Origin: Clostridia bacterium
Lineage (GTDB): Bacteria > Bacillota > Clostridia > Oscillospirales > QAKW01
Length of the DNA: 39,826 bases
NCBI GenBank assembly: GCA_017440465.1
Contig: JAFSHF010000004.1
Coordinates: 1 to 39,826, forward strand
Reading direction: 5' to 3'
Shown here one piece after another: positions 1 through 39,826 of this stretch. Position 1 is the stretch's first letter. The number at the start of each line of letters is the position of its first letter. The position numbers were made by a program, and so were the translations under genes. The notes under the pieces were generated by a model. That model was not told the DNA's origin. It made no database searches and worked only from the letters and a program-made list of their open reading frames with translations.

Positions 1-269
1 AAGCCTTGAACAAACTCATAAAAGGACGGCATCAACTCTTCAATGGTCGGTTTCCCTGCAACCATTTCGTTGGTAATCCCGGTAATTTTTGTAATCAGCG
101 GATCAATCAGAACCTTTGGATCCACCAACGAAGAATAGCGAGCGACCATATACCCATCGATCACCTTGACCGCGCCGATCTCAATGATCTTATCTTCTTT
201 TCCAAGCCCCGTTGTCTCGAAATCAAAGCAAACAAAAGAATTGAAATCCGCATCTTTGCGCTTAACCAT
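1..269 (-). CDS. DnaQ-like 3'-5' exonuclease, N-terminal part only
   Basis: The first 89 codons of a gene that runs off the left edge of the window. The translation begins [20 protein letters not shown] and continues with [24 protein letters not shown] at residues 15-22 is the ExoI motif of DEDD-family 3'-5' exonucleases, with D16 and E18 as expected metal ligands. This is the fold of the DnaQ epsilon subunit, of PolC proofreading domains and of stand-alone exonucleases. The ATG overlaps the ispF stop codon by 8 bases (ATGGTTAA), so it is translationally coupled to ispF. The later Exo motifs are outside the window, so I cannot say whether it is a short exonuclease or a larger fusion such as a DinG-like helicase. 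Confidence 0.8.
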
Positions 270-738
270 TATCATCGATCAGGCAAACAGCATGGCAAGC
301 CATCCCGGCGCCTTCCCCTGTGAATCCAAGATGTTCTTCGGTCGTCGCTTTAATATTCAGTTGAGATAAATCGCATTGAAGTGTTTGAGCCAATTTTTCT
401 TTCATCATCGGCAAATAGGATGCCACCTTCGGTTTTTGCGCAATCAGAGTGATATCCGCATTCATCAGACAATATCCGTTTTTTTGAAGCAAATCTTTCA
501 CATGGGCGAGCAGCACCAAACTATCCACCCCTTTATATTGCGGATCGGTATCGGGAAAATGTTTGCCGATATCGCCAAGCCCCGCAGCGCCAAGCATTGC
601 ATCCATCAAAGCGTGGGTCAAAACATCTGCATCCGAATGACCCAACAATCCTTTTTCAAACGGGATGTTTACCCCGCCTAAAATCAAGGCTCTTCCTTCA
701 ACCAAGCGATGAACATCATATCCATGCCCTATTCGCAT
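262..738 (-). CDS. ispF: 2-C-methyl-D-erythritol 2,4-cyclodiphosphate synthase
   Basis: Fifth step of the MEP isoprenoid pathway: converts CDP-ME 2-phosphate to the cyclic diphosphate with release of CMP. The 158-residue length is normal for the family. [12 protein letters not shown] at the N terminus supplies metal ligands D8 and H10, and H42 follows in [10 protein letters not shown], matching the known Asp-His-His zinc site. The segment [16 protein letters not shown] near the C terminus is the usual nucleotide-side signature. It overlaps the end of ispD by 10 bases and the start of the exonuclease by 8, so the three are co-translated. The ispDF pairing in a Gram-positive genome is common. 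Cytosolic trimer by family knowledge. Confidence 0.97.
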
Positions 739-1430
739 AACCGTTCCTCCATAAGAATTTTTATCAACGTTGCATCTTCCGGTACTGTAATCTTCAAATT
801 ATCCCGACGCCCTTCAACAAACCAAACCGGTTTATTATAAAACTCATAGATCGAAGCATCATCGGTAAATTCCACACCGCTTTTTTGCGCCTTTCTTGCC
901 AACTCCAAGTATTCGCCGCGCCCGAAAACCTGCGGCGTTTGAATTTGAATCAACTGCTCGCGCGGGACGGTTCGAATGATAATGCCGTCTTTGATCTCCT
1001 TCATCGTATCGATTGCGGGCACACCCAATGCCGCCGCACCGCTTTCAACGGCCGCAGCAATGGTTTTAGATATATCTTCCGATCGAACCAAGGGACGCGC
1101 GCCATCTCCGATAGCGACAAATTCATATTCCTCCGGAACCGCACGAACGCCGTTCATCACCGAATCCAAACGTGTTTTTCCCCCTATTGTCACCAATACA
1201 GGCGTTTGAATCCCATATTGATCGGCAAAAGATTCGTAAATAGAAACATTCTCTTCCCGTGTGACAACAACGATTAAATCAATTTCTTCCGCTTGATCAT
1301 ATGCACAAAGAGTATGCACCACTATGGGTTTTCCTGCAATTTCAAGCAACAGTTTATCCGCGCAACTGCCTTGCATTCTGCTTCCGCTTCCTGCGCAAAC
1401 AAGAACTGCGGCTGTCTTCACATTGCTCAT
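729..1430 (-). CDS. ispD: 2-C-methyl-D-erythritol 4-phosphate cytidylyltransferase
   Basis: Third step of the MEP pathway: joins MEP and CTP to give CDP-ME plus pyrophosphate. The protein is 233 residues. The nucleotide-binding loop is at residues 7-19 ([13 protein letters not shown]) with K26 in [10 protein letters not shown], and [10 protein letters not shown] is the conserved acidic active-site segment. The ATG at 1430 is preceded by AAGGGTGG six bases upstream, a good ribosome binding site. Only 38 bases separate it from the carD-like gene, and a terminator-like hairpin (1453-1474) sits in that gap. I see no separate promoter there, so ispD-ispF is probably transcribed by read-through from carD. 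Confidence 0.96.
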
Positions 1431-1452
1431 CGTGAACCACCCTTCAAAAATA

Positions 1453-1474
1453 GGCTGAAAACTCCGTTTCAGCC
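1453..1474 (-). terminator. Hairpin terminator at the end of the carD-like gene
   Basis: An 8-bp stem GGCTGAAA/TTTCAGCC with a 6-base loop is followed on the minus strand by TATTTTTG. It overlaps the carD stop codon (1469-1471). It lies between carD and ispD, so it may partly reduce transcription of ispD-ispF rather than stop it. Confidence 0.6.
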
Positions 1475-1957
1475 CATTTCAATTTTTATTGCATCTTGAA
1501 GTTCGCTAAAGATCGTCTCGACATCCGATTGCATAACCATCGCCAATTCGGAGCAAAGAATATTTTTAGCCATCACCATCATCTGGCGGTCACCGGTCGA
1601 TAGCCCGACCATCTTATCGCGAAGCATCAAGGTCTTGATCACTTCGACCACTTCCTCCGGATCACCCTTCTTAATACGGTCAATATTCTCTTTATAACGC
1701 TTGCTCCAAGGACCGCTCATATCAATTTGGAGCGTATTAAAATGATGCATCAATTCCTGCGCCCGCTTTACGTCAACCAACGGACGCAAGCGAACGATAC
1801 CTGAATTTTCAACAGGGAATTTCAAGCGGATCTTTCCGCCCAAAAGAGAGATATTGTAATATTCTCGTTGCACACCGCCAACGGTCTGCATTTCGACCCC
1901 TTCGATAAATCCGGCACCATGCATCGGATGAACGACTTGATCGCCAATTTTGAACAT
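1469..1957 (-). CDS. CarD family transcriptional regulator
   Basis: 162 residues. The N-terminal half (MFKIGDQVVHPMHGAGFIEG onward) is a CarD/TRCF RNA-polymerase-interacting domain: the Tudor-like KIGDxVVHPxHGxG start is diagnostic. The helical C-terminal half (about 65-162) corresponds to the DNA-binding part of CarD/CdnL proteins. Such proteins bind the RNA polymerase beta subunit and stabilise open promoter complexes, often tuning rRNA and housekeeping promoters. It heads a unit with ispD, ispF and an exonuclease. A strong consensus promoter lies just upstream (1991-2019). Its exact target genes here cannot be read from sequence. Confidence 0.9.
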   Translation of the reverse strand: MFKIGDQVVHPMHGAGFIEGVEMQTVGGVQREYYNISLLGGKIRLKFPVENSGIVRLRPLVDVKRAQELMHHFNTLQIDMSGPWSKRYKENIDRIKKGDPEEVVEVIKTLMLRDKMVGLSTGDRQMMVMAKNILCSELAMVMQSDVETIFSELQDAIKIEMG

Positions 1958-1990
1958 TTGCTAACAGAACCTTCCTATTTTTATGTATAT

Positions 1991-2019
1991 ATTATACACC
2001 ATTTATCGAATTTTGGCAA
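1991..2019 (-). promoter_or_regulatory. Sigma-A-type promoter of the carD-like gene
   Basis: On the minus strand TTGCCA (2014-2019) and TATAAT (1991-1996) are separated by exactly 17 bases. The -10 box lies 33 bases from the carD ATG, leaving a short leader. It diverges from the smpB promoter. Confidence 0.8.
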
Positions 2020-2039
2020 ACAAAAGTTCAACAAAATCC

Positions 2040-2067
2040 TTTACTTTTTTTTAGAATATGTTATGAT
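2040..2067 (+). promoter_or_regulatory. Probable promoter of smpB
   Basis: TTTACT (2040-2045), a 16-base spacer and TATGAT (2062-2067). It is followed by a short leader with the ribosome binding site GAAGGAGA and the smpB ATG at 2090. Confidence 0.55.
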
Positions 2068-2089
2068 ATTTGCATAGAAGGAGACGGTT

Positions 2090-2554
2090 ATGAAGCAAGA
2101 AGAACGTAAATATATCGCCCGAAATAAAAAAGCAAGCTTCGATTATTTTATTCTTTCCACCTATGAAGCAGGAATTGTTTTGTTCGGGACAGAAATTAAA
2201 TCCATTCGTCAAGGGCGCGTCAATTTAAAAGACAGTTATTGCGAATTTAAAGACGGCGAATTATATATCCGCGGAATGCATATTTCCCCCTATGAACAAG
2301 GGAATATTTTTAATCGCGACCCTATGCGTCTGAAAAAACTGTTACTGCACAAACGCGAAATTATGTCGCTTTTTGGAAAAACAAAACAAGACGGCTTGAC
2401 CCTAATTCCTCTCTCCCTTTATTTCAGCGGTTCACGCGTCAAGGTGGAATTGGGGCTGTGCCGCGGTAAAAAGAACTACGATAAGCGCGATACCATCGCC
2501 AAAAAAGAAGCAAGCAGAGAGATGGAAAAACGCTTAAAAGAACAAAATCGATAA
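2090..2554 (+). CDS. smpB: SsrA-binding protein SmpB
   Basis: RNA-binding partner of tmRNA: it delivers charged tmRNA to stalled ribosomes so that broken mRNAs are released and unfinished proteins are tagged. 154 residues, the usual length. Visible signatures are [13 protein letters not shown] at residues 9-21, [15 protein letters not shown] at about 24-38 and a basic C-terminal tail ending KRLKEQNR, the part that enters the mRNA channel in known SmpBs. The ribosome binding site GAAGGAGA is well placed. The tmRNA gene itself lies 0.9 kb downstream on the same strand, with one hydrolase gene between them. Confidence 0.97.
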
Positions 2555-2569
2555 TCAAAGGAGACTATA

Positions 2570-3412
2570 ATGCAACATTTCAAAGTCGAACTCGATCTGG
2601 ATTACGAAAAGCTAAATCTCGGCGGCGGGCATCGCGCCTTTATGCAATGTTATATTCCTTCCAATTTCGATTTTTCCGAAGGGCGCAAACGGCCGGCCAT
2701 CGTTATCTGCCCGGGTGGCGGATATGGGCATCTTTCTTCCCGCGAAGCAGAGCCCATTGCTCTGCAATACCTTGCTGCGGATATTACCGCCTTTGTGTTA
2801 TATTATTCCGTCGACGAAGATGCAGGGTTCCCTCGTTGCTTATTTGAAGCGCTGACCGCAGTTAAAACGGTTCGCGAAAACGCCGAAGAATGGCATATCA
2901 ACCCCGACCAAATCGCCATTGGCGGTTTTTCGGCAGGCGGGCATCTGGCGGCAACCGCATCCGCTTATTGGGATAGTGAGCTTGCCGCTGTCTTAGGCGA
3001 TAAAGACGCCCTCAAGATCAATGCCGCGGTCTTATCTTATGCTGTTGTTTCTGCCAAAGGGACTGAGAACATTAATTGTTTTAAAAGACTTTTCGGCGAA
3101 GATCCAAGCGAGGCGCAACTGTTATCTGTATCGATCGAGGATCATATCACAGACTCGTTCCCGCCCACATTTATTTGGCATACCGCCACAGATCAGATCG
3201 TCCCTGTGCGGAACTCGCTCTTAATGGGGCAGAGTCTTTCTGCTCAAAAGATTCCCTTTGAACTGCATATCTATCCCCGCGGACCTCATGGAATGGCGCT
3301 TTGCGATCTCCGCACCGCTAAGGAAACGCAGACAAAACTGTGTGAAGAATTGCCGCGCAGATGGATTACAGACAGTATTCGCTTCTTGAAAGAAATCGCC
3401 TTCAAAAAATAA
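2570..3412 (+). CDS. Alpha/beta hydrolase (esterase-like)
   Basis: A 280-residue cytosolic hydrolase of the esterase/acetyl-xylan-esterase-like group. The oxyanion segment is ICPGGGYGHLSSRE (about 46-59). The nucleophile elbow GGFSAGG places the catalytic serine at S121. The remaining triad members are probably D208 (TATDQIVPV) and H240 (GPHGMAL). No signal peptide is visible. It starts 15 bases after smpB with its own AAAGGAGA site, so it is co-transcribed with smpB and lies just upstream of ssrA. The substrate is unknown; a carbohydrate ester is one possibility from family membership, but nothing nearby supports it. Confidence 0.85.
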   Translation: MQHFKVELDLDYEKLNLGGGHRAFMQCYIPSNFDFSEGRKRPAIVICPGGGYGHLSSREAEPIALQYLAADITAFVLYYSVDEDAGFPRCLFEALTAVKTVRENAEEWHINPDQIAIGGFSAGGHLAATASAYWDSELAAVLGDKDALKINAAVLSYAVVSAKGTENINCFKRLFGEDPSEAQLLSVSIEDHITDSFPPTFIWHTATDQIVPVRNSLLMGQSLSAQKIPFELHIYPRGPHGMALCDLRTAKETQTKLCEELPRRWITDSIRFLKEIAFKK

Positions 3413-3420
3413 TTTAAAAC

Positions 3421-3460
3421 CCCTATATATTTTTTCATTTCTATGTTAAACTATATAGGG
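3421..3460 (+). promoter_or_regulatory. AT-rich inverted repeat and possible ssrA promoter region
   Basis: CCCTATATA (3421-3429) and TATATAGGG (3452-3460) form a perfect 9-base inverted repeat around a 22-base loop, directly after the hydrolase stop and 8 bases before the mature tmRNA 5' end. The right arm contains TATATA (3452-3457), a plausible -10 box for ssrA. No convincing -35 box is present, and no T-run supports a terminator. Confidence 0.35.
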
Positions 3461-3468
3461 TTCCCTAT

Positions 3469-3822
3469 GGGGTCGTAAAGGTTTCGACGGGGATCTTGAA
3501 GTGTGATAAGCGTGCGGTGGCGCACAACCACCTTAAAATGTGTAACTTTAAAAATAAACGCTAACACTAATAAATTAGCTTACGCTGCTTAATTAACGCA
3601 GCGTCATCTCGGTGCGAAGGACCACGAGCGCATTTGGGGTGTCATTTTCAGTGGTGAACGTTTTCGGCTAAGCTTTGCCCCGAAAATGTATAATGAAGCT
3701 ACCAATTTTATCAGCCTGTTTATCGGCGGATAAATGCGGGAATTGCAATAGATAAACTACGCACGTAGAAGGTTGCATGAATGGGTTTTCGGACAGGGGT
3801 TCGACTCCCCTCGGCTCCACCA
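3469..3822 (+). ncRNA. ssrA: Transfer-messenger RNA (tmRNA)
   Basis: A 354-base one-piece tmRNA. The 5' end GGGGTCG pairs with the 3' segment CGGCTCC ahead of ACCA to form a 7-bp acceptor stem, with one G-U and one U-G pair. The T-arm reads ACAGGGGTTCGACTCCCC and the 5' part carries the hallmark GGTTTCGACGGGGAT. The tag frame starts at GCT 3560-3562 and reads ANTNKLAYAA, ending with TAA at 3590-3592. With the alanine carried by tmRNA the tag would be A-ANTNKLAYAA. It ends in AYAA instead of the more common ALAA. CCA is encoded at the 3' end (3820-3822). The partner protein gene smpB is upstream. Confidence 0.97.
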
Positions 3823-3832
3823 ACAATATAAA

Positions 3833-3861
3833 AACAAGCCCGACATTTTGTCGGGCTTGTT
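3833..3861. terminator. Bidirectional terminator between ssrA and the ABC exporter
   Basis: A perfect 12-bp stem (AACAAGCCCGAC / GTCGGGCTTGTT) with loop ATTTT. On the minus strand it is followed by TTTTTATATT, a good U-tract for the exporter operon. On the plus strand the tail is only weakly T-rich. Confidence 0.85.
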
Positions 3862-3884
3862 ACTATATCATTATACTTTGCTCT

Positions 3885-4610
3885 TTACATATACTGCTCG
3901 TACGCAGTCAATACTTCGTTTGTATCGCCGAGCATCTTGATCTTTCCGTCGTGCAACCAAAGCATTTTTGTACACAATTTACGCAGAGTGCTGATACTGT
4001 GTGAAACAATCAGAACTGTCCGGTTTTTATCCGAAATCAATTCCTTCATCTTCGCGGAACTCTTTTTCTTAAAATGTTCATCGCCGACACTGAGAACCTC
4101 GTCGATCAAAATGATATCAGTCTCCAAAAAGGCAGTAATTGAAAATGCAAGTTTGGAATACATCCCTTTAGAATAGGTCTTAACAGGTTTATCGATAAAA
4201 CTTCCAAGTTCGGAAAATTCAATGATATCGGGCATTTTTTCTCGAATTTCTTCCTCCGAAAAGCCAAGCAACAGACCATTCAGGACAATATTTTCTCTGC
4301 CACTCATATCCTTTTGGAATCCGACACCGATCGAAAGTAACGAAACTTTTTTTCCGTTCAAATCGATTGTACCGCTATCGGGGGCAAAAATCCCCGCCAC
4401 TGTGTTTAAAAGCGTGGATTTACCGCTTCCGTTCTTTCCGATGATCCCAAGAATCTCGCCTTTTTTGATATCCAACGAAACATTTTTCAATGCGTGGAAA
4501 GATTTATCCTTCTTCTTGCCGCCTTTTAAAAACATTCGCTTGATGGAGTAGGCGCTGAGTTCTTTATAACTGACATTTAAATTTTCAATATGAATTGCAA
4601 TATCTCGCAT
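3885..4610 (-). CDS. ABC transporter ATPase for polysaccharide/teichoic acid export (Wzt/TagH type)
   Basis: 241 residues. Walker A GKNGSGKST at 58-66, a YSKGM signature at 146-150 (the variant typical of the Wzt/TagH/KpsT branch), Walker B IILIDE at 166-171, and an H-loop in LIVSHS. It powers export of a lipid-linked or cell-wall glycopolymer together with the permease just upstream (4-base gap; its ribosome binding site AAGGTG overlaps the permease stop). It lacks the extra C-terminal carbohydrate-binding domain found in long Wzt proteins, so recognition of a modified chain end is unlikely. No glycosyltransferases are in the window, so the polymer cannot be named. Confidence 0.9.
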   Translation of the reverse strand: MRDIAIHIENLNVSYKELSAYSIKRMFLKGGKKKDKSFHALKNVSLDIKKGEILGIIGKNGSGKSTLLNTVAGIFAPDSGTIDLNGKKVSLLSIGVGFQKDMSGRENIVLNGLLLGFSEEEIREKMPDIIEFSELGSFIDKPVKTYSKGMYSKLAFSITAFLETDIILIDEVLSVGDEHFKKKSSAKMKELISDKNRTVLIVSHSISTLRKLCTKMLWLHDGKIKMLGDTNEVLTAYEQYM

Positions 4611-4614
4611 AAAA

Positions 4615-5397
4615 TCAAAGCACCTTTACGTAACTATTTTCATTTTTTTGAATCAATTTGATTCCAACGAAACACATTAAAATACCAAACACGGTCCAGA
4701 TTCCAAGCCAAGGAAGATTCGGCATTGTACCATAAAGCAAGGATTCTCGCATACAGTTCAAATATAATGCCAACGGGTTGAGTCGAACGATCCAGTAACC
4801 CAACTCCCCTGTAATTTTATCGGCAAGATTATAAAACACGCCGGTAGCATAAAACAAAAGTCTCAAAGCAATATTGGTAAAATTTGCAAGATCCTCCACA
4901 TATACGCCAAAATGAAGAAGGATCGAACAAGCACCAAATGTAAAAATAATAAAAGAGACCAAAATCGGAATGGCCCAAAGCATTTGCCACGAAAGCGGGA
5001 CACGGTAGATAAACATTAAAACAAAAACGATCAAAAAACTGATCATTGTCTTAAAGCCGTTGCGCAGAATTTTTTCAACGATCAATATGTACTTTGGAAC
5101 ATATACCTTTGAGACGATCGGTTTATTACTTCGCACCAATTTTACGCTGGTTTTCAGCATCACATTGAAAAATTCCCAAACGGTAATGCCCAAGAAGATA
5201 AATGCAGCGATATACTTCACCTTCCCCTTAAAGAAGATCGTGAAGACAAACGCATAGATCCCCATAAAGCAAAGCGGCTCCAAAATCCACCAAATCCAAT
5301 TAAGAATGGAGTTTGCCACTTCAGATTTTAGTTCTGCTTTAGCGGAATAAAAAATATAAGAGGCATATTTTTTTATATCGCTGAAAAATTTAATCAT
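4615..5397 (-). CDS. ABC-2 type polysaccharide export permease (Wzm/TagG type)
   Basis: 260 residues with about six membrane segments, e.g. around 40-60 (LCFMGIYAFVFTIFF), 65-80, 110-135 (MISFLIVFVLMFIY), 140-165, 175-195 and 228-250. The layout and length fit the ABC-2 export permease family that moves O-antigen, teichoic acid or capsule across the membrane. It is the first gene of a two-gene operon with the ATPase and is preceded by AGGAG six bases before the ATG and by a consensus promoter. It is transcribed away from a MurJ-type flippase, which suggests an envelope-polymer locus. Confidence 0.88.
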   Translation of the reverse strand: MIKFFSDIKKYASYIFYSAKAELKSEVANSILNWIWWILEPLCFMGIYAFVFTIFFKGKVKYIAAFIFLGITVWEFFNVMLKTSVKLVRSNKPIVSKVYVPKYILIVEKILRNGFKTMISFLIVFVLMFIYRVPLSWQMLWAIPILVSFIIFTFGACSILLHFGVYVEDLANFTNIALRLLFYATGVFYNLADKITGELGYWIVRLNPLALYLNCMRESLLYGTMPNLPWLGIWTVFGILMCFVGIKLIQKNENSYVKVL

Positions 5398-5455
5398 TAT
5401 ATTCTCCTAAATCCAACTCAAGAATGGTATAATGTTCGCTTAGATTTACCTTTTA

Positions 5456-5484
5456 ATTATACCAACAAAGCACTCGAAAGTCAA
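5456..5484 (-). promoter_or_regulatory. Promoter of the ABC exporter operon
   Basis: Minus strand TTGACT (5479-5484), 17-base spacer, TATAAT (5456-5461), leaving a leader of about 50 bases before the permease ATG at 5397. Confidence 0.8.
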
Positions 5485-5508
5485 CAAAACATAATATTAT
5501 TATAATAG

Positions 5509-5537
5509 TTGATATTTTTTTATATTTATGTTATTAT
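5509..5537 (+). promoter_or_regulatory. Promoter of the murJ-DUF5693 operon
   Basis: Plus strand TTGATA (5509-5514), 17-base spacer, TATTAT (5532-5537). The leader is about 35 bases and ends with GAAGGA before the ATG at 5580. It lies back to back with the exporter promoter. Confidence 0.7.
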
Positions 5538-5579
5538 ATATGATTGATAAAATAACTTAATTTTGAAGGACGTGCATAT

Positions 5580-7073
5580 ATGAAGGGCAGCACCTATTTA
5601 TTGATGGTTTTCGGCATATTTATTGCAAAGGGATTGGGCTTTGTGCGCAACATTTTCTTTGCGCCTTTGGGCGGCAATGAATTGACCGATATTTATTTCC
5701 AGATCTTTGATATTCCTACCTTGGTTTTCACCGGCATCGGTACTGCCTTGGCAACTTTGGTTATCAAAAAACTGAATAAACCCGAAAACAAATCTCCAAA
5801 CACGCAAAAGGAATTTGTTTCCCGCTTTATTTGCAATATCTCTGCAATCACCCTGGGAGTCACTGCAATTCTTTACTTTTACACCCCCAAGATCGTTCGC
5901 TGGTTATTGCCCGGTCTCAATCCCGAATTTTATGGCGATGCACAAAAAATGTTCTACATTATGCTTCCCAGCGGATTATTTGTCATTGTCGCTTATATCA
6001 TTTCCGGTGTCCTGCAAAACAATAATGTGTTTTTTATAACCTCCATTATGAGCTTACCCTATAACGTCGTCATCATCTCTTATCTGGCATTCGCTCCGTT
6101 GGATATTTTCGTTATCAGTTTCATCACAACTTTAGGTTGGTTTTTGCATATTGCAATCCTTCTCCCCGATTTTTATCGCAGTGGATATCGCATTTTCTAT
6201 ATTGACAAAACCAAAGAAAAAAATGCAAAAAAAGAGCGAAACCTCGAAATCTTTTATATTTTCATTTCCAGCATTATGTTCCAGATTTGCATTATCTGCG
6301 ACAAAGCCGCTGTGAGCGAAAGCATTGGTGCAGTGACCGCGATCCACTATGCCACAAACTTCTTTATTACAATTATCAGCATCTTTGTCGTTGCAATGAG
6401 CAACATCAGCTTCCCCTCCATCAGCAAAAATTACGAAGAGGGAAATCACGAAGAAGTCAAAAAAACTACCCAACAATTAATCCAACTGCTCTTCGCCATC
6501 CTTGTTCCGTTTATTCTTTTGACCTTTGGCTTTGGCGAAGATCTGATTCGCCTGCTCTACGAAGGCGAAGAGTTTACTCCGGCGCTGACCGCGCAAACCT
6601 CGCTTCTTTTAATTATCTATTCTCTCGGCGTTTTTGGTTATGTTTGCCAGGAACTTTTTAATAAACTTTTATATTTGGGCTCCATCTATAAATATACTGT
6701 CATCGGCAGCATCGCTGTTATGCTGATCAAACCGTTGATCAACCATTGGTTAGGCGAATTCGGCGCTGTCGCTGTGGCCGTTTCTACCGCCATTCTCTTT
6801 ACCGCCTATGCGGTTCTGATTGGAATCACCATGACCAAGGTGACAGGGAACTATCTTTCCGCCGCCCTCGGCATCAACCTGCTTAAAATCCTCGGTGCCG
6901 GCGGAGCTGCAACCGCAGTGTACTTTATTTTCAACCGCCTCTTCCCCACCTTGCCGGGCGGAAATTTTGGGTTCATCCTTCCTTTGATGATCTGCCTTGC
7001 CGTTTATGCCGCCGTCATTTGGCTCAGCGGCATAATGAAAATTATTCTGCCCAAACGAACAACACAGGAGTAA
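5580..7073 (+). CDS. MurJ-type lipid flippase (MVF/MviN family)
   Basis: 497 residues with about 13-14 membrane helices spread over the whole length. The N-terminal segment GFVRNIFFAPLGGNELTDIY, followed by FQIFDIPTLVFTGIGTA, is the typical first-helix/loop region of the MVF family, and the conserved central arginine/charged loops and a late FGEDLIRLLYEGEEF segment are present. MurJ flips lipid II outward in peptidoglycan synthesis; relatives such as AmJ or Wzx-like members flip other undecaprenyl-linked sugars. It starts the operon with the DUF5693-like gene (7-base gap) and diverges from the polysaccharide exporter, so a role in a secondary polymer is possible. Family call is firm, exact substrate is not. 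Confidence 0.85.
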   Translation: MKGSTYLLMVFGIFIAKGLGFVRNIFFAPLGGNELTDIYFQIFDIPTLVFTGIGTALATLVIKKLNKPENKSPNTQKEFVSRFICNISAITLGVTAILYFYTPKIVRWLLPGLNPEFYGDAQKMFYIMLPSGLFVIVAYIISGVLQNNNVFFITSIMSLPYNVVIISYLAFAPLDIFVISFITTLGWFLHIAILLPDFYRSGYRIFYIDKTKEKNAKKERNLEIFYIFISSIMFQICIICDKAAVSESIGAVTAIHYATNFFITIISIFVVAMSNISFPSISKNYEEGNHEEVKKTTQQLIQLLFAILVPFILLTFGFGEDLIRLLYEGEEFTPALTAQTSLLLIIYSLGVFGYVCQELFNKLLYLGSIYKYTVIGSIAVMLIKPLINHWLGEFGAVAVAVSTAILFTAYAVLIGITMTKVTGNYLSAALGINLLKILGAGGAATAVYFIFNRLFPTLPGGNFGFILPLMICLAVYAAVIWLSGIMKIILPKRTTQE

Positions 7074-7080
7074 CCGATCC

Positions 7081-8796
7081 ATGACAAGACGACAAATCGC
7101 TTTCAGCGTCATCGCTTCGCTTTTGCTTATCGCCTTTATCGTCCCTGCGCTCTTTCACCGCATAGACTTTGAACAAAAAACCAAAGTTTATGTGGTTGCG
7201 GTCGATGCAACCCGCTTGGAAAAGTTTTTCCAAGGCGAGAAATTGGCAACGGTCTTGAGCGACTACAAAAATGCCGGCACCACCACCGCTGTCATCCACG
7301 AAAAGCGCGGTAAATACGACGAAAGTACCATCGAATATGCAAAAAGAGCGGGACTGAATATTGCTCTATCCCCCGATATGACTTTTGCCGACGATGGAAA
7401 TTTAGAAGAATTAATTCAGAAATATGCGGTAAAGTATATCAAACTGCAAAAAGGCATCTGGGGCAAGCAATATGAATCCTACGACAAAAGCAGCCCGGTT
7501 TGCGATCTTATCGATCGCTATGATCTCACCTTGATTTTGACCGAAAACATTATGCAGCTCGGCAACCAGCAGCCGCGCAACTACGACGATTATATCGAGG
7601 CCGCCGACGGAAAGATCCTGCGGGCATATACCACCTATTTCACAACGAATATTGAGCAAAAGTATTATCCCGCCGTCTATTATCAAATGTTTAATTCCGC
7701 CTATGATCGCAATACGCGTTTTATCACCGTTAAGCAATTAGAGGACAAAGGATATACCGAGCAAGAAAATGCGCAACGGACACAAGAAAACATTCGTCTG
7801 TTCTGCGATAAAATGGACTCGTTGGGCTATCGTAACGAAGGAGAATTCAACTATAACGATTATACCCCCAACCGCCCGTTGATCTCTGCTGCCGCCGCAG
7901 CGATCGCTGTTTTTATGATCGCTTTGATTCTTGATCTTCTTTTCAAAAAGCCCATTCCTTATCTGCTCTGTATTACCCTCGGATGTGCGGCGATTGCCTT
8001 TTTAGCAACATTTATTCTTCCCGAATCGATGCTCTTGCTGTATCCCACCGCTTTCGCAACGATTGCTCCCTGCTTCGGCGTAGCTATCTTTTTGATCTAT
8101 ATTCGCAAAATGAGAGAGCACCAAGGAATGGCGACACTTTTATTGAGTTCGGCCGGTCTTTCCTTGGCATTGATCGCCATCTGCGGCGGGACAATGGCGG
8201 CGCTTTTAAGCGGTCCGGAATATTATTTGAATAATCTCGATTTCCGCGGGGTTAAAGCTTCTCTTACCATCCCCTTGGTTTTTGCAGGAGCGTTACTGCT
8301 GATCTGGTCTTATAAAAAAAGAAGCCTTGCCGAATATAAAGAACTTGCTATCCATACGGCAAAGCAATTCCGCTGGTATCATCTGCTGATCGTTGCTGCA
8401 GTCGCAATTATCGGTTATGTTTATATCAAACGAAGCGGCAATGTCAACCATATCTCCTTTTTTGAAACCAACTTCCGCAATTGGCTGACCGATACCTTTG
8501 CCGCCCGCCCGCGCACCAAAGATTTCCTCTTGGCGTGGCCCTGCTTCACCCTTTATATTTACTATGCCAAAACCAACAAAGCACCTTTGATTCAATGGAT
8601 CTTCGGGCTTGGCTCAGCCCTGCTTTTTGCCTCGTCCATAAACACGTTCTGCCATTCGTTCACCCTTGCAGAAACGATGTTTTTAAGAGTGGCGACCGGC
8701 TTGCTGTTCGGCATTGTCTGCTCTGCCGCCTTCTATGGACTGAATTTACTCATTTTGAAACTATTTTCCTTATTAAACAAGAAAACGGAATGCTGA
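7081..8796 (+). CDS. DUF5693-like multi-spanning membrane protein
   Basis: 571 residues, no known function. One N-terminal anchor helix (about 7-25, FSVIASLLLIAFIVPALF) is followed by a soluble, probably extracytoplasmic domain to about residue 265 and then by some nine membrane helices to the C terminus. The soluble part (VVAVDATRLEKFF..., ALSPDMTF..., IKLQKGIWG) resembles the N-terminal region of DUF5693 proteins from Clostridia; I recognise this family from its overall layout but cannot confirm it without a profile search. Its ribosome binding site AGGAG overlaps the murJ stop codon, so it is tightly co-expressed with the flippase. The stop codon lies in the loop of the terminator. Confidence 0.65.
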   Translation: MTRRQIAFSVIASLLLIAFIVPALFHRIDFEQKTKVYVVAVDATRLEKFFQGEKLATVLSDYKNAGTTTAVIHEKRGKYDESTIEYAKRAGLNIALSPDMTFADDGNLEELIQKYAVKYIKLQKGIWGKQYESYDKSSPVCDLIDRYDLTLILTENIMQLGNQQPRNYDDYIEAADGKILRAYTTYFTTNIEQKYYPAVYYQMFNSAYDRNTRFITVKQLEDKGYTEQENAQRTQENIRLFCDKMDSLGYRNEGEFNYNDYTPNRPLISAAAAAIAVFMIALILDLLFKKPIPYLLCITLGCAAIAFLATFILPESMLLLYPTAFATIAPCFGVAIFLIYIRKMREHQGMATLLLSSAGLSLALIAICGGTMAALLSGPEYYLNNLDFRGVKASLTIPLVFAGALLLIWSYKKRSLAEYKELAIHTAKQFRWYHLLIVAAVAIIGYVYIKRSGNVNHISFFETNFRNWLTDTFAARPRTKDFLLAWPCFTLYIYYAKTNKAPLIQWIFGLGSALLFASSINTFCHSFTLAETMFLRVATGLLFGIVCSAAFYGLNLLILKLFSLLNKKTEC

Positions 8797-8809
8797 CGCA
8801 TTCCGTTTT
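8782..8809. terminator. Bidirectional terminator after the DUF5693-like gene
   Basis: 12-bp stem AAAACGGAATGC / GCATTCCGTTTT with loop TGAC. The DUF5693 stop codon TGA is in the loop. T-rich tails on both strands serve both this gene and the convergent PAP2 gene. Confidence 0.85.
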
Positions 8810-8811
8810 TC

Positions 8812-9462
8812 TTATTTTCCCCAACGGCGAACAACCGCATAAAAGAGCAGTACCAACCCCGCCGAAAGAATCATCCCCGCAATAATATCCGTAAACCAAT
8901 GAACACCGGAAATTAACCGTCCAAAAACAGTAACAACCATAATCAAAACCGCTGTCACATTCAAAAAAATTCTCAAATATTTTTGACCGGAAAGCAAATA
9001 ATCAAACATTATTATAGCTGTAGACATAATGCAAAGAACCAGAATGGTATGAGACGATGGATACGACGCTTCCAACGCTCCGTTCATTAAGATCGGCCGA
9101 TAATTTACAATCATATGTTCAAATAAAATATAGATTGAAATTACAAGGACATAAAATACTCCTAACGCAATAATTTGCCGATCGACCTTCTTAATACTTT
9201 TACGTATAATGAACTGTATAAGCCCCAAAAACGCAAAGCCCAAAGCAAAGCAGATTGCAATAATGCCCAACCAATCTGTGATATGATACCATATGAGATT
9301 TACTCCAATATGTTCTGCAAAATACCGATTGACAGAAGCCAACCCAACCGATGACCCATCAGGACCGATGGATTGAACATCAACGACTAAAATCGCACCT
9401 GTCAAGATAACAAATAATATCATTAAAAATCCTGATACACACAATAGTTTTTTGAAATTCAC
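8812..9462 (-). CDS. PAP2-family membrane phosphatase
   Basis: 216 residues with about six membrane helices. The phosphatidic-acid-phosphatase signature is visible: YRP at 121-123 (end of motif 1), PSSHT at 135-139 (motif 2) and GRLISGVHWFTD at 181-192 (motif 3), giving R122, H138, R182, H188 and D192 as expected catalytic residues. Motif 1 normally begins with a lysine seven residues before the arginine; here that position is E115. Family members dephosphorylate undecaprenyl pyrophosphate, phosphatidic acid or similar lipids outside the membrane. The start is GTG at 9460-9462 with GAGGA upstream. It is a single gene between two terminators. Confidence 0.85.
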   Translation of the reverse strand: MNFKKLLCVSGFLMILFVILTGAILVVDVQSIGPDGSSVGLASVNRYFAEHIGVNLIWYHITDWLGIIAICFALGFAFLGLIQFIIRKSIKKVDRQIIALGVFYVLVISIYILFEHMIVNYRPILMNGALEASYPSSHTILVLCIMSTAIIMFDYLLSGQKYLRIFLNVTAVLIMVVTVFGRLISGVHWFTDIIAGMILSAGLVLLFYAVVRRWGK

Positions 9463-9555
9463 TTATTTTTTCCTCGCTTTTTTTATTGCAGCCTGCCTCT
9501 GTAGTATATCGAGATCCCACGGCAAAAGCAAGAAACCAATCGTCACATACTGCAA

Positions 9556-9586
9556 AAAGCCCCGACACGAATCGTGTCGGGGCTTT
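9556..9586. terminator. Terminator after the XRE regulator gene
   Basis: A long GC-rich palindrome: AAAGCCCCGACAC pairs with GTGTCGGGGCTTT around a short GAATC-type loop. On the minus strand it is followed by TTTTTGCAG, directly after the regulator stop codon. Confidence 0.85.
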
Positions 9587-9589
9587 ATT

Positions 9590-10198
9590 TCATTTAATTG
9601 CTTTTTTCTTCATCCACAAAAATAGTTTACCCAAAAAGAATAGGAACATAAATGCGACAACATAAGGTTCTTTGACCGCTCCGAAGAACAAGGTGGCCAC
9701 CATACTAATTGAGAGCGATATTTTTTCAAAAACATTGCCCCATTGCTCTTTGAACTTATGGAAAAACAAAAGTTCAAATGCCCCCATTAAAGTTAAAATA
9801 ATAAAAAATAGCCAATAGATCAAAGAAACTCCTGACAAGACATCAGAAAATAAAAACAAATTCACCGAATATCCACCCTTGGGGTTCCAGTACAACGGTA
9901 GAAAGACAAGCAAAATTGCCGCCACATCCAAAACCCCAAAAATCGCATTATATATTCTCTTGAGATTATTTTGATTTTCCTTTTCCGCAACAACAATAAG
10001 TTCGTCTCCAGATAATAGATCATCAATCGTAATTTCAAACACATTTGCAATACCCTTCAACGACTCTATATTCGGATATCCTTTGCCGCTTTCCCATTTG
10101 GATACAGCGGTCCTGGAAACGAACAGTTTTTCCGCAAGTTGTTCTTGCGTCATATTTTTTTGTTTTCTTAAATATTGTAATTTCTCGTTAAAATCCAT
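9590..10198 (-). CDS. XRE-family HTH regulator with C-terminal membrane segments
   Basis: 202 residues from the ATG at 10196-10198. Residues about 5-62 are a classic XRE/Cro helix-turn-helix (LRKQKNMTQEQLAEKLFVSR followed by TAVSKWESGKGYPNIESL). The rest has three to four hydrophobic segments (about 88-105, 118-150, 165-195), so it is probably a membrane-tethered regulator. An upstream in-frame TTG at 10219 would lengthen it by seven residues but lies inside nadE; the ATG just after the nadE stop is the better choice. It is the last gene of ygiQ-nadE-XRE. The ligand and target genes are unknown; such HTH-plus-membrane proteins are common in Clostridia. Confidence 0.8.
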   Translation of the reverse strand: MDFNEKLQYLRKQKNMTQEQLAEKLFVSRTAVSKWESGKGYPNIESLKGIANVFEITIDDLLSGDELIVVAEKENQNNLKRIYNAIFGVLDVAAILLVFLPLYWNPKGGYSVNLFLFSDVLSGVSLIYWLFFIILTLMGAFELLFFHKFKEQWGNVFEKISLSISMVATLFFGAVKEPYVVAFMFLFFLGKLFLWMKKKAIK

Positions 10199-10202
10199 AA
10201 TC

Positions 10203-10934
10203 TTATAGTTCCGGTTCAAAAGACGGCATTAACTGCAATTTAAAAAGATTCTTACGATGCAAATCATCAATGCGTTCTTTTTTTACCATATCCTCAATTT
10301 TACCGGTGCGGATATAACGATCCAATTCCGCATAGGTAAAGCCCAAATTCTCTTCGTCGGTCTTTCCGCAAAGCCCATCGATCGGCGTTTTATCCACCAG
10401 ATCATCGGGCAACCCTGCAAGCCTTCCGAGTTCTTTCACCTCTTGCACCGTCAGATTGCATAACGGCGAAAAATCCCCCGCCGCATCCCCATAGCGTGTG
10501 GAATACCCCACCCAATCTTCCGAAAGATTGCAGGTATTGACAACGCGTCCGTTACAGCATTGAGAGATCATATAGACAGCCGCCATCCGAATGCGAGGCG
10601 GCAGATTGGTATTACTTTGCGGTGTCAATTCAATTTCGGCCGGAACCGCCGATTTTAAGCCCTCTACAGCATCTTTAATGTTGATCACATAATGTTTGAT
10701 CCCCAGATGACGAACCAATTTATAAGCCATATCAATATCGTGTTGCTCGCCGCAAGGCATCAAAACGCCGATGACGCGATCTTTCCCCAATGCCTCCACG
10801 CACAATGCGGCGGCAACGGAACTATCCTTTCCGCCCGAAATACCGAGAACCGCATTGCAGTCGGGGCCGTTTTCTTCAAAAAAAGAACGGATCCATTCCA
10901 CACACTCGTTTTTAATCTTTTTAGCATCAAACAT
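10203..10934 (-). CDS. nadE: NAD(+) synthase, ammonia-dependent type
   Basis: Last step of NAD synthesis: amidates deamido-NAD using ATP and ammonia. 243 residues, the short form without a glutaminase domain. The ATP pyrophosphatase loop SGGKDS is at 33-38. Other family segments are NTCNLSEDWVGYSTRYGDAAGDFSPLCNLT (split here as NTCNLSEDW and GYSTRYGDAAGDFSPL) and DKTPIDGLCGKTDEENLGF near the C terminus. Its ATG overlaps the stop of ygiQ by one base (TAATG), which implies translational coupling. The ammonia source is not encoded here. Confidence 0.95.
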   Translation of the reverse strand: MFDAKKIKNECVEWIRSFFEENGPDCNAVLGISGGKDSSVAAALCVEALGKDRVIGVLMPCGEQHDIDMAYKLVRHLGIKHYVINIKDAVEGLKSAVPAEIELTPQSNTNLPPRIRMAAVYMISQCCNGRVVNTCNLSEDWVGYSTRYGDAAGDFSPLCNLTVQEVKELGRLAGLPDDLVDKTPIDGLCGKTDEENLGFTYAELDRYIRTGKIEDMVKKERIDDLHRKNLFKLQLMPSFEPEL

Positions 10935-12685
10935 TATTTTCTTCTCCTGTTCTTTCGATGGGCTATCGGTTTCTTTTGCCCAAGCAATGCCCGTTGCGCC
11001 CGCTTTTCCTCCGGCGAGGTTGCCACATATACCTTTCGATTACTAAAGGGATCGATGCCGGTATAATACATCACCGTTGCCGCAGTTCCGGGGGTGGGAT
11101 AAAAATCCTGCACCTGCTCGGACCGCACGCGATTTTTTTGCATATAGGCCGCCAACCGCTCGGCACTCTTCATCGTCGACCCCGGATGGGACGACATCAA
11201 GTACGGAACGACGTATTGCTCCAGACCCGCTTTTTTGCTCGCTGCATTAAACCGAGCCACAAATTTTTCATACACTTCATAGGATGGTTTTCCCATCAAT
11301 GATAATACTTCAGGGCAAATATGTTCCGGTGCCGCCCGCAACTGCCCCGAAACGTGCCGCTTGGCAAGAACCTCGACAAACATCCCGCCATAGGCTTTAT
11401 CCGCCATCACATAGTCGTGGCGGATTCCCGACCGAACAAACACCTTTTTGACGCCTTTGACTGCGCTCGCTCTACGCAACAGTTCCAAATATTCGCTATG
11501 ATCTTTGATCAGATTCGGGCAAATGTTCGGCGATAAGCATCGCCGATCGGTGCAGACCCCTTTTTTTCCTTCGGCAACCGCTTTGCAAGGGCCTGTCCTG
11601 AAGTTTGCGGTAGGACCGCCGATATCGTGGATATATCCTTTAAAATCCGGTTGCTTTGCTAAAAGTTCCACTTCTTCAATCACAGAATCAATGCTGCGCG
11701 AGGTTACCGCGCGCCCTTGATGATACGCAATGGCGCAAAAAGCGCATCCGCCGAAACACCCACGATTATGGGTGATGGAAAATTCCACTTCCGTTAACGC
11801 AGGAATTCCCTTTTTTCCATACGAAGGATGGGGCTTGCGGGTATACGAAAGTTGCGCCAAATCATCCAGCTCCGCCGTATTCAACGGAAGCGACGGCGGA
11901 TTTTGCACCAGCATCCCCTCATCGTAAAGTTCGCACAAGATTTTACCGCCGACCGCATCGCAATTTTGATATTGCGTTTTGAAGGAGGATGCATATTTCA
12001 ATTTATCCGAAGCAATGGTTTTATAATCGGGCAGGCGAATGATTGCCCCTTTGGGCTTATAATCCCGCTCAGCAATAAACGCCGTCCCGCGAACGTCGCG
12101 TATTTTATGAATCGGAATTCCACGCTCCAATAATTCGGCAATGCGCAAAATAGCGCGTTCGCCCATTCCGTAACTCAAAAGATCAGCACCGCTATCAATT
12201 AAAATGCTCTTTCGGATTCGATTCTCCCAATAATCGTAATGGGAAAACCGCCGCAAAGACGCCTCGATCCCTCCGATAACAATGGGGACATCCCCATAGG
12301 CTTCGCGGATCTTATTGCAGTAGACGATCACCGCCCGATCGGGTCGTTTCCCAATCTTTCCATCGGGAGAATAGTAATCGTAGTCCCTGCGCCGTTTGGC
12401 AACGGTATAATTGGCGACCATCGAATCAATATTGCCCGCATTGACCAAAAACGCCAAGCGCGGTCGACCGAACCGTTCAAAATCCTTGGTAGAACGCCAA
12501 TCGGGTTGCGGGATCACCGCCACCGAAAAACCCGCCCTTTCCAATAGGCGCCCGATCAGCGCCGTTCCAAAGGACGGATGGTCAATGTAAGCATCCCCGC
12601 TCACAATTATAAAATCTGGCTGCCCGATCCCAAGCTCTTCCAATTCCTTTTGGGATACCGGCAACGGATGTTTTGCAATTTCCAT
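10934..12685 (-). CDS. YgiQ family radical SAM protein
   Basis: 583 residues of the UPF0313/YgiQ family. The radical-SAM cluster motif CFGGCAFC is at about residue 311-318, in FSITHNRGCFGGCAFCAI. The N-terminal region (DFIIVSGDAYIDHPSFGTAL, then IGRLLERAG) matches the family start. The reaction is unknown although the family is widespread in bacteria. The C-terminal basic tail (AHRKNRRRK) is usual for YgiQ. It is first in an operon with nadE and an XRE regulator and is driven by a good promoter at 12706-12734. It is shorter than the E. coli homologue but in the range of clostridial members. Confidence 0.9.
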   Translation of the reverse strand: MEIAKHPLPVSQKELEELGIGQPDFIIVSGDAYIDHPSFGTALIGRLLERAGFSVAVIPQPDWRSTKDFERFGRPRLAFLVNAGNIDSMVANYTVAKRRRDYDYYSPDGKIGKRPDRAVIVYCNKIREAYGDVPIVIGGIEASLRRFSHYDYWENRIRKSILIDSGADLLSYGMGERAILRIAELLERGIPIHKIRDVRGTAFIAERDYKPKGAIIRLPDYKTIASDKLKYASSFKTQYQNCDAVGGKILCELYDEGMLVQNPPSLPLNTAELDDLAQLSYTRKPHPSYGKKGIPALTEVEFSITHNRGCFGGCAFCAIAYHQGRAVTSRSIDSVIEEVELLAKQPDFKGYIHDIGGPTANFRTGPCKAVAEGKKGVCTDRRCLSPNICPNLIKDHSEYLELLRRASAVKGVKKVFVRSGIRHDYVMADKAYGGMFVEVLAKRHVSGQLRAAPEHICPEVLSLMGKPSYEVYEKFVARFNAASKKAGLEQYVVPYLMSSHPGSTMKSAERLAAYMQKNRVRSEQVQDFYPTPGTAATVMYYTGIDPFSNRKVYVATSPEEKRAQRALLGQKKPIAHRKNRRRK

Positions 12686-12705
12686 ATAATATACCTCTAA
12701 TCAAT

Positions 12706-12734
12706 ATTTTATTTTAACTACCTTAAAAAGTCAA
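12706..12734 (-). promoter_or_regulatory. Promoter of the ygiQ operon
   Basis: Minus strand TTGACT (12729-12734), 17-base spacer, TAAAAT (12706-12711), 20 bases before the ygiQ ATG. Its -35 box is 6 bases from the -35 box of the divergent FliB-like gene. Confidence 0.7.
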
Positions 12735-12740
12735 GTTGTA

Positions 12741-12768
12741 TTGATTTTTCATCCCAATATGCTATACT
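12741..12768 (+). promoter_or_regulatory. Promoter of the FliB-like gene (probably leaderless)
   Basis: TTGATT (12741-12746), 16-base spacer, TATACT (12763-12768). The ATG at 12776 is 7 bases past the -10 box, at the expected transcription start, and no ribosome binding site is present. Confidence 0.6.
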
Positions 12769-12775
12769 TTTAACT

Positions 12776-13669
12776 ATGAAAACAATTAAACCGAATTATT
12801 ACGACAATTTTAAATGCATTGCGCAGCATTGCAACCATAACTGCTGCATCGGATGGGAGATCGATATCGATCCCGATACACTCGCATATTATCAAGAAAT
12901 GCCCTCCCCTTGGGGCGATAAACTGCGCTCCCACATCTCCCTGAACGATACCCCGCACTTTATTTTGGGCAGAAACGACCGTTGCCCTTTTCTAAACGAC
13001 GACAATCTATGTGACCTGATCTGCGCGTTCGGCGAAGATGGATTATGCAATATCTGCGCAGACCATCCGCGATTCTTCAATGAATTTTCCGATCGCATCG
13101 AATGTGGCTTGGGCTTATGCTGTGAAGAAGCCGCACGATTGATCCTAAGCCAAAATGAGCCGGTACAGTTTTCAGCAGATGAAGATTCCGCAGAAAATGC
13201 AACAGCGGAAGAACGCGATTTTTTTAAACTTCGCCAAGATATTTATTCTGTTTTACAAGATCGTTCCATCCCAATGAATCAACGGATCGATCAGCTGTTT
13301 GATGCATATTCTGTCAAGCAACTTCCACCATTATCCGATTTTAAAAAAATCTATCGAAGTTTGGAGCGTATGGATCCGCAATGGGATCATTATATTGATC
13401 AGTTTGTAGACACCGATTGGTCTCATCATTGGGAAATCCCTTGCGAGCAGTTGGCTGTTTATTTGGTATATCGCCACCTTGCAGGAGCATTGAAAGACGG
13501 TCAATTGAAAGAACGTATCCGTTTTATTGCATTGACACTCCGCATTTTCAATTGCCTTATTCGCAATAGAACAACCCTTGAAGACCTTTATGAAATCGCC
13601 CGCCTCTATTCCGCCGAAATCGAATATTCCGATGAGAATATCGAGATCCTTTTAGGCCACTTAAGGTGA
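12776..13669 (+). CDS. FliB-like cysteine-rich protein (lysine-N-methylase family name)
   Basis: 297 residues. The N-terminal 116 residues hold twelve cysteines: C14, C19, C23, C24, C70, C79, C83, C91, C94, C110, C115, C116, in patterns such as CIAQHCNHNCCIGW and CDLICAFGEDGLCNICADHP. This matches the N-terminal region of proteins named flagellin lysine-N-methylase (FliB) and the related YkgJ-type cysteine cluster, likely to bind zinc or an iron-sulfur cluster. The C-terminal half is helical without recognisable motifs. No flagellar gene is in the window, and stand-alone homologues are frequent in non-motile Clostridia, so methylation of flagellin should not be assumed. The promoter places transcription start at the ATG. 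Confidence 0.7.
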   Translation: MKTIKPNYYDNFKCIAQHCNHNCCIGWEIDIDPDTLAYYQEMPSPWGDKLRSHISLNDTPHFILGRNDRCPFLNDDNLCDLICAFGEDGLCNICADHPRFFNEFSDRIECGLGLCCEEAARLILSQNEPVQFSADEDSAENATAEERDFFKLRQDIYSVLQDRSIPMNQRIDQLFDAYSVKQLPPLSDFKKIYRSLERMDPQWDHYIDQFVDTDWSHHWEIPCEQLAVYLVYRHLAGALKDGQLKERIRFIALTLRIFNCLIRNRTTLEDLYEIARLYSAEIEYSDENIEILLGHLR

Positions 13670-13672
13670 TAA

Positions 13673-13698
13673 ATACCCCTGCCAAACGGCAGGGGTAT
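13673..13698 (+). terminator. Terminator after the FliB-like gene
   Basis: 11-bp stem ATACCCCTGCC / GGCAGGGGTAT with loop AAAC, followed by a weak T-rich tail AGTTATAT. Confidence 0.65.
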
Positions 13699-13756
13699 AG
13701 TTATATGTCCATCTTCTTTCGCATATTAATATCTAAAAAAGCGAAAGGAAACGCGA

Positions 13757-16408
13757 ATGAAAAACCAAGCAATCAAAATTGGGTTGACCGACGAACAAGT
13801 ACGCGCATCGCGCAAAAAATACGGTTCTAATATCCTTTCCCGCAAAAAGCGCAAAAGCTTCTTTCTGTCCTTTTTGAGTAGTTTCGGCGACCCGATCATA
13901 AAAATACTGTTGGTAGCACTCGGCATCAATGTTCTGTTCCTGTTTCATGATGCCGATTGGTTTGAGGCGGTTGGCATTGCTGTCGCCATCTTTTTAGCCA
14001 CCTTTATCTCCACTCTGTCGGAGTATGGGAGCGAATCTGCCTTCCTGGAATTGCAACGCTCCGCGGCGAATATCACCTGCCGCGTTCAACGCGCCAAAGG
14101 CATTTTATCCATTCCAATCAGCGAAGTGGTTGTCGGCGATTTTATATTACTTCAAGCAGGAGAGCGCATCGCTGCCGATGGATTTTTGATCAACGGTTCC
14201 TTAAATGTAGACCAATCGGCACTCAACGGAGAAAGCACCGAAGCCGAAAAAAAGCCCTCCTCCCATCGCCCGAAAGAATGGGGTCTGAGCCATAAAAACC
14301 AACTCTTCCAAGGCAGTATCATCACCGCGGGCGAAGGGTTGATGGAAGTGGCGCGCATCGGCGATTCCACTTTCTATGGGCAGATGGCCGCCGATCTGCA
14401 GGAAGAAACACCGGAAAGTCCCTTAAAGCAACGATTGGCAGGTCTGGCCTCCACCATCAGTAAACTAGGGTATATCGCCGCCGCGTTGATCGCATTTGCG
14501 GATCTTTTTAATAGCTTTGTTATTGATAATCAATTCCAACTGCAGTTGGTTCTCAACGATTTTTCCCATCCGATCGTCTGGATTCCCCGCGTGTTGCACG
14601 CGCTGACCTTAGCCACTGCGGTTGTTGTTATGGCAGTTCCCGAAGGGTTGCCGATGATGATCACCGTCGTCCTTTCCTCGAATATGTTTCGAATGTTGAA
14701 GGATCAGGTAATGGTGCGCAAATTAGTCGGCATTGAAACTTCGGGAAATCTGAATATCTTATTCACCGATAAGACCGGAACCTTGACCGGCGGAAAGCTC
14801 CGCGTCATCAAGGTCATCAGCGGCACCTGCAAAGAATATGATCGGATCGGGAAATGCCCCGCGCCCATCAAGCGTATTTTAGAGTTATCTGCATTTTATA
14901 ACAGCGGCAGTATCCTTTCCGATAAAAAGGTACTCGGCGGAAATGCCACCGACCGCGCTCTTTTGGAAAGCATCCTTCCTCCGCCGAAAAACATCTCATC
15001 CTATCAAGTGGAGCATCGCATCCCTTTTGATAGTTCCTATAAGTTTTCCTCTGCCCATATTAAAGGCGCGGAAGAGTTGATCTTGGTAAAAGGCGCACCC
15101 GAAAAGATCTTGCAAGGATGCAAATATTATTTGGATGATCAAGGAAGGCCCAAACCGTTCCATCCTACGAAAATCAAAGAACAGCAACAGATCCTTTCCG
15201 CCAAAGCCATTCGCTGCATCGCTATCGCCACTTCTCCGCGCAAGATCGAATCGGATACGATTCCAAGCGATCTGACCTTCATCGCATTGATCGGCATCCG
15301 CGATGATATTCGCAAAGAGGTCCCCCTCGCTATCAAAAAGGTGCAAAGTGCCGGAGTTCAGGTGGTGATGATGACCGGCGACAGCAAGGAGACCGCCATC
15401 GCTATCGGCAGAGATTGCGGCTTGCTGAAGGATCACGTCGAAGGTCAAGTCCTCACCAGCGATGAACTCAACCGTATGACCGACCAACAACTGAAAAACC
15501 ACCTATCCGACCTACGCATTATTGCCCGCGCGCTCCCCACCGATAAAAGTCGCTTGGTGCGGCTGGCGCAGGAATGTGGATTGGTTGTGGGAATGACAGG
15601 CGACGGCATCAATGATGCTCCCGCGCTCAAGCGCGCCGATGTCGGCTTTTCGATGGGCAGCGGCACCGAAGTGGCGAAAGAAGCAGGCGACATTGTTATT
15701 TTGGATAATAATTTTGCCTCGATCGCCAATGCCATTTGTTACGGCAGAACCATCTTTAAAAGCATCCGCAAATTCATTGTCTATCAATTTACAATGAATC
15801 TCTGCGCTGTCGGTGTTTCCTTGATCGGTCCGTTTATTGGGATCGATACTCCGGTCACAGTCATTCAAATGCTTTGGATCAATATTATTATGGATACCTT
15901 GGCAGGGCTGGCGTTTTCGGGAGAACCGACCTTAAAGGAATATATGCTGGAACCCCCGAAATCCAAAAAAGAGCCGGTCCTTAATCGCGCTATGGCAGAG
16001 CAGATCTTTTTTATGGGGCTTTATACGATGGGGCTTTGCTTATCCTTTCTATGGCTTCCTTATTTTCGCCAGCGGTTTCACTTCCAAGATGACCCCATCC
16101 ATTTTTTGACCGCCTTTTATGCGCTCTTTATTTATTCGGGGGTATTCAATAGTTTTAATGCCCGCACCGAGCGGATCAATCCTTTGGCCAACATTCGAAA
16201 AAACTTTCCGTTTCTGCTGATTATGCTGATCGTTTCCATCGTTCAACTCATTATGATCTACTACGGCGGTCGAGTCTTCCGCACCGCAGGCTTATCCTGG
16301 GAACAACTGCGACTGATTCTTCTGATGGCGGCATCGGTGATCCCCGCCGAGCAGATCCGTAAATGGATCGCAGGCAGAAAACGGCGAAAGAACTTGCGAA
16401 AGCATTGA
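13757..16408 (+). CDS. Calcium-type P-type ATPase (type II)
   Basis: 883 residues. Ten-helix layout of type II P-ATPases. Actuator motif NGEST (about 155-160), PEGLP in M4 with E296, phosphorylation site DKTGTLT with D338, hinge motif MTGDGINDAPALK at about 613-625. M6 contains N709 and D713 in MLWINIIMDTLAGLAF, matching the calcium-coordinating Asn and Asp of SERCA/PMCA-type pumps. It probably exports calcium from the cytosol, with proton counter-transport. The ribosome binding site is GAAAGGAAA. A promoter for the next gene is embedded in its last codons. It is the first of three P-type ATPases within 12 kb. Confidence 0.9.
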   Translation: MKNQAIKIGLTDEQVRASRKKYGSNILSRKKRKSFFLSFLSSFGDPIIKILLVALGINVLFLFHDADWFEAVGIAVAIFLATFISTLSEYGSESAFLELQRSAANITCRVQRAKGILSIPISEVVVGDFILLQAGERIAADGFLINGSLNVDQSALNGESTEAEKKPSSHRPKEWGLSHKNQLFQGSIITAGEGLMEVARIGDSTFYGQMAADLQEETPESPLKQRLAGLASTISKLGYIAAALIAFADLFNSFVIDNQFQLQLVLNDFSHPIVWIPRVLHALTLATAVVVMAVPEGLPMMITVVLSSNMFRMLKDQVMVRKLVGIETSGNLNILFTDKTGTLTGGKLRVIKVISGTCKEYDRIGKCPAPIKRILELSAFYNSGSILSDKKVLGGNATDRALLESILPPPKNISSYQVEHRIPFDSSYKFSSAHIKGAEELILVKGAPEKILQGCKYYLDDQGRPKPFHPTKIKEQQQILSAKAIRCIAIATSPRKIESDTIPSDLTFIALIGIRDDIRKEVPLAIKKVQSAGVQVVMMTGDSKETAIAIGRDCGLLKDHVEGQVLTSDELNRMTDQQLKNHLSDLRIIARALPTDKSRLVRLAQECGLVVGMTGDGINDAPALKRADVGFSMGSGTEVAKEAGDIVILDNNFASIANAICYGRTIFKSIRKFIVYQFTMNLCAVGVSLIGPFIGIDTPVTVIQMLWINIIMDTLAGLAFSGEPTLKEYMLEPPKSKKEPVLNRAMAEQIFFMGLYTMGLCLSFLWLPYFRQRFHFQDDPIHFLTAFYALFIYSGVFNSFNARTERINPLANIRKNFPFLLIMLIVSIVQLIMIYYGGRVFRTAGLSWEQLRLILLMAASVIPAEQIRKWIAGRKRRKNLRKH

Positions 16409-16422
16409 TTCTATGCTATAAT
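16394..16422 (+). promoter_or_regulatory. Promoter of the phosphatase gene
   Basis: TTGCGA (16394-16399), 17-base spacer, TATAAT (16417-16422). It overlaps the 3' end of the calcium ATPase gene and is followed by AAAGGAGA before the ATG at 16445. Confidence 0.7.
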
Positions 16423-16444
16423 CTCCCCAAAGGAGATTATCAAA

Positions 16445-16888
16445 ATGAAAATACTATTTATTTGCCACGGAAATATCTGCAGATCGACGATGGCAGAGTT
16501 TGTTTTAAAAGATATGGCGCGCAAAAAGGGGCTGGATTGGGAAATTGCATCCGCCGCGACCAGCACCGAGGAGATCGGAAACGACATTCATCGCGGTACC
16601 AAGGCGAAATTAACTGCAAAGGGAATTCCCTTTACATCAAGAAGAGCCCGCCAAATGACCAAAGAGGATTATGACTACTATGATCTACTGATCGGTATGG
16701 ATCGATATAATATGATCAATATGCGGCGGTTTTATCAAAACGACCCCAAGGATAAATTAAGGCTGTTGCTGGATTATACCCCTCGCGGCGGCGATATTGC
16801 AGACCCTTGGTATACCGGCAATTTTGATGCCACATACGACGACATCGAAGAAGGCTGCACCGCCTTAATAGAAAAGCTCTTGAAGTGA
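16445..16888 (+). CDS. Low-molecular-weight protein-tyrosine phosphatase
   Basis: 147 residues. The catalytic P-loop CHGNICRS is at 7-14 (nucleophile C7, R13) and the general acid is D120 in the ADPWYTG motif. These are the defining residues of the LMW-PTP family, which removes phosphate from tyrosine or, in the related ArsC/Wzb branches, from arginine or arsenate. The DPWYTG loop points to a phosphatase and not an arsenate reductase. In many bacteria such enzymes regulate polysaccharide export kinases, but no tyrosine kinase is nearby. It is monocistronic, with its own promoter, and its TGA stop is inside the downstream terminator stem. Confidence 0.92.
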   Translation: MKILFICHGNICRSTMAEFVLKDMARKKGLDWEIASAATSTEEIGNDIHRGTKAKLTAKGIPFTSRRARQMTKEDYDYYDLLIGMDRYNMINMRRFYQNDPKDKLRLLLDYTPRGGDIADPWYTGNFDATYDDIEEGCTALIEKLLK

Positions 16889-16907
16889 TTTCACTTCAAG
16901 AGCTTTT
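16872..16907. terminator. Bidirectional terminator between the phosphatase and Zn/Cd ATPase genes
   Basis: A nearly uninterrupted 17-base inverted repeat (AAAAGCTCTTGAAGTGA and its complement) around TT, with T-runs on both sides. It lies between convergent genes and contains the phosphatase stop codon. Confidence 0.9.
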
Positions 16908-16910
16908 TCA

Positions 16911-18746
16911 TTATTTTAATGCGCGCATTGCATTTAATATGGCAATCACCATCACGCCCACATCGGCAAAGACTGCAAGCCAAATGCCTGCAATGCCAAA
17001 TGCGCCCAACAGCAGAACCAATCCTTTGACGACCAAAGAAAAGATAATATTTTGCCAAACGATCCGCATCGTTCTCTTGGCAATATCCACCGCCAACGGC
17101 AGTTTTTTAAGTTGGTCGTCCATCAACACCACATCCGCCGCTTCAATGGCGGCATCGCTCCCCATCGCGCCCATGGCAATGCCGACATCGGCGCGCGCCA
17201 ACACCGGCGCATCGTTGATACCGTCGCCGACAAAGGCGACCGTTCCCGCTTGATTTTCCTCGAGAATCTGCTCGAAAATCTCTACTTTCTGCTGGGGCAA
17301 CAGTTCGGCTTCCACCCGATCCAGCTTTAATTGCTCTGCGATCAAGGTTGCTTTACTTACAGCATCTCCCGAAAGCATCACAAGTTTTGTTATTTTTTGC
17401 TTTCTTAATTGCAAAACCGCTTCTTTTGCATCGGGCTTTAGTTCATCGTAGATACGAATAAACCCTGTATAACTGCCATCGATGGCGACATAGATCGCTG
17501 TCCCTTTCAGTTTGGGCAACGGCTCTGTTACACCGGCACTTCTCATCAGCACTTCATTTCCTGCATAAATCGACCGACCATCGACGGTTGCGCAGATGCC
17601 CTGACCCACCACTTCTTTTAAATCCGAAACGCGAGCACGATCCAATTCCCCTGCATATTTCGCGCAGATGGATTGGGCGATGGGGTGGTTGGAATGGCTT
17701 TCCGCCAATGCCACCAGCTCCAGCAGTTCTTGGTTGGAGCAATCTTCCGCTACAATTTCTACCACGCTGAAGTTCCCGGTAGTCAGCGTTCCTGTTTTAT
17801 CAAAAACGACGGTTTGAACCTTTGCCAATGCCTCCAGATCGGAACCGCCTTTAATAAGAATCCCTTTGCGGGAGGCACCGCCGATCCCGCCGAAAAAGGA
17901 GAGCGGGACCGAAATCACCAAGGCGCAGGGGCAAGACACCACCAAAAAGATCAGCGCACGATGGAGCCAATCCTGCCAACCGCCGAGAAACAGCGGCGGG
18001 ATCAATGCCAATGCCGCGGCCGCGATCACTACACAAGGGGTATAATACTTTGCAAACCGCGAAATGAACCGCTCTGCCCGCGCTTTTTTGAGTGCCGAGT
18101 TTTCCACCAATTCCAAAATTTTAAAAACGGTGCTTTGCTCGAAGGATTTTTCAACCCGAATATGAATCAAACCTGAAAGATTAACCGATCCGCTCAGCAC
18201 TTCATCTCCAACCTTGCAACTTCTTGGTAATGATTCACCGGTCAGCGCCGCGGTATCCACCGTTGTCTCTCCCTGCAAAACCACACCGTCCAGCGAGATC
18301 TTCTCTCCGGGATAAACTACAATGGTTTCTCCGATCTCCACTTGATCGGGAGAAACTTCTGTCTCTTTTCCTTCGCGAAGAACCATTGCACGGTCGGGGC
18401 GGATATCCATCAACTGAGCAATGGAACGGCGGCTTTTGCCCACCGCGATGCTTTGGAACAGTTCCCCCACTTGGTAGAACAGCATCACCGCCACCGCTTC
18501 CAGATATTCGCCGGTGGCAAAAGCACCAAGGGTGGCAAGTGCCATTAAAAACTTTTCATCAAAGACCTGACCACGCAGAATATTGGAAATTGCTCCCCAA
18601 ACGACATCATATCCCACAATGAAATACGGAATTAAAAACAATCCGATCTTCAGCCAATGGTCCGGCGAAATCAATGCCGCGATCAATAACGATACCGCCG
18701 CGGCGACGATTCGGACCGACATTCTTTTTTGCTTTCTGCTCATCAT
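16911..18746 (-). CDS. Zinc/cadmium-type heavy-metal P-type ATPase
   Basis: 611 residues from the ATG at 18744-18746. The CPC metal motif is at 272-274 in VSCPCALVISVPLS, the phosphorylation site DKTGTLTTG has D316, and the SHSNHPIAQ segment holds the HP motif of P1B pumps. A lysine in the next-to-last helix (SLVVKGLVLLL) and ADVGV in the last helix match the Zn/Cd (IB-2, ZntA/CadA) type. It exports zinc or cadmium. It has no N-terminal HMA metal-binding domain; one is fused to the upstream ArsR regulator instead. The start overlaps the regulator stop by four bases (ATGA). A longer frame beginning at TTG 18764 is less likely. Confidence 0.9.
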   Translation of the reverse strand: MMSRKQKRMSVRIVAAAVSLLIAALISPDHWLKIGLFLIPYFIVGYDVVWGAISNILRGQVFDEKFLMALATLGAFATGEYLEAVAVMLFYQVGELFQSIAVGKSRRSIAQLMDIRPDRAMVLREGKETEVSPDQVEIGETIVVYPGEKISLDGVVLQGETTVDTAALTGESLPRSCKVGDEVLSGSVNLSGLIHIRVEKSFEQSTVFKILELVENSALKKARAERFISRFAKYYTPCVVIAAAALALIPPLFLGGWQDWLHRALIFLVVSCPCALVISVPLSFFGGIGGASRKGILIKGGSDLEALAKVQTVVFDKTGTLTTGNFSVVEIVAEDCSNQELLELVALAESHSNHPIAQSICAKYAGELDRARVSDLKEVVGQGICATVDGRSIYAGNEVLMRSAGVTEPLPKLKGTAIYVAIDGSYTGFIRIYDELKPDAKEAVLQLRKQKITKLVMLSGDAVSKATLIAEQLKLDRVEAELLPQQKVEIFEQILEENQAGTVAFVGDGINDAPVLARADVGIAMGAMGSDAAIEAADVVLMDDQLKKLPLAVDIAKRTMRIVWQNIIFSLVVKGLVLLLGAFGIAGIWLAVFADVGVMVIAILNAMRALK

Positions 18747-18964
18747 TTTATAATAATTCTGCAATTGGGATCGACTTTCTTGACCGCGCGCTGAGCCTGC
18801 TTCATAATATCCTCGGCGCGCTCCTCATCCAATTCAATGATCATCTTCTGCGCGAAGAAATTGACAGACACGTCAAAAACACCTTCCAATTTGCGAATCT
18901 GCTCTTCCATTTTGGCGGCGCAATGGGCGCAATCCAAATCTTCCATCATAAATGTTTTTTTCAT
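18743..18964 (-). CDS. Possible separately translated HMA metallochaperone (internal start)
   Basis: Within the fusion gene, the ATG at 18962-18964 begins the HMA domain and is preceded at six bases by AAGGGGAG (GGGGAG at 18971-18976), a strong ribosome binding site in the minus-strand mRNA. Translation from it would give a free 73-residue metallochaperone with the DCAHC metal site, like CopZ, in addition to the full fusion. This is inferred from the site alone. The sequence coding for the ribosome binding site reads as Glu-Gly-Glu-Arg in the fusion, so it could be coincidence. Confidence 0.45.
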   Translation of the reverse strand: MKKTFMMEDLDCAHCAAKMEEQIRKLEGVFDVSVNFFAQKMIIELDEERAEDIMKQAQRAVKKVDPNCRIIIK

Positions 18965-19300
18965 TCTTCTCTCCCCTTCTGTTATGTGATTAAATCCTTG
19001 GGCAATAATCAAGTTCACATGATCATCCGCCAAGGAATAATAAATGGTTTTCCCTTCCCTGCGAAATGCGACAAGATTTGCATCTTTCAATACCTTTAAT
19101 TGATGGGAAATCGCCGATTGGGTCATCCCCAAAAGCTCGGCGATGGCGCAAACGCAAAGTTCCGATTCAAATAATGAATATAAAATTTTGATCCGCGTCG
19201 GATCGCCGAAGATCTTAAATAAATCCCCCAGCCGATTCAGTTTTTCATCGGGCGGGAGCTGGGAACGCACCGCCGCCAACGTTTCTTGATGGTTATGCAA
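18743..19300 (-). CDS. ArsR/SmtB metal sensor fused to an HMA metal-binding domain
   Basis: 185 residues from TTG 19298-19300. Residues 1-112 form an ArsR/SmtB winged helix: ELCVCA at 47-52 carries the alpha-3 cysteine pair (C49, C51), the recognition helix follows in MTQSAISHQLKVL, and alpha-5 has D92-x-H94-x10-H105-x2-E108, the zinc-sensing motif of CzrA/SmtB. Residues 113-185 are an HMA domain starting MKKTFMMEDLDCAHC, with C124 and C127. It should repress its operon until zinc or cadmium binds. The longest frame starts at ATG 19336, but this lies within 1 base of the -10 box and in the operator, so it would not be transcribed; GGAGG at 19310-19314 fits the TTG. An internal ATG may make the HMA domain alone. 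Confidence 0.8.
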   Translation of the reverse strand: MHNHQETLAAVRSQLPPDEKLNRLGDLFKIFGDPTRIKILYSLFESELCVCAIAELLGMTQSAISHQLKVLKDANLVAFRREGKTIYYSLADDHVNLIIAQGFNHITEGERRMKKTFMMEDLDCAHCAAKMEEQIRKLEGVFDVSVNFFAQKMIIELDEERAEDIMKQAQRAVKKVDPNCRIIIK

Positions 19301-19317
19301 ACAAATGAACCTCCATT

Positions 19318-19339
19318 CATATGAATATCTGCTCATATG
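19318..19339. promoter_or_regulatory. ArsR/SmtB-type operator
   Basis: A 7-base inverted repeat CATATGA...TCATATG with an 8-base centre (CATATGAATATCTGCTCATATG in two parts: CATATGAATAT and CTGCTCATATG). It resembles SmtB/CzrA operators (ATATGA-n-TTCATAT). It overlaps the -10 box of the sensor-ATPase promoter, a position that would block transcription when occupied. Confidence 0.7.
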
Positions 19340-19365
19340 TTAGCACAACGATTTCATTTTGTCAA
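19337..19365 (-). promoter_or_regulatory. Promoter of the ArsR-HMA / Zn-Cd ATPase operon
   Basis: Minus strand TTGACA (19360-19365), 17-base spacer, TAACAT (19337-19342). The expected transcription start is near 19330, inside the operator. Confidence 0.75.
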
Positions 19366-19375
19366 GAAATAAACC

Positions 19376-19403
19376 TTGACTTTTTTTATTTATTATTTAT
19401 AAT
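19376..19403 (+). promoter_or_regulatory. Promoter of the T-box/ileS unit
   Basis: TTGACT (19376-19381), 16-base spacer, TATAAT (19398-19403). It is divergent from, and only 10 bases away from, the -35 box of the metal-sensor promoter. Confidence 0.8.
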
Positions 19404-19414
19404 ATATATGTAAT

Positions 19415-19663
19415 TAAAAACTATGACGGAGAGAGTAGTTTTATCGCAGGCATCCCAAAGCGAGTCGGGGGCGGTGTGAGCCCGACGGAAAGAGCGATAG
19501 CGAAGATCACTCCCGAGTTGAGGACCGAACGCACTCGATCAGTAGGCTCCTTCGCTTCCCGCGCGTTAAAACGGGCGCAGATGATCGTCTGCTTGCAAAC
19601 GGTGGTTATTATGGAAGTTCAACGCTTTCATCCTTATGCAGAGGATGGAAGCGTTATTTTTTT
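19415..19663 (+). promoter_or_regulatory. T-box riboswitch (tRNA-Ile sensing) with terminator
   Basis: Leader of ileS. The Stem I part contains AGAGAGTAG near 19430, GGGGGCGGTGTGAGCCCGAC, and GCGAAGATCACTCCCGAG with the specifier codon ATC (Ile) at 19506-19508. The T-box bulge TGGT is at 19603-19606, complementary to the ACCA end of tRNA-Ile. It is followed by a 13-bp terminator stem (19621-19633 with 19643-19655) and seven T residues (19657-19663). Uncharged tRNA-Ile should favour antitermination. The conserved core is unusual: it reads ACGGTGGTTATTAT and lacks the standard ACCGCG. Confidence 0.85.
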
Positions 19664-19681
19664 GAAAAGGAGAACAGCGCG

Positions 19682-22600
19682 ATGTATAAGAGCGTATCCC
19701 CCAACCTCAATTTCGTTGAGGAAGAGAAGAAAATCGAAAAATTCTGGCGCGAAGAAAAGATCTTTGAAAAGAGCGTACAGACCAAAGCGGAAGGGACCCC
19801 CTATGTCTTTTACGACGGCCCGCCGACCGCCAACGGCAAGCCCCATATCGGGCACGTTCTGACCCGCGTTATCAAGGATATGATCCCCCGCTACCGCACC
19901 ATGAAAGGTTGTATGGTCCCTCGCAAGGCCGGCTGGGATACCCACGGCCTGCCTGTAGAGCTGGAAGTGGAGAAAATGCTGGGGCTGGACGGTAAAGAGC
20001 AGATCGAAGAATACGGCTTGGAGCCCTTTATCGGCTATTGCAAAGAAAGCGTTTGGAAATACAAAGGAATGTGGGAAGATTTTTCCAGAACCGTCGGTTT
20101 TTGGGCGGATATGGACGATCCCTATGTTACTTATCATAATAACTTTATTGAATCGGAATGGTGGGCTTTAAAGCAGATCTTTGATAAGAAATTGCTTTAT
20201 AAAGGCTTTAAGATCGTTCCCTATTGCCCCCGCTGCGGCACTCCCCTTTCCTCCCACGAAGTCGCTCAAGGGTATAAGGCGGTCAAAGAACGCAGTGCGG
20301 TCGTTCGCTTCAAGGTCTGCGGCGAAGATGCCTATTTCCTCGCTTGGACCACAACCCCTTGGACTCTGCCCAGCAACGTTGCCCTTTGCGTCAACCCCAA
20401 TGAGACCTATTGCAAGGTCAAGGCGGCAGACGGCTATACCTATTATATAGCCGAAGCCTTGATGGAGAAAGTTCTTTCCAATCTGGGCGATGAAAATACC
20501 CCCGCCTATGAAGTATTGGAAAAATATGTCGGCAGCGATTTAGAGCGCAAAGAATATGAGCCGCTCTTTGATTATGTGAAACCCATCTGCGAAAAGCAGG
20601 GCAAAAAGGGTCACTACATCACCTGCGATAATTACGTCACTATGACCGACGGTACCGGTATCGTTCATATCGCTCCCGCCTTTGGTGAAGACGATGCCAA
20701 TGTGGGCAGAAAGTATGATCTCCCCTTTGTTCAGTTGGTCAACGGCAAGGGCGAATTGACCGAAGAGACGCCCTATGCAGGCATCTTCGTCAAAAAAGCC
20801 GATCCGATGGTTCTGACCGATCTGGAAAAGGCAGGATTGCTCTTTGATGCACCTAAATTTGAACACGATTATCCCTTCTGCTGGCGGTGCGACACTCCGC
20901 TGATCTATTACGCGCGTGAATCCTGGTTCATCAAAATGACCGATGTACGCGAGGATCTGATCCGCAACAACAACACCATTAATTGGATCCCCGAAAGCAT
21001 CGGCAAAGGCCGCTTCGGCGATTGGCTGGAAAATGTTCAGGATTGGGGTATCTCCCGTAACCGCTATTGGGGAACTCCGCTCAATATCTGGCAATGCGAT
21101 TGCGGGCATCTCCATTCCATCGGCAGCATTGCCGAACTCAAGGAAATGAGCGATAATTGCCCCGATGAGATCGAATTGCACCGTCCGTTTATCGACGCGG
21201 TCACCATCAAATGCCCCGTTTGCGGCAAGGAAATGCACCGTGTTCCCGAAGTCATCGACTGCTGGTTCGATTCCGGCGCGATGCCCTTTGCTCAGCACCA
21301 TTATCCCTTTGAAAATAAGGAACTCTTTGAGTCTCAATTCCCCGCCGACTTCATTTCCGAAGCGGTGGACCAGACCCGCGGTTGGTTCTATTCCCTGCTG
21401 GCAATTTCGACCCTGATCTTTAATAAGGCTCCTTATAAAAACGTTATCGTTTTGGGGCACGTTCAGGACGAAAACGGCCAGAAGATGAGTAAATCCAAGG
21501 GCAATGCGGTCGATCCCTTCGAGGCATTGGAATCCTACGGTGCCGATGCCATCCGCTGGTATTTCTATACCAACTCCGCCCCCTGGCTGCCCAACCGTTT
21601 CCACGGCAAAGCAGTTATCGAAGGCCAGCGGAAATTTATGGGTACTCTTTGGAATACCTATGCATTCTTTGTCCTCTATGCCAATATCGATAAGTTTGAT
21701 CCCTCCAAGTACAATCTCAACGATTGCACCCTCACGGTTATGGATCGCTGGTTGCTCTCCAAGCTCAACACGATGGTCAAGACGGTAGATACCAATTTGG
21801 AAAACTACCGTATTCCCGAAGCGGCACGAGCCTTGGAAAGCTTTGTGGACGATATGAGCAACTGGTATGTCCGCCGCGGCAGAGAACGCTATTGGGCCGC
21901 CGATATGCCGGAGGATAAGATCGCCGCTTATATGACTCTTTATCACGCGCTGGTGGTTACCGCCAAGACCGCTGCCCCGATGATCCCCTTTATGGCGGAG
22001 AACATCTATCAGAATTTGGTACGCAGCATTGATAAAGATGCCCCCGAAAGCATCCATCTTTGCGACTTCCCCGTTGTTGACGAAGCGCGCATCGATGCCG
22101 CTTTGGAAGCGGATATGGAAAAACTGCTGAACGTTGTCGTTCTGGGCCGCGCCGCAAGAAACGGCTCCGGACGCAAGAATCGCCAGCCCCTTGCTTGTAT
22201 GTATATTGAAAGCAACGAGGCGTTGGGTGATGAATTCATCGATATCATTAAAGATGAACTCAATGTCAAGGCAGTTTCCTTCAAGGAAAATCTGAGCGAG
22301 TTTATTGCTTATGAGTTTAAGCCCCAACTCAAGACGGTTGGTCCCAAATACGGCAAACAGCTCGGCGAGATCCGCACCGCTCTGGCAGAAATCGACGGTG
22401 CCGCCGCCAAAGCAGAACTGGATGATTGCGGCGCAATCATTCTGAACCTGCCCGGCGGAACGGTTAAATTGGAGACCGAAGATCTTTTGATCAGCGTTGC
22501 CCAAAAGGACGGCTACTATACCGCCAAGGATAAGGGCTACACCGTTGTTCTGGATATTCAACTGACCGAAGAATTGATCCGCGAAGGCTTCATCCGCGAG

Positions 22601-22834
22601 ATCATTTCCAAGATCCAGACCATGCGGAAGGAATCCGGCTTTGAGGTGATGGATCACATTGAGATCTACATTGCAGGCAATGAAAAACTCATCGCCCTGC
22701 TCCAAGAAGATTTTGATGAGGTCGCCGCAAGCACCTTGGCTGATCAACTTCATATCAATGAAACCGCGCCCGAATTTTCCAAAGAATGGGATATCAACGG
22801 CGAAAAGGTTACCCTGGGTGTAAAGAAAATCTAA
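19682..22834 (+). CDS. ileS: Isoleucyl-tRNA synthetase, type-2-like
   Basis: 1050 residues. Charges tRNA-Ile with isoleucine and has a class I core plus an editing domain. The HIGH motif lies in GKPHIGHVLTRVIKD (about 53-67) and KMSKS in GQKMSKSKGNAVDP (about residue 600). GWDTHGLPVELEVEK and the long C-terminal part without the terminal zinc finger seen in the approximately 930-residue bacterial type 1 enzyme point to the eukaryotic-like type 2 (IleRS2). Type 2 enzymes are known for low sensitivity to mupirocin. Control is by the T-box leader. The ribosome binding site is AAAAGGAG. A 765-codon open frame on the opposite strand is a codon-use artefact. Confidence 0.97.
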   Translation: MYKSVSPNLNFVEEEKKIEKFWREEKIFEKSVQTKAEGTPYVFYDGPPTANGKPHIGHVLTRVIKDMIPRYRTMKGCMVPRKAGWDTHGLPVELEVEKMLGLDGKEQIEEYGLEPFIGYCKESVWKYKGMWEDFSRTVGFWADMDDPYVTYHNNFIESEWWALKQIFDKKLLYKGFKIVPYCPRCGTPLSSHEVAQGYKAVKERSAVVRFKVCGEDAYFLAWTTTPWTLPSNVALCVNPNETYCKVKAADGYTYYIAEALMEKVLSNLGDENTPAYEVLEKYVGSDLERKEYEPLFDYVKPICEKQGKKGHYITCDNYVTMTDGTGIVHIAPAFGEDDANVGRKYDLPFVQLVNGKGELTEETPYAGIFVKKADPMVLTDLEKAGLLFDAPKFEHDYPFCWRCDTPLIYYARESWFIKMTDVREDLIRNNNTINWIPESIGKGRFGDWLENVQDWGISRNRYWGTPLNIWQCDCGHLHSIGSIAELKEMSDNCPDEIELHRPFIDAVTIKCPVCGKEMHRVPEVIDCWFDSGAMPFAQHHYPFENKELFESQFPADFISEAVDQTRGWFYSLLAISTLIFNKAPYKNVIVLGHVQDENGQKMSKSKGNAVDPFEALESYGADAIRWYFYTNSAPWLPNRFHGKAVIEGQRKFMGTLWNTYAFFVLYANIDKFDPSKYNLNDCTLTVMDRWLLSKLNTMVKTVDTNLENYRIPEAARALESFVDDMSNWYVRRGRERYWAADMPEDKIAAYMTLYHALVVTAKTAAPMIPFMAENIYQNLVRSIDKDAPESIHLCDFPVVDEARIDAALEADMEKLLNVVVLGRAARNGSGRKNRQPLACMYIESNEALGDEFIDIIKDELNVKAVSFKENLSEFIAYEFKPQLKTVGPKYGKQLGEIRTALAEIDGAAAKAELDDCGAIILNLPGGTVKLETEDLLISVAQKDGYYTAKDKGYTVVLDIQLTEELIREGFIREIISKIQTMRKESGFEVMDHIEIYIAGNEKLIALLQEDFDEVAASTLADQLHINETAPEFSKEWDINGEKVTLGVKKI

Positions 22835-22835
22835 C

Positions 22836-23078
22836 AATAAAAAATGGGAAGGTTTGGCCGCCCTTACTTAGAGAATATTCGCCTTAAAATCCAAGATTTT
22901 GGATTTTAAGGTGCTTGACAGTTTTGAAGCACAGATTTTTTGTTCAAGGGCAATAATAAAAATCGCGCAATGCTAAAGCATTACGCGATTTTTTTATGGT
23001 TCTTGGGCGAAAAAGATGGTTTCAAAACCGAATCTTCCCTAAGTGAGGGCGGCCTTGGTACCTTCCCATTTTTTATTT
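22836..23078. repeat. Fold-back (MITE-like) element between ileS and copZ
   Basis: The gap between the convergent ileS and copZ genes is filled by an imperfect inverted repeat. The left arm (22836-22880, AATAAAAAATGGGAAGGT, then GGCCGCCCTTACTTAG) matches the reverse complement of the right arm (about 23029-23078) with a few mismatches and a 3-base length difference. Inside are a perfect 13-bp hairpin (22882-22894 / 22899-22911), a partial inner match (GTTTTGAA 22921 with TTCAAAAC 23021-23028) and a central terminator hairpin. The right arm reaches into the last codons of copZ. No transposase is present. No open frame of note is inside. Confidence 0.7.
22958..22995. terminator. Central terminator hairpin of the fold-back element
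   Basis: 16-base stem AAAAATCGCGCAATGC / GCATTACGCGATTTTT with one C-A mismatch and loop TAAA, followed by a run of T on the plus strand and, on the minus strand, by TTTTTATTATT. It probably ends both ileS and copA-copZ transcripts. Confidence 0.75.
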
Positions 23079-23273
23079 TACTTCAAATCCAAGGTCTTCA
23101 ATGATCTCAACGGCCTTTTCTTTCAGTGCCGCATCGGCCTCAAACGAAACCGTCTTCTCTTGCAAGTTGATTTCAATATTTGAAATTCCCTCCTGCTGCT
23201 TTAAAGCATCCTCGACGCTATGCACACAGTGCATACACATCATTCCGTCGACCTTTAATATGATTTTTTCCAT
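23073..23273 (-). CDS. copZ: CopZ-like copper chaperone (HMA domain protein)
   Basis: 66 residues, a single HMA ferredoxin-like fold. The metal-binding loop GMMCMHCVHSV has C13 and C16. The beta-alpha-beta-beta-alpha-beta pattern is complete and ends LGFEVK. It carries Cu(I) in the cytosol to CopA. It lies 11 bases after copA in the same orientation, which supports the copper call. Its stop codon lies in the right arm of the fold-back repeat. Confidence 0.85.
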   Translation of the reverse strand: MEKIILKVDGMMCMHCVHSVEDALKQQEGISNIEINLQEKTVSFEADAALKEKAVEIIEDLGFEVK

Positions 23274-23284
23274 TTTAGTTCTCC

Positions 23285-25504
23285 TTATTTCATTTTAAAC
23301 CGTTTCAACCGCAGGGCATTGGTCAGCACCGATACCGAGGAAAGAGACATCGCCGCCGCACCCAGCATCGGATTTAAAAGAGGACCGCCGAATAGATAGA
23401 GCAGACCTGCCGCAATGGGAATCCCCAAGGTATTATATCCAAACGCCCAAAAGAGATTTTGCTTGATATTGCGAATCGTTTGGCGGGAAAGTTCCATCGC
23501 GGCGGGGACCGACGATAGGTCACTGTGCATCAAGACCACATCGGCGGAATCCATCGCAATATCCGTTCCGGAGCCGATGGCAATGCCCACATCGGCAGTC
23601 GCGAGTGCAGGCGCATCGTTGATCCCGTCGCCGACCATCGCCACTTTCTTTCCTTGCGCTTGCAGAGAACGGATCACCTCCGCTTTATCGGCAGGTAAAA
23701 CCTCCGCATAGACCGCATCGATCCCCGCTTGCTTGGCGATCGTTTCCGCCGTCCGCTTGGCATCGCCGGTCAGCATCACCACTTCGATGCCCCGCTGATG
23801 CAACATCCGAACCGCTTCGGTGCTATCCTCTTTCAATGTATCTGCAATCGCGGCGATTGCCGCAAGTTTTCCGTCGACCGCAAGAAATACCGGTGTTTTT
23901 CCCGCTTGCTCCAACTGCATTAAGGACTCTTCCAATTTTGAAAGATCGATTTGATGCTCCCGCATCATCCGTTGGTTTCCTGCCATAATCGCCGTTTTAT
24001 CGACGGTCGCCGACACACCGCGACCGACTTCGGCTTGAAACTCCTCGGCTTTCGGAATCTTAATATTCTTTTCTTCTGCATATTCGATGATCGCGCGCGC
24101 CAAGGGATGCTCGGAAGCGCGTTCTGCCGCCGCCAATAATCCCAAAAGTGTTTCGCGGGATTGCTCCGACTCCACAATAAAATCGGTCAAGATCGGTTTG
24201 CCGGTGGTCAACGTCCCCGTCTTATCCAAGACAATCGTTTGGATGCGATGCAGCTGCTCCACCGCTTCGCCGTTTTTAAATAAAATACCAAGTTCGGCGC
24301 CCTTCCCGATCCCTACCATAATGGCGGTGGGGGTGGCGAGCCCCAAGGCGCAGGGGCAGGCAATGACAAGGACAGACACTAAAACAGAAAGGCAAAAGCC
24401 CCAGCTTTGACCGCCGACCTTCCACGCCAACGCTGATAGAAAGGCAATCGCCATAACGATCGGGACAAAATACCCCGAGACCACATCCGCCAACCGAGCG
24501 ATCGGCGCTTTTGAGCCTTGCGCCTCCTCCACCAATTTGATCATTCCGCCCAACGCGGTATCTTCCCCGATCCGCTCAAGGCGCACTTCCAGCGTTCCGT
24601 TTTGATTGATGGCTCCCGCATAGACCGCATCACCCTCTTTTTTATCAATAGGAAGGCTTTCGCCGGTCAACATCGATTCATCCACCGCGGAATACCCGCG
24701 AACGACAACGCCATCGGCGGCGATCCGCGCGCCGGGTTTGACGATCAGAATATCGGTCATTAACAGTTTCGATGTGGGGACCTCCAATTCGTTCCCATCC
24801 CGAATGACAAAGGTGGTTTTCGGCACCAACTGCATCAGGTTGCGGATCGCCTGCGAGGTTTTGCCCTTGGAGATGGATTCTAATGTTTTTCCAAGCAAAA
24901 TCAAGGTGATGATCACCCCGACCGATTCAAAATACAGTTCGTGGACCGCGTGGTGATCGCCTTGACTGATACGAATTAAAGAATAGATGCTATATCCAAA
25001 GGACGCGGTAGTTCCGACCGCAATCAAACTATCCATATTGGGAGCACCGCGAAACAACGATGCATATCCGACCTTATAAAACCGCCAGCCCACGATCATT
25101 GCCGCCAGCGCCAAGACCATTTGAACTGCTGCATACAGCAACGGATGGTTCATCGGTGAAAGCGCGGGCGGTACAGGCAAGGAGATCATCGGCCCCATCG
25201 CCAAATAAAACAACGGGATGGTAAAGCAAGCAGATAAAATGAGCTTACGACGCATAGAACGCACCTTTTTCTCATTTTTATCGGTCTCACCTGCGTTCTT
25301 TTTATGAGAAACCGCTCCGAATCCGGCGCGTTCCACAGCAGCCACGATCAACGGAAAACTTTTATTTTCTGCTTCCACCGTCAACCGCTCGGAAGCCAAA
25401 TTTACGTGCGCTTCTTGCACTCCTTCGACCTTGCGCACCACACGCTCGATCCGCGCCGCGCAGGCGGCGCAGGTCATTCCGCTGATATCATATTCTTTTT
25501 TCAA
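23285..25504 (-). CDS. copA: Copper-exporting P-type ATPase
   Basis: 739 residues. One N-terminal HMA domain (GMTCAACAARIERVV, about 9-23), the metal motif CPC at 383-385 in VIACPCALGLATP, phosphorylation site D427 in DKTGTLTTG, and an HP motif in SEHPLA. YN in helix M7 (WAFGYNTLGIP) and MSLSS in M8 (AAAMSLSSVSVL) are the Cu(I) signature of type IB-1 pumps. It exports Cu(I). The start is TTG (25502-25504) with AGGTGA seven bases upstream. It is followed by copZ. Only about 22 bases separate it from the capA terminator and no promoter is evident, so how it is transcribed is unclear. No CsoR or CopY regulator is adjacent. Confidence 0.93.
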   Translation of the reverse strand: MKKEYDISGMTCAACAARIERVVRKVEGVQEAHVNLASERLTVEAENKSFPLIVAAVERAGFGAVSHKKNAGETDKNEKKVRSMRRKLILSACFTIPLFYLAMGPMISLPVPPALSPMNHPLLYAAVQMVLALAAMIVGWRFYKVGYASLFRGAPNMDSLIAVGTTASFGYSIYSLIRISQGDHHAVHELYFESVGVIITLILLGKTLESISKGKTSQAIRNLMQLVPKTTFVIRDGNELEVPTSKLLMTDILIVKPGARIAADGVVVRGYSAVDESMLTGESLPIDKKEGDAVYAGAINQNGTLEVRLERIGEDTALGGMIKLVEEAQGSKAPIARLADVVSGYFVPIVMAIAFLSALAWKVGGQSWGFCLSVLVSVLVIACPCALGLATPTAIMVGIGKGAELGILFKNGEAVEQLHRIQTIVLDKTGTLTTGKPILTDFIVESEQSRETLLGLLAAAERASEHPLARAIIEYAEEKNIKIPKAEEFQAEVGRGVSATVDKTAIMAGNQRMMREHQIDLSKLEESLMQLEQAGKTPVFLAVDGKLAAIAAIADTLKEDSTEAVRMLHQRGIEVVMLTGDAKRTAETIAKQAGIDAVYAEVLPADKAEVIRSLQAQGKKVAMVGDGINDAPALATADVGIAIGSGTDIAMDSADVVLMHSDLSSVPAAMELSRQTIRNIKQNLFWAFGYNTLGIPIAAGLLYLFGGPLLNPMLGAAAMSLSSVSVLTNALRLKRFKMK

Positions 25505-25526
25505 TATCGATCACCTGCCGTTTTAC

Positions 25527-25554
25527 AAAAGCAGCCCCAAAAGGGGCTGCTTTT
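25527..25554 (-). terminator. Terminator after the capA-like gene
   Basis: 12-bp stem AAAAGCAGCCCC / GGGGCTGCTTTT with loop AAAA (as read on the plus strand) and a minus-strand T-run (TTTTGT). It separates capA from copA. Confidence 0.85.
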
Positions 25555-26699
25555 TACTCAAGATTTAAAAATTCTTCCGCAACCGTTTCTTCCGCCAAGT
25601 TTTTGAAATAACTATAGGATACATCGACCCCGTGGCTATTGCCCAATGCCTCGGTATATTCTCTGAACGGAATAATGCGGATATTGGAAAACCGCCCCTC
25701 ATATTGATTGATCAGCGGCTCGAATTTCACATTCTCGATGGACTTTTCTTCCCCTTTAAGGACAAATTCAAACTTGATGGCACCGCCCATCATATTCACC
25801 GGCTTATTCTGCGCCGAGATGAAATTGCCCAGCGAGTAAATCACCAAGGTATCATCGATATATTCCACCGGCTGAATGGTATGGGAATGGGTCCCCACGA
25901 TCACATCGCAACCTGCATCCGCCATAATCTGCGCGCTCTCTTTTTGGATCTGATTGGGTTGGGTCGCGCCCTCATCGCCCCAATGAACGCAACAAACGAC
26001 AAAATCTGCCACCTGATCCGCCTTTTTAATATCGGCGACGATCTTGGCGCATTGATCCTTATAATCGGCCACAGGAACATAATATTCGCTATCGGCGGGA
26101 AGCGAAAGACCGTTGGTATGGAAGGTATAGTTCACAAACGCAATCTTCATCCCCTCTTTTTCAAGGACCTTCACATTCTCTTCGCCCTTTTTATACATAC
26201 CGATGCAGGTCGCTTCGGGATGCTCCTGAAAGTAAGCATAGGTATTAGCCACACCGCGCTCGCCTTTATCAAAAGCATGGTTGGTCGCCAGCGAAAAGAC
26301 ATCAAAGCCGAGATCCAGCATATCGCGCCCCAATTCTTGCGGGGAATTAAACATAGGATAGGAGGATACGCCGATTTCCGTTCCGCCCAGAACCGTTTCT
26401 TGGTTGATATAGGCGATGTCCGCCGATTCAATATCGGTGCGCATCTTTTCATACATCGGCAGAAAATCATACTCGCTACCGGGTGCATTGCTATCTGCCT
26501 GCCAATAAACGCAATTATGGATCAGATTATCCCCCACGCCGAAAAAGGATACCCGCTTTTCCACCGGAGGCTCCGGTACTTCAGGAGTCTGCTGGGTGGG
26601 TTGCTCGTCTTTAGGCGGCTCTGCGACATCGCTGGGATGACAGCCGGCAAACAATAAGCAGATCATCAGTAAAGATATAAAAATACGAAAATGTTTCAT
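25554..26699 (-). CDS. CapA family lipoprotein (metallophosphatase-like)
   Basis: 381 residues from the ATG at 26697-26699. A lipoprotein signal peptide ends in the lipobox LLFAGC (C20), followed by a Pro/Glu-rich linker to about residue 48. The PGA_cap/CapA domain has GVGDNLIHN, SLATNHAFDKGE, VHWGDEG and GTHSHTIQP, matching the metal-ligand loops of the calcineurin-like fold. CapA proteins act in poly-gamma-glutamate capsule systems, but no capB/capC is here, and many members have other or unknown roles. The frame is open 52 codons further upstream, but that part overlaps the glycosylase gene, and AAGGAG plus a promoter support this start. Confidence 0.88.
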   Translation of the reverse strand: MKHFRIFISLLMICLLFAGCHPSDVAEPPKDEQPTQQTPEVPEPPVEKRVSFFGVGDNLIHNCVYWQADSNAPGSEYDFLPMYEKMRTDIESADIAYINQETVLGGTEIGVSSYPMFNSPQELGRDMLDLGFDVFSLATNHAFDKGERGVANTYAYFQEHPEATCIGMYKKGEENVKVLEKEGMKIAFVNYTFHTNGLSLPADSEYYVPVADYKDQCAKIVADIKKADQVADFVVCCVHWGDEGATQPNQIQKESAQIMADAGCDVIVGTHSHTIQPVEYIDDTLVIYSLGNFISAQNKPVNMMGGAIKFEFVLKGEEKSIENVKFEPLINQYEGRFSNIRIIPFREYTEALGNSHGVDVSYSYFKNLAEETVAEEFLNLE

Positions 26700-26721
26700 A
26701 CGTTCATCACTCCTTATATTG

Positions 26722-26750
26722 AGTATAACAAATATCTTCCGTAAAATCAA
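26722..26750 (-). promoter_or_regulatory. Promoter of the capA-like gene
   Basis: Minus strand TTGATT (26745-26750), 17-base spacer, TATACT (26722-26727). It overlaps the last codon of the glycosylase gene. Confidence 0.7.
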
Positions 26751-27226
26751 TTCAAAAGAGCGATTTTCCAATGAGCAATCAGCCGCTCCAACGACCAAGC
26801 CGCATTGGCAGGCGATGTGGAGGGAAGTAAGATCGCCTCGATCCCTGTTTGACACAGAAGATAGCGGTCATAGTATTTTTTAGCGGTCGATCCGTTGACG
26901 AAGATTTTTTGAATTCGACTGTTTTCTAAAATCGGCGTCAGATCATTGGCGCAAGCATTTTTGATGGTGCTGTCGGCACTTCCTTCGATCTCGCACGAGG
27001 CAATGACATCCCATAAAGCCACCTTATTTTTCAGCAAGAACTCTTTTTTCTCTTGGATGGATGTCGGCGTCGGGGTCTCAAAAACCGCCGCCAAAACCTT
27101 CCAAAAGCGGTTTTGCGGATGGCCGTAGAAAAAGGCTTGCTCGCGGCTTTTGACCGAAGGAAAGCTGCCTAAAATCAATAGTTCGGATTCTTCATTATAT
27201 AACGGCGGGATCGGATGGATAATCAT
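26747..27226 (-). CDS. Hypoxanthine/uracil DNA glycosylase (UDG superfamily, family 6-like)
   Basis: 159 residues from ATG 27224-27226, with AGAGG eight bases upstream. LGSFPSVKSREQAFFYGHPQ followed by NRFW is the diagnostic segment of the hypoxanthine-DNA glycosylase group; the Asn of QNRFW is the expected catalytic residue. A second motif VALWDVIASCEIEGSADSTI and the final LPSTSPANAAW loop (DNA intercalation region) are in place. The enzyme would remove deaminated bases (hypoxanthine from deaminated adenine, possibly uracil) in base excision repair. A longer frame beginning at 27319 runs back through the rpsU terminator and is not used. It has no obvious promoter of its own; some read-through from rpsU is likely. 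Confidence 0.85.
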   Translation of the reverse strand: MIIHPIPPLYNEESELLILGSFPSVKSREQAFFYGHPQNRFWKVLAAVFETPTPTSIQEKKEFLLKNKVALWDVIASCEIEGSADSTIKNACANDLTPILENSRIQKIFVNGSTAKKYYDRYLLCQTGIEAILLPSTSPANAAWSLERLIAHWKIALLN

Positions 27227-27253
27227 TTTATAAACCTCTTTTTGAAATATAAA

Positions 27254-27280
27254 AGCCCGCATTCCAAAAGAATGCGGGCT
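27254..27280 (-). terminator. Terminator after rpsU
   Basis: 11-bp stem AGCCCGCATTC / GAATGCGGGCT with a 5-base loop, followed on the minus strand by TTTTATATTTC. It lies between rpsU and the glycosylase gene. Confidence 0.85.
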
Positions 27281-27315
27281 AAGCTTTTGAGAGTATTCAA
27301 AGGCCGATCGAAAGA

Positions 27316-27489
27316 TCAATACTTTCTCTTTCTGGCGGCTTCGGACTTTTTCTTTCTCTTAACGCTGGGCTTTTCGTAGTGCTCTCTCTTTCTGATTTCG
27401 GAGAGAACGCCGGATTTCGCACATTGTCTTTTAAATCTTCTCAAAGCACTATCCAAGGATTCGTTTTCCTTGATGCGGATTTCTGCCAT
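27316..27489 (-). CDS. rpsU: 30S ribosomal protein S21
   Basis: 57 residues, beginning [20 protein letters not shown] and ending in a very basic tail ([13 protein letters not shown]). It is a small-subunit protein near the anti-Shine-Dalgarno region of 16S rRNA that helps initiation. Length, start and [20 protein letters not shown] region match Firmicutes S21. A strong ribosome binding site (GGAGGGA) and a perfect consensus promoter precede it and a terminator follows, so it is a highly expressed single gene. It is often next to yqeY or gatB-like genes in relatives; here it is between a DNA glycosylase and a Clp ATPase. Confidence 0.97.
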
Positions 27490-27547
27490 TTGGTCTTCCC
27501 TCCCTCCGCTTTGACGACAGTCCTATAATTTTATAGGTACATCGGTT

Positions 27548-27576
27548 ATTATACAAAACTCCAAACCAATTGTCAA
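27548..27576 (-). promoter_or_regulatory. Consensus promoter of rpsU
   Basis: Minus strand TTGACA (27571-27576), exactly 17 bases, TATAAT (27548-27553): a perfect sigma-A consensus. The leader to the ATG is about 52 bases and contains a short AT-rich hairpin (CCTATAAAATTATAGG). Confidence 0.92.
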
Positions 27577-27583
27577 GGCTTTT

Positions 27584-29842
27584 TTAATGCAATTCTACAT
27601 TTATTTTTCCGTCACTCATCGAGCAGCGGACCAAAGAGGGCTCATGGGCATATTGATCGATCATTTCCTGAGCGATTCGATCTTCCACTTCCCGCTGAAT
27701 GGTTCGTTTCAAAGAACGCGCGCCGAACTTGCGGTCATAGCCGTTTTCGGCAAGGTAATCCAGCACCGCGCTTTCCACCTCAAGATCGATCGACCGCAAG
27801 GCAAGACTCTTGCGCAGATCGCCGATCATAATATCGGCAATCACCCGCACCGTTTCTTTGCTCAAGGGATGGAAGGAGATCACTTCATCCACACGGTTGA
27901 TAAATTCAGGGCGCAAGAACTTCAATAATGCGCGGGTCGCCCGCTCTTTTTCCAATTCTTCCGCCGAGCGATTAAAGCCGGGCGCATTGGTGGTATCGGC
28001 GGTGGCATTGGTGGTCATCACGATCACGGTATTTTCAAAATTGACCACCCGACCCTGGGCGTCGGTCAGTTTGCCGTCGTCCAGCATCTGGAGCATAATA
28101 TTCAACACTTCGGGATGCGCTTTTTCAATTTCATCAAACAAGATGACGCTATAGGGCTTTCTGCGCACCTTTTCGGTCAACTGACCCGCATCGTCATAGC
28201 CGACATATCCCGGCGGAGCACCGATCAGCTTAGACACCGAATGTTTTTCCATATATTCGCTCATATCCACGCGGATCAAAGCATCCACGCTGTCAAACAG
28301 CGCGATGGAAAGTTGACGCACCAATTCAGTCTTGCCGACACCGGTGGGGCCGGTAAAGATAAAGGACGCAGGACTGCGGGATAAGGAGACCCCCACCCTT
28401 CTGCGCTTGATGGCGCGGACCACGCTATCGATGGCGGCATCCTGCCCGACAATGCGGGATTTCAAGACACCGTCTAATTGATTGAGTTTTTCAAATTCCT
28501 GCTGCTTGATCTTAGCGGCGGGGATCCCTGTCCACAGTTCCAGAACATAAGCAAGATGATCAAAGGTCAAAACCGCGTCGCCTGCGGCACCCAGTGTTTG
28601 AATCTCGCTATCCAATCGACATTTTTCGCTATTGAGTTCCGCAATCTCTTTATAGGTTTCTTCCTTTTGCTCTTCTTCCGATAAAGCATTGAGCCGCGCT
28701 TCAATTTCGGTCAACCGCCGCTGTTTTTTGATCAGTTCATTTTGAGCGACATTTTCCAGCGACGCGCCGCTGCAGGCTTCATCCAAAAGATCAATGGCTT
28801 TATCGGGCAAAAACCGATCGGTGATATACCGCTCGGACATCTGCGCCGCCTGCACCAGCAGTTGATCTGAAATCTCCACATGATGGTATTCGCCGTATTT
28901 TCCGCGCAGGCCCTTTAAGATCTCGATGGTATCTTCCAAAGTCGGCTCATCCACCAGCACCGGCTGAAAACGACGCTCCAAAGCGGCATCTTTTTCGATA
29001 TATTTGCGGTATTCCGCCAAGGTGGTGGCACCGATGACCTGAATTTCGCCGCGGGAAAGAGCGGGTTTCAGAATGTTTGCCGCATTCATTGTCCCCTCAG
29101 CATCACCGGTCCCGACAAGGTTATGGATCTCATCGATCACCAAAATGATATTGCCCAATGCGACCACTTCGTTGATCAAATTCTTAATGCGGCTTTCAAA
29201 CTGGCCGCGAAATTGCGTTCCCGCAACCAAAGCGGTCAGATCCAGCAGGTAGACCTCTTTATCCAGCAATTTGGCAGGAACATCCTCCCACGCGATGCGC
29301 GATGCCAATTCCTCCGCGATCGCCGTCTTGCCGACACCCGGTTCACCGATCAAGCAAGGGTTGTTTTTGGTGCGGCGATTAAGGATGCGAATCAACCGAT
29401 TGAGTTCCACTGCGCGCCCGATGACAGGGTCCAACTCCCCTTTTCGGGCTTTGGCGGTCAAGTTGACCCCGTATTGATCTAAAATTTTGCGTTTTTTCTC
29501 TTTCTTTTTGCCTTTATCCGCCGTTTCTGCGCCATTCGCTTGATTGGGCGCGGCTTCCGATTGACCGAGCAGACGATTGAAAAAGGAGGGCAAAGAGGGT
29601 GCGGTTTGGGAATCCAACTCTTCCCCTGCCAAGCCGAGTTGCTCGCTCATCTGATCAAATTCTTCGGAAAATTGCTCGATATCCTCATCGCTCATTCCCA
29701 TTCCCTTGATCATTTCATTGACCTGAGGAATTCCCATATCTTTGGCACACTTCAGGCAATATCCTTCATTTACAGGGTTGCTTCCGTCCATTCTTGAGAC
29801 AAATACAACCGCTGTTCTTTTTTTACATTTCACACAAAGCAT
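27584..29842 (-). CDS. ClpE-like AAA+ unfoldase with N-terminal zinc finger
   Basis: 752 residues. The N terminus has a four-cysteine zinc finger (C3, C6, C29, C32) as in ClpE, in place of the Clp-N repeats of ClpC/ClpA. Two AAA modules follow: Walker A GEPGVGKTA at about 162-170 and GPTGVGKTE at about 493-501, separated by a coiled middle domain (about 380-430). An AP-GF tripeptide in NAPGFNRS of the second module is at the site of the ClpP-docking VGF/LGF loop, so partnership with ClpP is likely. Its role is unfolding damaged or regulatory proteins for degradation. No CtsR repressor gene or clear CtsR heptad repeat is seen. A TATAAT at 29862-29867 has no good -35 partner. Confidence 0.88.
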   Translation of the reverse strand: MLCVKCKKRTAVVFVSRMDGSNPVNEGYCLKCAKDMGIPQVNEMIKGMGMSDEDIEQFSEEFDQMSEQLGLAGEELDSQTAPSLPSFFNRLLGQSEAAPNQANGAETADKGKKKEKKRKILDQYGVNLTAKARKGELDPVIGRAVELNRLIRILNRRTKNNPCLIGEPGVGKTAIAEELASRIAWEDVPAKLLDKEVYLLDLTALVAGTQFRGQFESRIKNLINEVVALGNIILVIDEIHNLVGTGDAEGTMNAANILKPALSRGEIQVIGATTLAEYRKYIEKDAALERRFQPVLVDEPTLEDTIEILKGLRGKYGEYHHVEISDQLLVQAAQMSERYITDRFLPDKAIDLLDEACSGASLENVAQNELIKKQRRLTEIEARLNALSEEEQKEETYKEIAELNSEKCRLDSEIQTLGAAGDAVLTFDHLAYVLELWTGIPAAKIKQQEFEKLNQLDGVLKSRIVGQDAAIDSVVRAIKRRRVGVSLSRSPASFIFTGPTGVGKTELVRQLSIALFDSVDALIRVDMSEYMEKHSVSKLIGAPPGYVGYDDAGQLTEKVRRKPYSVILFDEIEKAHPEVLNIMLQMLDDGKLTDAQGRVVNFENTVIVMTTNATADTTNAPGFNRSAEELEKERATRALLKFLRPEFINRVDEVISFHPLSKETVRVIADIMIGDLRKSLALRSIDLEVESAVLDYLAENGYDRKFGARSLKRTIQREVEDRIAQEMIDQYAHEPSLVRCSMSDGKINVELH

Positions 29843-29917
29843 TGATTACTCCTTAGAGGGAATTATAATTAATAGCATTCCACTCTGATCTATAGATACA
29901 CAAATTAAAAATTACCA

Positions 29918-30643
29918 TTATTGAAACAGATTCAAAATGGGATTTACGGCATTGACCCATTTTAAAATCCATGTATGTTCGATATCTTCCAAAGAAATGA
30001 CATTATTTCCTTTTCCGAGCCCATATAAAATCGCGCCCAAGACCATTACCAAAAGAATTCCCCGCGCCACACCGAAGAGAACTCCGCCGAAACGATTGAG
30101 GGTCTTTCCAAAGGGCAACAGTTTAAAGATCGCATTTAAGAGCAGACTTGCCACAAACAGCAGGGCAAAAAAGAGAATGGTCAGACCAATCAATGCAATC
30201 ACTTTGCTGATCGTCGAACTGATCGGGGCAACGATATCCGAAATCAATTGCTCTCTTGCTGCCGCCGATGCCGCTTTATTCTGCTCCGCCTTGGAAATGG
30301 CATCCTCCACATCGATATTGATCGATTCCAAAAAGGAACGCAACGTTTCGGGCATCTCCTGCAATTTATCGGAGACATCGATGGATTCCAATGCCACATC
30401 ATAATCTTCGGTCAAGGGAGAGCCGTTGACCGCGGTCAAGACACTGCTTTTGATCGCCGGGCCGACAAACGCCGAATCCAGCCACGCCGCCACCGGCTCG
30501 CTGAAAGAAACTGCAAGAACGACCGCCGCAATTCCGCCCACCAGCGAAAATAAAGTTTTAATGAATCCTTTTTTATAGGCCAAGATTGCCGAGCCGACAA
30601 TGATGCCCAGCACCAAAAGATCCAATATAATCGCTATCATCAT
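29918..30643 (-). CDS. CvpA family membrane protein
   Basis: 241 residues with four membrane helices: about 5-25 (ILDLLVLGIIVGSAILAY), 28-48 (FSLVGGIAAVVLAVSF), 150-175 (VIALIGLTILFFALLFVASL) and 190-212 (FGVARGILLVMVLGAILYG). DLLVLGIIVGSAILAYKKGF at the N terminus and the NRFGGVLFGVARG segment are typical of the CvpA/colicin V production family. Between helices 2 and 3 there is a charged helical region. The biochemical role of the family is still poorly known (envelope homeostasis). It lies 4 bases after the DUF5711 gene with AAGGTGAT as ribosome binding site, the last gene of the long ruvC-led unit. Confidence 0.85.
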   Translation of the reverse strand: MMIAIILDLLVLGIIVGSAILAYKKGFIKTLFSLVGGIAAVVLAVSFSEPVAAWLDSAFVGPAIKSSVLTAVNGSPLTEDYDVALESIDVSDKLQEMPETLRSFLESINIDVEDAISKAEQNKAASAAAREQLISDIVAPISSTISKVIALIGLTILFFALLFVASLLLNAIFKLLPFGKTLNRFGGVLFGVARGILLVMVLGAILYGLGKGNNVISLEDIEHTWILKWVNAVNPILNLFQ

Positions 30644-30647
30644 AATA

Positions 30648-31841
30648 TCACCTTATTTTATTATATACACACGCGGTATCGCTTACGACAACGACAGCAT
30701 CTTTCCCCATAAAGGACACCGCGGTTGCACGTTCGGGAGTATCGGTCCATAACTCTTTCCCCGATTTATTGAACACACTGCACTTTTGATTTCCAAGGAC
30801 CGCGATCCGACCGCTGACATAATCCAGCCCAACCGCATAGAAATTCAACGCAACCGCATCTTTCTCTCTTCCCTTTTCATCGCAGATGATGACCGTTCCG
30901 TCGCCGTTTTCAGCCGCCGCCACAATAAATATATTGGAAGAGCCGTGGTCCATGGAATAGCATTGCAATACACGGTCATTCAAAAGGAAACGCCCCTTTT
31001 CCTTGCCCTTATTGCTCAGCGAGACCATTCCCCAATCAAATAATCCGCAGACCGTTCCGTTGTCTTTGATGACAATTTTAACGCAAGGGGTCTGCTCAAA
31101 CGATGTCGACCATAAAATTTCTTCCTTGCTCAATTTGAAATAAAGGATCTCGGATACCATATCCGCCCCTTCCATATTCATTGCCGAGACCGCGATCGCC
31201 TTTCCGTCTTTGGAAAGTGCCGCATCTAAAATATACCGATTCAAACTGCGATAACGGTACACTTCCTTAAAGGAAGAATCAAACACATATACTTTTGATA
31301 AATACCCTTCGCCTTGGGTCACCACCACAATGCCGCCGTTGGCGTTCATTTTCGCTGAAATGATGGGATCTTCCATATTGGTCTCAAAGAGTACCGAAAA
31401 GGAATCCGCCACCATCAGGCCTGTCCCGCCGTTATCATACACCAAAATATAGCGGCTGTTTGCCGAGAGCACCGGCCGACGAAAGCCCAGCGGCGTATTT
31501 TGGAACTCGGTCCCCTTTTTATCGGTGACGATCAACTTTTCCACCGAGGCATAAGCAAAACCGTCTTTAAAGACGATCGCGCTTCCGGTATCGGTACTAT
31601 TGAAATGAACTTCGCCGTTTTCTGCCGACGGCGTGGAGATCCCCAAATTAAACTTCGCCACCAAGCGGCGGAAATTATCGCCATTGATCTGGGAGCGATT
31701 GGCAAACAAAAAGATCAGCGCCATCATCACCATAATTAAGAGCAACAGATAGCGTACATATTTCACCGTCGCGCGGGATCTTTTGGAAACCCGCTCGGAT
31801 TGCTCTTGATAGTCCATCGATTCATCCGCTTCTTTTCTCAT
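30648..31841 (-). CDS. DUF5711 family membrane-anchored protein
   Basis: 397 residues from the ATG at 31839-31841, which has an excellent AAGGAGGT site; a longer frame starting at 31862 has no such site. One membrane anchor at about 31-49 (YVRYLLLLIMVMMALIFLFA) follows a basic cytosolic tail, so the bulk is extracytoplasmic. The rest is a repeat-rich all-beta fold with WD/PQQ-like blades (YILVYDNGGTGL, YLSKVYVFDSSFKEVYRY, ALSKDGKAIAVSA), as in DUF5711 proteins from Clostridia. No function is known. It overlaps the end of truA by 20 bases and sits directly upstream of cvpA, so the two envelope proteins may work together; this is inference. Confidence 0.75.
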   Translation of the reverse strand: MRKEADESMDYQEQSERVSKRSRATVKYVRYLLLLIMVMMALIFLFANRSQINGDNFRRLVAKFNLGISTPSAENGEVHFNSTDTGSAIVFKDGFAYASVEKLIVTDKKGTEFQNTPLGFRRPVLSANSRYILVYDNGGTGLMVADSFSVLFETNMEDPIISAKMNANGGIVVVTQGEGYLSKVYVFDSSFKEVYRYRSLNRYILDAALSKDGKAIAVSAMNMEGADMVSEILYFKLSKEEILWSTSFEQTPCVKIVIKDNGTVCGLFDWGMVSLSNKGKEKGRFLLNDRVLQCYSMDHGSSNIFIVAAAENGDGTVIICDEKGREKDAVALNFYAVGLDYVSGRIAVLGNQKCSVFNKSGKELWTDTPERATAVSFMGKDAVVVVSDTACVYNKIR

Positions 31842-32595
31842 GGGGCACCTCCTTCTCATCATAATACACTTTGTTCAAATAAAGCCCATAGGCGGGCATG
31901 GTCTTGCCTGCGGCCGCCCGCTCGCCCGCCGCAATGATCTGCGGAAGCTGCTTCTCCTCGATTCTTCCCATCGAGACAAACAACAGGGTCCCCGCCATAA
32001 TACGAACCATATTATAGAGAAACCCATCGCCGACCACGCGGAAGATAATGTCATCCCCCACCCGCCGAACCGAAGAATGGTAAATGGTTCGGACAGTGTC
32101 TTCGATCTTAGAGCCGGTGGACATAAACCCTTTAAAATCATGGGTGCCGATGAAATGAGCAGCCGCCCGATTCATCAACTCCACATCCAACCCTTTCCGT
32201 TCGTGAAACGCAAGGCCGTTCTTAAAAGGATCGGGCGAAGGCGTATCATAAAAACGATAGATATATTCCTTCGCCACCGCGTGGTAGCGGGGATGGAAAT
32301 CCTCCTCCACCTCTTGGCAGGAAAGGACACTGATGCTCTCAGGCAACACCGAATTCAACGCAAACGCCACCCGCTTGAGTTCCATCGGCCGCGGCGGATC
32401 AAAGCACAGGCAATATTCCATTGCGTGTACTCCGCTGTCGGTGCGGCTGCAACCGGTGACCCCGACGCGGGTACCGAAGATCTCTTCGATGGCATCCTGC
32501 ATCTGCTCTTGAACGGATTTGCCGTTCTTTTGCACCTGCCAGCCTACAAACGCGGCACCGTGGTATCGAATTTTAAGCAACAACCTTGATTTCAT
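31822..32595 (-). CDS. truA: tRNA pseudouridine(38-40) synthase
   Basis: Makes pseudouridine at positions 38-40 in the anticodon arm of tRNAs. 257 residues, normal length. The catalytic aspartate is D53 in GCSRTDSGVHA, and the substrate-binding YRFYDTP and MVRIMAGTLL segments are visible. Position after ecfT (13-base gap) is the conserved Firmicutes order ecfA1-ecfA2-ecfT-truA. The ribosome binding site of the DUF5711 gene lies in its last codons. Confidence 0.96.
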   Translation of the reverse strand: MKSRLLLKIRYHGAAFVGWQVQKNGKSVQEQMQDAIEEIFGTRVGVTGCSRTDSGVHAMEYCLCFDPPRPMELKRVAFALNSVLPESISVLSCQEVEEDFHPRYHAVAKEYIYRFYDTPSPDPFKNGLAFHERKGLDVELMNRAAAHFIGTHDFKGFMSTGSKIEDTVRTIYHSSVRRVGDDIIFRVVGDGFLYNMVRIMAGTLLFVSMGRIEEKQLPQIIAAGERAAAGKTMPAYGLYLNKVYYDEKEVPHEKRSG

Positions 32596-32608
32596 AAAAT
32601 ACTCACTA

Positions 32609-33412
32609 TCAGAAAATCATCAATAATATAATCGCGCCGATCACCGTCACCATCAACGCAAGCGCCAAAAAATCGCGCCAACCGAAGGAATAGACCTTAT
32701 ATCTGGTTCTTCCCTCCCCGCCGTGGTAACAACGACACTCCATAGCATCCGCCAGTTCTTCGGCGCGGCGGAACGCAGAGATCAACAAAGGAATTAAGAT
32801 AGGAATCAACGCTTTGGCACGGCGGAAGATATTCCCTGTCTCAAAATCGGCACCGCGCGCTTTCTGCGCATTGATGATCTTATCTGTCTCATCAATCAAT
32901 GTGGGGATAAATCGTAACGCAATGGTCATCATCATTGCCAATTCGTGCACCGGCAGTTTAAACGCCTTAAGGGGGCGCAACAACCGCTCCATCGCATCGG
33001 TCAACATAACAGGGCTGGTGGTATAGGTCAGATAGGAGGTTCCGAGAATCAGCAGAATAATGCGAACGATCATAAACAGCGCGTTACGGACACCCTCTGC
33101 CTTCAACCAGGAAAGCCACCCGATCTCGGGAAAAAGCGGTTCACCGCCGCCATACAGCACATTGAAAAAGGCGGTAAACAAAATAATAAACATCAGCGGC
33201 TTTAACCCGCGTAAAACCACCTTCAGCGAGATACCCGAGAAAATAATAATCAACAGCATCAACGCGCCGACAATGGCAAAGCCCCAAAAATCGGGAACCA
33301 GAAACAATGAAACGACATAGAACAGCGTCAAGATCAGTTTCATCCGCGGATCCATTTTATGCATAAAGGATTCACCGGGGAAATACTGACCGAGGGTGAT
33401 ATCTTTAATCAT
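32609..33412 (-). CDS. ecfT: Energy-coupling factor transporter transmembrane protein EcfT
   Basis: 267 residues from ATG 33410-33412 (a GTG three codons earlier is possible). About six membrane helices: 25-60, 62-85, 100-130, 235-265 and others. The coupling helices contain ARG (KARGADFE) and the related CRCYHGG segment (normally the second Ala-Arg-Gly-like motif). EcfT links the ATPases EcfA1 and EcfA2 to vitamin-specific S proteins; no S protein is in the window, as expected for group II ECF systems in which S genes are scattered. The start overlaps the ecfA2 stop by eight bases (ATGATTAA). Confidence 0.93.
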   Translation of the reverse strand: MIKDITLGQYFPGESFMHKMDPRMKLILTLFYVVSLFLVPDFWGFAIVGALMLLIIIFSGISLKVVLRGLKPLMFIILFTAFFNVLYGGGEPLFPEIGWLSWLKAEGVRNALFMIVRIILLILGTSYLTYTTSPVMLTDAMERLLRPLKAFKLPVHELAMMMTIALRFIPTLIDETDKIINAQKARGADFETGNIFRRAKALIPILIPLLISAFRRAEELADAMECRCYHGGEGRTRYKVYSFGWRDFLALALMVTVIGAIILLMIF

Positions 33413-34271
33413 TGGCTTCACCGCCTTTTCGAAGCAGCTTCATCAGTTCATCTTTTCCCTGCTCCACGGTATAAACATTGGGCGATACCGGATATCCCTT
33501 TTCCCGCAGAGAGATAAATACGCGGGTAATTTTGGGTACATCCAGCCCCATCCCGACCAGATCCTCCGCCCGCTCAAATACCGCAGGGACTGAATCGTGC
33601 ATCACACACCGCCCCTTATTCATCACAAGGATGGAATTGGCATTGCGGCTGACATCCTCCATCGAATGGGAAACCAATAAGACGGTGCTTTTCGTCTCCC
33701 GATGGTAGTCGCGGATACGGCTTAAAATTTCATCTCTGCCGCGGGGATCCAAGCCTGCCGCAGGTTCATCCAAAATCAAGACCTTGGGCTCCAATGCCAT
33801 AACGCCCGCAATGGCGACCCGCCGCTTTTGACCGCCCGAAAGATCAAAGGGCGATTTATCTAAAAGCGCACGGTCCAAGCCGACAAAGTCCAACGCTTTA
33901 TCCACCCTCTTATGGATCTCATACTCGGGCAGGCCCATATTTTTCGGTCCAAAGGAAATGTCCTTATAAACCGTTTCTTCAAACAACTGATGCTCGGGAT
34001 ATTGGAATACCAAACCGACATCGAAGCGGGTTTGGATTCGGGTCTTTTTATCCGCAGACCAAAGATCCTGCCCATCGATAAAGATCTTACCGGAGGTAGG
34101 CTTTAAGATCGCATTAAAATGCGCGATCAAGGTGCTCTTACCGGAGCCGGTATGACCGATGACACCCACATAATCCCCTTTCGGGATATGGATATTAATA
34201 TCTTCGATCGCCGTGGTCTGGAAAGGAGTACCTTCACTGTATAAATGAGAGAGGTTTTCTGTCTTGATCAT
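33405..34271 (-). CDS. ecfA2: Energy-coupling factor transporter ATPase EcfA2
   Basis: 288 residues from ATG 34269-34271, which overlaps the ecfA1 stop by four bases (ATGA); the longer frame from 34313 lies inside ecfA1. Walker A GHTGSGKST (about 39-47), signature LSGGQKRR, Walker B LILDEPAAGLD. The N-terminal FQTTAIEDINIHIPKGDY is typical of the A2 subunit. Forms a heterodimer with EcfA1 that drives vitamin uptake through EcfT. Confidence 0.94.
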   Translation of the reverse strand: MIKTENLSHLYSEGTPFQTTAIEDINIHIPKGDYVGVIGHTGSGKSTLIAHFNAILKPTSGKIFIDGQDLWSADKKTRIQTRFDVGLVFQYPEHQLFEETVYKDISFGPKNMGLPEYEIHKRVDKALDFVGLDRALLDKSPFDLSGGQKRRVAIAGVMALEPKVLILDEPAAGLDPRGRDEILSRIRDYHRETKSTVLLVSHSMEDVSRNANSILVMNKGRCVMHDSVPAVFERAEDLVGMGLDVPKITRVFISLREKGYPVSPNVYTVEQGKDELMKLLRKGGEAND

Positions 34272-35125
34272 TTGCCAATCCCTCCCAACTGCTTTTCCAA
34301 TTCGTCTAAGCATTCTTCCACGCTGAGAACCGCGATGGGCACTTTAATATCCTCCTGCCGCAGAGCATACATCAGCTCCGCCGTTTGGGGAACATCCAAG
34401 GAAAGGCTATGAAGCAGCCCGACATTTTGGAACACCTCTTTAGGTGTTCCATCCAGCACCACTTCCCCTTCGCCCATAACAACCACGCGATCCGCCTGCA
34501 CCGCTTCGTCCATATAATGGGTGATCAGAATAACGGTGACTCCAATCTCCCGATTCAGACGCAATAAGGTCTTCATCACTTCTTTGCGGCCTTGGGGATC
34601 CAACATCGCTGTCGGCTCATCCAAGACAATGCATTTGGGCTTCATCGCCAAAATGCCCGCGATCGCGATCCGTTGCTTTTGACCGCCCGAGAGCATATGG
34701 GGTGCGTGGCGGCGGTATGCGGTCATCCCGACCCATTCCAACGCTTCGTTGACCCGCTCCACCATCTCGGGATAAGGAACTCCAAGGTTTTCCAATGCAA
34801 AGGCAACGTCTTCGTCCACAACGGTGGCGATGATCTGATTATCAGGGTTTTGGAACACCATTCCCACATTTTTGCGGATCTCCAGCACCTTCTCTTCGTC
34901 TGCCGCGTTCATTCCAAACACAGTGACTTCGCCGCTATCCGCTTTTAAAATCCCGTTCAAATGCTTGGCAAGGGTACTTTTTCCGCAACCGTTATGACCG
35001 AGAATGGCGATAAATTCGCCCTCTTCGATCTCCAGCGAGACATCGTGCAACGCAGGATGGGGCGCTTTCCCTTCTTCGGCGGGATAGGCATAATTTAATT
35101 TTGAAATTGAGATAATCTTTGGCAT
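34268..35125 (-). CDS. ecfA1: Energy-coupling factor transporter ATPase EcfA1
   Basis: 285 residues. Walker A GHNGCGKST (about 43-51), Q-loop FQNPDNQIIATVVDEDVAF with the NPDNQ typical of EcfA/CbiO ATPases, signature LSGGQKQR, Walker B CIVLDEPTAMLD. First of the ecfA1-ecfA2-ecfT set. It follows the methyltransferase gene directly (its ATG is adjacent to the methyltransferase stop at 35126). Confidence 0.94.
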   Translation of the reverse strand: MPKIISISKLNYAYPAEEGKAPHPALHDVSLEIEEGEFIAILGHNGCGKSTLAKHLNGILKADSGEVTVFGMNAADEEKVLEIRKNVGMVFQNPDNQIIATVVDEDVAFALENLGVPYPEMVERVNEALEWVGMTAYRRHAPHMLSGGQKQRIAIAGILAMKPKCIVLDEPTAMLDPQGRKEVMKTLLRLNREIGVTVILITHYMDEAVQADRVVVMGEGEVVLDGTPKEVFQNVGLLHSLSLDVPQTAELMYALRQEDIKVPIAVLSVEECLDELEKQLGGIGK

Positions 35126-35989
35126 TTATTCCTCCGCGTACCAACGGGCCACCGAACCGGACGGAAACGCCATTCCGCCGCCGGTTTTGAGGCCGATCTC
35201 TCCGCTTTCAAACTGCCCGCCGATCCCCTTGGGAAGGGTGAGCTTCAAAAGATATTCCATCACCGATGCCGAAAGGCCGGTGGAATAGGAATTCAAGATA
35301 AAGAACAAAGGATTGGGGCTGAGCAATTGGGTCACCCGCGTCATAAAAGGATAGAGCGCATCTTCCAACTGCCATACTTCGCCGCCCGGACCGCGCCCAT
35401 AAGAAGGCGGATCCATAACAATACCGTCATACTTATTGCCGCGGCGGATCTCCCGCTCCACAAATTTCATACAGTCATCCACCAAGTACCGAATGGGGCG
35501 ATCGGCGACACCGCTCAAGACAGCGTTTTCCTTTGCCCATTGCACCATTCCCTTAGAGGCATCCACGTGCACCACCGATGCACCCGCTTTGGCGCAGGCC
35601 ATCGTTGCACCGCCGGTATAGGCAAACAGGTTCAGAACTTTGATGGGACGATTGGCTTTTTTGATCAGATCGCTCATAAAATCCCAGTTGACTGCCTGCT
35701 CGGGAAAGATGCCGGTATGCTTAAAGTTCATCGGCTTGATCTGGAAGGTCAGGTCTTTATAATTGATCTTCCAAACCTCCGGCAAGGAATAGATATCCCA
35801 ATGCCCGCCGCCGCTGTTGGAGCGGCGATAGATCGCGTTGGGCTTTTTCCATTCTTTCATTGCACGGTCCGATTGCCAGATCGCCTGCGGGTCGGGGCGG
35901 ATGAGGATATAGTTCCCCCACCGCTCCAGCCGATCACCGCCGGCGGTATCCAGCAATTCATAATCTTTCCATTGATCTGCTAACCACAT
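35126..35989 (-). CDS. Class I SAM-dependent methyltransferase (RlmI-like)
   Basis: 287 residues. The SAM-binding motif I is VLNLFAYTGGATMACAKAGA (about residues 118-137), motif II VVHVDASKGM, and the catalytic DPPSYGRGP segment (motif IV) at about 191-199 is typical of Methyltrans_SAM/RlmI-type RNA methyltransferases. The N-terminal region lacks the PUA domain of RlmI. It may methylate rRNA or tRNA; the substrate is not determined. It begins seven bases after the ruvB stop and its ribosome binding site CAGGAGTAA overlaps the end of ruvB. Confidence 0.85.
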   Translation of the reverse strand: MWLADQWKDYELLDTAGGDRLERWGNYILIRPDPQAIWQSDRAMKEWKKPNAIYRRSNSGGGHWDIYSLPEVWKINYKDLTFQIKPMNFKHTGIFPEQAVNWDFMSDLIKKANRPIKVLNLFAYTGGATMACAKAGASVVHVDASKGMVQWAKENAVLSGVADRPIRYLVDDCMKFVEREIRRGNKYDGIVMDPPSYGRGPGGEVWQLEDALYPFMTRVTQLLSPNPLFFILNSYSTGLSASVMEYLLKLTLPKGIGGQFESGEIGLKTGGGMAFPSGSVARWYAEE

Positions 35990-35996
35990 AATTTAT

Positions 35997-37046
35997 TTAC
36001 TCCTGAAAACGCAGTTGATCTCCAACTTCTTGCAACGGTTTTAAACCTAAATGATGATAGGCATTCGGCGTAACCGTCCGTCCGCGCGGCGTGCGGGATA
36101 AGAACCCGATCTGCAAAAGATACGGTTCGTAGACATCTTCCAATGTAATCGCTTCTTCGCCGATGGTCGCCGCCAAGGTTTCCAAGCCCACCGGACCGCC
36201 GCCGAAATTGCGGATAATGCTTTCCAACATTCTGCGGTCGATGGAATCCAAGCCCAGCTCATCGATCTCCAGCGCCTGCAACGCCATATCGGCAATCTCG
36301 CGGGTGATGATGCCATCCCCGCGCACCTCGGCATAGTCGCGCACCCGCTTCAATAAGCGGTTGACAATTCGCGGCGTTCCGCGGGACCGCTTGGCGATCT
36401 CCATCGCGCCGTCGGGCTCTACAGGGATGCCCAAAATACCTGCCGAACGGATAACGATATCTTTCAGTTCTTCGGGCTTATAAAGTTCCAACCGCGAAAG
36501 GACACCGAACCGATCCCGCAAGGGCGCAGAGATCTGCCCTGCGCGGGTGGTCGCACCGATCAAGGTGAACCGCGGCAGATCCAAGCGGATGCTGCGCGCC
36601 GAAGGCCCTTTACCGATAATGATATCCACCGCATAGTCTTCCATCGCGGGATACAAAACCTCTTCCACCGCGCGGGAAAGGCGATGGATCTCATCGATAA
36701 AGAGAACATCTCCCGGCTGCAGATTGGTAATCAGTGAAGCCAGATCGCCCGGCTTTTCGATAGCAGGGCCGGAGGTGATCCGCAGATTGACCCCCATCTC
36801 GTTGGCGATGATCCCCGCCAGCGTAGTCTTCCCCAAGCCCGGAGGACCATAAAGCAGGCAATGGTCTAAGCTTTCGCCTCTCCCCTTTGCCGCTTCGATA
36901 AATACCTTTAAATTTTCTTTAGCTTTGGTCTGCCCGATATAATCTTCCATCCGACGCGGGCGAAGAGAATCTTCGATCTCTCCGTCCTCTGCGCCAAAGG
37001 TGGTGGAAACGACCCGATTTTCAAAATCAAATTCACTCTCGATCAT
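35997..37046 (-). CDS. ruvB: Holliday junction branch migration helicase RuvB
   Basis: AAA+ motor of the RuvAB complex that moves Holliday junctions during recombination. 349 residues. Walker [10 protein letters not shown] at 67-75, Walker [12 protein letters not shown] at about 114-124, sensor 1 [21 protein letters not shown], and the C-terminal winged helix ending GLKPLQEVG. The ATG overlaps the ruvA stop by four bases. Confidence 0.98.
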
Positions 37047-37642
37047 TGGCTAAATCCTTTCAATGCTTGTGTGATTGCTTGCTCAACCGTAAGCGTTTCT
37101 AAATCCAACCCGTTGATCGCGTGCTTGGCTTCGGGTTGGGTAAATCCCAATGCCATCAGCGCTTCGATGATCTCCAGGCTCTTGGACGCGGTCCCTTGAA
37201 TCGGGGTGGAGGCCGCTTGATTTACTTGCAGTGGGGTCATTCCCTTGAACTTATCCTTCAGTTCCAGGATCATCCGCTCCGCCGCTTTGGGCCCAACACC
37301 CTTGGCGCGGGTGATATTGGCTTTATCCCCCATCAGAACACTGGCGGCAAGCTCATCGGGAGTCAACTCCGATAAAATCGCCAACGCGCCTTTCGGGCCG
37401 ATCCCCGAAACGCCGGTAATCATTTTAAAACATTCTTTCTCTTCGGGATCGGCGAAACCGAATAATTCCATCGCATCTTCCCGAACCACCATATGAATGT
37501 AAATAAACGCTTCGTTGCCGACCGCACCGATCTGATCGATACCGTGCCGCGTCAGCTGAACGCCGAACCCCACACCGCCGCATTCGATGACTGCGGACTC
37601 GCTGCTCTTGCTTAAGATTTTACCGCGTAATGTTGCTATCAT
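37043..37642 (-). CDS. ruvA: Holliday junction DNA-binding protein RuvA
   Basis: 199 residues. N-terminal OB-fold ([20 protein letters not shown]), two helix-hairpin-helix motifs in the middle ([17 protein letters not shown] and [18 protein letters not shown]) and the C-terminal RuvB-contact domain ([17 protein letters not shown]). Binds four-way junctions as a tetramer and recruits RuvB. Overlaps ruvC and ruvB by four bases each, so the three are translationally coupled. Confidence 0.97.
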
Positions 37643-38133
37643 AATTTCACCTTCAATAAATTCGATTTTGCGCTATGGGCGTGGCAGATGGCAAGCGCTA
37701 AGGCATCGGCGGCATCGTCCGGTCGGGGAATCTTTTCCAGCCCCAATAAATGCCGCGTCATTTCCATCACCTGATGCTTTTCGGCGCGCCCATAGCCTAC
37801 CACACTCTGCTTGACCTGCAAGGGAGTATATTCATTAAACTCAACGCCCTTTTGGTGCCCTGCCAGCAAGATCACGCCGCGGGCGTGTCCCACCTGAATG
37901 CCGGTGGTGATATTCGTATTAAAAAACAATTCTTCCACCGCCATAGCGTCGGGCTTAAACCGATCGCATAGCTCGCAGATCCCTTCATAGATGATCTGCA
38001 GCCGCGAAGAAAAATCAAGTCCTGCGGGCGTGGTCACCGCGCCGTAATCCAACACACGGAACTTACCGCGTTGCGCTTCGATCACTCCGTACCCGACCGT
38101 TGCATAGCCGGGATCGATCCCTAAAATAATCAT
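37639..38133 (-). CDS. ruvC: Holliday junction resolvase RuvC
   Basis: 164 residues from ATG 38131-38133, giving the standard start MIILGIDPGYATVGYG with catalytic D7. Other acidic residues are in AVEELFFNTN and RPDDAADALALAI. Cuts Holliday junctions symmetrically. A TTG at 38151 in frame would add six residues, but the family start and the GGAG further upstream favour the ATG. First gene of a ten-gene minus-strand unit reaching to cvpA. Confidence 0.95.
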   Translation of the reverse strand: MIILGIDPGYATVGYGVIEAQRGKFRVLDYGAVTTPAGLDFSSRLQIIYEGICELCDRFKPDAMAVEELFFNTNITTGIQVGHARGVILLAGHQKGVEFNEYTPLQVKQSVVGYGRAEKHQVMEMTRHLLGLEKIPRPDDAADALALAICHAHSAKSNLLKVKL

Positions 38134-38166
38134 AAGTACATAATACTCCAATATATAGTTAAATCT

Positions 38167-38175
38167 ATTATAGCA
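38167..38175 (-). promoter_or_regulatory. Extended -10 promoter of the ruvC-cvpA unit
   Basis: TGCTATAAT on the minus strand: TATAAT (38167-38172) with the extended TG one base upstream (38174-38175). The -35 region is only weakly matching. The leader to ruvC is about 30 bases. Confidence 0.65.
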
Positions 38176-38215
38176 TATATATTTAATAAAATAAAGAGAA
38201 TTTGAAGAAAAACCT

Positions 38216-38243
38216 TTAACTTTTCGTGAATGAATGTTAAAAT
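38216..38243 (+). promoter_or_regulatory. Probable promoter of sfsA (leaderless)
   Basis: TTAACT (38216-38221), 16-base spacer, TAAAAT (38238-38243). The sfsA ATG (38250) is six bases beyond the -10 box and lacks a ribosome binding site. Confidence 0.5.
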
Positions 38244-38249
38244 GGGACT

Positions 38250-38918
38250 ATGAACTATCAAAACATTCAAAAAGCAACCTTTATCGACCGCCCCAACCGC
38301 TTTATTGCCATCGTTGAAATCGACGGAAAGCGGGAGGTTTGCCATGTCAAAAATACAGGGCGGCTCAAGGAACTTCTGCTCCCCGACGCAACCGTCTGGG
38401 TGGAGTTTTGCCCGCAACCAACCCGCAAGACGAAATTCGATCTGATCGCCGTCCAAAAGGGCGATCAAATCATTAATATTGATAGCCAGGCACCCAATAA
38501 AATCGCGGCGGAATGGATCAAAACCAGCGGTCTGTTCCATCCAGAAAGTACGCTGAAAACCGAGGTAAAATGCGGGGATAGCCGCTTTGATCTTTGGATC
38601 GAAGATACCTTTATCGAAGTCAAGGGAGTCACCTTGAATCAAGAGGGTGTTGCCCGCTTTCCCGACGCTCCTACCCTGCGGGGCGTAAAACACCTGAATG
38701 AACTTGCAAAAATTGCCGAAAACGGCGGCAAAGCAATGATTTTGTTTGTGGTGCAGATGAAAGGGATCCACCACGTCGAGCCCAACGACCAGACCCATCC
38801 GGAGTTCGGCGAAGCACTCCGCGCCGCCGCTAAAGCGGGCGTCAAAATCCTTGCCGTCGATTGTAAGGTCACTCCCGACGAAATTATCGCCGACCAAATC
38901 CTGCCTGTGTACCTATAA
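38250..38918 (+). CDS. sfsA: DNA/RNA nuclease SfsA
   Basis: 222 residues, normal for the family. Conserved segments: FIDRPNRFIAIVEIDGKREV near the N terminus, CHVKNTGRLKELLLP (about 31-45), the PD-(D/E)XK-like core RFDLWIEDTFIEVKGVTL (about 113-130), and HPEFGEALRAAAKAGVK near the C terminus. The name comes from sugar fermentation stimulation in E. coli; later structural and sequence work points to a nuclease. The ATG lies at the expected transcription start. It diverges from the ruv unit. Confidence 0.92.
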   Translation: MNYQNIQKATFIDRPNRFIAIVEIDGKREVCHVKNTGRLKELLLPDATVWVEFCPQPTRKTKFDLIAVQKGDQIINIDSQAPNKIAAEWIKTSGLFHPESTLKTEVKCGDSRFDLWIEDTFIEVKGVTLNQEGVARFPDAPTLRGVKHLNELAKIAENGGKAMILFVVQMKGIHHVEPNDQTHPEFGEALRAAAKAGVKILAVDCKVTPDEIIADQILPVYL

Positions 38919-38954
38919 TTGCCTATAAAAAATTATCTTTTTTAAAAAATAGTG

Positions 38955-38983
38955 TTGACAAAACCGACACCTTATGCTAATAT
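38955..38983 (+). promoter_or_regulatory. Promoter of the tRNA-Pro gene
   Basis: TTGACA (38955-38960), 17-base spacer, TAATAT (38978-38983) with an extended TG (38975-38976). It ends 13 bases before the tRNA. Confidence 0.85.
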
Positions 38984-38996
38984 ATTTTAGCGTTAT

Positions 38997-39072
38997 CCGG
39001 GTGTGGCGCAGGTGGTAGCGCGCTTGACTGGGGGTCAAGAGGCCGCAGGTTCAAGTCCTGTCACTCGGACCA
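38997..39072 (+). tRNA. tRNA-Pro (anticodon GGG)
   Basis: A 76-base tRNA with encoded CCA. Acceptor stem CCGGGTG / CACTCGG (with a G-U pair), D-arm GCGC-AGGTGGTA-GCGC, anticodon stem CTTGA / TCAAG with loop CTGGGGG (anticodon GGG at 39030-39032), T-arm CAGGTTCAAGTCCTG with the TTCAAGT loop. It reads the CCC and probably CCU proline codons. It has a strong promoter and its own terminator. Its 3' side faces a serine recombinase gene 0.1 kb away. Confidence 0.95.
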
Positions 39073-39073
39073 T

Positions 39074-39119
39074 ATCGAGTGTTCATAACGGATTTGAGTT
39101 ATGGACACTCGATTTTTTT
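39074..39119 (+). terminator. Terminator of tRNA-Pro
   Basis: 16-base stem ATCGAGTGTTCATAAC / GTTATGGACACTCGAT (one T-G pair) with an 8-base loop and a following run of seven T. Confidence 0.9.
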
Positions 39120-39147
39120 GTAATTTCGAGTTTCTTCGTTATGTACT

Positions 39148-39179
39148 GAGCAGGTTTTGAAGCCTGCTCTTTTGTTTTA
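39148..39179 (+). terminator. Second hairpin before the recombinase gene
   Basis: GAGCAGG / CCTGCTC stem with an 8-base loop and TTTTGTTTTAT on the plus strand. The minus-strand tail is not T-rich, so it is oriented against the recombinase gene. It may mark the end of the inserted element or back up the tRNA terminator. Confidence 0.55.
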
Positions 39180-39826
39180 TGCGGATTTTGTAATATACTC
39201 AACAGCTACGCCTTTTCGTGTATCTGCCTTGTAATTGCTTCCACATTCGGGTATCTCAATATGCCCAATGAATTTGTAATGGATCATAATCCTCTGACTG
39301 CGGTTTTTACCAACGCCTTCGGTTTCATAAACCGTTATTTCGTCTATGAGTTCCCGAAGGAGTGGAGCGGTCAGTTTTTGCATTTCCATAAATCTTCGGA
39401 TAGCGTTGATGAATCGGTCTTTGTTCTGTTGCATCGTACCAAGATTATTTATTCTCTCGTTCAGGGTTTCAATCTTGGTTTTCAACTCCATACGTTCCAC
39501 TTCGTATTTGTGAGATAACTGCATAAACCATTCATCCGTTACCTTACCCGAAACGTTGTCCTCATAGAGCTTTTCATAAAGCTCAGCAACCTTTTGGTTT
39601 CGTGCCGTACACCGTTGCAGTTCGCCTTGTAAGGCTTTTTGCTCGTTTATAATATCCTTTTGTGTCTTTTGAGCAAGTAAGTCTGCAAAGGCTTCCTCGT
39701 CGCTCTGTAAGAACATAGCCATTCGCTTTAGTTCAAGCATTACCACTTGTTCTATGGCATCGGCTCGGATATAATGCCTTGACTCGCAAGTTCCTCTTGT
39801 ATCCACCTTGTAGTTAGAGCAACTGA
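39177..39826 (-). CDS. Large serine recombinase, C-terminal part (5' end outside window)
   Basis: Open frame of 216 codons to the right edge. The visible part starts in the second half of a zinc ribbon (SCSNYKVDTRGTCESRHYIR, with two cysteines and a histidine), continues with a long coiled coil (about 40-150, KDIINEQKALQGELQRCTAR and onward) and ends in a DUF4368-like domain (DRFINAIRRFMEMQKLTAPL, then LRELIDEITVYE). This is the C-terminal arrangement of large serine recombinases of Tn4451/Tn5397-type integrative elements; the catalytic N-terminal domain would lie to the right. It sits beside a tRNA gene with its 3' end facing the chromosome, as expected at the edge of an integrated element. 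Function is site-specific integration/excision. Confidence 0.85.
   Translation of the reverse strand, partial: SCSNYKVDTRGTCESRHYIRADAIEQVVMLELKRMAMFLQSDEEAFADLLAQKTQKDIINEQKALQGELQRCTARNQKVAELYEKLYEDNVSGKVTDEWFMQLSHKYEVERMELKTKIETLNERINNLGTMQQNKDRFINAIRRFMEMQKLTAPLLRELIDEITVYETEGVGKNRSQRIMIHYKFIGHIEIPECGSNYKADTRKGVAVEYITKSA

Follow-up and report, generated by a model that had tools for sequence, protein, structure and literature searches.

The gap between ileS and copZ in the window, by which we mean the whole analysed stretch of 39,826 nucleotides (contig JAFSHF010000004.1 of the Clostridia bacterium assembly GCA_017440465.1), very probably holds an internally deleted copy of a non-autonomous Clostridia element that inserts into the loops of terminator hairpins at AA or TT. 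Sequence comparisons establish its dispersal, the conservation of its structure, its choice of target and the existence of empty sites at the ileS/copZ locus. The original prediction had described the fold-back of about 240 bp in this gap as one MITE-like unit that had become the shared terminator of two convergent genes. We confirmed that the fold-back is real but composite, with the arms of a host terminator outside and a 199-bp inserted element (22856-23054) inside, and the MITE-like, non-autonomous nature of this inner part was borne out by many copies in relatives, by empty sites and by short target repeats. The features concerned are the following, with the strand given where one was assigned:

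19682 to 22834 (+): ileS, isoleucyl-tRNA synthetase (Pfam tRNA-synt_1 and Anticodon_1).
22839 to 22853: left arm of the native two-way (ileS/copZ) terminator, AAAAAATGGGAAGGT, in perfect pairing with 23060-23074; a plain, complete terminator hairpin lies at the same place in the orthologous loci L211 and L213.
22854 to 22855: left copy of the TT direct repeat (target repeat); AA/AA or TT/TT stands at the ends of 37 of 49 copies.
22856 to 23054 (+): inserted MITE-like element of 199 bp, an internally deleted copy that aligns with copies in relatives and is missing from orthologous loci.
22856 to 22871: left terminal arm of the element, GGCCGCCCTTACTTAG, pairing with 23039-23054; other copies have different yet complementary letters at the same position.
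22882 to 22911 (+): remnant of arm A, a perfect 13-bp hairpin where full copies have one of about 110 nt; similar independent deletions occur in L020 and L231.
22919 to 23029 (+): arm B, a conserved long hairpin (model R1; 118.9 bits and E 1.4e-30 in its own genome, the window being one of the 16 sequences used to build the model).
22958 to 22995: apical hairpin between A and T tracts, a candidate two-way intrinsic terminator by its fold and conserved A/T-tract pairs, absent from the generic scan.
23039 to 23054: right terminal arm of the element, CTAAGTGAGGGCGGCC (repeat search and fold).
23055 to 23056: right copy of the TT direct repeat (comparison of the ends of 49 copies).
23060 to 23074: right arm of the native terminator, ACCTTCCCATTTTTT, overlapping the copZ stop (pairing; plain terminator in orthologous loci).
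23073 to 23273 (-): copZ-like heavy-metal-associated protein (Pfam HMA, E 8e-16).

A repeat search of the window found a perfect 18-bp outer inverted repeat (22836-22853 / 23060-23077), an inner inverted repeat of 45 nt matching at 76% (22856-22900 / 23010-23054), a perfect 13-bp hairpin (22882-22894 / 22899-22911) and a central hairpin (22958-22974 / 22977-22993). All features predicted for the fold-back were present, including the imperfect arms of roughly 45 bases, the 13-bp hairpin and a right arm that holds the end of copZ, whose stop (23073-23075) sits inside it; the fold-back starts at 22836, two bases past the last base of the ileS stop (22832-22834). The RNA fold of the whole reached -130.6 kcal/mol compared to -56.6 ± 4.9 for 200 shuffles (z -15.2), and the opposite strand also gave a z of -15.2. 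No open reading frame of at least 60 aa was found within 22856-23054. The predicted central terminator stood as far as its hairpin is concerned, but a generic terminator scan listed no site in 22780-23120, because a C-A mismatch breaks the apical stem in this copy, and our reading of it as a terminator is based on fold and conservation. Elsewhere in the window, a single ORF at 18743-19336 (-) appears by eye to fuse an ArsR-type repressor to a heavy-metal-associated domain and adjoins a P-type ATPase ORF (16911-18764), and a tmRNA gene (Rfam RF00023) is found at 3469-3822 (+).

Full copies of the element are about 280 bp long and have two inverted hairpin arms (e.g. L010, L015, L021, L028), the second of which, about 110 nt long, occupies the place of the 13-bp hairpin. 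Compared to them, the window copy is internally deleted, with most of one arm lost and the 13-bp hairpin left; similar deletions were seen in L020 and, in another family, in L231. A nested insertion, which had been proposed as the source of the extra hairpin, was ruled out, as full copies carry the complete arm there and the hairpin is its stump. Full copies fold as a T, in which the terminal arms close the junction from which arms A and B leave. The arm B model matches arm A on the opposite strand, and arm A compared to arm B gave a mean z of 4.3 when reverse-complemented and 1.4 when compared directly (33 copies); by this measure, many copies carry arm A as an inverted version of arm B. Three rearranged copies (L022, L011, L030) have halves from different contexts, as if by recombination between copies.

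The structure of arm B is conserved beyond its letters. Among 33 arm B sequences, whose alignment ignored structure, 19 of 34 pairs had double changes, 95.4% of cells pair compared to 80.7% in shuffles, and the covariation score was 0.439 compared to 0.156 in shuffles (0 of 500 reached it), while a slid alignment gave at most 0.118. The compensatory changes that the original prediction had suggested looking for are present. The stem below the loop varies by compensation while the A and T tracts at the apex stay, their pairs (columns 40-43 with 75-78) being A-U in 30 to 33 of the 33 sequences. Constant tracts together with a covarying stem are the footprint expected of a two-way intrinsic terminator, for which the apical hairpin is a candidate in this comparison. 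The terminal letters of the element vary among copies, even those of one genome, yet stay complementary.

In the window's own genome, which is 65% complete and consists of 32 contigs, the stretch matched itself only. Such a single copy of its type would fit a one-off local palindrome, but this explanation is refuted, with practically no probability left to it, by copies in many other genera and in all but one of the six genomes of its own genus. A search limited to the window's own genome would mislead because just one copy of this type was found there; the further copies that the original prediction had suggested looking for were found in relatives. DNA matches occurred in 6 of 59 relatives, the window's genome included, five of them being among the six genomes of the genus, and the core common to the copies corresponds to 22903-23055 of the window. 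Model R1 had matches in 16 of the 148 genera sampled in the order (27 of 295 genomes; E <= 1e-5) and in 16 of the 222 genera sampled in the class (28 of 391 genomes; E <= 1e-6), figures that describe the wider family, as some matches are related fold-backs with other ends (L129, L131, L132, L133, L136). At least four equal-scoring R1 copies (123.9 bits) lie at contig ends of one genome, G005 (C4, C11, C23, C40), and many copies were located at contig ends with equal scores, as recent repeats give in short-read assemblies.

Other collections gave no copy. The R1 search of the named ileS contigs L031-L110 had 0 matches in 80, the plasmid search had none for the window stretch or two other copies, the phage search had none for the window, and a pattern scan of viral contigs found none. 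Searched against phages, the copy L153 gave eight short matches, all of them in a different fold-back with the same arm motif, and these phage fold-backs match neither of our models. No Rfam family fell on the element at the gathering score (window and ten loci), nor did any match on it exceed the gathering score of any family when E values up to 1 were allowed (seven loci).

The site of insertion was assessed in 49 copies, namely the window, 11 of the 20 loci from the relatives' DNA matches and 37 fetched stretches, with the element ends placed by eye from conserved end motifs. Loci that were cut by a contig end, truncated or rearranged were left out (L008, L011, L012, L016, L020, L024, L026, L030), and L009 is also outside the set, though intact. 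From 60 stretches fetched, 13 were excluded because they lay at contig ends, and another 10 were dropped from the remaining 47 as one end was unplaceable (L154, L165, L167, L168, L170, L177, L183, L190, L203, L210). Copies of other families examined by eye and fold-backs with other ends are outside the counts.

Outside the element ends, the letters differ from copy to copy, yet the left and right flanks pair. Pairing of 24-nt flanks had a mean of -15.8 kcal/mol when they were matched and -8.0 kcal/mol when mismatched (best of 10,000 permutations, -10.1), and a copy's own right flank was its best partner of 49 in 26 copies. Runs of at least four T were found in the right flank of 36 of 49 copies and A-runs in the left flank of 39, compared to 4 and 2 in the reverse controls. 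The target duplication that had been suggested as a check was seen as well, the dinucleotide that ends the left flank also opening the right flank in 38 of 49 copies (TT 21, AA 16, TG 1) compared to 18.7 expected; three end bases agree in 13 (5.2 expected), four agree in none, and 11 copies have no matching dinucleotide at their ends. When the site was closed, with one dinucleotide dropped where they match, it had a hairpin z below -2 against mononucleotide shuffles in 36 of 49 copies, often with a stem of at least 8 bp and a loop of 3-7 nt (L015, L173, L197), and was not clearly a stable hairpin in 13, including L006, L014, L022, L179 and L189. By eye, families from other orders display the terminator-loop pattern in L227, L228, L229 and L236 and do not in L230 and L235.

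The gene context places the element at gene ends. With mechanical ORFs, a gene 3' end lies at most 160 nt from a flank in 43 of 48 copies and 23 of the 48 lie between convergent genes (L022 was left out of this count). A gene 3' end within 60 nt was found for 33 of 37 copies compared to 21% of random positions, and convergent gene pairs flank 12 of 37 compared to 2.5%. Such a position, together with the terminator-like hairpin, could also suggest long structured terminators that evolved in place at gene ends and are not mobile. We consider this highly improbable, as it is contradicted by orthologous loci without the element, by equal-scoring copies at unrelated loci of one genome and by flanks that are unrelated between copies and pair best with their own partner.

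The empty sites that the original prediction had proposed to look for were found in two genomes of the same genus, G001 and G002, where the orthologous locus consists of ileS, a plain terminator hairpin and copZ (L211 and L213, respectively). Once the element is removed from its sequence, the window can be aligned straight across the junction to L211 over 1190 nt at 79% and to L213 over 1200 nt at 72%. A plain terminator after ileS was also found in G003 and G005. The native terminator of the window consists of the two arms AAAAAATGGGAAGGT / ACCTTCCCATTTTTT, its loop before the insertion was TTGGT and the repeated bases are TT. The element thus did not become the shared terminator of the two genes, as had been claimed, but landed in the loop of a pre-existing two-way terminator. 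The true empty site is known for this one locus, and the remaining sites were reconstructed from their flanks. In G004 (L212), a TA-type fold-back lies right behind an intact ileS terminator, and the same gene end has drawn two elements in two species.

A full copy is a palindrome of two halves that each consist of a terminal arm and a hairpin of about 110 nt, and as a single strand it folds into a T. By our comparisons, it inserts at AA or TT within the small loops of intrinsic terminator hairpins, and the dinucleotide then stands on both sides. The host terminator stem is split by the insertion yet intact, and with its halves pairing beyond the arms of the element, the whole would still fold as one long hairpin. 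The apical hairpin with its conserved A and T tracts probably halts transcription from both sides. With the split stem still folding and a stop signal at the apex, insertion would be nearly neutral, and terminators would be safe landing places. An enzyme acting in trans would have to recognise the folded or paired ends of the element, because the terminal letters vary between copies while remaining complementary. With close and distant relatives in the stop signals of other genes in many Clostridia of the gut, the element appears to be a DNA parasite drawn to sites where it causes little damage. A more far-reaching proposal is that folding is recognised at both partners, the T-shaped single-stranded element being brought into the loop of the host terminator hairpin by a RAYT-like or other enzyme and supplying a replacement two-way terminator, which would make terminators a class-wide safe haven in Clostridia; taken as a whole, we regard it as unlikely.

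No autonomous element or transposase could be linked to the family in searches for IS30, IS630, IS1182 and Y1 types in 18-20 genomes, nearly all of which are carriers. One possible route, which we consider rather unlikely, is that a RAYT-type (HUH, Y1) transposase joins the folded single-stranded element into the exposed loop of a folded hairpin, in which case the repeated AA or TT would be the target dinucleotide and the element's own end, not a duplication. This route is favoured by element ends that are conserved as structure more than as letters, by the inverted arms A and B, as in the inverted doublets of REPs, and by the presence in G236, G001 and G055 of proteins similar to RAYTs (matches to REP_Tyr_transpos that stay below its cut-off, E 4e-18 to 5e-20), the one in G236 having TnpArep 4er8 as its best PDB match (E 5e-5). 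The AA or TT also tends to be constant within a genome, with agreement in 39 of 55 within-genome pairs compared to 291 of 611 between genomes (76 of 10,000 shuffles); both AA and TT copies are present in five genomes. This tendency hints that the dinucleotide is tied to the orientation of the element, which would fit a single-strand mechanism. However, Y1_Tnp was above its cut-off in only 7 of 20 genomes and was not found in G002, G004, G014 and G053, all rich in copies, although the Pfam model is described as weak on RAYTs in the excerpted text of PMC6006769. Furthermore, the three RAYT genes (L240, L242, L243) have no R1 match closer than about 1.5 kb, whereas RAYT genes are usually flanked by their repeats, the REPs, according to the same excerpts (PMC6006769). 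The RAYT gene of G236 is about 2.1 kb from a copy, a closeness that may be due to chance.

An alternative explanation is that a DDE-type transposase cuts the palindromic DNA with a 2-bp stagger and leaves a true 2-bp duplication, an appreciable possibility that nevertheless falls short of likely. The matching dinucleotides at the ends would be accounted for directly, and hairpins are already known as targets of an IS1182-family element, IS1272, as far as the excerpts of PMC5678879 and PMC4923244 describe it. On the other hand, the IS30 profile was above its cut-off in 0 of 20 genomes (three fragments in two genomes, G087 and G073), the IS1182 transposase was found in 0 of 20 and a DDE_3/IS630-type transposase in 1 of 18. 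The single IS630-type locus (L225) was rejected as a partner, its ends being unrelated to the element. In the near-complete G236, all ten matches to the end pattern formed five element-sized pairs, none of them at the length of an insertion sequence, and terminal letters that differ among the copies of one genome are unusual for ends that such a transposase binds.

We file the element as MITE-like, with a new target habit and architecture. It is short and has no coding gene, it has terminal inverted repeats, it is dispersed in multiple copies among relatives (the incomplete genome of the window itself has one of this type), and its end dinucleotides match, which under a HUH mechanism would not be a true duplication. 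The IS30 family produces 2-bp duplications at palindromic targets. The element resembles it in its short duplication and palindromic target and differs in that carriers have no IS30 transposase above the cut-off. MITEs of the IS630 type have TA targets, in contrast to the AA or TT in terminator loops found here, and IS630 is nearly absent from the genomes searched. Closer to these MITEs are the TA-flanked fold-backs of the window's genome, a second T-shaped kind (L141, L142, L144-L147, L150) with ends such as TAAGGTGACAAGAATAATCC or TAAGCAAACACGAATAA and an arm like arm A, which have TA on both sides in most cases and are not in terminators. A third kind (L246 and L247; MT837249 and MT838409), whose ends resemble GGCAATACCGCACAATT and whose arm motif is similar, is on contigs filed as human-gut phages, and similar ends also occur in L133 and L046. 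RUP and other IS630-type MITEs, as portrayed in excerpts of PMC3049150 and PMC10969869, are like the element in size, terminal inverted repeats and folded structure.

Similar to the element, SPRITE of Streptococcus pneumoniae is a small dispersed terminator-like repeat that is concentrated close to the 3' ends of genes and in the gaps of convergent pairs, and it consists of a single duplex of 18 bp that has AAAA/TTTT ends and a U-rich tract; according to the excerpted part of that report, neither empty sites nor target duplications came to light (PMC3049150). The element described here differs in having long terminal arms and two hairpin arms inverted to each other, in inserting into terminator loops with a repeated AA or TT, and in the existence of empty sites. 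IS1272 and TnSha1 also insert into terminator hairpins without common target letters, but IS1272 encodes a transposase and deletes or replaces the target hairpin without duplication (excerpts of PMC5678879 and PMC4923244), whereas the element here keeps the stem on both sides and repeats the dinucleotide, and its carriers lack an IS1182-family transposase in the 20 genomes searched. REPINs share two inverted hairpin units, an intergenic position and a non-autonomous nature, and RAYT-like genes are found in a few carriers here; unlike REPINs, which are built of 20-40-bp REPs, the element has arms of about 110 nt, targets terminator loops and does not flank the RAYT genes (REPIN features as excerpted from PMC3116915 and PMC6006769). 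A review of MITEs mentions terminators, in its excerpted text, just as a possibility and through SPRITE (PMC10969869). Our literature search, whose scope fell short of most subscription journals and all bioRxiv preprints so that a prior description is possible, found no description of this element family.

Homing to intrinsic terminators is known for few mobile elements, of which those of the IS1272 type destroy or replace the terminator, as reported in the excerpts of PMC5678879 and PMC4923244. An element that lands in the loop, keeps the stem and brings a terminator-like hairpin of its own would explain how such a parasite persists in compact genomes. Its ends, which change their letters while remaining paired, make structure-guided target choice directly testable. 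A puzzling intergenic fold-back that occurs in many MAGs, often at contig breaks, also becomes a recognisable feature.
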